From a virus, in the IMG/VR virus record IMGVR_UViG_3300032046_000042, positions 1 through 48,037 of that record: DNA of 48,037 nt. One strand, written 5' to 3'. A model generated the notes under the pieces. That model ran no database searches. It worked only from the letters and a program-made list of their open reading frames with translations, and was not told where the DNA came from. Below, piece by piece: positions 1 through 48,037 of the stretch; the first letter of the stretch is position 1, and every line of letters starts with the position of its first letter. Position numbers and translations under genes: made by a program.

Positions 1-127
1 GCAGCGGCTTGTCGTGCAACTTGTGCCAGCGTTGACTTTACAATCAATGCCTTTGCCGCCTCGTTGTTTAATTCCTCAATGGCATTCTTGGTTGCGGTGT
101 TCAAATCTTTCTGTGAGGTGTCTATTA
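1..127. repeat. Terminal overlap (identical to 47911-48037)
   Basis: The first 127 bases are repeated exactly at the end of the window. The mu-F gene reads through the join in frame, so the molecule is circular or circularly permuted with a unit length of 47,910 bp. The length equals a common assembler k-mer (127), so I read it as an assembly overlap and not as a packaged direct terminal repeat. Confidence 0.95.
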
Positions 128-551
128 TTTCATCGCTGGAACGGTTCACCCATCTGCGCTGCGTTTCGGCATACGCCACCTTCATTTCCTTTTCTACAAT
201 CTTCAATTCCTGTTCCACGGTATGCCCATCGGCTTCCGCACCGCCAGCGAATGCAATCACCAACGGGTCGCGCTTGCTGTCTTGGTGGTCGTATATGTAA
301 TCAGCCATGCCGGTACTGAATGCAGTGAACGATCTTTTATAAACCGCATTGAGTACCTTGACCACATCGGGTTTGAATTCTTCAAGGTTCAAAATGCTTC
401 CCGTCTTTGCATAATGCTTTTCTGACTTGCGTGCCATGTCGTTAAAGACGCGAGTCATCTCATTGTCGGCAGGTGTTTCAAGCGAACGCTTTACGCGCTC
501 CTCATGCGATGCAGTAGCGGCACGCTGTTTTGCTGTGGCGTTGTATCCCAT
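1..551 (-). CDS. Mu-F/SPP1 gp7-type head morphogenesis protein, N-terminal part (continues at 47910)
   Basis: This is the first 183 codons of a protein of about 306 residues whose C-terminal part lies at 47541-47910 across the circular join. The frame is continuous. The ATG overlaps the portal stop in a TAATG junction, so the two are translationally coupled. The visible N-terminal part is helical and charged. Proteins of this family sit next to the portal gene, bind the portal and are carried into the capsid in small numbers. The family assignment rests on the C-terminal half and on the position right after portal. Confidence 0.85.
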   Translation of the reverse strand, partial: MGYNATAKQRAATASHEERVKRSLETPADNEMTRVFNDMARKSEKHYAKTGSILNLEEFKPDVVKVLNAVYKRSFTAFSTGMADYIYDHQDSKRDPLVIAFAGGAEADGHTVEQELKIVEKEMKVAYAETQRRWVNRSSDEIIDTSQKDLNTATKNAIEELNNEAAKALIVKSTLAQVARQAA

Positions 552-2035
552 TACTTCCAGCCCTGCTCGTCTGCCATTTCGGTTATGACCGCATCACTGA
601 ACACACGGTTGCCATCAATGTCTTTTAGCATTCGCATTTCTTTAACAAACAAACCGCGCGTGCTTTTGTTTGACGGTTCACGACTTGTTGGTGCAGTTGG
701 TTCGTCGCCTGTGTAGGTATCAACCTCTGTGCTTGGAACAAAGTTGGCTGGCTTGTAGACAACATCACCACCGGCAAGAGGCTCTTTACCAATCTGTGAG
801 CGCAACTCGTTGTCTGTCAGCACAAACAATTTCTGCTCTCGCTCTGACTGCGACAATGCGCGATCACGAATAGCAGGTATGTCTGAAGCATCATAAGTGA
901 GAACAAGGTTTTCACTGTCCGCATAACGCGGCATCAGCAATCGAGTCAACTCATCATAAAGAATATCTGCAAGCGGCAGTACGGCATTGTCATACAACAA
1001 CAGGCTGCCCGTTTTGAGATTGTCCATTGTCATTGATTCACTTGATACCAACGACAAAGGAATACTGAAGGTACTAAAAATATCTTCACGCACTGTCTTT
1101 CTGTTTTGTGAGAACTCCATGTCGCGTGCATTGGCAGACAGGTTAAGTATTTCCATGTTCTCAAGCAACACTTGTCTGCCAGCGTTTATTGCGCCCTCGT
1201 ATGCCTTGGCTTCTTCTTTCCACCGGCTGAATTGCTCATCGGTCAAACCGCCTTCGCCTTTATAATTCCATGCAATAGACGGACGACCACCACGGCGCAG
1301 AACGCTGTAATTGTTTGTATCCGTTTCAATGTATTGCTGTATCTGTAACCATAAAGGTGTCGCACGCGCAAAGCCTCGCGGGTACTGTGGACAGTAATTC
1401 GGATTGAAGTCGCGTATCTGTTTTATTTCTCTATCACGATTCTTATTCCAATAGTGTATTGAATTGCCTACACCAAATTCGTCAAGGTAAAAACATTCGC
1501 TTCCACCGCCTGACATTTCTACACGATACTCACCCGCAAACTCAAGCATACCGAATATCTTGCTTGGCTGAATTACAACCGACTGCGGCTTTGTGTTATA
1601 AATTTCTAACGGTTCACTTCCTTCGTCGCCTGTAACAGTTAAAAATGTTTCGCCGCATATATCATAGAACGCAGCAAACGCTTTTAAGAAAGCATTGCCT
1701 GTTGTTATTGGATTAGGGCTTCGCAGTAATGCAAGGATAGGATGCGAGTCATCAAACTCTTGAGTGAGTGTGTTGTATACGCGAGGCGGTATAGACGCGA
1801 ATGCAGCCGAGCGCATCTCAACTGAATTAAAAAAAGGCGTACACTCTTTCCACAGTCGTATACATTCAGCAGCACGCAAGTCACCTTGACCGCGATTGGA
1901 AAGAAAGTCTGCGAATGCAAACGGTACAGTACCGCCACCGCTATACGGGTTGCCATTGGCGTTAGATTTCTTTTGTATTTGCTGACCGGCAATACGATTG
2001 GCAAGACGCTGATACCATTTGGCTTTATCCATCAT
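551..2035 (-). CDS. Portal protein (HK97 family)
   Basis: A 494-residue protein, typical length for HK97-type portals. It forms the dodecameric ring at the unique capsid vertex through which DNA enters and to which the connector binds. The central and C-terminal parts carry the family pattern: a segment ending GKEPLAGGD near the C-terminus, an FSIPLSLV motif preceded by TVREDIFSTF, and a conserved LLLYDNAVLPLADIL stretch. The ATG overlaps the terminase stop (ATGA at 2032-2035). It lies between large terminase and the mu-F gene, the standard packaging order. Confidence 0.95.
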   Translation of the reverse strand: MMDKAKWYQRLANRIAGQQIQKKSNANGNPYSGGGTVPFAFADFLSNRGQGDLRAAECIRLWKECTPFFNSVEMRSAAFASIPPRVYNTLTQEFDDSHPILALLRSPNPITTGNAFLKAFAAFYDICGETFLTVTGDEGSEPLEIYNTKPQSVVIQPSKIFGMLEFAGEYRVEMSGGGSECFYLDEFGVGNSIHYWNKNRDREIKQIRDFNPNYCPQYPRGFARATPLWLQIQQYIETDTNNYSVLRRGGRPSIAWNYKGEGGLTDEQFSRWKEEAKAYEGAINAGRQVLLENMEILNLSANARDMEFSQNRKTVREDIFSTFSIPLSLVSSESMTMDNLKTGSLLLYDNAVLPLADILYDELTRLLMPRYADSENLVLTYDASDIPAIRDRALSQSEREQKLFVLTDNELRSQIGKEPLAGGDVVYKPANFVPSTEVDTYTGDEPTAPTSREPSNKSTRGLFVKEMRMLKDIDGNRVFSDAVITEMADEQGWK

Positions 2036-3315
2036 GCAATCCTGATTCGAGGTTCGTTTGCTTGTCTATGGAACAAGTCGCTCAAGGCGTGTACGCAGGC
2101 ATCCATTCTGTCAGGTGATTTTGCGCCAGTCAACGGTACATACTCCATCATTTCTGTTTCTAAATCGTCAAGCCCGTCCGCGTGCGCTACCTTGCCTTGC
2201 TCATACAATGCGCTGATTGGTTCAGCCCGTGCAAACTTTCCACGGCTGGCGTGTACCTTCACAACTTTAATTCTGTTGTCTATGGAATGGATAACTGTTT
2301 CAACGAGATCACCGCCTTGATTTACCTCGGCAACAATGTAGGCGGCTTTGTGAGTATGGTAAGCATCAACCGCAACATGCGCCCATCCATTTGGCGATGC
2401 CCGCAATGAGTAATCCTTTTCCACCAACGCCTCGCCGTTCCTGTCCCGTGATGCAACAATGATTCCACATAAGTCGGAATTGTTTGTATTGGTTACTGAC
2501 GGGTCAACGCCAACTACCGTCTTAACAATCTCGGCTGACCGTTTAGCCCGTGCCGCGTCTATCATGGTGGTTGTCCATAACGCGCCTTCAATGTCTGACA
2601 AGAATAGTCCATGAAGGAATCGGTCGCGCTGACGGCGCGGCATCTTCATTAGAACTTCTTCAATATAACCGTCTGCAATGTTTGCCCGATTGTCCTCGGG
2701 ATTCATTAAAAGCATTCCATAGTTTTTTGTATCGAGTGGCGTCCTGTCTAGCGGGTCTATATGCTCAATAAAAAGTTGGTGCGTCCAATGTTTCTTGCTT
2801 GGCGGGTTACAGTCGTAGAACATTTTATTGACCAAGCCGGACTGTTCGGCAAGGCGTGTCTGCATCATTACAACCGCCTCATAACTTATCTGGCTGCACT
2901 CGTTTGGGAATATGGTTGAGTATTCGTTACCAAGTATCTGTTCCGTCCGCTCCTTGTCATCAATACCGCCGAACCATATCTGGCTTCCATTAGCGAACTG
3001 AATGAAACCGTATTTCTCATTAGGCGACCACGGCTGTTCGGGGAAGCACAGTTTCATTACCTTTGGCAGTGTGTCGTGCCAAATGGAACGCTTTACATGG
3101 TTGAACCTAAAACGAACTATCAAGTGCCTTGAGTGACACCGCAGCGCGCGGACGACCATAGCGTAGATAATAATGAAAGTTTTACCTGACCGACTGCCGC
3201 CATACAGCATGGTGTGTCGATAACGCTTTAGGAACTCGGTTGCCTGTTGTTGTCTTGCCGTCCGCTGGAACGGTTGTTTCACATCGGTCTGTGGATAAGG
3301 TGCTGTGGCAATCAT
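2032..3315 (-). CDS. terL: Terminase large subunit
   Basis: A 427-residue two-domain packaging motor. The N-terminal ATPase has a Walker A GGSRSGKT (residues 39-46) and a probable Walker B region ending in IFPNECSQ. The C-terminal RNase H-like nuclease starts with GVDPSVT (about residue 270), followed by an AEVNQGG strand and a terminal DRMDACVHAL segment that supplies the last acidic residue. It pumps DNA into the prohead and cuts the concatemer. A good GGAG ribosome-binding site stands before the ATG. The small subunit lies directly upstream and portal overlaps downstream. Confidence 0.95.
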   Translation of the reverse strand: MIATAPYPQTDVKQPFQRTARQQQATEFLKRYRHTMLYGGSRSGKTFIIIYAMVVRALRCHSRHLIVRFRFNHVKRSIWHDTLPKVMKLCFPEQPWSPNEKYGFIQFANGSQIWFGGIDDKERTEQILGNEYSTIFPNECSQISYEAVVMMQTRLAEQSGLVNKMFYDCNPPSKKHWTHQLFIEHIDPLDRTPLDTKNYGMLLMNPEDNRANIADGYIEEVLMKMPRRQRDRFLHGLFLSDIEGALWTTTMIDAARAKRSAEIVKTVVGVDPSVTNTNNSDLCGIIVASRDRNGEALVEKDYSLRASPNGWAHVAVDAYHTHKAAYIVAEVNQGGDLVETVIHSIDNRIKVVKVHASRGKFARAEPISALYEQGKVAHADGLDDLETEMMEYVPLTGAKSPDRMDACVHALSDLFHRQANEPRIRIA

Positions 3316-3317
3316 GC

Positions 3318-3959
3318 CTATAGCTCCGCATCATCCTTGGAAATGAAGATGGGTATAGCGCCCTGTACATTGACCTGTGAGGTTTCAATAAAGCCGCCAT
3401 GACACTTCAGGATAAACTTGCAAGCGTCCACATTGCCTTCCACGGCTTTCCTGTGCAGCGTATTGGCTACCTTTGCCAATCCTCTTGCCTTACCCCGTGC
3501 AATCGCTTCTTTTATTTCTGGAAATTTAGTCATCTTGTCATAGAAGGTTGATTCAGCCATACCAATCGCAAGGGCAATATCTCGCTGCGTGAGTTGTGTA
3601 ATGGCAATGCCCTCACACTTTTTTAGGAAGTCAGCGTCTATAGGTATCTCTGGTCTGCCATCGGGGTTAGGACACCATCCCTCTTGGTTGCGCGGGTGGA
3701 CTTTGGCTTCGATTACTTCGCCTTCCAATACTTCCTGTGGTTCGGTTGGTTGTTCCACTCCGGTATCGTGTTGCTTGTTTATTTCCTCAAGGTCATCTTG
3801 GATTTGCTTCAATGAGTCGGTGATAGGCGTTTTGCTTTCGCCTGTTTGATCCAATGGCGAATGGTCCACTGTTTGATCATCAACATGGGCGGCTGGTTGT
3901 TCCACTGTCGTTGAGGCGTTAGGCAGTGGCTCGTTTTTTTGTTGCGGTGTGTTGGTCAT
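3318..3959 (-). CDS. Terminase small subunit (putative)
   Basis: 213 residues. The first 85 or so are acidic and low in complexity. The centre holds a helix-turn-helix (LTQRDIALAIGMAESTFYDK) followed by EIKEAIARGKARG and a long helix, an arrangement common in phage small terminases, which recognise phage DNA and hand it to the large subunit. The start overlaps the stop of the upstream glycosyltransferase by ATGA, and the stop lies two bases from the terL start. The assignment comes from the HTH architecture and the position; overall similarity is not obvious by eye. Confidence 0.8.
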   Translation of the reverse strand: MTNTPQQKNEPLPNASTTVEQPAAHVDDQTVDHSPLDQTGESKTPITDSLKQIQDDLEEINKQHDTGVEQPTEPQEVLEGEVIEAKVHPRNQEGWCPNPDGRPEIPIDADFLKKCEGIAITQLTQRDIALAIGMAESTFYDKMTKFPEIKEAIARGKARGLAKVANTLHRKAVEGNVDACKFILKCHGGFIETSQVNVQGAIPIFISKDDAEL

Positions 3960-4819
3960 AATTTTTTGTGCTTCTCATCTAGAATCTTTGGAACAGCCAT
4001 CTTCCACTTCACGCTGGAATGCACCCTTGCATTCGTTCTGCCATGCGACCCAATCTTTACACAAGAAGGTTCTGCCATGACGCTATAAAATGACTTCACA
4101 TAAGTTCCACTCTTGAGGTATGCCTCTGTGTTGCCGCCCGCCACCTGTTGCGTCAGCCCTTGGTCGAGCATTACATTGGCTACTTGGAAAAATAACTTTC
4201 CTACTTTCCCTTGGGTAAGGTAGGTGTTTATATCGTCATTCATTCTACCAATAAAAATTAGGTCATCTGATTTGTCTTTGTTTACCTTAAAGACAAAGCT
4301 ATTCATTGCCTTCCTTTTGAGGTGGACATGACCTATCGCAAGAACACCGCCCTGCATTTCACCCGCTTGAGTAAATGCAATGGAACAGGACTTTGTGTTG
4401 TTGAGTGCGTCTATCACAACATTCAATACCGAATCGAAGTCTTTAATTCTGATTGTTTTTAGTGAGCCATCGACATATTTCCTATATGTGAAGCGGCTGT
4501 AGTCATCCTCATATTCAAAAAAGTAATCTAGTCCCAATTTTCTTGCTATATCGTTGCAGGCGTTCCGAGCATAGACGATAACCTTACTGCCTGTGAAGTT
4601 GTCCATTATGTCGAACTTATGAGCGTAGTCTTTTTTGCTAAAAACTATCACCTCATCTTTGTATTTGTCCTTGTATTCCTGAAGCCTGTTGTCCTCGTCA
4701 TCGACAATAAGATAAATCTTGCCCGTGTAGCCTACAGCGCGCAAGGTTTTATAGGTTATGACATTATCAGGTCTACCATTGGTAAGGATGAATACGGCTA
4801 TTTTTCTATTTGCACTCAT
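3956..4819 (-). CDS. TAGT-like glycosyltransferase (candidate DNA-base glycosyltransferase)
   Basis: 287 residues with a GT-A-like start: AVFILTNGRPDNV (8-20), LIVDDEDN (37-44), VYARNACNDIA (82-92) and a DXD-like acidic cluster FEYEDDYSRF (residues 101-110). This order matches my memory of the TET/JBP-associated glycosyltransferases that decorate hydroxymethylated pyrimidines in phage DNA. The gene overlaps the phosphatase/nucleotidyltransferase fusion upstream and terS downstream, which fits modification coupled to packaging. No enzyme that would make the acceptor base is recognisable in this genome, so a non-DNA acceptor stays possible. Confidence 0.65.
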   Translation of the reverse strand: MSANRKIAVFILTNGRPDNVITYKTLRAVGYTGKIYLIVDDEDNRLQEYKDKYKDEVIVFSKKDYAHKFDIMDNFTGSKVIVYARNACNDIARKLGLDYFFEYEDDYSRFTYRKYVDGSLKTIRIKDFDSVLNVVIDALNNTKSCSIAFTQAGEMQGGVLAIGHVHLKRKAMNSFVFKVNKDKSDDLIFIGRMNDDINTYLTQGKVGKLFFQVANVMLDQGLTQQVAGGNTEAYLKSGTYVKSFYSVMAEPSCVKIGSHGRTNARVHSSVKWKMAVPKILDEKHKKL

Positions 4820-5759
4820 TTTTTATCCTGCTGCTGCTGTAGTGATGCTTTCTTTTCAAGTAAACAATTTCTTTACCCTGTCCCTCTACCGCATCTTGGG
4901 ACTCCCACTTTGTACCCCTATGATCTTCGCCAAGGAAGTACACATCATAGTCCAATGACAAAAAAACATCTGCGTCCCTGTCCGTGTTCTCGTATGGAAC
5001 AACCTCATCAACCCACTTGACCGCTCTGATTTGCATAAACCTTTGGTAGATTGATTGCTGCGGTGTCTTGTAATTCGGGCTACAGTGCAGACCAACTATC
5101 AAGTAATCGCAATGCTTTTTTGCCTCCTCGATGGACAACACATGACCGGAGTGCAGAATGTCTGCAACCATTGGGAAAAATCCAATTTTCATTTTGCTAC
5201 CTCTCATACTCGCTGAATTGATCTTGTATGCCTTGCAGTTCTTAATGTGCAGATCGTAGTACGCCTGATGAAGCGGTTTTTTGGGAAAGTCAAAATAGAA
5301 CTTCAGCATCTTTATCGTGCCGCTGTGTGCGACTATTAAAAACTTCTTGTTGCTATATTTTGCCTCCACTTGTTCTATGAATTCTTTTACTCTTAAAAAA
5401 AAACACCTTTTGCTTTCTATATTGAATTTTTTGAGCAGCTTATGATCTTCAGTCTTGAGTAATTTCTCACTGTTTAGGTGTTCGCCTTCGAGCAGACCCT
5501 TACTCAATTCCTTTAACCGATCATCATATAGAATCTTTGTATTCCTATGATGGCGCAATATGGTAACGGCGGTTGATCTTGCCCTTGTTAGCGGTGAGCA
5601 AAAGCATAAGTCAAAAAATTCGCTTTTTAACTCACCTGCTATTTTCTCTGCTTGCTTCACCCCTGTATAGTTAAGTGGAATATCGTATTGCCCGTGCATC
5701 ACACCATTCTTGTTCCAGAATGTTTGCCCATGTCGAACAACGGTATACTCGTTATTCAT
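4806..5759 (-). CDS. Histidine phosphatase - nucleotidyltransferase fusion protein
   Basis: 317 residues in two domains. Residues 1-180 are a phosphoglycerate-mutase-like histidine phosphatase: RHG at 9-11, an SPLTRARST segment, and the second histidine in AHSG (144-147). Residues 190-317 are a glycerol-3-phosphate cytidylyltransferase-like nucleotidyltransferase: HSGH at 203-206, FLGEDHRGTKWE, and SSSRI near 308 in place of the usual ISTT. The pair would trim a phosphate and activate a small molecule as an NDP-adduct, plausibly the donor for the adjacent glycosyltransferase. An AGAGGT element 7 bases before an internal ATG (5192) may also yield the nucleotidyltransferase alone. Confidence 0.8.
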   Translation of the reverse strand: MNNEYTVVRHGQTFWNKNGVMHGQYDIPLNYTGVKQAEKIAGELKSEFFDLCFCSPLTRARSTAVTILRHHRNTKILYDDRLKELSKGLLEGEHLNSEKLLKTEDHKLLKKFNIESKRCFFLRVKEFIEQVEAKYSNKKFLIVAHSGTIKMLKFYFDFPKKPLHQAYYDLHIKNCKAYKINSASMRGSKMKIGFFPMVADILHSGHVLSIEEAKKHCDYLIVGLHCSPNYKTPQQSIYQRFMQIRAVKWVDEVVPYENTDRDADVFLSLDYDVYFLGEDHRGTKWESQDAVEGQGKEIVYLKRKHHYSSSRIKNECK

Positions 5760-6543
5760 TTTCCTCGTCTGTTCCTTCTTGCAAATCCAAAAGATTTTTT
5801 ATTTCTTCTGTGAACTTCACAAATCCATTTTTTATTGCCTTTTCGTAGTCAATGATTACCAATGCACTGTTCTCCATGTGCTCTTGACATTCTTTAGACG
5901 AGTGAGCATAGAAATTAGCAATTTTTTCATAATTAAAAACTGTATGCCGTGCGGCGGCTGCTATTAAAAAGTTTCTTGTTGGTTTATCTAATGTGCTTGC
6001 CAAAATAGCGTCAATCAAGCTAGTCGTTTTTTGGTCGTCGTATATTTCTTTTAGCAGTGGCTTGTCGCCTGATGGATGATAAATTGGCGCGTCTAATTTA
6101 TTGGTATAAAACGGGTCTGTATTATCAGGTTCTTGCTCGTCGCCTAATATGTCCTCAAGTTCGATTTTAGAAAAGCCAAGAAGGTCAATGTCAAAATCCA
6201 AAATGTCTAACGCTTCGATTTCGGTTTTTAACATCTCAATATCCCAACCGGCGTTAAGTGCTAACTTGTTGTCGGCAAGGATATAGGCTTTCTTTTGAAT
6301 TTCGGATAAATGAGTTAACTCTATGACGGGAACTTCTTTTAATTCTAATTTCTGTGCCGCCATCAATCGTCCATGACCAGCGATTAAACCTTTCTCGCCA
6401 TCGACAAGAATAGGATTAGTAAATCCAAACTCTTTTATGCTTGCGGCAATTTGCGAAACTTGTTCTGGTGAATGTGTGCGGGCATTCATTACATAAGGAA
6501 TGAGCGAATCTGTCCGCATCATCTTAATTGTAGGTGCTTCCAT
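5752..6543 (-). CDS. ParB-like nuclease-domain protein
   Basis: 263 residues. The N-terminal half is a ParB/Srx-fold domain: IPYVMNARTH, then an AGHGRLMAAQKL segment (residues 55-66, GHxR motif) and a KKAYILADNKLA helix. The C-terminal half contains FLIAAAARHTVFNYEKIANF and SALVIIDYEKAI, a tail I associate with ParB-like proteins of phage base-modification loci. Such proteins have been proposed to steer modification or packaging enzymes on DNA. The stop overlaps the start of the phosphatase/nucleotidyltransferase gene, so the three genes form one coupled unit in front of terminase. Confidence 0.8.
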   Translation of the reverse strand: MEAPTIKMMRTDSLIPYVMNARTHSPEQVSQIAASIKEFGFTNPILVDGEKGLIAGHGRLMAAQKLELKEVPVIELTHLSEIQKKAYILADNKLALNAGWDIEMLKTEIEALDILDFDIDLLGFSKIELEDILGDEQEPDNTDPFYTNKLDAPIYHPSGDKPLLKEIYDDQKTTSLIDAILASTLDKPTRNFLIAAAARHTVFNYEKIANFYAHSSKECQEHMENSALVIIDYEKAIKNGFVKFTEEIKNLLDLQEGTDEENE

Positions 6544-6599
6544 GTTGACCTCTGATCGTTGCTCGTAGGATAGTATGCCAGCTTGAAAATATATTTCTA

Positions 6600-6713
6600 C
6601 TACTTTTCAGTGTTTTTTTCTTTGTCTGTTGGGTTAAGTATTTTTTTTATTGTTTCACGAACCTTGCGGCAAGTCTTGCAAGGTGTGCGCTTCGGGATAG
6701 GCAGTCGCATCAT
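6600..6713 (-). CDS. Small basic CxxC protein
   Basis: A 37-residue open frame in the gap before the ParB-like gene. Its ATG overlaps the stop of the preceding gene (GAATGATG), which suggests translational coupling. It carries a TPCKTCRKVRETIKK segment, so one CxxC pair in a strongly basic context, and ends in a lysine/glutamate-rich tail. In-frame ATGs at 6719, 6713 and 6710 make the exact start uncertain. Short CxxC proteins of this sort are frequent in phages but have no known role. Confidence 0.45.
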   Translation of the reverse strand: MMRLPIPKRTPCKTCRKVRETIKKILNPTDKEKNTEK

Positions 6714-6997
6714 TCGCATAGTGAAGCCATTAGCTCGTTGAAACCCATCACCGCTTTACTGTGCCTCATTTTTAATTCTGACTCATGCACAAGCATTGGA
6801 CAACCACGATAAAGAATGCTTACCGAATAATGCCAACCTTCAGCCAGCCATCTTTTTTCCATATCGTCTGTAACAACTTGGATTCTTGTTTCAATAAAAG
6901 TGGCATTGGTAATCGTTGTGGCAAAGTTATGGACAAAGCCATTTTCTTTTCTTGAGAACGCCACTTTATCGCCGCGCTTATACAGTTGTTTGATCAT
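6710..6997 (-). CDS. Hypothetical protein
   Basis: 95 residues from the ATG at 6997 (MIKQLYKRGDKVAF...). A longer reading from 7012 uses a non-ATG start and has no better ribosome-binding site. The N-terminal half looks beta-rich; the C-terminal end is helical (SKAVMGFNELMAS). I recognise no motif. It is the first gene after the 0.3-kb gene-free stretch and therefore may be the first gene of the packaging/structural transcript. Confidence 0.65.
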   Translation of the reverse strand: MIKQLYKRGDKVAFSRKENGFVHNFATTITNATFIETRIQVVTDDMEKRWLAEGWHYSVSILYRGCPMLVHESELKMRHSKAVMGFNELMASLCE

Positions 6998-7316
6998 TGA
7001 TTGAACCGCCAAATCCTGTCGTTATAATGTCGCGTTGTCGGAAATTGATCACTTTTTGTACAATTCACATAACTTATAACGGTTTGTACTGCGTTCTGTG
7101 CGATTTTAACGGTTACTTGACGCATTCGTACACATATACCGCTAAAACGCCCACTCCGTGCGCTCACCACGCCCTCCGTCATTTTAGGGCATTGTGTGTA
7201 AGTCGCCTCATAGTTGTGTGATCGTTTCGCACAAATCAACACAGTCCGTCGTGTGTTGTGCATTTATGATCGGCATCCAATTATGTTGATAAACAGCGCG
7301 GCAATGATCACTGGAC
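6998..7316. other. Gene-free stretch, possible regulatory region
   Basis: About 320 bp without a convincing gene. Overlapping frames on both strands lack ribosome-binding sites. Three copies of the palindrome TGATCA occur in or at the edge of it (6991, 7046, 7305), plus two TGATCG. The region lies downstream of an intrinsic terminator inside the i-spanin gene, and all packaging and virion genes follow, so a promoter is expected here. I could not find a good -10/-35 pair, so this role is inferred from position only. Confidence 0.35.
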
Positions 7317-8015
7317 TTATTCAGTCGGCAATGTTGTCGCATACCACTTGACCAATGCCTCGTATGTTGCTTCCCAAGCGTGACCAAACGCCTTTGCACC
7401 CGTTGGCGGCTTATCGTCTAACACTTGATCAAGTGGGTACTTCAACCATTCCATTTGGTATGCGGCAGTCAGTGCGCTTGTTCTATCGTGACCGTGTTCG
7501 CAATGGTAATAGATGACCGTGTTGGTGCAGCTCGACATAAGTGCAGTTAGCCACGCAACAAGCCCGCAGAAGTCGTATTGAGCATTCTCAACGAGCGCAC
7601 AGTTAGAATCATCAGTGCATCCTTGAACGGGAAACCAAACTATACTTCCTCCTTGTTGAGTATTGCCGTTGACCATCGTTCCATATTCTGTAAAACAATC
7701 CACACCATTGAAGTATGGAGGCCATGCAAGGTTGCCAACAACATCGGGGCAACCAAAGCCTGTGAATTCTAATTCCAAATCATTTAGTTCGCCTTGGTTA
7801 TCTATCAGGCTGATTACTAAAAGGCTCATGTCGCCAAGTATTAAATCGGGGTTCAACTCAAGAAGCTTTGCACCAAGTTCAGCGTAAGCGATTGTTCCAT
7901 CAGCGGCTAAAGGCATATTGCCCCGCACCAGATAATTTAACTTGCCTTCACCTACCGCTGCTGTGTCCACGATATAAGTGCGTTCTGGCATATAAGTGCA
8001 AACTGGCGTTCCCAT
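7317..8015 (-). CDS. Protein tyrosine phosphatase-like protein
   Basis: 232 residues from the ATG at 8015, which has GAGGT 5 bases upstream; a longer frame to 8084 is less likely. Residues 171-179 read HCEHGHDRT, the Cys-x5-Arg P-loop of cysteine-dependent phosphatases (Cys 172, Arg 178). Aspartates upstream could serve as general acid, but I cannot assign one. Eight or so further cysteines (for example TGFGCPD, DSNCALV) are unusual for a bacterial cytoplasmic enzyme. The substrate could be protein, phosphoinositide-like or nucleotide. The gene lies between lysis and packaging genes, so no partner is implied by context. Confidence 0.6.
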   Translation of the reverse strand: MGTPVCTYMPERTYIVDTAAVGEGKLNYLVRGNMPLAADGTIAYAELGAKLLELNPDLILGDMSLLVISLIDNQGELNDLELEFTGFGCPDVVGNLAWPPYFNGVDCFTEYGTMVNGNTQQGGSIVWFPVQGCTDDSNCALVENAQYDFCGLVAWLTALMSSCTNTVIYYHCEHGHDRTSALTAAYQMEWLKYPLDQVLDDKPPTGAKAFGHAWEATYEALVKWYATTLPTE

Positions 8016-8017
8016 AG

Positions 8018-8107
8018 TTACCTCGTTTTCATGTAGATGATTATTCCAATTACTACCAAGTTTCCAAACAACACAATGCACCACACAAGACGCTCTTGGT
8101 TATCCAT
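8018..8107 (-). CDS. 29-residue single-span membrane protein
   Basis: A very short frame between the phosphatase-like gene and the gene upstream. It runs MDNQERLVW, then a hydrophobic span CIVLFGNLVVIGIIIYM, and ends KTR. This follows the positive-inside rule, with the C-terminus in the cytoplasm. Its ATG overlaps the end of the upstream gene, and its stop lies two bases before the next start, the tight packing of a real gene. A GAGG lies 9 bases upstream. Holin-like, antiholin or regulatory roles are all possible; nothing decides among them. Confidence 0.55.
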   Translation of the reverse strand: MDNQERLVWCIVLFGNLVVIGIIIYMKTR

Positions 8108-8390
8108 TGCATGATACCTCGCTTTCTAAATATGCGATTAGGTTTTCTTTTGTCCTATTGCGTATGTCAGCTATCAGTGAGTCAATGCCGTATCCTTTTT
8201 GCTGACTGTCTTTCCTTAACCATCGTTCTGTGGCTGGAAAATAATCATGCGACACTTTCCCGCTGCAAAGAATGCACAACCGAATTCCTTTTTGCTTTAT
8301 CTCAAAAGAAATTCCTGCTCTTGATAATTTTTCTACTGATTCAAGATAGTTTTGGTTTGAATAGTTTTTTTCTTGCTCGATATGTTCCAT
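8100..8390 (-). CDS. Hypothetical protein
   Basis: 96 residues, charged, mixed alpha/beta, with a lone CILC motif in the middle. The ribosome-binding site AAAAGGAAAT is well placed. It follows the spanin genes in the same direction. I recognise no family. Confidence 0.7.
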   Translation of the reverse strand: MEHIEQEKNYSNQNYLESVEKLSRAGISFEIKQKGIRLCILCSGKVSHDYFPATERWLRKDSQQKGYGIDSLIADIRNRTKENLIAYLESEVSCNG

Positions 8391-8405
8391 GCTTATTTCC
8401 TTTTG

Positions 8406-8642
8406 CTAAAAGATCGAATCTTCAGGCGGGCAAAACATTACCTCATGGGCGCATTGGCAAGCCCATACAGCGTTGGTCTGTTGGATAGTATCGAATGTAT
8501 GCTTCCGCAACACCACCCGCTCTGCCTGATTGGTGTAGACGGGTTGGTACAGCGTACAAAAACTACCCTTCGAATCTGTCGCGCAACTTGTCAGCGATAA
8601 CAGGATTGCTAATTGCAGAATCTTTAATAACGGCTGCTTCAT
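8406..8642 (-). CDS. Outer-membrane spanin lipoprotein (Rz1-like)
   Basis: 78 residues with a lipoprotein signal peptide: a basic start, a hydrophobic core and the lipobox LTSC, with Cys 20 as the acylated residue. The mature part is short and has further cysteines. The frame starts inside the i-spanin gene in another register (overlap 8563-8642), the classic nested Rz/Rz1 arrangement. It would span the periplasm with the i-spanin and fuse the outer and inner membranes in the last step of lysis. A GAGG site lies 6 bases before the ATG. Confidence 0.75.
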   Translation of the reverse strand: MKQPLLKILQLAILLSLTSCATDSKGSFCTLYQPVYTNQAERVVLRKHTFDTIQQTNAVWACQCAHEVMFCPPEDSIF

Positions 8643-8772
8643 TGACTGCCTCTATTTCTGTTTGTGCTTGTTCTAACTTCGCTTCGTCCTTACCAGATTT
8701 TTTGACCAAAAAAAACCCCACCGTTGCCAGTAGGGTTTTTAATAAGGTAACAATCAACTCTGCGTACTTCAT
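8563..8772 (-). CDS. Inner-membrane spanin (Rz-like)
   Basis: 69 residues: an N-terminal transmembrane helix (LIVTLLKTLLATVGFFLV), then a charged helical stretch (KDEAKLEQAQTEIEAVNEAA) that would lie in the periplasm as a coiled coil. It is shorter than lambda Rz. The overlapping lipoprotein gene in another frame strongly supports the spanin call. Part of the transmembrane segment is encoded by an intrinsic-terminator-like hairpin with eight T residues (8708-8735), an odd constraint on the coding sequence. Confidence 0.65.
   Translation of the reverse strand: MKYAELIVTLLKTLLATVGFFLVKKSGKDEAKLEQAQTEIEAVNEAAVIKDSAISNPVIADKLRDRFEG
8708..8735 (-). terminator. Intrinsic terminator inside the i-spanin gene
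   Basis: Read on the - strand: CCCTAC, loop TGGCAACG, GTGGGG, then eight T. The stem is 6 bp with one G-T wobble, preceded by an A run. It meets the criteria of a Rho-independent terminator yet lies wholly within a coding region. It would limit late transcription beyond lysis unless bypassed or followed by a new promoter. Confidence 0.55.
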
Positions 8773-8972
8773 AACCGCTTGGCGTTTTCCACTGCACTTG
8801 CATTTTTGGCGTGACCAAAATTCAATGCGAGCAAGTCAACCACTGTTCTCAATGTTTTAACAATGCCGTCATCTTTTGGACTTGGCGTAACAGCGGCAAT
8901 AGTTGCAGCCAGAGTTACTATCATGGTTGCGATTTCTAACCATTGTGGAACTTTGTCCATCAATTCATTCAT
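8769..8972 (-). CDS. Small membrane protein, candidate holin
   Basis: 67 residues with one clear hydrophobic segment (EIATMIVTLAATIAAVT) after a short N-terminal region, and a possible weaker second one (VVDLLALNFG). It lies between the candidate endolysin and the spanins, the usual place for a holin. The size fits small class II or III holins. There is a strong GGAG ribosome-binding site. The call rests on position and hydrophobicity. Confidence 0.5.
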   Translation of the reverse strand: MNELMDKVPQWLEIATMIVTLAATIAAVTPSPKDDGIVKTLRTVVDLLALNFGHAKNASAVENAKRL

Positions 8973-9433
8973 TTCGCTTCTCCTACTTTATTGTTTACGG
9001 AAATAAATACTTCCTCACCCGAGTCCATAGCCTGAATTATTTTAGCGTACAGGTCAAGGTAGGCGGGTTCGGACATTGAAACAGTACCGCCACCGTCCTT
9101 TCCTTTCGTCGCTGCATTGGCAACAAGTATGCACCCGTCTGTCTGCGATTCGTCGTTTCCAATATGGATGTAGATGTACTCAAAGTCTTTTACATTTTGA
9201 AGCCACAGCATTCCTTTGTGGCTTTGTGGGAAGCGTGCGCGGTATTTTTCGTTTAGCTTTCCAGCCGTTCTCAATTTGATTTGATAACGACCAGATGGTA
9301 TTCGTGTTTCACCGGCGACCTTTGCGTTCCTGCCTTCATCTTCACAAGTGAAGCATTGGAACTTATTGTCCACTTGGAATATGCCAAGAGTAGAATTGCT
9401 GCCATCAGCAAAGCGGTAATGTTTAATCTCCAT
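8969..9433 (-). CDS. DUF5675 protein, candidate endolysin
   Basis: 154 residues with the DUF5675 pattern: STLGIFQVD, FTCEDEGR, then GETRIPSGRYQIKLR, and a core IYIHIGNDESQTDGCILV. The His and Cys in that core (HIG...GC) resemble the catalytic pair of L,D-transpeptidase-like folds. It is followed by candidate holin and spanin genes, and no other muralytic enzyme is visible in the genome, so this is the best endolysin candidate. The start ATG has GAGGAAG close upstream and overlaps the end of the gene before it. Confidence 0.6.
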   Translation of the reverse strand: MEIKHYRFADGSNSTLGIFQVDNKFQCFTCEDEGRNAKVAGETRIPSGRYQIKLRTAGKLNEKYRARFPQSHKGMLWLQNVKDFEYIYIHIGNDESQTDGCILVANAATKGKDGGGTVSMSEPAYLDLYAKIIQAMDSGEEVFISVNNKVGEAK

Positions 9434-9863
9434 TCTTCCTCAATAACCCAATAATGAGTTTTGTATCTTCTCGTATCTCTGACCGGAGTGATGATAGTGA
9501 ATTAGTTATTTTGGATTCGAATTGTTTAAGCTCATTGGAGGCGGCTCTACGCGCATCGTCTAACCCCTCTCGCAATGGCATAATTTCTTGTTCTTTAATT
9601 TTATTTAACTCGTTGCTTGTCCAATCGTAAGCATCGCTTAAATCTGATTTCTTTAATGTTTCAGCCAACCTCACATTAACTTCCTCAATGTTTTTTTGGA
9701 AGTTATCGTGCCTTTGTGAGTGGCTGTTAAATCTTTTGTCCGCGTTCTCAAAAAACCTCTTGAGAAAGTAAACGACAACCGCCCACAGCACGCTAACGAT
9801 AACAAACAAAATCCATAGCAATACGCTAATAGCATCACCGTGGGTATTAAGAAATTCTGGCAT
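9423..9863 (-). CDS. Membrane-anchored coiled-coil protein
   Basis: 146 residues: a transmembrane helix at about 14-35 (VLLWILFVIVSVLWAVVVYF) and then a long charged coiled coil to the C-terminus. The topology is that of many phage lysis-cassette proteins. It overlaps the DUF5675 start by 11 bases. It could act in holin timing or as a second spanin-like component; I have no direct evidence. Confidence 0.65.
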   Translation of the reverse strand: MPEFLNTHGDAISVLLWILFVIVSVLWAVVVYFLKRFFENADKRFNSHSQRHDNFQKNIEEVNVRLAETLKKSDLSDAYDWTSNELNKIKEQEIMPLREGLDDARRAASNELKQFESKITNSLSSLRSEIREDTKLIIGLLRKNGD

Positions 9864-9879
9864 CTCACTTTATTCCTCA

Positions 9880-10113
9880 TTATCTTTCTTTGTCGTTGTC
9901 TATCAGGTTGAGCAGTTTGGCATCGTGAGTTTCCCTTACGCCGCCTTGCATTATCTCGCCCCGTAGAATGTTTATCTCTTTTGGAGCAGTGAAACCTATT
10001 GATACTTGATTTCCACGAATACCAATCAGACAAAATTTGCACACCGCATTGCCATCCTTGTCGAGAATATAAATCTCCTCATCCGCATTGGCACGCCTTG
10101 TAAGTTTTAACAT
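9880..10113 (-). CDS. csrA: CsrA-family RNA-binding regulator
   Basis: 77 residues. The N-terminal MLKLTRRANADEEIYI and the GNQVSIGFTAPKEINILRGEI stretch match CsrA/RsmA: the first-strand LTRR surface and the C-terminal Arg of the RNA-binding face (ILRGE in place of VHREE). An insertion (DKDGNAVCKF) lengthens the second loop. CsrA dimers bind GGA motifs in leaders and block or stabilise mRNAs. It is the first gene after the ssb terminator and a candidate promoter, so it heads the late unit. It could reprogramme host metabolism or time phage translation. Confidence 0.85.
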   Translation of the reverse strand: MLKLTRRANADEEIYILDKDGNAVCKFCLIGIRGNQVSIGFTAPKEINILRGEIMQGGVRETHDAKLLNLIDNDKER

Positions 10114-10139
10114 TTTCCTTCTCCTTGTTGAATGGGTAA

Positions 10140-10169
10140 ATCTTAATCCGTTTTTGATACTAACTGCAA
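10140..10169 (-). promoter_or_regulatory. Candidate sigma70-type promoter before csrA
   Basis: On the - strand: TTGCAG (10169-10164), an 18-base spacer, and TAAGAT (10145-10140). Each hexamer matches consensus at 4 of 6 positions. It lies just beyond the ssb terminator and about 30 bases ahead of the csrA start codon, where a new transcript would be needed. Confidence 0.4.
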
Positions 10170-10180
10170 TGATTAAATCT

Positions 10181-10217
10181 AAAACCGTCTACGCGCCACC
10201 TTCGCAGCGCGTGACGG
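10181..10217 (-). terminator. Intrinsic terminator after ssb
   Basis: On the - strand: CCGTC-ACGCGC, a 10-base loop, GCGCGT-A-GACGG, then TTTT. The stem has 11 bp with one bulged A. It stands 9 bases beyond the ssb stop codon and would end the replication transcript. Confidence 0.7.
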
Positions 10218-10225
10218 GGTATAGT

Positions 10226-10696
10226 TCAAAATGGAATGTCGTCGTCGAATGTTTCTGGCTGCTGTGGTTGCGTGCCGTCTGCATTGTAACTTCGCTCTCC
10301 ACTCGCTTGTTGGTGCGATTCGGTACGCGGATATTCTGTTCCACCACCTTGCGACTTCTGCGAGTCAAGCATCTGCATTTCGGATACTTTTATTTCGGTG
10401 GAGTACTGATCAACGCCATCCTTGTTCTTCCATTTTTTTGTGTGCAAAGAACCTTGGACATATATCTTTGAACCTTTCCGCACATAGTCACGAATGATCT
10501 CTGCCAACCTTCCGTAAGCGGTAATCCTGTGCCACTCGGTACGCTCTTTCTTTTCGCCCGTTGTTTTGTCTTTCCACGATTCGCTTGTAGCGAGTGATAA
10601 ATTTACAACGCCATCACTGCTATTCGGAATCGTTCTGTACTCGGGGTCGTTTCCTACATTGCCCAAAAGAATTACTACATTGACACCTTTAGCCAT
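10226..10696 (-). CDS. ssb: Single-stranded DNA-binding protein
   Basis: 156 residues. It has the OB-fold start ([16 protein letters not shown]), the [13 protein letters not shown] core and [11 protein letters not shown] strand, a glutamine-rich linker and the acidic tip DDDIPF that binds partner proteins. It protects single strands during replication and RecT-type recombination, fitting its place after helicase and initiator genes. The ribosome-binding site AAAAGGAGAAG is strong. Confidence 0.97.
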
Positions 10697-10711
10697 TTTG
10701 CTTCTCCTTTT

Positions 10712-10834
10712 TCATTGTCTATAAAAGTTAATAATGTTTTCTACCTTTTCTTTCAACTCCGGTAAAATTTCTGCTTCTTCCAAAAACTTTACCACTTCAC
10801 ACAGCACCGCTATGTCCTCATCACTCATCGCCAT
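10712..10834 (-). CDS. Small acidic hypothetical protein
   Basis: About 40 residues from the ATG at 10834 (or 10828), reading MAMSDEDIAVLCEVVKFLEE..., a helical acidic protein. GGAG lies 4 bases upstream of the first ATG. It overlaps the end of the previous gene. A longer frame beginning at 10897 uses a worse start. No family recognised. Confidence 0.55.
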   Translation of the reverse strand: MAMSDEDIAVLCEVVKFLEEAEILPELKEKVENIINFYRQ

Positions 10835-11237
10835 TAAGCTCCATTGCTGATTGTTGTGGGTCGGCAGTTGGTGCGCCGCCTTCATGTAGCAAGTCACCTA
10901 TGCGGCAGATGATTATATCCACATACTCACCAGACGAATCGGACAAGGCGTGCCTGCCGTCATTGTTGGCATCAACTTTAAGAACGGCTTTTATTCCATC
11001 TTTGATAGTTATGGAATCGACTTGCGCTCGAATACGAATCTTATCAACCGAGTCGTCAATGATCACGCACGCTTCACGAACCGCTTGGCGCATTGTGTGA
11101 GTTACATTTCCGATTATTCGATTCTGTTCTTCCTCGGATAAATTTACCCACGGTCTGTCCATTTGTTTCAAACTGTCCACGGTGACTTTTATCAAGTCGC
11201 CTAACAGCGTTAACTCATGCACGATTGGCTCACTCAT
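10821..11237 (-). CDS. Hypothetical protein
   Basis: 138 residues, mostly acidic, with N-terminal helices (LGDLIKVTVDSLKQM) and a beta-rich centre (DKIRIRAQVDSITIKDGIKAVLKVD). Its start overlaps the previous gene by ATGA. It lies between helicase and SSB genes, which suggests a replication-associated role, but no motif supports one. Confidence 0.75.
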   Translation of the reverse strand: MSEPIVHELTLLGDLIKVTVDSLKQMDRPWVNLSEEEQNRIIGNVTHTMRQAVREACVIIDDSVDKIRIRAQVDSITIKDGIKAVLKVDANNDGRHALSDSSGEYVDIIICRIGDLLHEGGAPTADPQQSAMELNGDE

Positions 11238-11497
11238 TTTACTTCTCCTTTAGTAACTGCACTTAAACGCGGCAGGTTGCGGTTAAACACTTTCTTATCC
11301 AACTCTCTCGCTGGTAATAAAACTCCTAATCCGGTTGGCACTGTATGACCGAGCATATTGACGGTTGATAGGTCGCTATTATCAATCAGTTCGCGCAACA
11401 TCAATCCCGCATCTGCAACCCGCCATGCTGCCATCGCATAGTCGCCGCGCTCAATAGCGTCCAACGATTCGCGCAGTAATCTTTCTGCATACTTCAT
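11234..11497 (-). CDS. Hypothetical protein
   Basis: 87 residues. The N-terminal half is helical and tetratricopeptide-like in look (LLRESLDAIERGDYAMAAWRVADAG), the rest is loop-rich. It begins three bases after the DnaB stop. Not recognised. Confidence 0.7.
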   Translation of the reverse strand: MKYAERLLRESLDAIERGDYAMAAWRVADAGLMLRELIDNSDLSTVNMLGHTVPTGLGVLLPARELDKKVFNRNLPRLSAVTKGEVK

Positions 11498-11500
11498 TTC

Positions 11501-12871
11501 TTACTCCTCGTAGTTAAATGTGCCGCCAGTACGAATCGGCGTATACCGCTTTGTTACTGAAGGCGCGTAGGTTGTATTTACAAATCTCATTCTATTAAAT
11601 TCGCTACTCAAGAAATCTGTTCCGGTTACACCGTTTCTAAATTTTCGAGTTATGGCGTGAGCAACACCTCGCTCGTCTGTGGTGTCGTTGTAAACTTCAT
11701 CTCGGTAAATAAAGATTACAATGTCCGCGTCTTGTTCTATTGCGCCCGATTCTCTCAAGTCACTCATCACTGGTCTTTTGTCATGCCTCACTTCAAGCGC
11801 ACGGCTTAACTGTGACAATGCAAGAATAGGCACGCGCAATTCTTTTGCCAATTCTTTTAACCCCGCGCTGATTGTCGCTATCTCGCGCTCTCGATTATCG
11901 GCTTTGGCATTCATTAGTTGCAGGTAGTCAATAATGATTAGCGACAAGTCGGGAAACTTTCGCTTCATTCGCCTTGCCTTTGCTTTGACTTGCGGCAATG
12001 ACAATGCCGATCTGTCGTCTATGTAAAATTTAGAAGCAACTATTTTTCTACACGCCTCCGAAAGTCGAGTTACATTTGTTTCCATAACATCGCCACTTCT
12101 TATATCGCTAAATTCTATTCCACCGATTGAAGCCATGCTGCGTTTTATAATATCTTCCTTGCTCATTTCTAAACTAAACATTAAAACTGGCTTTCCTTTT
12201 TCGATTGCACAATGCTCTCCAATGTTTTGTGCCAATGTTGACTTACCCATGCTTGGACGACCCGCAATTATAATTAGGTCGCCTTCGCGCCAACCATTAA
12301 ACCGTTTGTCCATGTCTGCAAAGCCGGTATATAAACCAAATTGCTTTCCTTTGTTTTTATTTTGAAAGTCAAGCTGATCTATAACCTCGCGCACAATTTG
12401 CGCTGGCTCAATTATTTCTAATGACTTGTCTTTTCGTATTGCAAGGATTGCCGCTTCCGCTTTGTCCAATTTGTCGTCTGTTGTGTCGTTGCTATTCAAC
12501 ACTCCTTCGATAATTGATCTGGCGGTTTCAATCATTTTTCTTTCTATTGCTTTATTGGCAACAACCTTGGCGTACTCAACACCGTTCTGGTATGAGGGCG
12601 TTGAGCGTGCAATAACAGCCAAGTCTGCCATGCAGTCTTTTTTGAAAATGTCTTTTATGTATTGGCTTACTGTTACAAGATCAACCGCTGCTCCTGCGTT
12701 TCGCAGATACATGATTGCTTCAAAGTAGAAAGGAATATCTCCGCAAAAGAAATCCTCGCTTGAAACCACTTCCATAATCTCGTCAATGCAGGAAGTATTA
12801 AACAGCATAGAGCCAATGACGGATGCTTCCGCTTCGTATGATGATGGTACTTTCAAGTTATGATCGTCCAT
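11501..12871 (-). CDS. dnaB: Replicative DNA helicase (DnaB family)
   Basis: 456 residues, normal length for DnaB. The N-terminal DnaB domain begins with PSSYEAEASVIGSML. The RecA-like motor carries Walker A GRPSMGKST (204-212), SLEMSKE, Walker B LIIIDYLQLM, and the DLRESGAIEQDADIVIFIYR stretch. The hexamer unwinds the phage fork. Its start overlaps the end of the probable initiator/loader gene, so the two are likely made together. Confidence 0.97.
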   Translation of the reverse strand: MDDHNLKVPSSYEAEASVIGSMLFNTSCIDEIMEVVSSEDFFCGDIPFYFEAIMYLRNAGAAVDLVTVSQYIKDIFKKDCMADLAVIARSTPSYQNGVEYAKVVANKAIERKMIETARSIIEGVLNSNDTTDDKLDKAEAAILAIRKDKSLEIIEPAQIVREVIDQLDFQNKNKGKQFGLYTGFADMDKRFNGWREGDLIIIAGRPSMGKSTLAQNIGEHCAIEKGKPVLMFSLEMSKEDIIKRSMASIGGIEFSDIRSGDVMETNVTRLSEACRKIVASKFYIDDRSALSLPQVKAKARRMKRKFPDLSLIIIDYLQLMNAKADNREREIATISAGLKELAKELRVPILALSQLSRALEVRHDKRPVMSDLRESGAIEQDADIVIFIYRDEVYNDTTDERGVAHAITRKFRNGVTGTDFLSSEFNRMRFVNTTYAPSVTKRYTPIRTGGTFNYEE

Positions 12872-13547
12872 GATATTTCCCCTCTACCACTTTAATAAAA
12901 TTGCTTGAGTTAATCAACCATTCAAAATCGGCAGACCATTGTTTGTCATTGTTGCCAATCAAGAATTGAGAAGTTGCAACATGGGAAAAGAACCTTTCCC
13001 AAAATTCAATCGTTTGGTGCTTTGGCGACTCGCGCCATCTCGACTGAAGCAATTTCTTTCTTTTATCGCTAACGATTCTAACCTTGGTCATAGTTGGACA
13101 GTGAAGATGATATAGCTCAATTATCTTCTCAACGGGGCATACTGGATTTTTTGCCTCGGTGGTTGGCATATCATTTTCATCACTATCTTCTTTTTGTTGC
13201 ATTCCCGCAGCTATTTTTTTCATCTGCGGATTTTGCGACATTGTATTGTCTAGTCTTTCGCCTAATTTGAAACAGGTTATGACTCCGCTTGCTGTTTTTT
13301 CTAATAACGATAACTCTACGCAAGTATCAATTATGGTTTGAATCTGTAAAGACTCAATCCTAAATTTATATTCCAATAATTCAGCATCGTGTTCTAACTC
13401 AAAACTCAAATTAGTTGGCGATACTTTTACTGCTATCAATTCGACTATGGCAAAGTATACTCCATAGCCTGTTACTCCATGCCGCATTAGTAATCTTTCC
13501 ACCTTTGCGTCTTGCATTGCGTCTGCATCATGCCTAAACCACTTCAT
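12858..13547 (-). CDS. DUF4373-type replication initiator or helicase loader
   Basis: 229 residues. The N-terminus MKWFRHDADAMQDAKVERLLMRHGVTGYGVYFAIVEL has the winged-helix pattern of DUF4373-like initiators. The C-terminal part (IIELYHLHCPTMTKVR...RRKKLLQSRWRES) resembles phage replisome organisers. Overlap with dnaB supports a role as initiator or loader. No Walker motif is present, so it is not a DnaC-type ATPase. The centre is a polar linker. Confidence 0.7.
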   Translation of the reverse strand: MKWFRHDADAMQDAKVERLLMRHGVTGYGVYFAIVELIAVKVSPTNLSFELEHDAELLEYKFRIESLQIQTIIDTCVELSLLEKTASGVITCFKLGERLDNTMSQNPQMKKIAAGMQQKEDSDENDMPTTEAKNPVCPVEKIIELYHLHCPTMTKVRIVSDKRKKLLQSRWRESPKHQTIEFWERFFSHVATSQFLIGNNDKQWSADFEWLINSSNFIKVVEGKYHGRS

Positions 13548-13565
13548 TTCTAATCTCCTTTTTAA

Positions 13566-13823
13566 CTATTGGATTTTATGTGTTTCCATATCTCTGCCGA
13601 ACAGTTGTTCCGCTTCATTTGAAAACACCGTTTCTTCTATGCGAGTAAGCTCACGCACTTTTTCTATTACCTTTCCTACTGCTTCCTCGCCAAGTGATTC
13701 CGCTACAGCAATTCGCATTGTGGCATACATTCTCATCACATCACCACGCGCTGTAACATCCTCACGAATAAATCTTTTTAATTCTTCATTCTCTTTTGCT
13801 AACCGATTTAACTCATCAATCAT
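13566..13823 (-). CDS. Coiled-coil hypothetical protein
   Basis: 85 residues from the ATG at 13823. The first 30 residues form a leucine-rich coiled coil (IDELNRLAKENEELKRFI), the rest is helical. An AGAAA element lies just upstream; a longer frame to 13880 would overlap the nuclease gene. It lies between the Ref-like nuclease and the initiator. No family assigned. Confidence 0.65.
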   Translation of the reverse strand: MIDELNRLAKENEELKRFIREDVTARGDVMRMYATMRIAVAESLGEEAVGKVIEKVRELTRIEETVFSNEAEQLFGRDMETHKIQ

Positions 13824-13833
13824 TTTCTTTCGA

Positions 13834-14157
13834 TTAAACTTTTCCACGATACACCTCGTCTGGTGATAACTTGCTTCCATAGTGAATTAGCAACTCGCTA
13901 ACAATATCTTCCTCACGCCCCCATAGTCGCCGCCACGCGCCTATGTTGTTGTGTAATCCTATTGGTGAGCTGTAGTCGTGATGCGCGGCACACAGCGGTA
14001 TAACCTTTAGGTGGGCGTTTGGTTTCGTCCTGCCTACTGTGTGGTGAATAAGAATGTGCTGATTGTCTACGCCGTTCTTCCTACAGCAATAGCAACCATA
14101 ACCTGCCACAACATTCATCCACAATTTTTCTTTCGCTGTTGGCGTTCTACCGTGCAT
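13834..14157 (-). CDS. Ref-like HNH nuclease
   Basis: 107 residues with a compact zinc/HNH fold: GCYCC (21-25), ILIHHTVGRTK (35-45), IPLCAAHH (53-60) and a terminal GLHNNIGAWRRLWG. The pattern fits the RecA-dependent nuclease family typified by P1 Ref, which cuts RecA-coated DNA at displaced strands. It lies among RecT, exonuclease and SSB genes, so a recombination role is reasonable. NinG-type HNH proteins are an alternative. Confidence 0.7.
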   Translation of the reverse strand: MHGRTPTAKEKLWMNVVAGYGCYCCRKNGVDNQHILIHHTVGRTKPNAHLKVIPLCAAHHDYSSPIGLHNNIGAWRRLWGREEDIVSELLIHYGSKLSPDEVYRGKV

Positions 14158-14323
14158 TGCCTATCCTCCTTGGCTTTTCAGACTGACAGCAATCCTGTAT
14201 TGCTTCGTGCAGTGTTTTATATGTCGTTGCTTCCTCAATCTTATTGGTGTACTTTTTTATTCCGTTTGGACATTTGAGAAAGTAACCTCTATATCTGCCA
14301 GCGGTGCATTCGATGACATACAT
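14147..14323 (-). CDS. Hypothetical small protein
   Basis: 58 residues from the ATG at 14323, preceded by AAGGAG at suitable spacing. It is basic and beta-rich at the start (YVIECTAGRYRGYFLKC) with a helical C-terminus. It overlaps the start of the HNH gene. Not recognised. Confidence 0.65.
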   Translation of the reverse strand: MYVIECTAGRYRGYFLKCPNGIKKYTNKIEEATTYKTLHEAIQDCCQSEKPRRIGNAR

Positions 14324-14324
14324 A

Positions 14325-14693
14325 CTATAGCTCCTTAAATGCTGCACTTGGTTTTACTGATACCGCTAATGCTTTCAATAAAAGCACTTCGGCTTGAGCA
14401 TTTAATTCCGCGCTTGTTTCAAGCTGTCTGTACAACTCGCCTACAGTGTTTTTTAATTTTGCGTTACATGGTAATTCATCTTCTGCTATTGTTGCTATTG
14501 ATTGACCAGAAGATGCGATCATTACTATTGACCAAGTGCCAGCACTGAATAGTTCGCCAACACACAAAAACTCCCAACCATCTTCATCTCTAAAAGTGTA
14601 TTGCGCTTTTTTATCTAAAGAACCAGCAACTTCAAAAAATTCGTTTCTGCTTTTCACTGAATCAAGATGTACTACTTCAAGATACTTTTTCAT
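14325..14693 (-). CDS. Hypothetical protein
   Basis: 122 residues from the ATG at 14693, which has CGGAGAAG upstream. A beta-rich first half (TFRDEDGWEFLCVGELFSAGTW) is followed by a helical end. The frame upstream to 14729 has no site. It belongs to the recombination gene block. Not recognised. Confidence 0.65.
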   Translation of the reverse strand: MKKYLEVVHLDSVKSRNEFFEVAGSLDKKAQYTFRDEDGWEFLCVGELFSAGTWSIVMIASSGQSIATIAEDELPCNAKLKNTVGELYRQLETSAELNAQAEVLLLKALAVSVKPSAAFKEL

Positions 14694-14734
14694 TTCGCTT
14701 CTCCGTTTTGTAAATAAAATAAAATCCATCCTTG

Positions 14735-14755
14735 GAATATAATCCTATTATACCA
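14735..14755 (-). promoter_or_regulatory. Imperfect palindrome with TATAAT
   Basis: On the - strand GGTATAAT, three bases, ATTATATTCC: an imperfect inverted repeat containing a perfect -10 hexamer, just after the stop of the 222-residue gene. There is no convincing -35 element. It may be a promoter or operator for the downstream recombination and replication genes. Confidence 0.3.
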
Positions 14756-14756
14756 A

Positions 14757-15425
14757 TTATCTAACAGCTACAGATTCCTCTTGATAAATTTCTACGCCAT
14801 TGATCTGCCTGATACCATTTTTAATTAAGTCCTTTATTGCCTTGTCATTGGCAAGGACTAATTCGCCTTGGTTGTGTGACGAAAGCGCAACCATACTTGT
14901 GACTCGATATGTCCAAGTCTTTCTGATTGAAGTTGTGCTGCCATAGTCACCACGAATAGGAGCGACCACGGATTGCACTACAGGCGACAACTCAACTTCT
15001 GCCGCGTGCATAAATGTTGCTTCTGCTTCCTTGATATTGCCAGCCTGTTCTTGCTGTGCAGCAAGTGCCAATGCCTTTTCCGCTTCTTCTTTTGCAACCC
15101 GTTCCGCTTCCTCACGGCGCAAGCGTGCTTTCTCTTGCTCGTAAGACAGAATTTCTTTTTTGACTTTTGTTTCTGCTTGCGCTAATGGGTCGGTGTATGT
15201 TTTGAAGCGCGCATTGATTGCTTTAACACCATCGTTAAATGGTTTAACCAAACTCGTTCTTTCATCTTCTGCTTTCTTATAAAGCGTTTTGATAAACTTA
15301 ACGAGGTCACTTGCTTTCTGTACTTCGTCATCACTTGTAATTACTACGCGGTCAGACATTTCTATAAGCTGTGTTGCTTTCAATTCAATCTCGTTCTCGT
15401 TTGGTGACTGTGTTACTAAACTCAT
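14757..15425 (-). CDS. Coiled-coil phage protein of the recombination cluster
   Basis: 222 residues. A helical N-terminal half contains a long charged coiled coil (EILSYEQEKARLRREEAERVAKEEAEK in two adjoining stretches), followed by TSIRKTWTYRVTSM and a C-terminal GIRQINGVEIYQEESVAVR. Proteins with this layout commonly lie next to recT and exonuclease genes in phages; no activity is established that I know of. The ribosome-binding site AAAAGGAGAA is strong. Confidence 0.75.
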   Translation of the reverse strand: MSLVTQSPNENEIELKATQLIEMSDRVVITSDDEVQKASDLVKFIKTLYKKAEDERTSLVKPFNDGVKAINARFKTYTDPLAQAETKVKKEILSYEQEKARLRREEAERVAKEEAEKALALAAQQEQAGNIKEAEATFMHAAEVELSPVVQSVVAPIRGDYGSTTSIRKTWTYRVTSMVALSSHNQGELVLANDKAIKDLIKNGIRQINGVEIYQEESVAVR

Positions 15426-15441
15426 GGTATTCTCCTTTTGA

Positions 15442-16077
15442 TTAAAACAGTTGTGGCAAAACGCCGTCTAACTCTTTGGCTTTAGTAAAGTATTTTTCTA
15501 CTTGCCTATCGCCTTTCCAACACTCTATAAACGCCATGCAGCGTGAATAAAGATTCTTTATGTACTCGTCATCACGAGCAACCTTAAAGCTAACCAAGCG
15601 GTTGTCAGGAACTTCACGCGGGTCGTATGAGGCGAACCACCAAAAGTCATAACCGCTTATCATCATCATGCCTTGTACTTGTGCAAAGTATTTCCTTGGT
15701 ATCTGTTGTGCCAATCTTGTTTCGGTATGGTTAGCCGCACTGTATGGACACTTAACTTCTATACCTGAAAAATCTTCTATCAAGCCGTCAGGACTTGCAC
15801 CGATTTTGTCGCAGTCATCGGAAACCATGAAGCCGCACTTTCTGACTTCTTGATTTTGCAATAGCGAGAATAATGCTATCGCTTCATCCTCAAACCTGTT
15901 TCCCCATTGTGTTGCAGTGTTGCCCTTGAAGGACGAACCGTTTTCCATCTCGTCAAGTATTCCACTCCATGTTTTTTCACCTCCTGTAAGTATGCCGTGG
16001 AATTTTGTTCCGGTAATATAATTGCGACGCAGTGCAAGCCACTCGTCGCTCCCTTGCTCAACATTTATTTCTATCAC
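15442..16077 (-). CDS. YqaJ/lambda-type exonuclease
   Basis: 211 residues from a GTG at 16077 with AGGAGGAG upstream; a TTG at 16083 is the alternative. Catalytic residues of the PD-(D/E)XK fold are visible: E in GNRFEDEA, D in GASPDGL (about residue 97), and ExK in GIEVKCP (about 107-109), followed by YFAQVQGMMMISG. It resects double-stranded ends 5' to 3' to load the adjacent RecT annealase, a two-gene recombination system. Confidence 0.88.
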   Translation of the reverse strand: MIEINVEQGSDEWLALRRNYITGTKFHGILTGGEKTWSGILDEMENGSSFKGNTATQWGNRFEDEAIALFSLLQNQEVRKCGFMVSDDCDKIGASPDGLIEDFSGIEVKCPYSAANHTETRLAQQIPRKYFAQVQGMMMISGYDFWWFASYDPREVPDNRLVSFKVARDDEYIKNLYSRCMAFIECWKGDRQVEKYFTKAKELDGVLPQLF

Positions 16078-16079
16078 AG

Positions 16080-16358
16080 TCAATCTCCTCCTACATCAAA
16101 GCAGCCATCATCAAAATCCGGCTCATCAAAATCCGGCTCATCTTTTTCTGAAAGATACTCTGCCAACAATTCAACAGCATCTTCTTTCAAAAGTATCGAA
16201 ACAATTTCCGCGTTAAAGATTTTAAGCAACGCATCTTTTGCTTCTTTTATGTATGCGATTGCTGTAGCAGAATAATGCTCGTCCGATTGTTCTAACGCTG
16301 CTTGCTCGTCATTGTGCCTTGCCGCATCCATTATTGGGTCGCTCGTCTTGTAGGTCAT
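16080..16358 (-). CDS. Acidic hypothetical protein
   Basis: 92 residues between exonuclease and recT, overlapping the recT end by 4 bases. Strongly acidic, with a tandem EPDF-DEPDF repeat near the C-terminus that is a direct repeat at DNA level (16115-16144). An acidic spacer protein between the two recombinases could be an adaptor or a DNA mimic; this is a guess. Confidence 0.7.
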   Translation of the reverse strand: MTYKTSDPIMDAARHNDEQAALEQSDEHYSATAIAYIKEAKDALLKIFNAEIVSILLKEDAVELLAEYLSEKDEPDFDEPDFDDGCFDVGGD

Positions 16359-17287
16359 TTTGCTCTCTCCAAAAAAGAAATTGCTTCATCATATTTTGAC
16401 AACGGAAGTTCTGCCAATGTTTCTATCCTGTAGTAATTCATTAAGCGAGAACTTGCTATTCCTTTTTCGTCAAGCATTGCTATCAAGTCTGCTTCCTGCG
16501 TTTCACTTATTACAACAACTTGCTTTTCAGGTTGTGGCGTGTAGCCAACATTGAGCGCGTCAATGTCTATACCATCATGCTCGTTGATTACAGCAAGTGC
16601 TGTTTGGAATCGCTCACTACGCAGTGACTTAACCCATGTCTTGCTTGCCCGTTTTATTATTGCTTTCTTTTGCATTTCTTCTTCAAAGTCAACCCACGGA
16701 CATTGCTTTGCTTTTCCTTGCTTGTAAGCCACCCAAGCAGGTGATGAGTCGCGGATTTTTAATAACTGTTCTATGGTCATTTGCTCAACCAAGAAATCAC
16801 CGTCTGAAGTTTTGGCAATGCAATACCCGCCAACAACCTTTCCTCGCTCACCTACAAAAGAATTTCCGTTTCCGAAAGTGTGCAGCGGTTTATCGCATAT
16901 ACCACGATACTCGTACTGATCATTCTCGCAAACCATATTTGCTTTTGCCCATCGTATTGCGCCCGTATCTGTTGCCAGCTTGATCAAGCCTTTATAGGAA
17001 ATATCCAAGATTATTGCTTTGTCACGCGGTACAAGAAAGGCATAACCCGTTGCTGGATTAAGTGATAAGCCTATTGCCGCAATGTTGACAATGGCGTTCC
17101 TGACTGATTCGGGATTGCTGTTTGCTATCCCCCATATATAGTCATTCTTTTTTAACGCTTGCATAGCGAACAACTGCTCGCTTTCCCAATTCACCGAGCC
17201 AACTATCTTGCTTATGTCGGTAAACTTTTTCTCCATTGAAAGTACAGATTCAACTGCCGGTGCTAACTGCTTTGTTGTGTCATTCAT
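16355..17287 (-). CDS. recT: RecT-family single-strand annealing protein
   Basis: 310 residues from the ATG at 17287, which has CGGAGAAG upstream. The RecT core is present: ALKKNDYIWGIANSNPESV, NIAAIGLSLNP, AYLVPR-like AFLVPRDKAIILDISYKGLI, and PWVDFEEEMQKKAIIKRASK. It anneals complementary single strands during recombination-dependent replication, together with the exonuclease two genes downstream. The first gene after the DUF932 terminator. Confidence 0.93.
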   Translation of the reverse strand: MNDTTKQLAPAVESVLSMEKKFTDISKIVGSVNWESEQLFAMQALKKNDYIWGIANSNPESVRNAIVNIAAIGLSLNPATGYAFLVPRDKAIILDISYKGLIKLATDTGAIRWAKANMVCENDQYEYRGICDKPLHTFGNGNSFVGERGKVVGGYCIAKTSDGDFLVEQMTIEQLLKIRDSSPAWVAYKQGKAKQCPWVDFEEEMQKKAIIKRASKTWVKSLRSERFQTALAVINEHDGIDIDALNVGYTPQPEKQVVVISETQEADLIAMLDEKGIASSRLMNYYRIETLAELPLSKYDEAISFLERAK

Positions 17288-17306
17288 TTTGCTTCTCCGT
17301 TTAATC

Positions 17307-17334
17307 AAAAAAACGCCCGCCGGTTAAAGCGGGC
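17307..17334 (-). terminator. Intrinsic terminator after the DUF932 gene
   Basis: On the - strand GCCCGC, loop TTTAACCG, GCGGGC, one base, then seven T. A perfect 6-bp GC stem. It begins 8 bases after the DUF932 stop and isolates that gene from recT. Confidence 0.88.
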
Positions 17335-17341
17335 ATCGTTG

Positions 17342-18373
17342 TTATGCAGCAATGGCTAATGCTTTCCATTGCGATTGTGGCAACTCAATTATCTGCCCAC
17401 CCATACGCTCAAAGTCTGTAGCGCGGTCATAGTCCTCAATGTCTTGAGAATGTCGCGTTAAGGCATTGAGCAATCCGTATGCGGTTAAATCACCGCCAGT
17501 TAGCAAGTGTTGAAGCACTCCACGCTTTTCGCTTTCTTGCAGCGTAAAATGTTTCTGTACCCGCTCGACAACTTCGATAGGGTCAACTTCCATAATCATT
17601 CCTTTAGTGCGCTGCATCTCGGCGACTATTGCATCGAATCCTAATTGATTGACTGACGCTCGAACCGTGTCTTGAACTTGCATCCAAAACGCTTTGTCCG
17701 TCATTGCCATAGTTTCAGGTCTGAAGATTTCCATTGCCGACTCGCCAATGCCGGATGCTTTTCCAACATGGTATTTTCTTGTTGCCATGTTACTGATCAT
17801 ACCATTGAGGCATACGAGTCGAAACACCAACGGCTCAACCCGCAAACTTCCGCTTCCGATTTCTGAATTAGAAATTACTACGCCGCTTTGCACAATGTCG
17901 CCTTTAGCAACTTCGCCCTGTATGCGCGGAAACAATGCCTTGATATACATTCGCTTGTCCGTCAACTCACTGGACACTATTTGCATATCAGGAGTTTCTT
18001 GCAATACAGGCAACACCGCCTCGGCAAGATCATAATTATCAAGTGCGCGGTAACGGTCAGACAAGAATGCACGCGCCGAACCATCAAGCGTTCTGATCAT
18101 TCGTTTAGCAGGGTCTTTGTGCAACCAATGGTTTGCATTAGTGGCGCGTAACTCCGCTGGCATTTTGTCCCAATACTTTTTGGGTATGTCGCAGTGTGTA
18201 GCAACCTGATTAGAACAATGACTCGTCATGCTCAACGCGCCTTGCCCGTCAATCAACAACTGACCATCATCACTCAAAGACAACTTGCGGCTGTCCGCTA
18301 CAAAGTCGCGCTTGGCTGATTGTTGACGGTCAAGTTCTACTGCTAACTGCGTAAGTGTTTTACCTGTTTTCAT
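17342..18373 (-). CDS. DUF932 family protein
   Basis: 343 residues from the ATG at 18373; GGAG lies 6 bases before it, whereas the ATG at 18379 touches the site. The DUF932 pattern is clear: FLSDRYRALDNYDLAEAVLP, VVISNSEIGSGSLRVEPLVFRLVCLNGMI, and a C-terminal LTAYGLLNALTRHSQDIEDYDRATDFE. Such proteins occur widely on phages and plasmids near recombination genes; function is unknown. It is the only gene in this region bracketed by a hammerhead ribozyme (5') and a strong terminator (3'), so it would have its own monocistronic message. Confidence 0.9.
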   Translation of the reverse strand: MKTGKTLTQLAVELDRQQSAKRDFVADSRKLSLSDDGQLLIDGQGALSMTSHCSNQVATHCDIPKKYWDKMPAELRATNANHWLHKDPAKRMIRTLDGSARAFLSDRYRALDNYDLAEAVLPVLQETPDMQIVSSELTDKRMYIKALFPRIQGEVAKGDIVQSGVVISNSEIGSGSLRVEPLVFRLVCLNGMISNMATRKYHVGKASGIGESAMEIFRPETMAMTDKAFWMQVQDTVRASVNQLGFDAIVAEMQRTKGMIMEVDPIEVVERVQKHFTLQESEKRGVLQHLLTGGDLTAYGLLNALTRHSQDIEDYDRATDFERMGGQIIELPQSQWKALAIAA

Positions 18374-18398
18374 AATCATCTCCGTTTACATTAAGTTT

Positions 18399-18447
18399 CT
18401 GTTTCGTCCTTTTGGACTCATCAGTGTTGATACACATCAACAAACAG
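18399..18447 (-). ncRNA. Hammerhead ribozyme 2 (type III), upstream of the DUF932 gene
   Basis: All parts are present on the - strand. Stem III CUGU (18447-18444) pairs with ACAG (18402-18399). Cleavage triplet GUU, cut after U18443. Stem I UGUUGAU (18442-18436), loop GUGU, AUCAACA (18431-18425). Core CUGAUGA (18424-18418). Stem II GUCC, loop AAAA, GGAC (18417-18406). Core GAAA (18405-18402). Every invariant core base matches the family consensus. It lies in the 102-base gap between two genes, 26 bases before the DUF932 ATG. Confidence 0.93.
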
Positions 18448-18448
18448 C

Positions 18449-18464
18449 GGCGCGTCCGTGCGCC
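18449..18464 (-). other. Hairpin abutting hammerhead 2
   Basis: On the - strand GGCGC, loop ACGGAC, GCGCC, then a single G before ribozyme stem III. After self-cleavage this would be the last stable helix of the upstream RNA and could shield its 3' end. Hammerhead 1 has a hairpin at the same spacing. Confidence 0.75.
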
Positions 18465-18475
18465 ACAATTCATCC

Positions 18476-18688
18476 TTAAAAGTTAATTGGCAAGTGTGTT
18501 GCGATTTGTTGCGCCAAATTGACTGTACCGTACTTTCGTATTTTATCCTCCCACGCCTCGTAAGAAATACTGTAGGTGTATTTTCCATTGCTTACACAGA
18601 TAAAGTTACCGCTGCTGGTAAATGTATAACCACGCAACTCTATAACTGCGTTTGCCACATCGGTAAAGGTTCGAGTTTTGTCTATCAT
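18476..18688 (-). CDS. Hypothetical small protein
   Basis: 70 residues from the ATG at 18688, with AAAAGGAGAA upstream; the longer frame to 18769 lacks a site. Beta-rich centre (GYTFTSSGNFICVSNGKYTYSISYEAW). It is the last gene before hammerhead 2. Not recognised. Confidence 0.7.
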   Translation of the reverse strand: MIDKTRTFTDVANAVIELRGYTFTSSGNFICVSNGKYTYSISYEAWEDKIRKYGTVNLAQQIATHLPINF

Positions 18689-18701
18689 TTCTTTTCTCCT
18701 T

Positions 18702-18902
18702 TTAAGAAACTTTGAAGGTGTCGCAAACAACACCAAGTAGATGATCATAACTTCCTGACTTGGCATCATCCATAAATGTTTTTATTTCTTCTGCCGTGCA
18801 ATCGTTCTCTCTCATTGCATGCTGGCATCGACCAAGTATTGCGAAAGCGTTTCCATCTTCGCCTACAAGTTTTACTTTTACTTTGTTGAGTGGCTTCTTC
18901 AT
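18702..18902 (-). CDS. Hypothetical small protein
   Basis: 66 residues from the third of three in-frame ATGs (18908, 18905, 18902), the one best spaced from AAGGAG. Basic at the start (KKPLNKVKVKLVG), then EDGNAFAILGRCQHAMRE, a pattern seen in small phage proteins of unknown role. Overlaps the preceding gene's end. Confidence 0.7.
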   Translation of the reverse strand: MKKPLNKVKVKLVGEDGNAFAILGRCQHAMRENDCTAEEIKTFMDDAKSGSYDHLLGVVCDTFKVS

Positions 18903-18904
18903 CA

Positions 18905-19426
18905 TCATTCTCCTTTTGTGGTTGGGGTTAAAATTTTATAAACTTCTTGAAACAGTGCTGGCAGCAAAACCTTATTGATTCTTTCTGCCATGTCCTTATC
19001 TTTAATCGCTTCGGGGTTGTCGGTTGTAGTCAAGTGACTGCCGCCTCTGCCCGTTACTTCGGCACATTCTTGAAGCGTATAGAACGACTGCATTAAGTCA
19101 GACAGCTTCCAACTTTCGCTTTCTGATAAAACAGTTTCTTTTAATACCTGATTGATATGGTGCAAGTATTTTCCATCGCTGTCCTCTTTGTTAAGAAAGC
19201 CTTTCCAATGGGAATGAGAAGTAATATCTTTTGCAAATATAGGATTCGCTTGATTGGTATACACCTCTACATTTCCGAATGACCAATACCAACCGCATGA
19301 CCACTCCGCTGCCTCAAGCCATATTAACTCGCGGTACTGATCACGACCAATTAAATACACATCCTTTCCATTAGGAAAAAATGCTTGCGTCTTTGTCTTT
19401 GGAAGATAAGTTGTAAGTGTTTGCAT
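18905..19426 (-). CDS. Hypothetical protein
   Basis: 173 residues from the ATG at 19426, six bases after GGAGA. Aromatic-rich centre (WLEAAEWSCGWYWSFGNVEVY) and SHSHWKGFLN, ending in helices. I recall similar proteins of unknown function in other phages but cannot name a family. Confidence 0.75.
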   Translation of the reverse strand: MQTLTTYLPKTKTQAFFPNGKDVYLIGRDQYRELIWLEAAEWSCGWYWSFGNVEVYTNQANPIFAKDITSHSHWKGFLNKEDSDGKYLHHINQVLKETVLSESESWKLSDLMQSFYTLQECAEVTGRGGSHLTTTDNPEAIKDKDMAERINKVLLPALFQEVYKILTPTTKGE

Positions 19427-19428
19427 GA

Positions 19429-19620
19429 TCATTCTCCTTGGCAGATTAAAACAAAATAGCGATGGCGTTGATCTTTCAGAAATTCAACGGTTGCGGGATA
19501 ACGCTCCCGTACTATTTCCTCACTGTACTTATTCAACGCTTCCGCTTCTGGCGCGGTCAATATGTGTCCGGTGTATGTTCTGTATCCTGCTGATACAGGC
19601 GGTACGGCATCTGCTTGCAT
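19429..19620 (-). CDS. Hypothetical small protein
   Basis: 63 residues from the ATG at 19620, six bases after AAGGAGC. Helical centre (TAPEAEALNKYSEEIVRERYPATVEFLKD). The stop is next to the following start. Not recognised. Confidence 0.7.
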   Translation of the reverse strand: MQADAVPPVSAGYRTYTGHILTAPEAEALNKYSEEIVRERYPATVEFLKDQRHRYFVLICQGE

Positions 19621-19622
19621 GA

Positions 19623-19928
19623 TCACGCTCCTTCTTGATTGGTTGTCTGTACGCCTTTTTCACTCGCCCTTCTCTTTGTTGCTTGTCGCTCATAGTGTCG
19701 CGCCTCATTGCTCTGCCGCATCTCGTTTATCACGGCTTGCAACTGATCAATCGTTGACTCGTTAAATTCAACAACTCCTTCTTTATTCAATACCTTCAGA
19801 AGAAATATCGCGTCCAATGATATTGAGTAGCAATTATTTATTGGCACACGACCATTGCCCGCAATTTGTCGCACAATAGAAAAACTGCTTTCGTGTATCG
19901 AATCAAGCGCACTGATTAAATTACTCAT
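19623..19928 (-). CDS. Hypothetical protein
   Basis: 101 residues from the ATG at 19928; the longer frame to 19940 begins at a GTG that is part of the ribosome-binding site GTGGAGAT. Predominantly helical with a basic C-terminus (ARHYERQATKRRASEK). Its stop is just before the next start. Not recognised. Confidence 0.7.
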   Translation of the reverse strand: MSNLISALDSIHESSFSIVRQIAGNGRVPINNCYSISLDAIFLLKVLNKEGVVEFNESTIDQLQAVINEMRQSNEARHYERQATKRRASEKGVQTTNQEGA

Positions 19929-20172
19929 GTTGATCTCCACTTATAATCGCATAAAGATTCTTAACTGCGAGTGCTGCTTCATCTCGCCGTTCTTCTGCCC
20001 ACTTAATGCGTTCCACAATATCGTGACCAGTAACAAGTATTTCTCCTGATGAGTTTGACTTATATAACGGGATACAAAAAACCTTCCCGTGGTAATTGCT
20101 ATCAAGGTGGACAACATTCTCAACACGGTTGAGGTTATATGTTTTATTCAATTTATCTTGTAAGTCATTCAT
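19921..20172 (-). CDS. Hypothetical small protein
   Basis: 83 residues with a strong AAAAGGAGAT site. A beta-rich first half and a C-terminal helix (IVERIKWAEERRDEAALAVKNLY). It overlaps the next gene by 8 bases. Not recognised. Confidence 0.7.
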   Translation of the reverse strand: MNDLQDKLNKTYNLNRVENVVHLDSNYHGKVFCIPLYKSNSSGEILVTGHDIVERIKWAEERRDEAALAVKNLYAIISGDQHE

Positions 20173-20185
20173 TTTGAATCTCCTT

Positions 20186-20395
20186 TTATCCGTTACGAGA
20201 AAAACTGCCCATCACTGGAACAGTCGTTTTTTTGTTTTCGTTTACCAATCGTTCTCCGCTTGGCGTGTACAGTAAAACTTTTTTGTCCTTTGCATATCGA
20301 GCAATCGTTCCATCATTTAGTTGAATAACATCCACGCCGGTGAAAAGCATTTTCAATTCAGCAATGGTTCTTGTTGCTACCAATGTGTCGCGCAT
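20186..20395 (-). CDS. Hypothetical small protein
   Basis: 69 residues with the AAAAGGAGAT site. A short helix followed by beta strands (VDVIQLNDGTIARYAKDKKVLLY). Not recognised. Confidence 0.7.
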   Translation of the reverse strand: MRDTLVATRTIAELKMLFTGVDVIQLNDGTIARYAKDKKVLLYTPSGERLVNENKKTTVPVMGSFSRNG

Positions 20396-20420
20396 AACCT
20401 ATCTCCTTTTGGTTGGTTGA

Positions 20421-21287
20421 TTATTCAATCTCGGAAGTGATGTTTTGTATTTGCCGCAATGCAGTGAGCTTTTCTTCCATTATAGGCAGACCACCTGCTT
20501 CATTTACAAACTCAATCATTTCTTTTATTTTTTCCACGCCTCCATTATCCGTAAGCAAGTCCATACCTTCTTCAACTTCATCCGAGCCGCCATACTCTTC
20601 ACACAACTCCATAAACTTTTCGATCCCGTCCATGCCGCCAAGCTCGTCTACCTTTTCCATAGTTTCCCTTACCGAGTCAATGTCGTTCTCTCTTTCAAAA
20701 AATTCCAATCTATCAATCGCTTCGTCCGTGCTTATGTATTTTAGTTTTTTCAATAACTCTTGGATGTTATTTGGCGATATATCCAGCTTTGTCATTGTTT
20801 GGATGAATGCCGCTGCGTCATCAATACTAAATTCCGATTCAGCAATCGCCTCGGTAAGCAAGTCTTTTGCTCTGACCATTTCTCTGACTACTATTATTTC
20901 TTCAAGGATTTGTTTTTGAGTTGTAATTATTATTTCTTCATTGGTGAAAGTTTCTTGCGTGGTGTCGTTTGCAATCATATTGCTTTCTGAATTTGCTACA
21001 CAGATTGAAGTCGTTGCTGTATTCATCTCGGTATCTCCTTTTGAATTATAAACAGAAAGGTTTGCTTGATTATTACTGCACACAAGGTTGGAGCAGTCCG
21101 AGCAATCTATGCAAGCGTCACAGCCAGTACAATACTTGCAGCCTTCACAGTTCCAGCATCCATTGTTTGTTTCGTTATCGTTTGAAAAATCTGGATGACC
21201 ATGTGCAAACTCAAGAGTCACACCGTTTATCAACTTGTCTGCACGCTCAAGAAATTCTTTGTGGCTTTGGAAAATTTCGGTTCTCAT
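20421..21287 (-). CDS. Cysteine-rich / acidic helical protein, possibly two genes fused in frame
   Basis: 288 residues from the ATG at 21287, which has AAAAGGAGAT upstream. Residues about 45-75 hold ten cysteines in closely spaced CxxC pairs (CWNCEGCKYCTGCDAC, then CIDCSDCSNLVC), a likely metal site. After residue 85 the frame runs through a perfect copy of the early ribosome-binding site (CAAAAGGAGAT) and an ATG at 21026, and the remaining 201 residues form an acidic helical protein with repeated EEYGGSDEVEEGMD / NGGVEKIKEMIE-like units. Either a fusion has kept the old start, or both forms are made. No family recognised. Confidence 0.7.
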   Translation of the reverse strand: MRTEIFQSHKEFLERADKLINGVTLEFAHGHPDFSNDNETNNGCWNCEGCKYCTGCDACIDCSDCSNLVCSNNQANLSVYNSKGDTEMNTATTSICVANSESNMIANDTTQETFTNEEIIITTQKQILEEIIVVREMVRAKDLLTEAIAESEFSIDDAAAFIQTMTKLDISPNNIQELLKKLKYISTDEAIDRLEFFERENDIDSVRETMEKVDELGGMDGIEKFMELCEEYGGSDEVEEGMDLLTDNGGVEKIKEMIEFVNEAGGLPIMEEKLTALRQIQNITSEIE

Positions 21288-21421
21288 TTTGCATCTCCTT
21301 TTACTATTGATAATAAACGACAAGCTCCAGCCAATGTTTCATCAAGGAATTCTTCTTTCTTTCCATTGACCATTGCCACCAATAACCATCTGCCATTTTG
21401 GAACTTCGCTATCATTTCCAT
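21284..21421 (-). CDS. Hypothetical 45-residue protein
   Basis: From the ATG at 21421 with AAAAGGAGATAC upstream. Reads MEMIAKFQNGRWLLVAMVNGKKEEF and then a short helix. The longer frame to 21514 overlaps the small membrane gene and has no site. Its stop overlaps the next start. Confidence 0.65.
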   Translation of the reverse strand: MEMIAKFQNGRWLLVAMVNGKKEEFLDETLAGACRLLSIVKGDAK

Positions 21422-21534
21422 TTTGTATCTCCTTTTGGTTTGTCGGGATTGATTAACTCTGCTACGAGGTACGAAAGCAAAATAGAACCAAAGATTATAA
21501 ATAACAATGTGCAAGCATTAAACAGCATATCCAT
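21412..21534 (-). CDS. 40-residue single-span membrane protein
   Basis: ATG at 21534 preceded by AAGGAGAA. One transmembrane span (LFNACTLLFIIFGSILLSYLVAEL) and a basic C-terminal tail. It ends just inside the next gene (10-base overlap). Site strength and packing argue that it is real despite its size. Role unknown. Confidence 0.6.
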   Translation of the reverse strand: MDMLFNACTLLFIIFGSILLSYLVAELINPDKPKGDTKWK

Positions 21535-21540
21535 TTCTCC

Positions 21541-21774
21541 TTAATAACAACGGACTGGTTGATCAAACAATCTGCCACCGTGTTTTAATCGGTTGCTCAT
21601 GTTGTCGTATTTAACTTTAGAAATTGTTTCTCCTTCAACAGTATAGTAATTATCATCCGCTTCCAGTTTTATAATCTCCTTCCAATAATCACTCGGAGAA
21701 TTAAACTTTTCAAGCGTATAAAAAATATCACCTTCAAGACCTTCTGTTGTGATGATTGAATAAATATACTTCAT
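21541..21774 (-). CDS. Hypothetical small protein
   Basis: 77 residues, acidic, aromatic-rich (DIFYTLEKFNSPSDYWKEI). A GGAG site precedes the ATG. Not recognised. Confidence 0.7.
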   Translation of the reverse strand: MKYIYSIITTEGLEGDIFYTLEKFNSPSDYWKEIIKLEADDNYYTVEGETISKVKYDNMSNRLKHGGRLFDQPVRCY

Positions 21775-21777
21775 AAC

Positions 21778-22011
21778 TCACTCCTTGTTTATCTTTGGGA
21801 AGTTTGTTTCTACATATTGTAAAAACGGGTCTTGCTCCAATTCGTCTTGCTCTTGCGCCAATATCTCAAGCACCGTATTGGCAGTGATTCCCATAATGAT
21901 AAAAGCTAATGCTCGTTCCGAGCCGCTCATTCTATTGATATACTCGGACAATGATTCCATGCTGTTGTGCGTGGCAAACATATTAGACTTTCTATCTCGT
22001 AAGTTACTCAT
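21778..22011 (-). CDS. Hypothetical small protein
   Basis: 77 residues, acidic C-terminus, with a moderately hydrophobic centre (ALAFIIMGITANTVLEILA) that could be buried or membrane-associated. The AAAAGGAGAT site lies in the end of the upstream gene, which overlaps by 4 bases. Not recognised. Confidence 0.7.
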   Translation of the reverse strand: MSNLRDRKSNMFATHNSMESLSEYINRMSGSERALAFIIMGITANTVLEILAQEQDELEQDPFLQYVETNFPKINKE

Positions 22012-22376
22012 GCTGCTATCTCCTTTTGGTTGTGGTTAATTGTTTCCGCTTCAAGCATTGCCATAACTTGTATATATTGCCGCCTAATCGCATCACCATA
22101 GTATCGCGCTTCAAAATCAGTAGCGCGTTTTTTCATTGCAAGCTCTCGTATCATGCTGGTGTGATAATCGTTTAGGAATCCGTAGGCGACATGCCAACCG
22201 CATTTAACTATGTTGGCATCCACGGCATCACAAATAGCATCATTCAACTTCATCTTCAAAGCGTGTGCGCCATTTGGATTGAAGTATTCAAACTTCAGCA
22301 AGTCAATGTTGCTCCAATGCTTGTTTGGCGCGGTTGCTTTTTCGCTAATGTGCAAATACTTTTCTAATCGGTTCAT
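22008..22376 (-). CDS. Hypothetical protein
   Basis: 122 residues with a strong AAAAGGAGAT site. Helical, with KCGWHVAYGFLNDYHTSM in the centre and a glutamine/isoleucine-rich end. Not recognised. Confidence 0.7.
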   Translation of the reverse strand: MNRLEKYLHISEKATAPNKHWSNIDLLKFEYFNPNGAHALKMKLNDAICDAVDANIVKCGWHVAYGFLNDYHTSMIRELAMKKRATDFEARYYGDAIRRQYIQVMAMLEAETINHNQKEIAA

Positions 22377-22399
22377 GTCTATCTCCTTTTGATCAGTGA

Positions 22400-22612
22400 T
22401 TAAAATTCAAACGCAGTGAACAACAAACTTCCTTTCTTTACATATATGCACAAACTAATATCAGACCAATCATCCAACTGATATTTTTTCATCTCCCTAC
22501 AATACCCAACAACTCGATAAACCTTTGCGGCATTCGCTTTTCGTTTTATCAGCTCACCTTTTAATGTTTCTACTTTCGCATAACCTTCCGGTATCGCTAT
22601 GTCGTGTTTCAT
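22400..22612 (-). CDS. Hypothetical small protein, first gene after hammerhead 1
   Basis: 70 residues from the ATG at 22612, preceded by GGAGAAG. A longer frame to 22708 would be read through the hammerhead and its hairpin, so I reject that start. The downstream ribozyme product would begin 68 bases before this ATG with a 5'-hydroxyl end. Basic N-terminal half, beta-rich C-terminus. Not recognised. Confidence 0.75.
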   Translation of the reverse strand: MKHDIAIPEGYAKVETLKGELIKRKANAAKVYRVVGYCREMKKYQLDDWSDISLCIYVKKGSLLFTAFEF

Positions 22613-22636
22613 TTTGCTTCTCCATTTATAAATTTC

Positions 22637-22685
22637 CGGTTTCGCCATTCGTGGCTCATCAGCACAGACCATTATCTGTGTACCG
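22637..22685 (-). ncRNA. Hammerhead ribozyme 1 (type III), early-operon leader
   Basis: Complete on the - strand. Stem III CGGU (22685-22682) pairs with ACCG (22640-22637). Cleavage triplet GUA, cut between A22681 and C22680. Stem I CACAGA (22680-22675), loop UAAUGG, UCUGUG (22668-22663). Core CUGAUGA (22662-22656). Stem II GCC, loop ACGAAU, GGC (22655-22644), with the conserved G10.1-C11.1 pair. Core GAAA (22643-22640). Both internal loops are six bases and could form the loop-loop contact known from natural hammerheads. It lies in the untranslated leader of the leftward early genes. Confidence 0.94.
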
Positions 22686-22686
22686 C

Positions 22687-22722
22687 CCACAGTTGCACAC
22701 ATCCTCATGACTTCAACTGTGG
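22687..22722 (-). other. Perfect 9-bp hairpin abutting hammerhead 1
   Basis: On the - strand CCACAGUUG (22722-22714), 18-base loop, CAACUGUGG (22695-22687), then a single G before ribozyme stem III. The loop contains a GAGG and ATG that might mimic a start site. As with hammerhead 2, the hairpin would cap the 3' end of the released upstream RNA. Confidence 0.8.
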
Positions 22723-22985
22723 AAAGTATTTATATGGACTGCGGCTTGTTACAAGGTAACTTCTTATCGCTCGTCAGTATCCAGTTGTTTATTTGCCTTG
22801 CCCTGTGACTCGCACTTGTTATGGGCTACGGCGGTGTGTTTCAACACCCTAACTAGATTGACCGCAAGCGATCTCCCCGTCCCGACAATATCCAGTGCCG
22901 TTCTGCTTTCGCGTTTTATAGCCCGTTCGCTTTTCGCGTGTACTGTCATCGCGACAGTGCGGGCGTCCATATATGCCGTGAGGCG
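22723..22985 (-). ncRNA. Candidate structured leader RNA
   Basis: A GC-richer island in AT-rich surroundings. UAUAUGGAC (22973-22965) pairs perfectly over 9 bp with GUCCAUAUA (22739-22731), closing a multibranch domain of about 240 nt. Inside: GCCCG/CGGGC (22964-22921) enclosing ACUGUC/GACAGU and CGC-GAAAA-GCG hairpins as a three-way junction; GAUCG-CUUG-CGGUC (22873-22860); GGUGU/ACACC (22848-22833); GUUAC-CUU-GUAAC (22760-22748). Its 3' end would be made by hammerhead 1. A 68-residue frame here lacks a ribosome-binding site. I cannot match it to a named RNA class. Confidence 0.5.
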
Positions 22986-23026
22986 ATGGCGCGTTTTATT
23001 TTATGTATTTATTGGAACATATTAAA

Positions 23027-23056
23027 ATCATATATAGCACCATGCAAACCAGCCTG
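23027..23056 (-). promoter_or_regulatory. Candidate leftward early promoter
   Basis: On the - strand CTTACA, 18 bases, TATATA/TATGAT, located about 50 bases before the structured leader RNA. Both hexamers match consensus at about four of six positions. Placement is by eye and the exact -10 register is uncertain. Confidence 0.3.
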
Positions 23057-23063
23057 TAAGTCA

Positions 23064-23086
23064 TTGATTCTATTGACGTTTTTCTT
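23064..23086 (+). repeat. 23-bp direct repeat, copy A1
   Basis: TTGATTCTATTGACGTTTTT and the following bases match copy A2 at 23345-23367 with three mismatches. A shorter GGGCGTTTTTTT at about 23190 may be a third, degenerate copy. Confidence 0.6.
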
Positions 23087-23253
23087 CTATATTCTGGATT
23101 GACAAACCGGAAAACATCATTCTCAAATCATTGTTTTTATGGTCAGGGAACGGTTTTTTAGTTGTTTTTTTGCGATTAAAAAAGGGCGTTTTTTTGTGTG
23201 CATGATTACAACAACTACCGTCCGTATCGGGCATCCGAGATGGATATATTGTT

Positions 23254-23280
23254 TTGTTTTGTTTTGTTTTGTTTTGTTTT
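23254..23280 (+). repeat. GTTTT pentamer array
   Basis: Five tandem GTTTT units between ATTGTTTT and GAAAC. A simple-sequence tract that could melt or bend DNA near an origin, or vary in number between isolates. Confidence 0.85.
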
Positions 23281-23300
23281 GAAACAATAAACTTTAATAG

Positions 23301-23314
23301 ACTTTAATTAAATT
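23301..23314 (+). repeat. 14-bp direct repeat, copy B1
   Basis: ACTTTAATTAAATT, identical to 23488-23501. Both copies are preceded at short distance by AATAGACTT. Confidence 0.6.
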
Positions 23315-23344
23315 TAATTGTGGTCGATCTATTTTCTTAATCGT

Positions 23345-23367
23345 TTGTTTCTATTGGCGTTTTTATT
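23345..23367 (+). repeat. 23-bp direct repeat, copy A2
   Basis: TTGTTTCTATTGGCGTTTTT and following bases; partner of 23064-23086. Confidence 0.6.
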
Positions 23368-23418
23368 TTGTCGTGTTGTCGTGTTGCGTTTTGTTGGCGA
23401 ATTGTTGGAGCATTATGA

Positions 23419-23442
23419 AAGTAATTCACTTTTGAATAATCG
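23419..23442 (+). repeat. 24-bp promoter-like repeat, copy C1
   Basis: AAGTAATTCACTTTTGAATAATCG matches copy C2 (23535-23558) at 19 of 24 positions, beginning with the identical AAGTAATTCA. The ATAATC part lies where C2 has its TATAAT. Confidence 0.6.
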
Positions 23443-23487
23443 CTTATTTTCGAGTGTTGTTTTTTGCATGAAAATAGACTTCAAGAA

Positions 23488-23501
23488 ACTTTAATTAAAT
23501 T
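23488..23501 (+). repeat. 14-bp direct repeat, copy B2
   Basis: ACTTTAATTAAATT, identical to 23301-23314. Confidence 0.6.
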
Positions 23502-23534
23502 ATAGTTTTGTTTTTAGTTCTTTTTTGCTTCCAT

Positions 23535-23558
23535 AAGTAATTCATTATTGTATAATCC
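23535..23558 (+). promoter_or_regulatory. Candidate rightward promoter (repeat copy C2)
   Basis: AAGTAATTCA, then TTATTG and a perfect TATAAT at 23551-23556, 37 bases before the first gene of the rightward operon. No good TTGACA is present; the repeated AAGTAATTCA element in the -35 area suggests an activator or phage-specific recognition. A sister copy lies 116 bp upstream. Confidence 0.5.
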
Positions 23559-23592
23559 ATAAACGAATCTAATCGCCAAAAGGAGATAAGTA

Positions 23593-23844
23593 ATGAACGA
23601 CTACAAACGAAACGCCAACACATACCTGCTACTTGATGCTTGGCAAAAACAAAAAATATCAGCGCAAGTTATCCACGATTACATTTCCGAACTTGTCGAT
23701 AAAGCCGCAACAGTTAAGCGCGAGCTGACCGATGTAGAGTGTGACAGCCTGCGCCGCGCAATGTGGGACAGCATAGGCAATGCTGATAACAGTAACGCAG
23801 CAATCCGCAACTGGTACGCGGCACTACAGGAGCAAAGCAAATGA
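23593..23844 (+). CDS. Hypothetical protein, first gene of the rightward operon
   Basis: 83 residues, helical, with the AAAAGGAGAT site shared with the leftward early genes. Its stop overlaps the next start by 4 bases. Not recognised. Confidence 0.75.
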   Translation: MNDYKRNANTYLLLDAWQKQKISAQVIHDYISELVDKAATVKRELTDVECDSLRRAMWDSIGNADNSNAAIRNWYAALQEQSK

Positions 23845-24218
23845 GAATCACAGAGGCTAAACTGATAAAACTTGGCGCTTGCGATGGCGAGTGGGGAAAG
23901 TATTTTGTTGGTAAAAAATCAGTAGCTGTAAAATTACTGTTAGATGCCGCTATAGCAGACGAAAGGTACTCGTATGCTCAATGGGTGCTGTCTCGCTTGA
24001 TGACGAACAAACAGCAAATAAATTGGGCGGGTTATTACGCGGAGCAAGTAATTAAAATTTACGAAGATAAATATCCAGATAATCCAGCCTACGCTGCCTA
24101 CGCTGCCTACGCTGCTGCTACCTACTCTGCCAAAGCTGCCTTCGCTGCTGAATACAAAACGATGCAGGAAAAACTCTTGCGCAAAGGGCTGGCAATTTTA
24201 TTGGAGCAATCGAAATGA
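23841..24218 (+). CDS. Protein with Ala-Tyr repeats
   Basis: 125 residues. The N-terminal half (KLIKLGACDGEWGKYFVG...LLLDAAIADERYSYAQWVLSRLM) is followed by an alanine-rich stretch with tandem AYA units (PAYAAYAAYAAATYSAKAAFAAEY) encoded by a GCCTAC-GCT repeat. The layout recurs in uncharacterised phage and bacterial proteins. Overlaps both neighbours by 4 bases. Confidence 0.75.
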   Translation: MRITEAKLIKLGACDGEWGKYFVGKKSVAVKLLLDAAIADERYSYAQWVLSRLMTNKQQINWAGYYAEQVIKIYEDKYPDNPAYAAYAAYAAATYSAKAAFAAEYKTMQEKLLRKGLAILLEQSK

Positions 24219-24478
24219 CAGCGCCGGAAGTGATTTATATGCCGACTGATGTAAACGACAAGTTAATCGGGGATGATTATCAGGACTGCCGATACCATCC
24301 GAGCGACATAAAATACATCCACGCCGACAAGTACGGCGAGCTTGTGGCGGCTTTGAAGTTATGCAGAAGTTTATGCCAGCGTATGTCCGGAGGTAACTTA
24401 ATACTGACCGACGAAATGATTTATATAGACAAAGCAATCGCAAAGGCGGAGCAACACAGCACAGCGGAGGGGTTATGA
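24215..24478 (+). CDS. Hypothetical small protein
   Basis: 87 residues. MTAPEVIYM..., then YIHADKYGELVAALKLCRSLC, a pattern common to small phage proteins carried near replication genes. Overlaps both neighbours by 4 bases. No known role. Confidence 0.75.
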   Translation: MTAPEVIYMPTDVNDKLIGDDYQDCRYHPSDIKYIHADKYGELVAALKLCRSLCQRMSGGNLILTDEMIYIDKAIAKAEQHSTAEGL

Positions 24479-24906
24479 ACTCAAAACAGCGCAGACAGAA
24501 ACAAAAGTTTCTACACGGGATTGCACAAGGGTTAGCTAACCTGCACATACAGCTTGCAGACGATGCCGAAAAGCATGGCGACTTTGAGAAGTTGAAATAT
24601 GATTTACGCGATTCGGGAAATTCACTGAAAGAACTTTTGCGTAACAGCACAACGGTGGTGTATAGAGATTTTCCAGATGACGCGCACGCGGTTGATAACG
24701 CTATCGCACAGATAGCAGCCCTACGCGCAGAGAACGAGAGGCTACGCAAAAACCAATTCGATCCAATGATACAAGGTTCTGCTGCTGCTTCAGAAGGCGC
24801 AATGGCTATGCTGGAGATTGTCGGAGAACAGATGGCGCGGCAGAAGGAAGAAATCGCCGCGCTGAAGGCACAGCTTGCATCACTAACACCACCACAGGGG
24901 GAATGA
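24475..24906 (+). CDS. Coiled-coil hypothetical protein
   Basis: 143 residues, with heptad-like segments at about 78-95 (QIAALRAENERLRKN) and the C-terminus (RQKEEIAALKAQLASL). Four-base overlap with the previous gene. Not recognised. Confidence 0.75.
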   Translation: MNSKQRRQKQKFLHGIAQGLANLHIQLADDAEKHGDFEKLKYDLRDSGNSLKELLRNSTTVVYRDFPDDAHAVDNAIAQIAALRAENERLRKNQFDPMIQGSAAASEGAMAMLEIVGEQMARQKEEIAALKAQLASLTPPQGE

Positions 24907-24907
24907 G

Positions 24908-25072
24908 ATGCGGTTCTCACATATCGCTTACCACTGGTGTCCGCGCTGCCGTGATGTTTTGAAACCAGTAAAAAATAATTGCCAGTCATGCGACATAAGA
25001 CCGGAGCTGGTAAAGGTTAGAAAGAAGCCAATTAAGCCATCTGTTTTTTTATATAAGGGGTTAAAGAAATGA
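24908..25072 (+). CDS. Small zinc-ribbon protein
   Basis: 54 residues with two CxxC knuckles (WCPRC and CQSC) 15 residues apart and a basic C-terminus. GGGGGAATGAG precedes the ATG, and the stop overlaps the next ATG in ATGA. A DNA- or RNA-binding ribbon is likely. Confidence 0.65.
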   Translation: MRFSHIAYHWCPRCRDVLKPVKNNCQSCDIRPELVKVRKKPIKPSVFLYKGLKK

Positions 25073-25377
25073 TTGAGGTAAGTTATTCATGGAACGGCAG
25101 AGGCAGTACCGGAGTGGAAATAAATGGATTAGATATTGGCGCGCATTGTTTGCGCTCAATTTATATGGAACGCGAGAACCGTCGAGTAATAAAAGTAAAA
25201 GGTTGGTCAAGCAGCGGACACTTCAACAATAGCAGGATTCACCCACAGTTTTTTTTAATCACGGACGATAAGGTTGTAGCCAACATTGAGTACGACAGAA
25301 GCGATATTCAAAAAGCCAAAGACCTTGTGAGTAATTTTATAATCATGGGTCAGATTCCCGTGGAATATAAGTTGTAG
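25069..25377 (+). CDS. Hypothetical protein
   Basis: 102 residues, beta-rich (VSYSWNGRGSTGVEINGLDIG...HPQFFLITDDKVVANIEY). Not recognised. An AAGGGG site is present in the end of the previous gene. Confidence 0.7.
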   Translation: MIEVSYSWNGRGSTGVEINGLDIGAHCLRSIYMERENRRVIKVKGWSSSGHFNNSRIHPQFFLITDDKVVANIEYDRSDIQKAKDLVSNFIIMGQIPVEYKL

Positions 25378-25399
25378 CTTTTAATAAAGGAGAATGAAG

Positions 25400-25621
25400 A
25401 TGACAAACGAAGTAAAGTTGATTTGCATTACCGAAGAAATAGAACGCAGAAAAATTGAAGCGGACATTTCTAAAACCAATGTCATTGGAGAGCTGGCAAA
25501 AGAATTTAAGGTTGGATATACCACGATATTCCGTGCCTCAAAAAATAAAAATAAATTTTTTGTCAGCACGGATGACAATAAAAAAAGAGCATTGCTCAAG
25601 CGAGTCAGCCATGAAGTATAG
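25400..25621 (+). CDS. Putative helix-turn-helix protein
   Basis: 73 residues from the ATG at 25400, seven bases after AAAGGAGA. IGELAKEFKVGYTTIFRASKN has the spacing of a helix-turn-helix. It may regulate this operon or the divergent promoters. Overlaps the DUF1367 start. Confidence 0.55.
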   Translation: MTNEVKLICITEEIERRKIEADISKTNVIGELAKEFKVGYTTIFRASKNKNKFFVSTDDNKKRALLKRVSHEV

Positions 25622-26084
25622 CGCGGTAAAAACAGCGGACGGAAATCTAATCCCCGCTGGCAAAATAGACGCTGACTTTGTTGATCAGTTAGCAAATGGC
25701 GTGGTGTATCAAGTGGACGTTACACTCCCGCGAAACTACAAATACCATCGCCGGTTTATGGCAATGTTGCGCGTGGCATTCGACGCTTGGACACCGCCAC
25801 TGCTTGAAGGCGAGTATGCTAAATATGGGCAACCGGACAAAGACTTCGACCATTTCCGCAAGGATGTTCTAATTGTTTGCGGGTATAGAAAACCCGTATG
25901 GTCAACCAAGTCAGGCGGTCAATTAAGATTCGATGCTGTTTCCATATCGTTCGCCACTATGGACGATGTTGAGTTCAAGGAAGTCTACAGCAAAGTTTCC
26001 ACCTACCTGCTTGGAACATTCCTCACAACATACACCGCGGACGATCTTGACCGCGTGGTAAATGAATTGGTTGGTTTTATATGA
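25611..26084 (+). CDS. DUF1367 family protein
   Basis: 157 residues from the ATG at 25611. The pattern DADFVDQLANGVVYQVDVTLPRNYKYHRRFMAMLRVAFDAW is characteristic. Family members occur in lambdoid nin-like regions next to recombination nucleases; function is not established. The next gene overlaps by 4 bases. Confidence 0.8.
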   Translation: MKYSAVKTADGNLIPAGKIDADFVDQLANGVVYQVDVTLPRNYKYHRRFMAMLRVAFDAWTPPLLEGEYAKYGQPDKDFDHFRKDVLIVCGYRKPVWSTKSGGQLRFDAVSISFATMDDVEFKEVYSKVSTYLLGTFLTTYTADDLDRVVNELVGFI

Positions 26085-26509
26085 GCCGCCCAATGTATGA
26101 GGACGAGATAACGCTTGCCGCACAAAGCAATGCCGTTCCAGTAATCGAGAAAGCGTTTCACTGTGAGGTTCATTGGCTGCGGAAGTATTATGAGATTGAC
26201 TTTGCCGCCGCACGGCAAGGCAAGGTTGTGGCATGGATTGAATACAAGCGCAGGAATAATAATCACGACCAGTACGGCGATTACTTTGTAGCCTTCTCCA
26301 AAATCTGTTCGCTCAATACTCATGCAGTCAATAGCGGCATTCCTGCCTTTCTGGTTGTGCAATGGAACGATGGTTTTTTCTATCACAAAATCCAAGAGCC
26401 AAACACTTACGAGCTGAAACTTGGCGGGTGGAAAAACCAGCGTGACCCAACCGACTTTGAGCCGGTGATGCACATACCATTGGAACAATTCAGAAAGATG
26501 GAACAATGA
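26081..26509 (+). CDS. PD-(D/E)XK-like nuclease
   Basis: 142 residues. The core reads KYYEIDFAAARQGKVVAWIEYKRR: Asp 40 and the E-x-K of IEYK (54-56), the acidic/lysine triad of the restriction-endonuclease fold. The downstream NSGIPAFLVVQWNDGFFYHKI strand pair also fits. It could trim DNA ends or junctions alongside the RuvC-like protein. Overlaps both neighbours. Confidence 0.65.
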   Translation: MSRPMYEDEITLAAQSNAVPVIEKAFHCEVHWLRKYYEIDFAAARQGKVVAWIEYKRRNNNHDQYGDYFVAFSKICSLNTHAVNSGIPAFLVVQWNDGFFYHKIQEPNTYELKLGGWKNQRDPTDFEPVMHIPLEQFRKMEQ

Positions 26510-26736
26510 AAGTCAAGATAAACACAATGAAACTAAACGGCACGCTTCACGGTTTGCTGCGTGACATTCAAGAAAACGATGTTTTGGAAACCGCTCATGT
26601 AATCGGTGGAACAGATGACCTTGTAGTGATACTGTCTGTCCGCAGCGTTGGCAAGCATGGAGGCAGAAGGTGGGGAATAATTGAAAACAACCGCTCAATA
26701 GAGCTAACCGAGGAATTGAAAAATGAAACCATGTAG
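26506..26736 (+). CDS. Hypothetical small protein
   Basis: 76 residues with a beta-rich middle (DDLVVILSVRSVGKHGGRRWGIIEN). Overlaps both neighbours. Not recognised. Confidence 0.7.
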   Translation: MKVKINTMKLNGTLHGLLRDIQENDVLETAHVIGGTDDLVVILSVRSVGKHGGRRWGIIENNRSIELTEELKNETM

Positions 26737-26881
26737 CACTTGCAAGCAAGCTGAACCGCGCAAAGGACAAAGAACCTGTATGGCGTGCCACAGAAATTAT
26801 ATGCGCGACTGGAACTCAAAAAAGAAAAAGGTTTCACATGAAACAATAAACGAACCAGAACAAAAAATATCCGAGGTGTAA
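26723..26881 (+). CDS. Small zinc-finger protein
   Basis: 52 residues starting inside the previous gene. KPCSTCKQAEPRKGQRTCMACHRNYMRDW has two CxxC pairs followed by a histidine, then a lysine-rich tail, a pattern common in small phage zinc-finger proteins. The ribosome-binding site is weak; coupling to the upstream gene is likely. Confidence 0.65.
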   Translation: MKPCSTCKQAEPRKGQRTCMACHRNYMRDWNSKKKKVSHETINEPEQKISEV

Positions 26882-26885
26882 TGTC

Positions 26886-27122
26886 GTGATACTGCACGCT
26901 CTTTATGTTGCTTGGATAATCGGCATGATTGCTACATCTTTTCACATGGTTGGAATCATTTGGGCAGATTGGGTTAGATATGGCGGCACAGCGAGAAGGT
27001 GGGAAGTGTTGCTGACCATGCTAATTTGCTCGGTTTTTACGGTGTTTTGGGTGGTTTTTTGGTTTGTTTTTATTTTGAAAAAACGAGCAATGAGAAGGCG
27101 CGTAGGCAGGTTCTATCCATGA
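26886..27122 (+). CDS. Two-span membrane protein
   Basis: 78 residues from a GTG; GAGGTG lies about 8 bases upstream. Hydrophobic spans at roughly 2-25 and 41-64 with a basic C-terminus (KKRAMRRRVGRF). Its end overlaps the resolvase start by 4 bases. Role unknown. Confidence 0.6.
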   Translation: MILHALYVAWIIGMIATSFHMVGIIWADWVRYGGTARRWEVLLTMLICSVFTVFWVVFWFVFILKKRAMRRRVGRFYP

Positions 27123-27598
27123 TATGCGGAATAGACATTGGCTTGTCAGGTGGAATTGCTTTCTTTGAGCATGGCAGACTCGGCAGCGTGTTTGATATGC
27201 CAGCCAAGCCTACGCCGTGGGACAAAGGAAGGTGCGTTGACTCATTGGCACTGCATGACATTCTAACGCGGCACAGACCAGTCTGTGCATTCGTGGAGCG
27301 TGTTCACGCTATGCCAAAGCAAGGAGTTTCATCCATGTTTACTTTTGGCATGAGCTTTCAGGCAGTGCTGTCCGTGCTTGAAGTGATGGGCATTCAATAC
27401 CAGTTGGTCGAACCAAAGGCATGGCAAAAAAACTTTGGTGTCGTAGGAAAAACAAAGGAAGGCAAAAAAAGCGCGGACATTGTGAAAGGTTTTTATCCGT
27501 GTGCGCCGATCTATGGAACAAAAGGCGGCATTAAAGATGGACGGTGTGACGCTATTCTAATCGCGCTTTACGGCGGGTCAAAGTTGTTGAAACAGTAA
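27119..27598 (+). CDS. RuvC-like Holliday junction resolvase
   Basis: 159 residues with the RNase H-fold acidic residues of RuvC: Asp 6 in GIDIGLSGG, Glu 60 in AFVERVH, and Asp 140/144 in KDGRCDAILIAL. It would resolve branched DNA before packaging. It is the last gene of the rightward operon and its stop abuts the stop of the convergent GP88-like gene, with no terminator visible between them. Confidence 0.85.
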   Translation: MICGIDIGLSGGIAFFEHGRLGSVFDMPAKPTPWDKGRCVDSLALHDILTRHRPVCAFVERVHAMPKQGVSSMFTFGMSFQAVLSVLEVMGIQYQLVEPKAWQKNFGVVGKTKEGKKSADIVKGFYPCAPIYGTKGGIKDGRCDAILIALYGGSKLLKQ

Positions 27599-28291
27599 TC
27601 AGATAAGCGTTCCTTTTTTGTGGTCGCTTTCAAAGCTGGAAAAACTACTGTCACCAATCTTCTTGATAATGTGCGGGATATTGTTTCTGTATATTCCAAT
27701 CTTGTGGTTATCTGACATTGCCGCTTGCCGGTCATCGCAATCAATGTCGCAGTACCCGCCGTCGATTAAATCTTGGTACACGCCAAACACATCACAATGC
27801 CTGTCCGTATCTTTATCAATCAAGTGATCTTCCTTTCCACCAAAAGAAAAAATAAAAACAAAATTCTTTGGGAATTTATTTGCCATTGACTTGATAAGCG
27901 ACACCGACTTTGTGTAAGCGTAGAACAATTTATCAGGATGCGAATGAGCAATCCACGCCCACGCTTCAGCATATTCCATAGAGAAGAAATCACCAGCATC
28001 ATGCACGCGAATATACCCGCTTGCGTACCGCTTGTGGTTTAGCTCGGTATTCATTGCCTCACGAAAGGCAGACAAGTCATTCAATACCATGTCCAGCTTT
28101 TCACGGTGCGCTTTCTTTACATTACTGAATTGGAATGTTCCAGTCTTTGCGTAACAGAACGAACCGCAGACACCAGCCTGTGGACAGGTATAAAACTTAT
28201 CACCGTTTTCTGTTGTCACAAAATGCGCGGGCAATGTCCACGCCCACACGCCGTTCTTTTTTAGGTCTGCATTTTGAGTAAGAAGTTTCAT
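27599..28291 (-). CDS. GP88-like protein with cysteine cluster
   Basis: 230 residues from the ATG at 28291 (a GTG at 28306 is the alternative). CPQAGVCGSFCYAKTG gives three closely spaced cysteines followed by a Tyr-Ala, and further on GYIRVHDAGDFFS, the hallmarks of the mycobacteriophage gp88-like family, function unknown. More cysteines occur in GGYCDIDCDD. It is the last gene of the late unit and has no good ribosome-binding site; a palindromic hairpin lies in its leader. Confidence 0.7.
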   Translation of the reverse strand: MKLLTQNADLKKNGVWAWTLPAHFVTTENGDKFYTCPQAGVCGSFCYAKTGTFQFSNVKKAHREKLDMVLNDLSAFREAMNTELNHKRYASGYIRVHDAGDFFSMEYAEAWAWIAHSHPDKLFYAYTKSVSLIKSMANKFPKNFVFIFSFGGKEDHLIDKDTDRHCDVFGVYQDLIDGGYCDIDCDDRQAAMSDNHKIGIYRNNIPHIIKKIGDSSFSSFESDHKKGTLI

Positions 28292-28300
28292 GTATGAATC

Positions 28301-28339
28301 CGGCACGGCTCACGGGTGAGCAATCCGATTACCGTGCCG
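28301..28339 (-). other. Nested inverted repeats before the GP88-like gene
   Basis: CGGCACGG (28301-28308) pairs with CCGTGCCG (28332-28339), and GCTCAC with GTGAGC inside. In RNA this makes one long stem immediately 5' of the start codon. There is no T run, so it is not a standard terminator; it may control translation of the gene. Confidence 0.55.
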
Positions 28340-28355
28340 AACACACCTGAACAAG

Positions 28356-28640
28356 TTACGCGGGAGGTGTCCACGGTGTCAGCGGCTCAATGTGCAGGAA
28401 GCCAGAAGCCGCTTCATTCCATTGCGCTGTTTCTGCATTGCTAATCGCGCTGCACATTGGCTGAACACGCTCTGAAATTTCTGCCGAGCAATTTCCGAAC
28501 TTCAATGCCTTGCTATCAGGATTACAAGTCCCAACAAACTCCATAGTCACACCGCCGTGAATGACTACGCCTTTATAAAAATGACCGTGCAGCGTTACCG
28601 GTACGCAGACATTTAGAACATCGTTCAAATCTTTACTCAT
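28356..28640 (-). CDS. Hypothetical protein after the tail fibre
   Basis: 94 residues from the ATG at 28640 with GGAGAAGGG upstream; the frame extends to 28697 without a site. Cysteine-containing beta-rich sequence (VTLHGHFYKGVVIHGGVTMEFVGTC). Its place after the tail fibre gene suggests a fibre assembly or virion protein, without motif support. Confidence 0.6.
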   Translation of the reverse strand: MSKDLNDVLNVCVPVTLHGHFYKGVVIHGGVTMEFVGTCNPDSKALKFGNCSAEISERVQPMCSAISNAETAQWNEAASGFLHIEPLTPWTPPA

Positions 28641-28722
28641 ATCCCTTCTCCATGTTGTAAAAGTTAATGACCGTTTTTCCGCATGGTGGTCAGCCACTTA
28701 AACCGCTTGGGTCGGTTGCGAA

Positions 28723-29982
28723 TTATTGTTTGCCGCGTGAATCGCTCCATCCCATTGTTAAGAGTGAAAGATCGTTGGAAACATTAGTTGTAAACTTCCA
28801 TTTTATTAGGCTATTTGAATCTGTTTGAACAGATAGATTGGTCTGACCAACCCAACTGCTTACCGTACCATTTGATGCAAGTTGAGAATTTGAAGATGTT
28901 TGAACAGCCGGAGCTGTCGCTTGCTGGCTTCCCAACCATAAATACATAAGCTGACCACCACCACCGGCAGCCGCTCTCGCATTTAGACTAGCGCGTGTAG
29001 ATGGCGGTGCAGTAACAAGTCTTGGAGTAGAAGCAAAAGACAATTGAGCTCCATTAGCAAAATCACTCACATAATCAACCCACTCAAAATTATCGCCTGT
29101 TTGAGTAAACTTAACTATTACGCCTGCGCCATAACGAATCCAGCCAATCTGCCGATACTTGTTATAACCAAGTGAGCCAGCATTAGCACCATTCAAAAGA
29201 ACAGACGCGCCAGAGTTTGTATCGAAACCAATATCTATCTGAAGTGTAGGCTTCTGAATAGCGAAAACTCTGTACCAAGTGTTATTCGTCAACGCTACAC
29301 CAACAGGCATACCGCCTACAGGAACGGCAGGCGTTCCACCTTCTGCCCATGCCGCCGTTATTCTTTTACCAAGTGTACCCGTCAAGTCAAAGTTTACTGT
29401 GTTGCCAGAATCTTTACACTGACCGGCAGAAATATCTAAATCACTTGCAGGTGTTGCGGCTGTATTGTTTGAAAGAATAAAGCCATCAATATAATTTCTT
29501 GACACACCGTTATTGATTACTGCGCCGCTTGCTTTCTGTAACACCATCGCACCAAGACCGGCATTAAAAAGCGGGTCGTAGGTAAGTGTGTATCGGTTGC
29601 TTGCTATAAAATCATTGGCAATTAAAGGCGCGTCGAATTGGTCGCGCACTGGTTTAATGCCAAGCGTGGCAACATTTATAGTAACTGGACCAGCTAAATT
29701 TGAGTTAGCAGCTTTGAATCGAACTTGCATACCAGACAGATAGGCTGGTGGTGCTTGAATCGTTCCAATAGTAGACAAGACAATAGCGTTTGCCGTGCCG
29801 GATGTTGAATAGAAATCACCCACCGCAGCATAACCAGAAACGCCTTTTCCAAGTTGATTAAGGTCTGCGCTTGTGAGTGATTGACCAAACGCCACAATGA
29901 TATTCTGTAATTCACTTGGAACTTCGTTCCACTCCGCAGCCGATAATTGACCGCCGGTAACTTTATCGTTTAAGTCTTGCAT
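28723..29982 (-). CDS. Tail fibre protein
   Basis: 419 residues. A short N-terminal helical part (LNDKVTGGQLSAAEWNEVPSELQ) is followed by repetitive, Ala/Gly/Asn-rich beta sequence typical of trimeric fibres. It lies right after the gp48-like baseplate gene, where Mu-like phages place the receptor-binding fibre. The C-terminal part would bind the host surface. No dedicated chaperone is recognisable. Confidence 0.8.
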   Translation of the reverse strand: MQDLNDKVTGGQLSAAEWNEVPSELQNIIVAFGQSLTSADLNQLGKGVSGYAAVGDFYSTSGTANAIVLSTIGTIQAPPAYLSGMQVRFKAANSNLAGPVTINVATLGIKPVRDQFDAPLIANDFIASNRYTLTYDPLFNAGLGAMVLQKASGAVINNGVSRNYIDGFILSNNTAATPASDLDISAGQCKDSGNTVNFDLTGTLGKRITAAWAEGGTPAVPVGGMPVGVALTNNTWYRVFAIQKPTLQIDIGFDTNSGASVLLNGANAGSLGYNKYRQIGWIRYGAGVIVKFTQTGDNFEWVDYVSDFANGAQLSFASTPRLVTAPPSTRASLNARAAAGGGGQLMYLWLGSQQATAPAVQTSSNSQLASNGTVSSWVGQTNLSVQTDSNSLIKWKFTTNVSNDLSLLTMGWSDSRGKQ

Positions 29983-29995
29983 TTATTTTCTCCTG

Positions 29996-30673
29996 TTAAG
30001 CAAAGTCGTCGTTGAAGTCAAGGTTAAATTCAGTCGGTGGCGGTGGTGGAATTGGCGCGGGGTCAGTGTTCCAGAACAGCAAATCAACATTAGCAGGAAC
30101 AAGACGGCGAAACAAACACTCAATGATATTGGTAACGTTGTTTCCAAAATGAATCGGATAGGTATAGGTAAATTCGTATGCCTCGGTTACAGCATAGCGA
30201 ACAATCATAGTAAACCGCGCCGCACGCAGATCAGGAAAAAACACCATTGGGAATGTATAAGTAAACGCGCCATAGGTTATGCCGTGTTCTATTGTAATAA
30301 CCACGCCAAACAGTAATGCCAGATTGATAAAGTCCAATTCTGTTTGAACACCGAGCGCGGCAAGTTTAATCAGAATCTGTTGCCGCCTTACCTCAATGCT
30401 TTCATTAGTGCTGAAACAGCCGTCCGGTATTCCTACCGTTTTTTCCCACTCGTCAATATACGCGCTGCCTGTTTGGATATTTAATTCTGAATCCATGAGG
30501 CATAGCAAAGCCTCGGCATCCTGTGTTGTGTGCGACAACCCACGCAAGAATTGACGGTACAAAGAGTCGTTCAAATTTTTTGCAATAAACAGCTTACCGT
30601 TAGGCAAAAAATCAGCCATCGCTTGAGTATTCTCCTCAAGGTCGTGGCAAGTAAAAATGGTTTCCTGAATCAT
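29996..30673 (-). CDS. Baseplate protein, Mu gp48/YmfQ-like
   Basis: 225 residues. The start (AMADFLPNGKLFIAKN...LYRQFLRGLSHT) and RRQQILIKLAALGVQTELDFINLA match DUF2313-type proteins that link the baseplate wedge to fibres. Proline-rich C-terminus (PAPIPPPPP). The start overlaps the end of the gp47-like gene by ATGA. Confidence 0.82.
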   Translation of the reverse strand: MIQETIFTCHDLEENTQAMADFLPNGKLFIAKNLNDSLYRQFLRGLSHTTQDAEALLCLMDSELNIQTGSAYIDEWEKTVGIPDGCFSTNESIEVRRQQILIKLAALGVQTELDFINLALLFGVVITIEHGITYGAFTYTFPMVFFPDLRAARFTMIVRYAVTEAYEFTYTYPIHFGNNVTNIIECLFRRLVPANVDLLFWNTDPAPIPPPPPTEFNLDFNDDFA

Positions 30674-31944
30674 GCAAATGTTACCGAACCGAGTACAGGA
30701 TATTGATTAGCCGCGCCGCCAATGTTTCCAACGGGACTTGATAGAACAAAATCAATTACCAGTGCGCCAGTTGAAGCATCAATAGCGGACGCTATCGCAT
30801 AGTTATACTGCGTGGCTGTCAACGCTACGCCTACCGTCGCAAAATCCTCAAACAATGCTTTAAGGTTGGCTGCTATTGCCGCCTTCATTGTAGGAGTGTT
30901 AGGCGTTACGCTGGTAAAAACAAAGTTGGCGGTGGCTGGCGAGGGAGCAAGAACGATTACATCGGCATCCGCTGTATGCGCTGGCTTAATCAAAAGAATT
31001 TTCTGCTTAACCTCTGCCACTTCGCTTGCTTCAGGTATCGGGCTGGCATCGTTTCTGCGTACAAAATAAATCGTTACCTGCCCAACTTGCGGCGTGATCT
31101 CATCAACAAAAACATCCGTTACACCGGCAACCTTTTTTGCTTGAGAAATAATTGCAGACGCATTGAATAACGCAACCGGATTCTGTATCCGCTCAAGCAT
31201 TCGAGTACGCAGTGAGTCGAGTGTTTCCTGATCTGAACCGCCACCAATCGCGCCAAAGTCAACTCGCGCATTAGCGTCCACACCAATAATAGGAGTGGAG
31301 AATTTTAGCGAGGCATTAGCAAGCTGGTTCTGTGACTGACCAAACTCGATTGACTGCACAGTGAAGGATGCCATTACCACAGTCATCACGATAACGCCTG
31401 TACCAACAGGCGCGAATGATGGAATGGCGTATGTAAACTCGTCTGTTCCAATTACTGTGATGGTGAATGTTCCGTTATATTGCGCCTGTGCCGCACCGGA
31501 AATCGTTACAGACTGACCAGTGAATAACGGGTTATCGCTTGAAAGTTTTGCAGTAGCAACCAAGCCGATTGAAGTAAGCAAAATAATACTCACTACAATC
31601 GTGTTAATTTCTGCCGCAGAAGTTGTTTTATAAAGCGTGCCATCGGATGCGACAAGCTGGCTACTCAATGGAATAACTGAACCAACGATACCAGTTGCAA
31701 CCATGCCGCCGTCTGCCTGTGTTGCTGGCAGTAATAGAATCCCCCAAATAGACGCCCACAGTTGTAGCTTTTCTTCAGCGGTAATTGGCACGGATTCTAA
31801 TTCAAGAATACGCAACTGCTTGTAGAACTCAAACACGCGCCGAGCATTAGCGATTGCTTGTGCGCCCATCCACGATTCTTGCAGAAATGGATTGGCTGTA
31901 GAAGGAAGCTCTCTCGCTAAATCAGCGAGGCTTCTTTCTTCCAT
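30670..31944 (-). CDS. Baseplate wedge protein, gpJ/Mu gp47-like
   Basis: 424 residues from the ATG at 31944, four bases after the gp46-like stop; longer frames would overlap that gene by 77 bases. The baseplate J pattern is clear: GGGSDQETLDSLRTRMLERIQNPVALFN, VAGVTDVFVDEI, and a C-terminal YNYAIASAIDAS. An insertion at about 123-190 (ISGAAQAQYNGTFTITVIGTDEFTY) is shared with two other virion proteins. It forms the wedge around the hub. Confidence 0.88.
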   Translation of the reverse strand: MEERSLADLARELPSTANPFLQESWMGAQAIANARRVFEFYKQLRILELESVPITAEEKLQLWASIWGILLLPATQADGGMVATGIVGSVIPLSSQLVASDGTLYKTTSAAEINTIVVSIILLTSIGLVATAKLSSDNPLFTGQSVTISGAAQAQYNGTFTITVIGTDEFTYAIPSFAPVGTGVIVMTVVMASFTVQSIEFGQSQNQLANASLKFSTPIIGVDANARVDFGAIGGGSDQETLDSLRTRMLERIQNPVALFNASAIISQAKKVAGVTDVFVDEITPQVGQVTIYFVRRNDASPIPEASEVAEVKQKILLIKPAHTADADVIVLAPSPATANFVFTSVTPNTPTMKAAIAANLKALFEDFATVGVALTATQYNYAIASAIDASTGALVIDFVLSSPVGNIGGAANQYPVLGSVTFA

Positions 31945-31948
31945 CTGT

Positions 31949-32428
31949 TTAGGGTCTGTCGGTATAACCAAAGCCACCAGTATTCTCCCATAGCGTATAG
32001 TTTCTTGACTCGACTGACGAATCAAACCTTACCATTCTAATGTTTGCTACAACTGCGCTGGCATCAATATCTCGCCTCGTTGTAACAATGATTTGCTGCA
32101 AGTATCCAAAGTCTACCAGCCAAGCCAGTGCTTGCTCAAGGTAATCCCGCGCACGGTTCACAGTGTTATTGGTCAAGCGTGTCTGGTAAAGAAGCCACAG
32201 CTTGCTTCCAAGTTCCACGGGGCGATTGAAGTCGCCAATCCAACCTTCTCTTGCGTAGCTTTCAGGCACTTCTGTTGCTGTGGCACGCCGATTACTGCCA
32301 AAGATTGAAAGCAGTATTGCCGTATTAAACGAGTCGGTTTTTTTGAAGTCGCCTGAATCGTCTAATTCAAGATCAAAATAACCAAGCTCACTACCATCAC
32401 CAAATTCTATGTCTGTATATCTCGTCAT
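31949..32428 (-). CDS. Baseplate protein, Mu gp46-like
   Basis: 159 residues. SNRRATATEVPESYAREGWIGDFN and a C-terminal NYTLWENTGG fit the phage GP46 family, the gp25/lysozyme-like wedge component. The start overlaps the end of the spike gene by 4 bases. Confidence 0.85.
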   Translation of the reverse strand: MTRYTDIEFGDGSELGYFDLELDDSGDFKKTDSFNTAILLSIFGSNRRATATEVPESYAREGWIGDFNRPVELGSKLWLLYQTRLTNNTVNRARDYLEQALAWLVDFGYLQQIIVTTRRDIDASAVVANIRMVRFDSSVESRNYTLWENTGGFGYTDRP

Positions 32429-32988
32429 GTGACCACTCCTGTATTAGATGGACCGACCATCACGCCAACATGAGTATGGGTGTTGCTTATGTTTTTATTG
32501 TTAGAGCTTAACTTACCGTGGAAATCAGTATCACCGTTCACTGTTAGCTTTGAATTTATAGTTATCTGTGTTGCGTTTATTGTTAGGTTGTTCAGATTGA
32601 TAACTGCATCTACACCAGTGATGGTAATGTTTTTAACTGTTTCAATTAAATCTTTGGCAATTACTATTTCCAAGTCGCCATTTTCTTTCATATACATATA
32701 AGTTTTGGCGAGCATATTTTCCAAAACCACTTCGCCAGGTTTCAATCCTCTCTTGCGTAGGCGTGGAGTGAACGGAATGCCGAGTCTGTTCTGCTCTTGC
32801 CCTTGCACTTGAAAAATTGCAACAAGCGTTTCCTTGCCTTCAGGTGGGCGAGAGGTTAATCCATACGGCTGAACCAATGGCACATTAGCTGTCTTGCCAA
32901 GGTAAGTCATCTGCGCTTGTGGGAAGTTTTCAGTGTCATCAGTGTTAAGTGTGACAAGACCCATTTTAAGCTGGTTGCGATCTTTCAT
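32425..32988 (-). CDS. Baseplate spike, Mu gp45/gpV-like
   Basis: 187 residues. An OB-fold-like N-terminal half (PPEGKETLVAIFQVQGQEQNRLGIP) leads to a beta-helical region rich in T, N and I repeats (NLTINATQITINSKLTVNGD) and a terminal NTHTHVGV, where histidines would bind the apical iron. This is the membrane-piercing tip. Confidence 0.88.
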   Translation of the reverse strand: MKDRNQLKMGLVTLNTDDTENFPQAQMTYLGKTANVPLVQPYGLTSRPPEGKETLVAIFQVQGQEQNRLGIPFTPRLRKRGLKPGEVVLENMLAKTYMYMKENGDLEIVIAKDLIETVKNITITGVDAVINLNNLTINATQITINSKLTVNGDTDFHGKLSSNNKNISNTHTHVGVMVGPSNTGVVT

Positions 32989-34094
32989 AATAATTGAAAG
33001 CCTCCATCTTTCTTTTTCTTCTTATCAATTTTTTTCTCATTCAACTGCAAAGTGAACGCATCCTTTTCCATCATGTCGAACTTGGTTGTAGAGCCGCCAA
33101 CTTCAACTGACATAGAAATAGACTTTACCAGCATGAAGTCATTTATATCTGCAAAGTAATCATTCACAAATAAAAGACGATCAACCTTAAACGGCTCACC
33201 AGTATCGGGTAAACCAATGCCTTCAACGGTTGCGCTATACACTCTGCTACGCGCCTTTCTAATGTTGGCTTCCCATTGTGCGCGTAACTGACTTTGCTCG
33301 GAATTAGACGACTGTTCGGCAACAAGATATAGAACGCGGCTTTTTCTTATCTCATTATCAAAGACAGTAATGCCTTCAGAATTAACTGTGTCATCCATGT
33401 CTTGATCTTCAAAGTTATTTAACCCTGACAAATTGGATTGACTGACCACGGAATACTGACCAAATCTATCGGCATCGTTATAGGTTGAGCTGGCATCAAG
33501 AACAGTGTTGTTGCCGTTGTTGAGCGTATTGATAAGCGAATAATTCATCTCAACACCGCTTGCTCGTAGCAACAGCATATCCCCATCACCATTTTCGGAA
33601 ATCAATACCTGCCTTTTCCTTGCGTATTTCTCAAGAAATTCAAACGCGCCTTGACCAGCCTCAACCGAAACAATTTCTTCTGCTGTGTATGGCTGAAAGG
33701 CATCAGGCGGCAGGTCGGTAAGCACTTTCATATCAACACCAAGAAACGCAATTACTTGTTGCGCTACATCAACAAGAGTTGCCGGTGGCTGAACTTCAAT
33801 AGAGCCAGCGGAAAGCGTGCTATCAACTAAATCAGAACCTTTGCCTCTGCCTTGAATCTGCAACTCGTGATCTGTTGTCGAGTACGATGGGGAAATTGAT
33901 TCCACCCATCCAGTCATTATCGCTTCTTTGTTTGAAACTATGCGAACACTTGCGCCACGACGAATAGGAAATGCCTTTGCTTCTGCCGCAGTTGCAGTGA
34001 AATCAAATTTTCCAGTCGCTTCATCCATGCTTCTTGAAACATTTATTTTCTTGAATGTTGTAAACGGTACGCCGTCCACTTCCATAGAAATCAT
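32985..34094 (-). CDS. Baseplate hub protein, Mu gp44/gpD-like
   Basis: 369 residues. VDGVPFTTFKKINVSRSMDEATGKFDFTAT and a RRGASVRIVSNKEAIMTGWVESISPSYS segment match the gp27-like hub family on which the spike sits. A lysine-rich C-terminus. Overlaps both neighbours by 4 bases. Confidence 0.87.
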   Translation of the reverse strand: MISMEVDGVPFTTFKKINVSRSMDEATGKFDFTATAAEAKAFPIRRGASVRIVSNKEAIMTGWVESISPSYSTTDHELQIQGRGKGSDLVDSTLSAGSIEVQPPATLVDVAQQVIAFLGVDMKVLTDLPPDAFQPYTAEEIVSVEAGQGAFEFLEKYARKRQVLISENGDGDMLLLRASGVEMNYSLINTLNNGNNTVLDASSTYNDADRFGQYSVVSQSNLSGLNNFEDQDMDDTVNSEGITVFDNEIRKSRVLYLVAEQSSNSEQSQLRAQWEANIRKARSRVYSATVEGIGLPDTGEPFKVDRLLFVNDYFADINDFMLVKSISMSVEVGGSTTKFDMMEKDAFTLQLNEKKIDKKKKKDGGFQLL

Positions 34095-35314
34095 ATTGTA
34101 AGAACCTTCATGTTGTCGGACATAAAAGTTAAGTTATCTGCCTGTGGTCTATTCAACTGCACCAGCTTATCGACAAGCGCATCAAAGTCATCCACCGCGC
34201 CATAGTAGCGATAGGCAACAACAGAGAGCGGAACGGTTTTAATCTTTATCACTAAAACCTGCGAGGCATTTAACTTGGTTTCCTCTAACCATTGATTGAC
34301 CAATGCTCGCATTGTCGTGAGCTGTTCGATTACTTCTTCATCTACAAATCCACTATTGACCATCTTGGTATACTGCGTTTCCATTAGCTCTTGCACTGTT
34401 TCAATTTGGTCAACAGAATCAAAAGCCGCTTCCGAGGCAACCTCGTAAGTCAATCCAAGATAGCTTGCTTGTGTTCCATAAGAAACGACATTGGTGTTCT
34501 GCGCTATTTCTACGCGCTGTACAGTTGTTGGCGTTGGTCGTGTGATGTTGTCGCCAAAGTTAAACATCCGTTGGAATACTTGTATTGCCGCCGCTTCGGT
34601 TGTGTACAGACCGGCACTCGTATTCATTAAGCTAATCATGCTGTCTGCCAAGTTCTGTGGAACTTGAATCAGTGAGGTAATGTCCGTGTTGAATTGCTGC
34701 AACTCTGCCGCGTAAGCATTCACTTCACTTTTTATTTGATTGAATGTAGAAGTTGCTGAAGCAAGTTGCGCGCTGAAAGCATCAAGATTTGCTTGCACAG
34801 CCTTGAATGCTTGAGGTGCAGCGGCTTTTAGCTTTGCAATGATTGAATCCTTTATCGACAACTGCACCTTCTTTCTCTGTTTTTTTATTGCTGAAAGAGA
34901 TGGCGATTGTGGTTGTGGATTTGTGAAGCGGTCAGAAATATCAAACTCTAACTCGATTGAAGAATAGCCAAGATTCTTAAAGGTTTCGTTGATTGTCCAA
35001 TTACGCGCCACAACATCCATGCTGCCAGAAAAGAACGGGTGCGATAGTGTACCCAAGCCGCCTTTCTCAAGTGCGGCAAGAAGCGCATCACGCTTTTGAA
35101 AATATGTTCTTTTATCTGTTGGTGTTTCAGCATTTATAAGCGCGGATATTTTATAGTTGCGCGGCAGAAAACCTAAATCTTCAATGCTTTGCTTATTGCT
35201 GTTTGGGTATTCGTGCTTCGCTTGTTTACGACCACCGCTTGTTGTTGCAGACAAAACAAGAAACGATGCGCCGCGAAAACTTCCGGCAAATAAGTCGTCA
35301 AGAATAACCGGCAT
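34091..35314 (-). CDS. Tail/DNA circularisation protein, Mu gp43-like
   Basis: 407 residues. The first 110 have the DNA_circ_N pattern (GSFRGASFLVLSATTSGGRKQAKHEYPNS in two parts, then FLPRNYKI and FQKRDALLAALEKGGLG). The middle is a long coiled coil. The C-terminus VVAYRYYGAVDDFDALVDKLVQLN resembles LysM-like tail ends. It connects tube and hub. Confidence 0.87.
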   Translation of the reverse strand: MPVILDDLFAGSFRGASFLVLSATTSGGRKQAKHEYPNSNKQSIEDLGFLPRNYKISALINAETPTDKRTYFQKRDALLAALEKGGLGTLSHPFFSGSMDVVARNWTINETFKNLGYSSIELEFDISDRFTNPQPQSPSLSAIKKQRKKVQLSIKDSIIAKLKAAAPQAFKAVQANLDAFSAQLASATSTFNQIKSEVNAYAAELQQFNTDITSLIQVPQNLADSMISLMNTSAGLYTTEAAAIQVFQRMFNFGDNITRPTPTTVQRVEIAQNTNVVSYGTQASYLGLTYEVASEAAFDSVDQIETVQELMETQYTKMVNSGFVDEEVIEQLTTMRALVNQWLEETKLNASQVLVIKIKTVPLSVVAYRYYGAVDDFDALVDKLVQLNRPQADNLTFMSDNMKVLTI

Positions 35315-36783
35315 TACCCTGCCCCTGCCATGTTCTTGCCAGTAGGCATATCAACACCATTACCAGCAGCGGACACTGACTTCAGAACGCCTTTAGGGTC
35401 ATTGACATTTATCTGAATCTCGCCAGTAACAGGCTTGTCTTTGCCCATGCCAACAAGATCAGCGAATGATTGGCTTTCAGGCAGTATTGCTTTCATCTCT
35501 GCACCAAAATCTACCGAACCACCACTACCAATGTATGCAAACACAAGCGCGAGAAGTTTTGCCGCCTTACCTAACAAGCCAATTAACTCAACAAACGCGC
35601 CAACAAGTAAACCAATCAACTGAACGATGCCAGAAATAGCCATACCAACTAAACCAAAGGCAGCTCCAATTACTTGCAAGCCAGCGGGGTCAAGCGTGTC
35701 TATTTGTTGTTTCATTCTGTCAAGGAAGTCGCCCATTAAAGACATACTGCCTTCATCGAATACCATCACAAGTTTTTCTTGCACGGTTGCCTTTAGTTGC
35801 GCCCATTTTGCAGAAACAGATTGCATCCTTATTGCAGCCTGTTCACTTGCAATGGATGTTCCAGTAAGGCTTTTTGTATAAGCATCCATTGAGCCAGCAG
35901 AATTCATAAGAATAGTGGCAACATCCACATTCTCTAATCCAACCAACTTCATAAGTTCCGCTGTTCTTTTTGCGGGGTCTTTTACTTTCTCAAGTGATGT
36001 TTTGAGCTTTCCAAACATTCCATCAAGACCTTGCTTGCCAACTGTATAACCTTTTGCGCTTAACTTCATAAGAACAGCAGCCAATCCTGTGCCAGCCATT
36101 TCCGCTTTGATACCGCCATGAGCAAGCGATTCAATCATTGAGTTTAACTGTTCAAAACTTGCACCGGACATTTTCGCGGCAACGGCAGACTTGATTACAG
36201 CCCTGCCAGTTTCATCAACTTCAGACGAACCGAGCTTTGCTTCTGCCGCCAACACATTTACAAATCGAGCCGCTTGATCTGCACCAGCACCCATCTGGTT
36301 AAGCGATTCAGCAACAACCCGCGAGGCTGTCGCCATGTCTACGCCAGACGCTTTTGAAAGTGTCATTACTTCTTTGGTAACGGATTGAAGCGCAGGTATG
36401 TTGGACAGAAGTTCTGGCTTCGCACCACCAATCAACTTCATGCCTTCCATTACATCCGTTCCACTTTGACCAAACTGTTTTCCCAACTTCATTGCAGAAT
36501 ACTTCAACGATTCAAGGTCAGTACCAGTCGCGCCAGTCAATGCAGAAAGCTCAAGCAATTTATCTTCAAACTCGGTCACATAGGCAACAGAAGATTTAAG
36601 TCCTTCAAGTGCAGCAAATCCACCTGCCAACATACCAATGCCACTTATCAAGCCGCCCATGCTTACAGGTTTGGATAATGGAGAAATTGCGGCTTGCATT
36701 TCTTTCGATGCAGCCGCCATTTTTTTGACAGGTTGAGTAAACTGATCTATCGCTTTATAGATTACCGATACATTGAAAGCCAT
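35314..36783 (-). CDS. Tape measure protein
   Basis: 489 residues. TP901-type core: AYVTEFEDKLLELSALTGATGTDLESLKYSAMKLG and SGVDMATASRVVAESLNQMG, with hydrophobic segments at about 375-420 (GLVGMAISGIVQLIGLLVGAFVELIG). Tape length sets tail length at about 1.5 angstrom per residue, so a tail near 70-75 nm is expected. Preceded by the frameshifted chaperone pair, as in most tailed phages. Confidence 0.92.
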   Translation of the reverse strand: MAFNVSVIYKAIDQFTQPVKKMAAASKEMQAAISPLSKPVSMGGLISGIGMLAGGFAALEGLKSSVAYVTEFEDKLLELSALTGATGTDLESLKYSAMKLGKQFGQSGTDVMEGMKLIGGAKPELLSNIPALQSVTKEVMTLSKASGVDMATASRVVAESLNQMGAGADQAARFVNVLAAEAKLGSSEVDETGRAVIKSAVAAKMSGASFEQLNSMIESLAHGGIKAEMAGTGLAAVLMKLSAKGYTVGKQGLDGMFGKLKTSLEKVKDPAKRTAELMKLVGLENVDVATILMNSAGSMDAYTKSLTGTSIASEQAAIRMQSVSAKWAQLKATVQEKLVMVFDEGSMSLMGDFLDRMKQQIDTLDPAGLQVIGAAFGLVGMAISGIVQLIGLLVGAFVELIGLLGKAAKLLALVFAYIGSGGSVDFGAEMKAILPESQSFADLVGMGKDKPVTGEIQINVNDPKGVLKSVSAAGNGVDMPTGKNMAGAG

Positions 36784-36786
36784 AAC

Positions 36787-36986
36787 TCACCGCCTGTTTT
36801 TCTGTTTACGGATTGCTTCTTCTTCCTCCCTGCCAATCCGTTTTGCTTCTCTTAATAATCTAGCAACCTTTGTCAGCGGTTGACGCTCTAAATACTCAAG
36901 CGTTAAGCCACCATCATAGAACCGAACCAGTCGCAGCATACACGCTTCTATTTCTTGCTCTGTTTCCGTAGTGATGATGGTAGAAT
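36787..36986 (-). CDS. Frameshift extension of the tail assembly chaperone
   Basis: An open frame in the -1 register of the upstream chaperone, without a start codon of its own. It encodes about 66 residues (YSTIITTETEQEIEACMLRL..., then EEEEAIRKQKNRR) and ends four bases before the tape measure ATG. Fused by frameshifting it gives a long form of about 204 residues, the equivalent of the gpG-T type chaperone that binds the tape measure protein. Confidence 0.8.
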
Positions 36987-37400
36987 AAAATTTGCAAGGT
37001 ACTCTCCCATCAGAGCATCAGTATCATCTGGCGACAAATCATCCCACAGCTTGGCAGTGATTCGTTCCTCGCCTTCAACCAAGCACGAACCTTCGCACAT
37101 GAATTTTCTAAAGTCGTCATGGAACTGAACCATGTCTGTTTCAGAAGTAAGCATCATCATCATTACATCAGAACCGGCAATCGTAGACTCGCCTGTATCC
37201 TTCTGTGCTGGCTGTTCTGTTTTGTTGGTAGCGATATTAGCCATAGCTCTGTGAAGTGCTTGCTGTAGCTTTACGCGGTGTCTGGTGTGTGCATTCGTTG
37301 GCGCAGTTAAAACAAGCATCTGTCCTTGCTTTGAAGTGCCTTGGTGGTGGTAGGTAATTTCTTTGGAAAGTAAAAATTCTATTGAATCGCCGTTGCTCAT
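36948..37400 (-). CDS. Tail assembly chaperone, short form
   Basis: 150 residues directly upstream of the tape measure gene, after tube and sheath. Polar N-terminal half and helical C-terminal half ending ANFILPSSLRKQSKK. The position and the slippery heptamer before the stop identify it. The short form is expected in excess over the frameshifted long form. Confidence 0.82.
   Translation of the reverse strand: MSNGDSIEFLLSKEITYHHQGTSKQGQMLVLTAPTNAHTRHRVKLQQALHRAMANIATNKTEQPAQKDTGESTIAGSDVMMMMLTSETDMVQFHDDFRKFMCEGSCLVEGEERITAKLWDDLSPDDTDALMGEYLANFILPSSLRKQSKK
36987..36993 (-). other. -1 frameshift slippery site
   Basis: On the - strand A AAT TTT in the zero frame, an exact X-XXY-YYZ heptamer (X=A, Y=T, Z=T), 36 bases before the zero-frame stop. 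Slipping one base back continues into the open frame at 36787-36986. Confidence 0.82.
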
Positions 37401-37422
37401 GTTTGCTCACTCCGAAAATTAG

Positions 37423-37443
37423 AAAGGCGGCTTTTACACCGCC
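37423..37443 (-). terminator. Intrinsic terminator after the tail tube gene
   Basis: On the - strand GGCGG, loop TGTAAAAG, CCGCC, then TTTCTAATTTT. A perfect 5-bp GC stem 14 bases after the tube stop; the T run is broken, so partial termination is likely. Confidence 0.55.
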
Positions 37444-37457
37444 ATCCCGTTTGACTA

Positions 37458-37856
37458 TTAAATAGTCGCCTTGTCTGCTTTGAACTCAACTTCTATAACA
37501 CCATCCGCTGACAGTGAAACTTCATAGTCACCAGTCAATGCAGCGTTATTGAATGTCCGAGTCAACGAACCTTCGAGAACAGTTGCAGTGACAGCGATAA
37601 CATTCTTGTTGGCGTTTGTTTTCCACTCACGCGCCAGTGCAATGTTGGCAACTGTAGAACGCAAAGAAAACTTGACCATAGCAAGATTGGTTTCCACATC
37701 GTTGGAATAAACCTGCTCAAGCACGCCGCCACCTGCCGACTGCACAAGAACAGATTGCTCCCCGTAGCCTTCAGTAAACGAAAGCGAATTTGGAACAATG
37801 TTTACTCCCACATTATTTACAATAACACTGGCATCCGATATTTGCGTCTTACTCAT
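37458..37856 (-). CDS. Tail tube protein
   Basis: 132 residues, directly after the sheath gene, beta-rich throughout. Pattern: VNNVGVNIVPNSLSFTEGYGEQSVLVQSAGG and a C-terminal GDYEVSLSADGVIEVEFKAD. It fits the Mu gpM-type inner tube. Followed by a terminator, consistent with high-copy expression. Confidence 0.88.
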   Translation of the reverse strand: MSKTQISDASVIVNNVGVNIVPNSLSFTEGYGEQSVLVQSAGGGVLEQVYSNDVETNLAMVKFSLRSTVANIALAREWKTNANKNVIAVTATVLEGSLTRTFNNAALTGDYEVSLSADGVIEVEFKADKATI

Positions 37857-37859
37857 GGC

Positions 37860-39416
37860 TTAACCCTCTGCCGTAAATGCTATTTGGATTGTTGCAAGAA
37901 TGACTCGCAACTGTGTAACGATTGGAACAATCATCTGCACCGTGGCTTTACCTTGTGCAAGATCAAGAGTAACAAGCAAATTCTGCTTGTAAAACTTCAA
38001 CGCAGTTTCGCCGTCTTGAACCAAAACGATATTGGCAAGTTGTTGATACAACTGCGTGCAGAACGCTTCAATGACTGCACCGTTCGCCATTGCGCGACCA
38101 GCAATCAATGCGCCTTCAGTCAAACGACTTTGGGCAAAGCGTGCTTTTAGGTTGTTAAAATAAAACTCACGAATGTTGCTTGAGGTTTGCACATATTCCA
38201 AATACTTGAAAGTAATATCGGGATTGCTTGCAACATCAGTCTTATAAGTTGTCAGCACTTCGCCAAGCAATACTTCATTGTTGGAAATGTTATTACCAAC
38301 AATCGAACCACCTGACTGCTTGATAAACTCTTGCTCCGGTGCAGTCCATCCATCTTTTACATTCATCAATGGCAGATCAGGAATTGGCGTATTGAAGAAC
38401 GGAAGCGATGCAAGAGCAGACGAACCAAAGCGATCAAGACCGCCTTGCCGTGCAATAACAAATCTGCCAATAGCTGCACCGTCAGTCAATCGCAATGCAC
38501 TGATACTCGCAATCTGTGCAGCGGTGGCGTATGGAATCTCAAGAATCGCGCCGCCTTTATGGGTCGCGGTGTTTACAAACTCATCCGCAAACACGCAAAG
38601 ACTTTGACTGTTTAAGGCATCAAGTGTTGCAAGCGCACCTGAAAGCGTATCATCAACAAGCATGAAAGCAACACCGTCAAGAATGTTGTTTGAAACATTC
38701 CAGCGAGAATCAAGTTCGTTCTTGATTGTGTCAATGTCATCCGTGTATGCCCAAAGATATGTCTGGTAACGCTCATCTTCAATAACATCAAATAAGCCGG
38801 TAAAAGATGGGTCAATCAAACCGCCGGACATTGGCGTGGCAACTACTGCGCTCAAGCCAACTACATTTTTAACTGACAATTCCAAGCCAATAGTGTTACC
38901 AACCGTGCCGCCATTTTCTGCGGTGATGGTAATTGCACCAGCGGTGTTGGAGCAGGTTACAGGAACAGTTGCGTGGGCATTGATAGCAATAGTCAATGTT
39001 GTAGCAACGATGCTTGGAGTATCACCAACCGCTACAGGGATTTGGAATCTGTAATCAACTTTTGAGCCGATATAAAAAGTAATCAATCCGGCAACAGTTG
39101 CGGCAGTACCAGCAATGGTCATCGTGCCAGTAGCTTGAACCGCCGAGCCATTATCATCAAGTGCAATGGCATCGAGTCTGGTCACTGTGTTGTAGCGGCG
39201 CACATTGCGACACTGACCGGAGAGCATAGACTTCGCGCCAAACAGCGTGTCCCATGAATTATCATTCTGTATCTGCGTTACAAGTGCGCCAGATACCGCT
39301 GTTCCGCCAGCGAGTTTCTGTCCGATAGCAAGAATGCGCTGCGGCTTATTACCGACAAGCGTATCCGAGCTAACCAGCGCAATGGTTACTTCCGGTTCAC
39401 GAATTACTGTTGCCAT
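37860..39416 (-). CDS. Contractile tail sheath protein
   Basis: 518 residues, Mu gpL-like. N-terminal VIREPEVTIALVSSDTLVGNKPQRILAIGQ, a central LRLTDGAAIGRFVIARQGGL and a C-terminal ARFAQSRLTEGALIAGRAMANGAVIEAFCTQLY. The region about 95-190 (TMTIAGTAATVAGLITFYIG...VTCSNTAGAITITAENGG) is an inserted beta domain seen in this group. It makes the phage a myovirus. Confidence 0.95.
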   Translation of the reverse strand: MATVIREPEVTIALVSSDTLVGNKPQRILAIGQKLAGGTAVSGALVTQIQNDNSWDTLFGAKSMLSGQCRNVRRYNTVTRLDAIALDDNGSAVQATGTMTIAGTAATVAGLITFYIGSKVDYRFQIPVAVGDTPSIVATTLTIAINAHATVPVTCSNTAGAITITAENGGTVGNTIGLELSVKNVVGLSAVVATPMSGGLIDPSFTGLFDVIEDERYQTYLWAYTDDIDTIKNELDSRWNVSNNILDGVAFMLVDDTLSGALATLDALNSQSLCVFADEFVNTATHKGGAILEIPYATAAQIASISALRLTDGAAIGRFVIARQGGLDRFGSSALASLPFFNTPIPDLPLMNVKDGWTAPEQEFIKQSGGSIVGNNISNNEVLLGEVLTTYKTDVASNPDITFKYLEYVQTSSNIREFYFNNLKARFAQSRLTEGALIAGRAMANGAVIEAFCTQLYQQLANIVLVQDGETALKFYKQNLLVTLDLAQGKATVQMIVPIVTQLRVILATIQIAFTAEG

Positions 39417-39630
39417 TATCGGTATCCTCTATCTTGGTTGATTGGGTTTTCGTTTTTTGTTTCACGCTTTCTTGTGCCGCAAAGCGAATACAGTTATCTA
39501 TTTTCATATCCTGAATCCGTTTGCGCCAGAATCTATCAAGCGCAATTCCATCGCTATCAATCTCAACATTTACCAGCGTGCCTACTGGCTGGTTGTTGAT
39601 TCTTTTCAATATCTCAATCTGCACTTTCAT
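39397..39630 (-). CDS. DUF2635-like small protein (Mu gp38 position)
   Basis: 77 residues; TLVNVEIDSDGIALDRFWRKRIQDMKI matches the compact DUF2635 pattern (W-R-x-R-L/I-x-D), and the gene stands directly before the sheath, as Mu gp38 does. Overlaps the sheath start by 20 bases. The serine/lysine-rich tail is extra. Function unknown. Confidence 0.7.
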   Translation of the reverse strand: MKVQIEILKRINNQPVGTLVNVEIDSDGIALDRFWRKRIQDMKIDNCIRFAAQESVKQKTKTQSTKIEDTDNGNSNS

Positions 39631-39662
39631 CTAAAGCTCTCCGGTTGCTAATGGTTTCAGGT

Positions 39663-40772
39663 TTATGGGAACTCGTCAAGGTCAACGGGCAGCACGGTGT
39701 AAGCCGTCACATCGCTAAACTGGTTGCGGATGGACAGGTCAATGTCACGGAATGCTCTGTCGAATGACTCAATGGCTGTATCGCTGCTTGTTATCATCAA
39801 GACTTGCTGGAATGAAAACTGATGGACATACACCACGCCATTGAAAGAAACAAACCCGTCACCGGCATAGGTAACACACGATTCACCTTGCGCTGCCAAG
39901 TCGGTTCTAAACTCAATGCCAAGCAGTGTCTTAAAGATTGGAACACGAATATCCTCAATCATATCCCGCGCCAAGCGACCATTGGTTTCAGTCAGCACTT
40001 CGCCTTTGTTTGGAATGATTATGTAGATAGCAAAATTGGAAATGAGTTGTTGGGCAAAATCCATCTGTCTGCCTTGCTGCGTCAGTGCATCGTTCAGTGT
40101 GCGCCTGTCTTTGTTGGCAACATTATCTTCCAGCACCACGCAAGCCCATATATTGTCAGGCGGTTGAGCGGTATAAGAATTCATCATGGTAAGCAAATCT
40201 GCCGCGCCACTTACGCGAATGGAACAGCCAACATACGGGCTATTAGAAATATCATTTGGTGCAGCCAGCGCAATGTCGTCCACAAGGTAAGTGAAACTGG
40301 AAGGTGTTGGCACAGTCAGTATTTCTTTTAAGCCGTTGTAGCCGTAGTGGAATTTTTCTTGTACAAAGGCGGGGTCGGTTGGGAACGGAACTAAACTCTG
40401 TTCAATAACAAGCGTTTTTCTGTTTGGCACATCGAGCAATTTATACCCGCTACTGAAACCGAGAAGTGTTGTAATGCGGACAACTTGATTCTGATCTGAC
40501 GGAACATTTCTGTTAAGAGTGAAGTCATGCGGCGTGAGTGTTTTTAAGACAAGCGTATTGCCAACAGGCGTTACCGTATCAACAGCGCATGGAACAAGAA
40601 CATCGGCAACAGAAACAAAGCTGCCAGCAACTTGACCGTGCGGTGTTGTCGTCGTTGCCGTTGCTGTTCCAAGAGAAAATGAAACGCTGGCAATCTCCTT
40701 CTTGACTGAAAAGAATGGCGAATACCTTGGCAGGTTTTTCATCAACTGCAAAATTATTTCTTGGCATTTCAT
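39663..40772 (-). CDS. Tail terminator-like protein (Mu gp37 position) with inserted beta domain
   Basis: 369 residues, longer than usual tail terminators. The N- and C-terminal parts (QEIILQLMKNLPRYS and GRLARDMIEDIRVPIFKTLLGIEFRTDLAA) look like a terminator/joining protein. Residues about 28-95 (SFSLGTATATTTTPHGQVAGSFVSV...LTPHDFTL) form a module also present in two other virion proteins. It lies between the gp10-like completion protein and the DUF2635/sheath genes. Confidence 0.6.
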   Translation of the reverse strand: MKCQEIILQLMKNLPRYSPFFSVKKEIASVSFSLGTATATTTTPHGQVAGSFVSVADVLVPCAVDTVTPVGNTLVLKTLTPHDFTLNRNVPSDQNQVVRITTLLGFSSGYKLLDVPNRKTLVIEQSLVPFPTDPAFVQEKFHYGYNGLKEILTVPTPSSFTYLVDDIALAAPNDISNSPYVGCSIRVSGAADLLTMMNSYTAQPPDNIWACVVLEDNVANKDRRTLNDALTQQGRQMDFAQQLISNFAIYIIIPNKGEVLTETNGRLARDMIEDIRVPIFKTLLGIEFRTDLAAQGESCVTYAGDGFVSFNGVVYVHQFSFQQVLMITSSDTAIESFDRAFRDIDLSIRNQFSDVTAYTVLPVDLDEFP

Positions 40773-41233
40773 TTGCTAATAAACCCACGGATGGTTTGCT
40801 CGAATACTGAAACAACCGTGCCTTTGGTTGCATTGTAGACATTAGTTATCATAGGTCTTGGTGCCATATTTTTCGTTCCTGTTTCAAGCAAGTCGGCATA
40901 CTTGTCTGCTGCACTACCTGATTCAGAACCAAACTCCATTTCTTCCCAACCGTTTACCTTGAAGCCAATGCTCTTTTTGTATGCACCGGAAAAGTTGGCA
41001 GCAGTTTCACCGGCAGCGGAAGCGGTATGGCGTTTCATTCTGCGCCCACGCCTTATCAGATAGGTTCTGCCTGATTTTGGTTTGTGCATGATCTGCTTGA
41101 TAGCTTCCTTCTTCATAATGTCGCCAGCGGCAAACCAGCCCTGCCTGATAGCGCGGACAGTCAGAAGCTCTTGGTCGTTTAGTTTCATGTAAACGATTTT
41201 ATTACCCGCTGCTTCTATCGCTTGGAAAGTCAT
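40769..41233 (-). CDS. HK97 gp10-like tail completion protein
   Basis: 154 residues. The C-terminal DKYADLLETGTKNMAPRPMITNVYN is the family signature (Y-x-LE-x-GT...M-x-PRP). A basic centre (KSGRTYLIRRGRRMKRHT). It joins head and tail during assembly. Overlaps both neighbours by 4 bases. Confidence 0.85.
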   Translation of the reverse strand: MTFQAIEAAGNKIVYMKLNDQELLTVRAIRQGWFAAGDIMKKEAIKQIMHKPKSGRTYLIRRGRRMKRHTASAAGETAANFSGAYKKSIGFKVNGWEEMEFGSESGSAADKYADLLETGTKNMAPRPMITNVYNATKGTVVSVFEQTIRGFISK

Positions 41234-41703
41234 GCCGCTGTCGTTGACCTCGTTTTGCTGCCTCTATCCGTGCAGCGTAACAGTTGGAACTCATGCCGAA
41301 AATCTAAATCTTCAACCGTCAAAATATCAAAACGCTGACCATCAATCGTGAACCATGTTTCAGCGGTAACGGTTGGCTCGTATCGAATGTAGACCTTGTG
41401 CGTTACCGTGCGCTCAACATTGGTCAGATCAAAAATGCTCTCACCGTTTACGCTTTCAATCATTGCCCATACCAACCCTGTATCAGTCGGGTGGAACAGC
41501 ACGCCGGCAAAGTCTGAACCATACGATGAGTCGAACTCATCAAGCGGTGGCAATGCAGAATCCTTTGCCGTAAACAGCAAAGTATAATCAACGCTCCCAC
41601 CAGCGGGCGGTTGTATTGCGCGGTTCTGTAATTGTATCTGCCTATCAAGATCAGCAATGCAAACTTGTCTATTCTTGCCACGAATGTTTACACAGATAGG
41701 CAT
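41230..41703 (-). CDS. Head closure (head-tail joining) protein
   Basis: 157 residues from the ATG at 41703, which directly follows the upstream stop; the frame extends to 41775 into the connector gene. DLDRQIQLQNRAIQPPAGG at the start and FTIDGQRFDILTVEDLDFRHEFQLLRC at the end match phage head-tail joining proteins that plug the connector. Confidence 0.82.
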   Translation of the reverse strand: MPICVNIRGKNRQVCIADLDRQIQLQNRAIQPPAGGSVDYTLLFTAKDSALPPLDEFDSSYGSDFAGVLFHPTDTGLVWAMIESVNGESIFDLTNVERTVTHKVYIRYEPTVTAETWFTIDGQRFDILTVEDLDFRHEFQLLRCTDRGSKTRSTTAA

Positions 41704-41705
41704 GG

Positions 41706-42386
41706 CTACAACACAAAATCGACTATGCGGTATTGCTGGTAGACAGCGCGTGCAGACATAGGCGCGGCATCGCAAGAGCAGCCAGCGGCACTACAGTCGC
41801 CTCTGTTTGTGTATACAGAAGCCATGTGCGATAGCAATGCCATACGCAAAGCCGCTGGAACATCCGCACCCGTTGCGCCATAGCCAGCGGTAAACTCAAT
41901 TTGAATTGCTTGCAATCTTTGGTCATGCGATGGGTAATCAAAGTCATCTACCGGCAACACTTGCGACCATGCCGACTTGTTGACTATGTAGTATTCAGCC
42001 GCGTTCCATGTTGTTAAAACATTGTCCAGCCAATACTTGATTGAAAGAATGGACTGCAATTTTGACCTGCGTAGAACGATTGGCAGCTCATAAAATGTAT
42101 AAACCTTTTGAGCAGGATAACCCGCGTAGAGTGGCTGTTCACCATAATCACCGAACCGATCACGGTATGTCAGGTACGACTTGGTTATGAAGTCGCGCTT
42201 GGTGTAAAGCTCTGCCGCTTCAGTGCAGCCCTGAATTATCATGGTCAACAAAGCATCTTCTGAATTGCTTGTTACCTTCAGCCATGCCTTTAATTCTGCA
42301 AGCGTTACAGGAAAAACTGTAGCAGGTGAAAGCAAGGTATACGGTTGTGCGCCTGTGGCTGCATTATCTCTACCGTTGTTACCCAT
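41706..42386 (-). CDS. Head-tail connector protein (HK97 gp6-like)
   Basis: 226 residues. PVTLAELKAWLKVTSNSEDALLTMIIQGCTEAAELYTKRDFI is the helical connector motif, and the C-terminal VPAALRMALLSHMASVYTNRGD also fits. An unusual GDCSAAGCSCDAAP cysteine cluster lies near the end. It forms the ring below the portal. Confidence 0.87.
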   Translation of the reverse strand: MGNNGRDNAATGAQPYTLLSPATVFPVTLAELKAWLKVTSNSEDALLTMIIQGCTEAAELYTKRDFITKSYLTYRDRFGDYGEQPLYAGYPAQKVYTFYELPIVLRRSKLQSILSIKYWLDNVLTTWNAAEYYIVNKSAWSQVLPVDDFDYPSHDQRLQAIQIEFTAGYGATGADVPAALRMALLSHMASVYTNRGDCSAAGCSCDAAPMSARAVYQQYRIVDFVL

Positions 42387-42404
42387 TCGCTTGCCCCTGT
42401 GGTG

Positions 42405-42707
42405 TTACTGATTGGAGCTATTGAAACCAAATGTTCTCAATGCTTTTTCTTTGAAGGATTCCTTTTTTTCTTTTGTTGCTGGTTTGCTTTCACCGGCAAC
42501 TATGCCGATGGATTTCAGTTGGTCTGCAAATTTCTTTTCCGGTGCAGTGGTTATCGCCTCTGAAACCTTCTCAATCCATCCACGCTCAAGTGCATTGCGT
42601 AGAGTAATGTTATCCATGACCGTAACTTCTTTACCTTCTACAAGCGCGTATGGCGTAGCGTCAGAACCTTTTGACGCGATTAAAGCAGTTCGCTTTGCGA
42701 TATACAT
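42405..42707 (-). CDS. Hypothetical head-region protein
   Basis: 100 residues from the ATG at 42707 with GGAG 8 bases upstream. The longer frame to 42758 would start inside the terminator hairpin. EGKEVTVMDNITLRNALERGWIEKV is followed by a lysine-rich tail. It lies between the decoration-like and connector genes; small head proteins are common there. Confidence 0.65.
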   Translation of the reverse strand: MYIAKRTALIASKGSDATPYALVEGKEVTVMDNITLRNALERGWIEKVSEAITTAPEKKFADQLKSIGIVAGESKPATKEKKESFKEKALRTFGFNSSNQ

Positions 42708-42727
42708 TCCATGCTCTCCATCATGCG

Positions 42728-42757
42728 AAAAAATGCGAGTGCCAAACGACACCCGCA
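42728..42757 (-). terminator. Intrinsic terminator after the decoration-like gene
   Basis: On the - strand TGCGGGTG, loop TCGTTTGG, CACTCGCA, then six T. An 8-bp stem with one G-T wobble, 10 bases after the stop codon. Confidence 0.82.
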
Positions 42758-42767
42758 CCCCCCAAAA

Positions 42768-43160
42768 TTACGCTGGTGCGTATTCGGTTTTCTGTGTAGC
42801 GGTGATAGCAATCACTGCACCGGCAGTTACGCCAGAAGCTGTGATTGTTGGACGGACATAACGGCGGTTACTGAACACGCCAAACTTCGGCTGCACTGTA
42901 CCAATACCAACATTGCCCGCAATAACGGCAGAGCCGATATACTTGTCTGCCGCAAGAGCAGTGAAAGTAATATCGTCATCTGAATCTTCTGCACCGAGAA
43001 CGAATGAGCCGTCTGTCCATACGGCAGAAGCCGTAAACATTAAACCCAAATCGAAATCGGCATTGTCAACGCTTGAGCCAACTGTAACGCCATTGGCTGC
43101 AACTGTTGCGTTATGCACTTCAATGGAAACCAAATCACTTGCAATATCTTTATCTGACAT
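42768..43160 (-). CDS. Putative capsid decoration protein
   Basis: 130 residues, alanine/valine/threonine-rich beta sequence (VHNATVAANGVTVGSSVDNADFDLGLMF...AVIAGNVGIGTVQPKFG). It lies directly after the major capsid gene between two terminators, a pattern of high-copy head proteins. The size and composition suit a decoration protein, but I see no family signature. Confidence 0.6.
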   Translation of the reverse strand: MSDKDIASDLVSIEVHNATVAANGVTVGSSVDNADFDLGLMFTASAVWTDGSFVLGAEDSDDDITFTALAADKYIGSAVIAGNVGIGTVQPKFGVFSNRRYVRPTITASGVTAGAVIAITATQKTEYAPA

Positions 43161-43194
43161 AAAAACTCCTGAAACATTTAACCAAATTTGTTTG

Positions 43195-43221
43195 AAAAAT
43201 TGGGAGGCATTTCTACCTCCC
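43195..43221 (-). terminator. Intrinsic terminator after the major capsid gene
   Basis: On the - strand GGGAGG, loop TAGAAATG, CCTCCC, AATTTTT. A perfect 6-bp stem 18 bases after the stop codon. Confidence 0.82.
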
Positions 43222-43239
43222 GACCTTTTTCTTTATTGC

Positions 43240-44562
43240 TTACGGACCAACTGGCGAGATGCGTAGACGCTTCAAGCTGTCGTAGTTCGTAACATCGCCG
43301 CCGGTACGCTTGGTTGTGTAAAGCAAGATGTACGGCTTCTCGGTTACTTCGTCACGAATCACGCGGATACCAGTGCGGTCAACGATGGTATAGCCAACGC
43401 CAAAGTCGCCATAAATAACCGGAATGGCATCGTCTGCAACCGCGTCCATATCATCCATAAAGATGATATTTTTGCCGAGCAACATCTTATCTTCTTTCGG
43501 CATCAGGAACTCGGTTTGGAAAACATACTCACCTGAACCACTTGCTTTCAGAGTGATAATGTCGCCAAAGGTTGCGCGCTTCATGCCCCATACCGCATTG
43601 GTTTGGTATTCTTCTTTCAGAGCATTTTGCAGACGCTTCAAGTCATCGCCTTGGATAGCGCCGTTGGTGATTGATGAAGCAGTACCAAGCGTGAAGCGTT
43701 GGTATGTTTCAACCGTTGGCGCATCAGGATAAGCCAAGAAACCTTTTGGCTTTTCTGAACCGTCACCACGAACAAACGCAGTATTCTCAACGCGAGTGAA
43801 GCGGCGAGAAACTTTGTCTTGCAACCATGACTCAATATCAATGCCAGCATCATCCAGCATTTTTTGAGTCAGGCGAGGCATTGCATATTGCTCATGCGCC
43901 ACGATTGTCAGCTTGCCAATTTTTGGCGTGCCGGTTTCAGGACGGTTATCAACTTCACCAACCCAACCACCAGAAGCCGCTTCGTTATCATCAATAACAA
44001 TCTCAAGCGAATCGCTTGCAATGTTTACGACATTGGAAATGGAACGCATCGGGCTGGTTTCAAACACGCGGTTAATCATCCAGTTCGCAACTTCAGGGCG
44101 AATCAGATAACCACCATCAGGATTGCTACCGGCAACCATGTCTTTGGTCAGCATGGCTACGCGGTCATCATCACCAAAGCTCGACTTGGTAGCGATCTCG
44201 CGGGCAATATCTTCCACAACTGAATCATCCATAGCACGACCTTTGCGGCAGTAGCGTTGGAACTGGTCACGGTATTTCTTGTCAATGTCGGACATTTCTT
44301 TCTGGTCGCCAGTCGCTTGTGCGCGGCTCAATTTCTTTTTCAAGATTTCGAGTTGACCATCAGTGTCTTTCTTTTGAGCAACGGCTTCAGCGCGTGCATC
44401 ATTCATTGCTTGAATGGCATCAGCAGCAGCCTTGGTAGCTTCTACCATTGCGCCCTTTGTCATTGCATCAATCTTGCCATCCAGTTCAGTGTGTTTCTCC
44501 TGAACGAAAGCAACATTTTTCATAACTGTTTCCAGTTGATCGGCTACTTGTTTGAGTTCCAT
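43240..44562 (-). CDS. Major capsid protein (HK97 fold)
   Basis: 440 residues. The first 135 or so are a charged coiled coil (delta/scaffold domain) expected to be removed by the protease; the mature part starts near MVAGSNPDGGYLIRPEV. The core has SGGWVGEVDNRPETGTPKIGKLTIVAHEQYAMPRLTQKML and FVRGDGSEKPKGFLAYPDA. It assembles the icosahedral shell. Preceded by protease and followed by a terminator. Confidence 0.96.
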   Translation of the reverse strand: MELKQVADQLETVMKNVAFVQEKHTELDGKIDAMTKGAMVEATKAAADAIQAMNDARAEAVAQKKDTDGQLEILKKKLSRAQATGDQKEMSDIDKKYRDQFQRYCRKGRAMDDSVVEDIAREIATKSSFGDDDRVAMLTKDMVAGSNPDGGYLIRPEVANWMINRVFETSPMRSISNVVNIASDSLEIVIDDNEAASGGWVGEVDNRPETGTPKIGKLTIVAHEQYAMPRLTQKMLDDAGIDIESWLQDKVSRRFTRVENTAFVRGDGSEKPKGFLAYPDAPTVETYQRFTLGTASSITNGAIQGDDLKRLQNALKEEYQTNAVWGMKRATFGDIITLKASGSGEYVFQTEFLMPKEDKMLLGKNIIFMDDMDAVADDAIPVIYGDFGVGYTIVDRTGIRVIRDEVTEKPYILLYTTKRTGGDVTNYDSLKRLRISPVGP

Positions 44563-44571
44563 AAATAATTC

Positions 44572-45741
44572 CTATCTGTTAAATTGTTTAAGAAGTTCTT
44601 GTGCCGCAAACTTTGCATTAAACTCACGCAAACTGTCTGCCATTTTACCTAACACTTCCGCTCTGACTTTTGCTTCACCTTCATCGGTGTCGCCTTTTTC
44701 ATCCCCCGTACCATCGCGGACAGTGGAATTCTTTATAAGCGAGATCAAAACTTTTCTCGCTTGTGAACTGAAACCTGAATACTTCAACAATTCTTCCACA
44801 TCCTTAATACTTTGACAAGCCTCCGCAAAGGTTGTGTCGATGCCGTAATCTTTTTGAAACGGTGATGGTATGTCCATCTTGGCGTAGTACCGTTCAATGC
44901 TTTGGATAACTCCATCACGATCTGACTCGGGAATGTTTACGCCACCTCTTGCGCCTTGCAATGCAGCCGCCGCCGCAAAGATAGCGCGTGGAACAACTGT
45001 CATCTCACCATTGATAACATCAGCGATTGGCAGCTTATACGAGCCGAACAGATCGGTTGCTGAATTGTCGAACCACAGAAAGGCATTGCGATAGGTGGCA
45101 GAAGGCGCGTCCGTGCTGCCTGTTAAGTTGCGAATCCTTGCCAAAGCATTGTCCGAATCCCATTCCACATCCCTACCGGCAAGCGGTAAGTCCTTGAACG
45201 GGGCGGCTGCTTTCACTGCCGTTATTTTTGCAGCGGCATTCATTGGCTCACCAACGATGCTTATCTCCCACAAATCCAATTCCTTAATGACACGAACCAC
45301 CTTGTCGCCCATGTCGCGGAACTCAATAGCGTCCATCGAAGGTATGCTGAAACCAATACTCATGTCTGACAGCACGCCTTGCTTGGCAAGACTGTAAACC
45401 CATTCGCCAAGTTGACCCTGTGTAAGATTGATCTCGCCTTTAACAAACAAGCCACGGTCATCTTCAAAACATTCCATGCACGGGAACGCGCCAATGATGT
45501 TCTCGTAGTCATGTCCGAACAGCATACGAATAGGTCTGCCGCACGCTTTCATTTCTGCCAGTGAGCGACTGAACGCACCAAGCTGGATAATGTCGTCGCC
45601 TCTATCCATATCCCATGTTGAAGCGTAGCCTTCAATGATTCCAACTGGAACACCATTGACCATTTCTTGTTTCACTTCCATACCAGAGAAGTGGACAGTC
45701 TTACTCATGCGCTTACCAACTGAAAGCATTGAGCGTTTCAT
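44572..45741 (-). CDS. Prohead protease (HK97/S78 family)
   Basis: 389 residues. The protease part is residues 1-190: VGIIEGYASTWDMDRGDDII, catalytic His in RMLFGHDYENIIG, and Ser in GVLSDMSIGFSI. The remaining 200 residues include WDSDNALARIRNL and KVLISLIKNSTVRD segments and may serve as scaffold or chaperone. It removes the capsid delta domain after assembly. Confidence 0.92.
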   Translation of the reverse strand: MKRSMLSVGKRMSKTVHFSGMEVKQEMVNGVPVGIIEGYASTWDMDRGDDIIQLGAFSRSLAEMKACGRPIRMLFGHDYENIIGAFPCMECFEDDRGLFVKGEINLTQGQLGEWVYSLAKQGVLSDMSIGFSIPSMDAIEFRDMGDKVVRVIKELDLWEISIVGEPMNAAAKITAVKAAAPFKDLPLAGRDVEWDSDNALARIRNLTGSTDAPSATYRNAFLWFDNSATDLFGSYKLPIADVINGEMTVVPRAIFAAAAALQGARGGVNIPESDRDGVIQSIERYYAKMDIPSPFQKDYGIDTTFAEACQSIKDVEELLKYSGFSSQARKVLISLIKNSTVRDGTGDEKGDTDEGEAKVRAEVLGKMADSLREFNAKFAAQELLKQFNR

Positions 45742-45953
45742 TCAATCACCTCGGCTTCCCAATCTGCTTTTGAATATGGCGTAACAATCTCAACGGTAGT
45801 TACTTCACCGCTCTCATCAAACGCCTCAACCATTTCTGTAACCGTCATTGGGTCGGTTGTTAGCTTGTATTTCTTTGGGTCAATGTATTGATTAAAAATT
45901 GGCAACCTGTCTGGCGGCGTTACAATTAGTCGGAAAATTAAAATCATTCTCAT
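45738..45953 (-). CDS. Hypothetical small protein before the protease
   Basis: 71 residues; overlaps both neighbours (TAATG with the upstream gene, ATGA with the protease), so it is very likely translated. MRMILIFRLIVTPPDRLPIF, then a polar C-terminal half. No family recognised. Confidence 0.7.
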   Translation of the reverse strand: MRMILIFRLIVTPPDRLPIFNQYIDPKKYKLTTDPMTVTEMVEAFDESGEVTTVEIVTPYSKADWEAEVIE

Positions 45954-47485
45954 TACTCCACATTCAAGAAAACAGTGTCTACAACTGAATTTACAGACCC
46001 GCCATCGCTTCTTATCTGCGCTCTCAATATGTCGTTGGTATTTAATACAACCGGAATGGTCAGCGTTGAACTGTAAAGCTGATCAGTTGCAGTCTGCGGT
46101 ATAACAACTTCCACAGGTAATTGAGCAATCAATATGCCGGTTGCGTTTACCACAGGGTCGGTGGCAAGCGGGTATGTAAATGTTAAACCTGCTACGCCAC
46201 CAATAACGAAAGTGCCATTGTATGCGCTCTGCACCGCGCCAGATATAACTACAGTCATTCCATTCTGTAATGCAAACGCTGCGGACATTGTTGCCGTAGC
46301 AAGAACAGCAGATGTTCTAACTATTGAAGTCATCGACATTGGGAACGGTACAGATATTGGCACTCCGTTCTTAAACAGGCATACCGTGAACTGTTGCGCG
46401 GCTGACAATACTGCACGGCGATAAGAAACCGCCATTGTCGCTACACCAACAAATTGTTCCTTGCCTTTGTACTGCAACTGCAAAGCAGCATTGCGAATAA
46501 ATCTGCAAGTGCCAAAAGTTATTAGGTCTTGAGTGTTGCCAATGATAGGAGTAAATGTGCTTGCCGCAGGGCTGGTTGTAACAGAAGCATTCTTTGACAT
46601 TGCCAAACCGCCAATCACTTTGGTGTTTGGTATTCCAATGTTTCCTGAAAAGGTCGAATTGATTGAGAAGTTATCAACACCAATAACGAATACACCAAAC
46701 GGCGTTCCGAGTACAGTGCTGTTCACAAAGATTCCAGCAAGCACAGTTGAATCGGTTGCTCTAATAAAACTTGGTGCAGTTGTGAGATTGGGCGTGCAAG
46801 CCTCTACTCTTAAAGAGTTGATTGCTGTTGCCGTTGTGAAGTCAAAAATGTTTGCGTCAGTTCCAAGAAAACCTGTGCCAGTTAAATGCCCTTCAATAAC
46901 AACAGAAATAGTCGTGCCAAGAAATGTTAGTGACGATGAGCCAGCACCACTTGATGAGAAGCAATCAAGCATGATGAATTTGGTAACGCTTGTTACTGTA
47001 CCCCATGCTCCATCGAACAATAAGAATCCGCATTGCTCAAAGATAATAACCGACGCACCATTCTGTATGTCCATCATGGTTTGCGAATTATTAGTTATCT
47101 GAAGCAGTACGCCTTTCACCGTTGCTGAAGATGAATTGCCAACGCGCATAAGCGTTGCAGCACCCAATGAGAAGTCAAGAATGATTGCATTGATAGAGAA
47201 CGAACCAGACAAAGAAATTATCTGATTGTTTCCAAGAAAGTTAAGCGTGCCAAAAATGTTTACCGAGCCATTGATTACCCAAATAGAATTTACTGGCAGA
47301 TCAATTACACCGGCAACAGGGTCGGGGAACGCTGCACCTTCAGGCTGACCAGATTTAACTATGTTCCAGTTGTCATACTTCAACTCAACCGAGTCAACAA
47401 AGTTCCGCATATTGAGCGCGGTAATGTCGCCAGAAGCATTAGTGGGAAACGATGCAATGAGCGCGGCATAGTCAAGAGTGGTCAT
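45953..47485 (-). CDS. Beta-helix-like virion protein in the head gene block
   Basis: 510 residues. An N-terminal part (ALIASFPTNASGDITALNMRNFVDSVELKYDN) resembles the start of short tail or head fibres; residues about 75-300 are strand-turn repeats rich in V, I, N, G and T, as in right-handed beta-helices. Residues about 390-455 carry the YNGTF module shared with the gpJ-like protein. It lies between mu-F and protease, far from the tail genes, so it may be a head fibre or capsid-attached adhesin. It could also be a misplaced tail spike. Confidence 0.65.
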   Translation of the reverse strand: MTTLDYAALIASFPTNASGDITALNMRNFVDSVELKYDNWNIVKSGQPEGAAFPDPVAGVIDLPVNSIWVINGSVNIFGTLNFLGNNQIISLSGSFSINAIILDFSLGAATLMRVGNSSSATVKGVLLQITNNSQTMMDIQNGASVIIFEQCGFLLFDGAWGTVTSVTKFIMLDCFSSSGAGSSSLTFLGTTISVVIEGHLTGTGFLGTDANIFDFTTATAINSLRVEACTPNLTTAPSFIRATDSTVLAGIFVNSTVLGTPFGVFVIGVDNFSINSTFSGNIGIPNTKVIGGLAMSKNASVTTSPAASTFTPIIGNTQDLITFGTCRFIRNAALQLQYKGKEQFVGVATMAVSYRRAVLSAAQQFTVCLFKNGVPISVPFPMSMTSIVRTSAVLATATMSAAFALQNGMTVVISGAVQSAYNGTFVIGGVAGLTFTYPLATDPVVNATGILIAQLPVEVVIPQTATDQLYSSTLTIPVVLNTNDILRAQIRSDGGSVNSVVDTVFLNVE

Positions 47486-47540
47486 ATTTTTTTCTCAATG
47501 TTGCAGTGCGTTAAAAGATACCATGCAGAAAGCCGCGTGG

Positions 47541-48037
47541 CTATAGTATGTCTTGGTCGTCCCCGTGGTAATAAATTGCCGTGCATCTACAGTTGCAAGT
47601 GTTGCCAGCCGATGCACCAAGCGATCTGTCGTGTGGTTGCATCAACCTTTCACCGCCAACATGGAACGGCTCGTCTGCCTTTGCTCGTTGTAAATCTGCC
47701 GCACGGTGAGCAGGGCGCACTCGTCCATCTCCCATCGTGTGCCATTCTTTAATTGATATTAGAACTGCACCGCCCACAATACCCGCGCTGTATCGTTTCA
47801 CTACTGCATCAATCGAATCAGCCTCAATGCCTTTTGTTGCTTCAGCGGATGTTCCAACTTCAGTCGTGGCAATAAGCGAGGCGCGGAAAGGAAAGTACAC
47901 CTTGAAGTTAGCAGCGGCTTGTCGTGCAACTTGTGCCAGCGTTGACTTTACAATCAATGCCTTTGCCGCCTCGTTGTTTAATTCCTCAATGGCATTCTTG
48001 GTTGCGGTGTTCAAATCTTTCTGTGAGGTGTCTATTA
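47541..48037 (-). CDS. Mu-F/SPP1 gp7-type head morphogenesis protein, C-terminal part
   Basis: This is the rest of the protein that begins at 551; bases 47911-48037 repeat the window start. The signature is RVRPAHRAADLQ ... FHVGGERLMQPHDRSLGASAGNTCNCRCTAIYY, the conserved mu-F C-terminal domain with its Cys-x-Cys-x-Cys end. Joined to 1-551 it gives 306 residues. It works with the portal in head assembly and may enter the host with the DNA. Confidence 0.92.
   Translation of the reverse strand, partial: IDTSQKDLNTATKNAIEELNNEAAKALIVKSTLAQVARQAAANFKVYFPFRASLIATTEVGTSAEATKGIEADSIDAVVKRYSAGIVGGAVLISIKEWHTMGDGRVRPAHRAADLQRAKADEPFHVGGERLMQPHDRSLGASAGNTCNCRCTAIYYHGDDQDIL
47911..48037. repeat. Terminal overlap (identical to 1-127)
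   Basis: Second copy of the 127-base end overlap; it should be removed when the circle is closed. Confidence 0.95.

Follow-up and report, generated by a model that had tools for sequence, protein, structure and literature searches.

In bacterial mRNA, the glmS ribozyme cleaves itself and leaves a 5′-OH end that acts as a decay signal and sets the fate of the downstream RNA. Hammerhead ribozymes have been known in phages and bacteria since 2011, when Perreault et al. described prophages in which multiple hammerheads flank genes, proposed that such cutting divides long transcripts into mRNAs of one operon or one gene each, and demonstrated cleavage both in vitro, for three tandem arrangements, and in vivo, for one, in E. 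coli (PMC3088659). The function of these hammerheads is still described as unproven (PMC3088659, PMC10085705), and according to a 2023 paper it is not known what biological reason lies behind the gene associations of bacterial self-cleaving ribozymes (PMC10085705). The phage locus described here resembles the 2011 prophages in that two or more hammerheads on one strand flank a short block of genes, for which partitioning was also proposed. The original prediction for this locus—an RNA-processing system that partitions one transcript—agrees with the general architecture that we report and with the recurrence of hammerheads beside DUF932 genes in relatives; partitioning of phage transcripts by hammerheads is, however, already known as the 2011 proposal (PMC3088659). 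A keyword search of the 2011 text revealed nothing on a separate hairpin next to type III hammerheads, on 3′-end capping or on DUF932 (PMC3088659), and no mention of such an adjoining hairpin was found in the open-access literature searched. Judged against open-access papers, the hairpin rule for type III hammerheads is likely to be new. The likeness to glmS lies in self-cleavage within an mRNA that would decide the fate of the downstream RNA, but the folds are unrelated, and glmS is metabolite-dependent whereas no ligand is suggested for the phage hammerheads.

The window that we analysed is the whole of IMG/VR record IMGVR_UViG_3300032046_000042 (48,037 bases), which contains tailed-phage genes for portal, prohead protease, capsid, minor tail protein, DnaB and RecT. 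Two hammerheads lie on its minus strand, at the start of a leftward operon that runs through a DUF932 gene to RecT and replication genes. Hammerhead 1 occupies 22637–22685 (−), with a predicted cut at 22681^22680 (GUA^C), and hammerhead 2 occupies 18399–18447 (−), with a predicted cut at 18443^18442 (GUU^U); the cuts are 4,238 nt apart and all intervening genes are co-directional. The conserved core (CUGANGA and GAAA joined by stem II) is exact at 22662–22641 and 18424–18403, and at both sites stem I (6–8 bp) and stem II (4 bp) are closed and stem III (4 bp) is open, which gives type III topology. At site 1, CGGT (22685–22682) precedes A22681^C22680 and stem III is closed by ACCG (22640–22637); at site 2, CTGT (18447–18444) precedes T18443^T18442 and stem III is closed by ACAG (18402–18399). 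A UH cleavage site that pairs with A15.1 is present at both (GUA^ at site 1, GUU^ at site 2). In the window there are exactly two matches to the core pattern CTGATGA-N4..24-CGAAAC, where 0.07 would be expected, and two were not reached in any of 100 shuffles.

Both sites share the core, three stems, open stem III and allowed cut sites of Rfam family RF00008 (Hammerhead_3), which matches site 2 at 18396–18450 (−) with 40 bits (one-genome E value of 6.2e-9) and site 1 at 22634–22688 (−) with 28.7 bits (9.6e-6), but these scores are below the curated (gathering) cut-off of 48.5 bits and the hairpins described below lie outside the model. Searched against the whole of Rfam, the stretches examined gave E values of 2.6e-5 (site 2, window) and 0.00042. 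The minimum-free-energy structure of site 1 shows the hammerhead fold, and at site 2 a fold without stem III is preferred; we take the latter as a caution and not as a refutation, because the energy model ignores tertiary contacts, which stabilise hammerheads. By sequence, both are confirmed as type III hammerheads, with self-cleavage as the predicted activity.

A hairpin stands immediately before each ribozyme. Hairpin 1 (22687–22722, −), directly upstream of hammerhead 1, has 9 bp, extendable to 10, and an 18-nt loop; its arms are CCACAGTTG (22722–22714) and CAACTGTGG (22695–22687), and G22686 follows. Hairpin 2 (18449–18464, −), assigned on the basis of sequence and energy, pairs GGCGC (18464–18460) with GCGCC (18453–18449) in 5 bp, extendable to 7 (−12.5 kcal/mol in the 7-bp form), around a 6-nt loop; it begins 11 nt past the stop codon of the upstream gene and is followed by G18448. 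Both hairpins end 6 nt before the predicted cut, and the upstream products are predicted to carry the 6-nt 3′ tails GCGGUA (site 1) and GCUGUU (site 2). On re-reading the sequence, the coordinates and helix lengths of the original prediction (hairpins of 9 and 5 bp, open stem III of 4 bp) proved correct. It had also held that hairpin and stem III are separated by exactly one unpaired G. The shared layout of hairpin and hammerhead is real and general, as shown below, but G22686 and G18448 can pair in both hairpins (the 10-bp and 7-bp versions of the energy scan), and the single unpaired G is not conserved. We therefore rejected the one-G rule; what is conserved is a 3′ tail of about 5–7 nt.

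The elements that the original prediction placed around the cuts—the 4,238-nt interval, the small-gene block, DUF932 and a terminator—are all present in the sequence. The predicted inter-cut product (18443–22680, −; 4,238 nt) would carry about fifteen small genes, called from their open reading frames (ORFs) and strong ribosome-binding sites; the ‘early’ label that the original prediction gave to these genes is unsupported. Downstream of cut 2 lies the DUF932 gene (17342–18379, −; PF06067, E value of 1.4e-7), which probably starts at the ATG at 18373, given that aligned homologues begin MKxG, and which is followed by an intrinsic terminator (17337–17312, −) with a 10-pair stem and then a T run. 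Upstream of cut 1 is a putative leader RNA (22681–23025, −; the 5′ end is a guess) of about 340 nt, with no clear gene and strong folding (z-score of −3.29; no shuffle folds as well). The region contains a 68-amino-acid ORF that lacks a ribosome-binding site and homologues, and has no match to an Rfam family apart from the hammerhead. No convincing promoter consensus was found before the leader, where promoter-like hits were fewer than the shuffle mean. This region may be a leader RNA that is released with a capped end; that cut 1 would remove an apparently non-coding leader is a point absent from the original prediction. Searches with blastn of the named phages in INPHARED returned no match to the leader, to the two sites or to the viral unit L270.

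To place the two sites in a wider context, we compiled hammerheads from three pattern scans of IMG/VR and one scan of GTDB genomes, chosen irrespective of upstream sequence. A descriptor script classed them by topology and removed near-duplicates; it was used because Rfam at its curated threshold misses most of these hammerheads. A hairpin was counted if it reached −6 kcal/mol or lower and ended 4–8 nt upstream of the cut. By this measure, the non-redundant IMG/VR set of 118 viral type III hammerheads contains 65 with a hairpin, against 3, 4, 0 and 2 in control positions 60–180 nt upstream, and the per-position counts peak at a 6-nt tail (55 against a background of 0.8). The independent GTDB set gave 53 of 87 (controls, 4–13), although the genome set and the largest viral set were both picked by one stem I loop motif (TGTGT); the share by scan was 45/79 for TGTGT, 9/23 for a generic pattern and 3/7 for TAATNG. 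A looser fold test found a hairpin in 79–89 of 115, compared with 22–29. Depending on the test, about 25–45% of type III hammerheads are without a simple hairpin. Many of the GTDB loci belong to Patescibacteria, and some loci of uncultured bacteria have three or four hammerheads in a row. Loops of the UUCG and GNRA tetraloop types are common, and UCAA loops may reflect related phages.

The units are intergenic: of 121 type III hammerheads, all but one are outside long ORFs, the hairpin starts a median of 9 nt after a stop codon, and the cut follows the stop codon by a median of 43 nt. In a matched intergenic control, hairpins were present in 75% and 63% of stop-to-hammerhead intervals versus 25% and 29% of intervals after other stops; they are thus 2–3 times commoner before hammerheads than in other post-stop intergenic stretches, and they end at one fixed place. 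The genes on either side are of many kinds, most of them without a known function, and the idea of a common target gene was rejected on this ground. A switch in which the 3′ tail pairs upstream of the hairpin was also rejected, as pairing among 106 units was below shuffled expectation.

The association is specific to topology and side. Neither type I (N = 163) nor type II (N = 20) hammerheads show a hairpin peak upstream, and in type III hairpins are not enriched immediately 3′ of stem III, so that the hairpin is one-sided. The upstream product of a type I or type II hammerhead has at its 3′ end the closed stem III hairpin and a single further base; these stem III hairpins have median energies of −8.7 (type I) and −11.4 kcal/mol (type II), a capping that follows from topology and is not independent evidence. 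Among the type III units, tail length is independent of stem III length (slope of 0.11, P = 0.15, N = 117; tail s.d. of 1.27, gap s.d. of 1.50), and the distance from hairpin to cut is about 5–7 nt whatever the length of stem III. The anatomy of the unit, its recurrence, its one-sidedness, its position and its intergenic placement are established by these comparisons.

Relatives of the studied phage were gathered as DUF932 homologues from IMG/VR. In the closest (L010; 64% identity), a hairpin and a type III hammerhead lie between a small ORF and DUF932; the hairpin, GCCCC-GAAA-GGGGC followed by GCTGT-C^, differs in sequence from those of the studied phage and has the same position. L010 has one hammerhead only, a point that the original prediction also did not contain. 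A type III hammerhead with a 7-bp GC hairpin lies downstream of DUF932 in L015. Other relatives use other topologies: type I hammerheads lie on either side of DUF932 in L011, two are about 4 kb upstream of it in L047, and L033 has two of type II and one of type I, the last just upstream of DUF932. In L084, eight type II and one type I hammerheads (at least nine in all) stand between almost all successive genes, and DUF932 is alone between two predicted cuts. Hammerheads were found near DUF932 in about 6 of 82 relatives; about 76 of 82 are without them, and the system is therefore gained and lost readily. Relatives gathered by DnaB or by the 175-amino-acid product of one small gene showed no hammerheads. 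The comparison of related phages that the original prediction had called for thus recovers the hairpin and type III hammerhead at a syntenic position in L010, but most relatives lack a hammerhead.

We consider it probable that hairpin and type III hammerhead together form a ribozyme-made, protected mRNA 3′-end element. A hairpin in this position could instead serve the ribozyme, by folding first and preventing the 5′ strand of stem III from mispairing, or by stacking on a short stem III, with fast and reliable co-transcriptional cutting as the result. The upstream position also suits such a guide, stem III is short (median of 5 bp), and the hairpin abuts it, with a gap of 0 the commonest single gap (43 of 117). 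However, units with a hairpin do not have a significantly weaker stem III (energy, P = 0.64; length, P = 0.09), hairpins are missing just 3′ of stem III, where stacking would also be possible, and they are missing before type I hammerheads, which would equally need a guide. Because tail length ignores the length of stem III, a constraint on the tail is favoured over stacking on stem III. One-sidedness, restriction to type III, stem III strength and the fixed tail all fit a 3′-tail constraint better than they fit ribozyme stacking or folding, and we regard a folding aid as unlikely.

The hammerheads might mainly lower or time downstream expression, with the 5′-OH as a decay signal or with the cut ending translation coupling. 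In about half of cases the cut is 64–100 nt before the next start codon, and hammerheads recur just before DUF932 in L010, L033 and L084; yet this account leaves the hairpin on the upstream product unexplained, the RNA downstream of a type III cut has a flush hairpin at its very start, which is usually stabilising, and the flanking genes are diverse, all of which makes it rather improbable to us. That the hairpins are intrinsic terminators or their remnants, with the ribozyme incidental, seems very improbable. The units do share with bacterial intrinsic terminators and 3′ stabilising hairpins a GC-rich hairpin soon after the stop codon (the median of 9 nt is terminator-like), often with UUCG or GNRA loops, at an mRNA 3′ end, and hairpin 2, followed by TGTTTGTT, was flagged as terminator-like by a loose scan only. 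But nearly always, and also at site 1 (GCGGTACACAG) and in L010 (GCTGTCGGGC), the hairpin is followed by the bases of stem III instead of a U run, and these two sequences are not U-rich; hairpin 1 was not flagged by the terminator scan, and a terminator at this place would prevent synthesis of the ribozyme. Hardly credible is the circularisation of the 4.2-kb piece by an RtcB-type ligase into a circular message, which the original prediction had thought conceivable. The end chemistry of any hammerhead product fits RtcB; for tandem phage hammerheads, however, circular and spliced products were sought in 2011 and neither was detected (Perreault et al., PMC3088659). In a general look at the window genes examined, not directed at RtcB, no ligase was noted. 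Circular messages thus find no support.

In the protected-end reading, the unit is ordered as stop codon, about 10 nt, hairpin, 5–7 nt, cut, the rest of the type III ribozyme and the next gene. Transcription would continue through the unit, and the ribozyme would fold once made and then cut. Exonucleases acting from the 3′ end require a longer stretch of unpaired RNA and tolerate a cyclic phosphate poorly. The upstream message would retain the hairpin and a 6-nt tail with a 2′,3′-cyclic phosphate, which such enzymes should engage poorly, and the downstream message would begin flush with stem I, with a 5′-OH. The topology of types I and II would itself cap the upstream product, through the closed stem III; type III has no such cap, and a separate hairpin would supply it. 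We infer that cleavage takes place in the cell, that the ends are protected from exonucleases and that the pieces have separate fates. In the studied phage, two units would split the leftward transcript into a leader RNA, a 4.2-kb small-gene message and a DUF932 message that ends at the terminator; cut 2 would both give the 4.2-kb block its hairpin-capped 3′ end and free DUF932. The element looks like a terminator in which the U tract has been replaced by a ribozyme, so that the 3′ end would arise from ribozyme cleavage instead of from a U tract with release of the polymerase, and transcription is able to continue.

More tentatively, hairpin and type III hammerhead may be a widespread 3′-end-forming ‘ribozyme terminator’ in phages and some bacteria, many of them Patescibacteria, that protects the 3′ end of each gene block, with an upstream RNA ending in a hairpin common to all topologies so used. 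A hairpin 5–7 nt before the cut, present only in the topology that needs one, points to the purpose of the cut: a defined, protected mRNA end. The question of what these hammerheads do is thereby reduced to a simple measurement of RNA lifetime with a single mutation in the hairpin, and the unit may be of use as a compact component of stable transcripts that carry several genes. The recurrence of this pairing in dozens of unrelated phages and bacteria suggests that phages use it to protect the end of every fragment cut from a long message.

The RNA at positions 22681–23025 of the window (minus strand), which folds strongly (z = −3.29), is apparently a leader without a coding role that would be released by cleavage at the first hammerhead; homologues of this putative leader were sought in Rfam and in named phages, and none was found. 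On the same strand, the DUF932 gene (17342–18379) probably starts at 18373 rather than at 18379, judged from its homologues and from where the ribosome-binding site lies.

Hammerheads also accompany DUF932 in related IMG/VR loci. In the L015 record, a type III hammerhead downstream of DUF932 (L210:1501–1558) has the core CCGATGA instead of CUGAUGA (U4 to C) and is preceded by a 7-bp GC hairpin. The hammerhead-rich early region of another phage (L084:2951–8492) contains at least nine copies, eight of type II and one of type I; nearly every gene pair is separated by one hammerhead, and two flank DUF932, the sole gene between them.

Rows of three or four consecutive type III hammerheads, many adjoined by hairpins, occur in contigs of uncultured bacteria (L395, L416, L437, L438 and L490); Patescibacteria are abundant among the genome-contig matches overall. 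Type III hammerheads, two or three per contig, occur in twelve viral contigs (L219, L229, L230, L241, L247, L255, L270, L277, L278, L291, L317 and L318). Most of these have the hairpin, the sequence of which varies within single genomes, and the common TCAA loops may mark a group of related phages.
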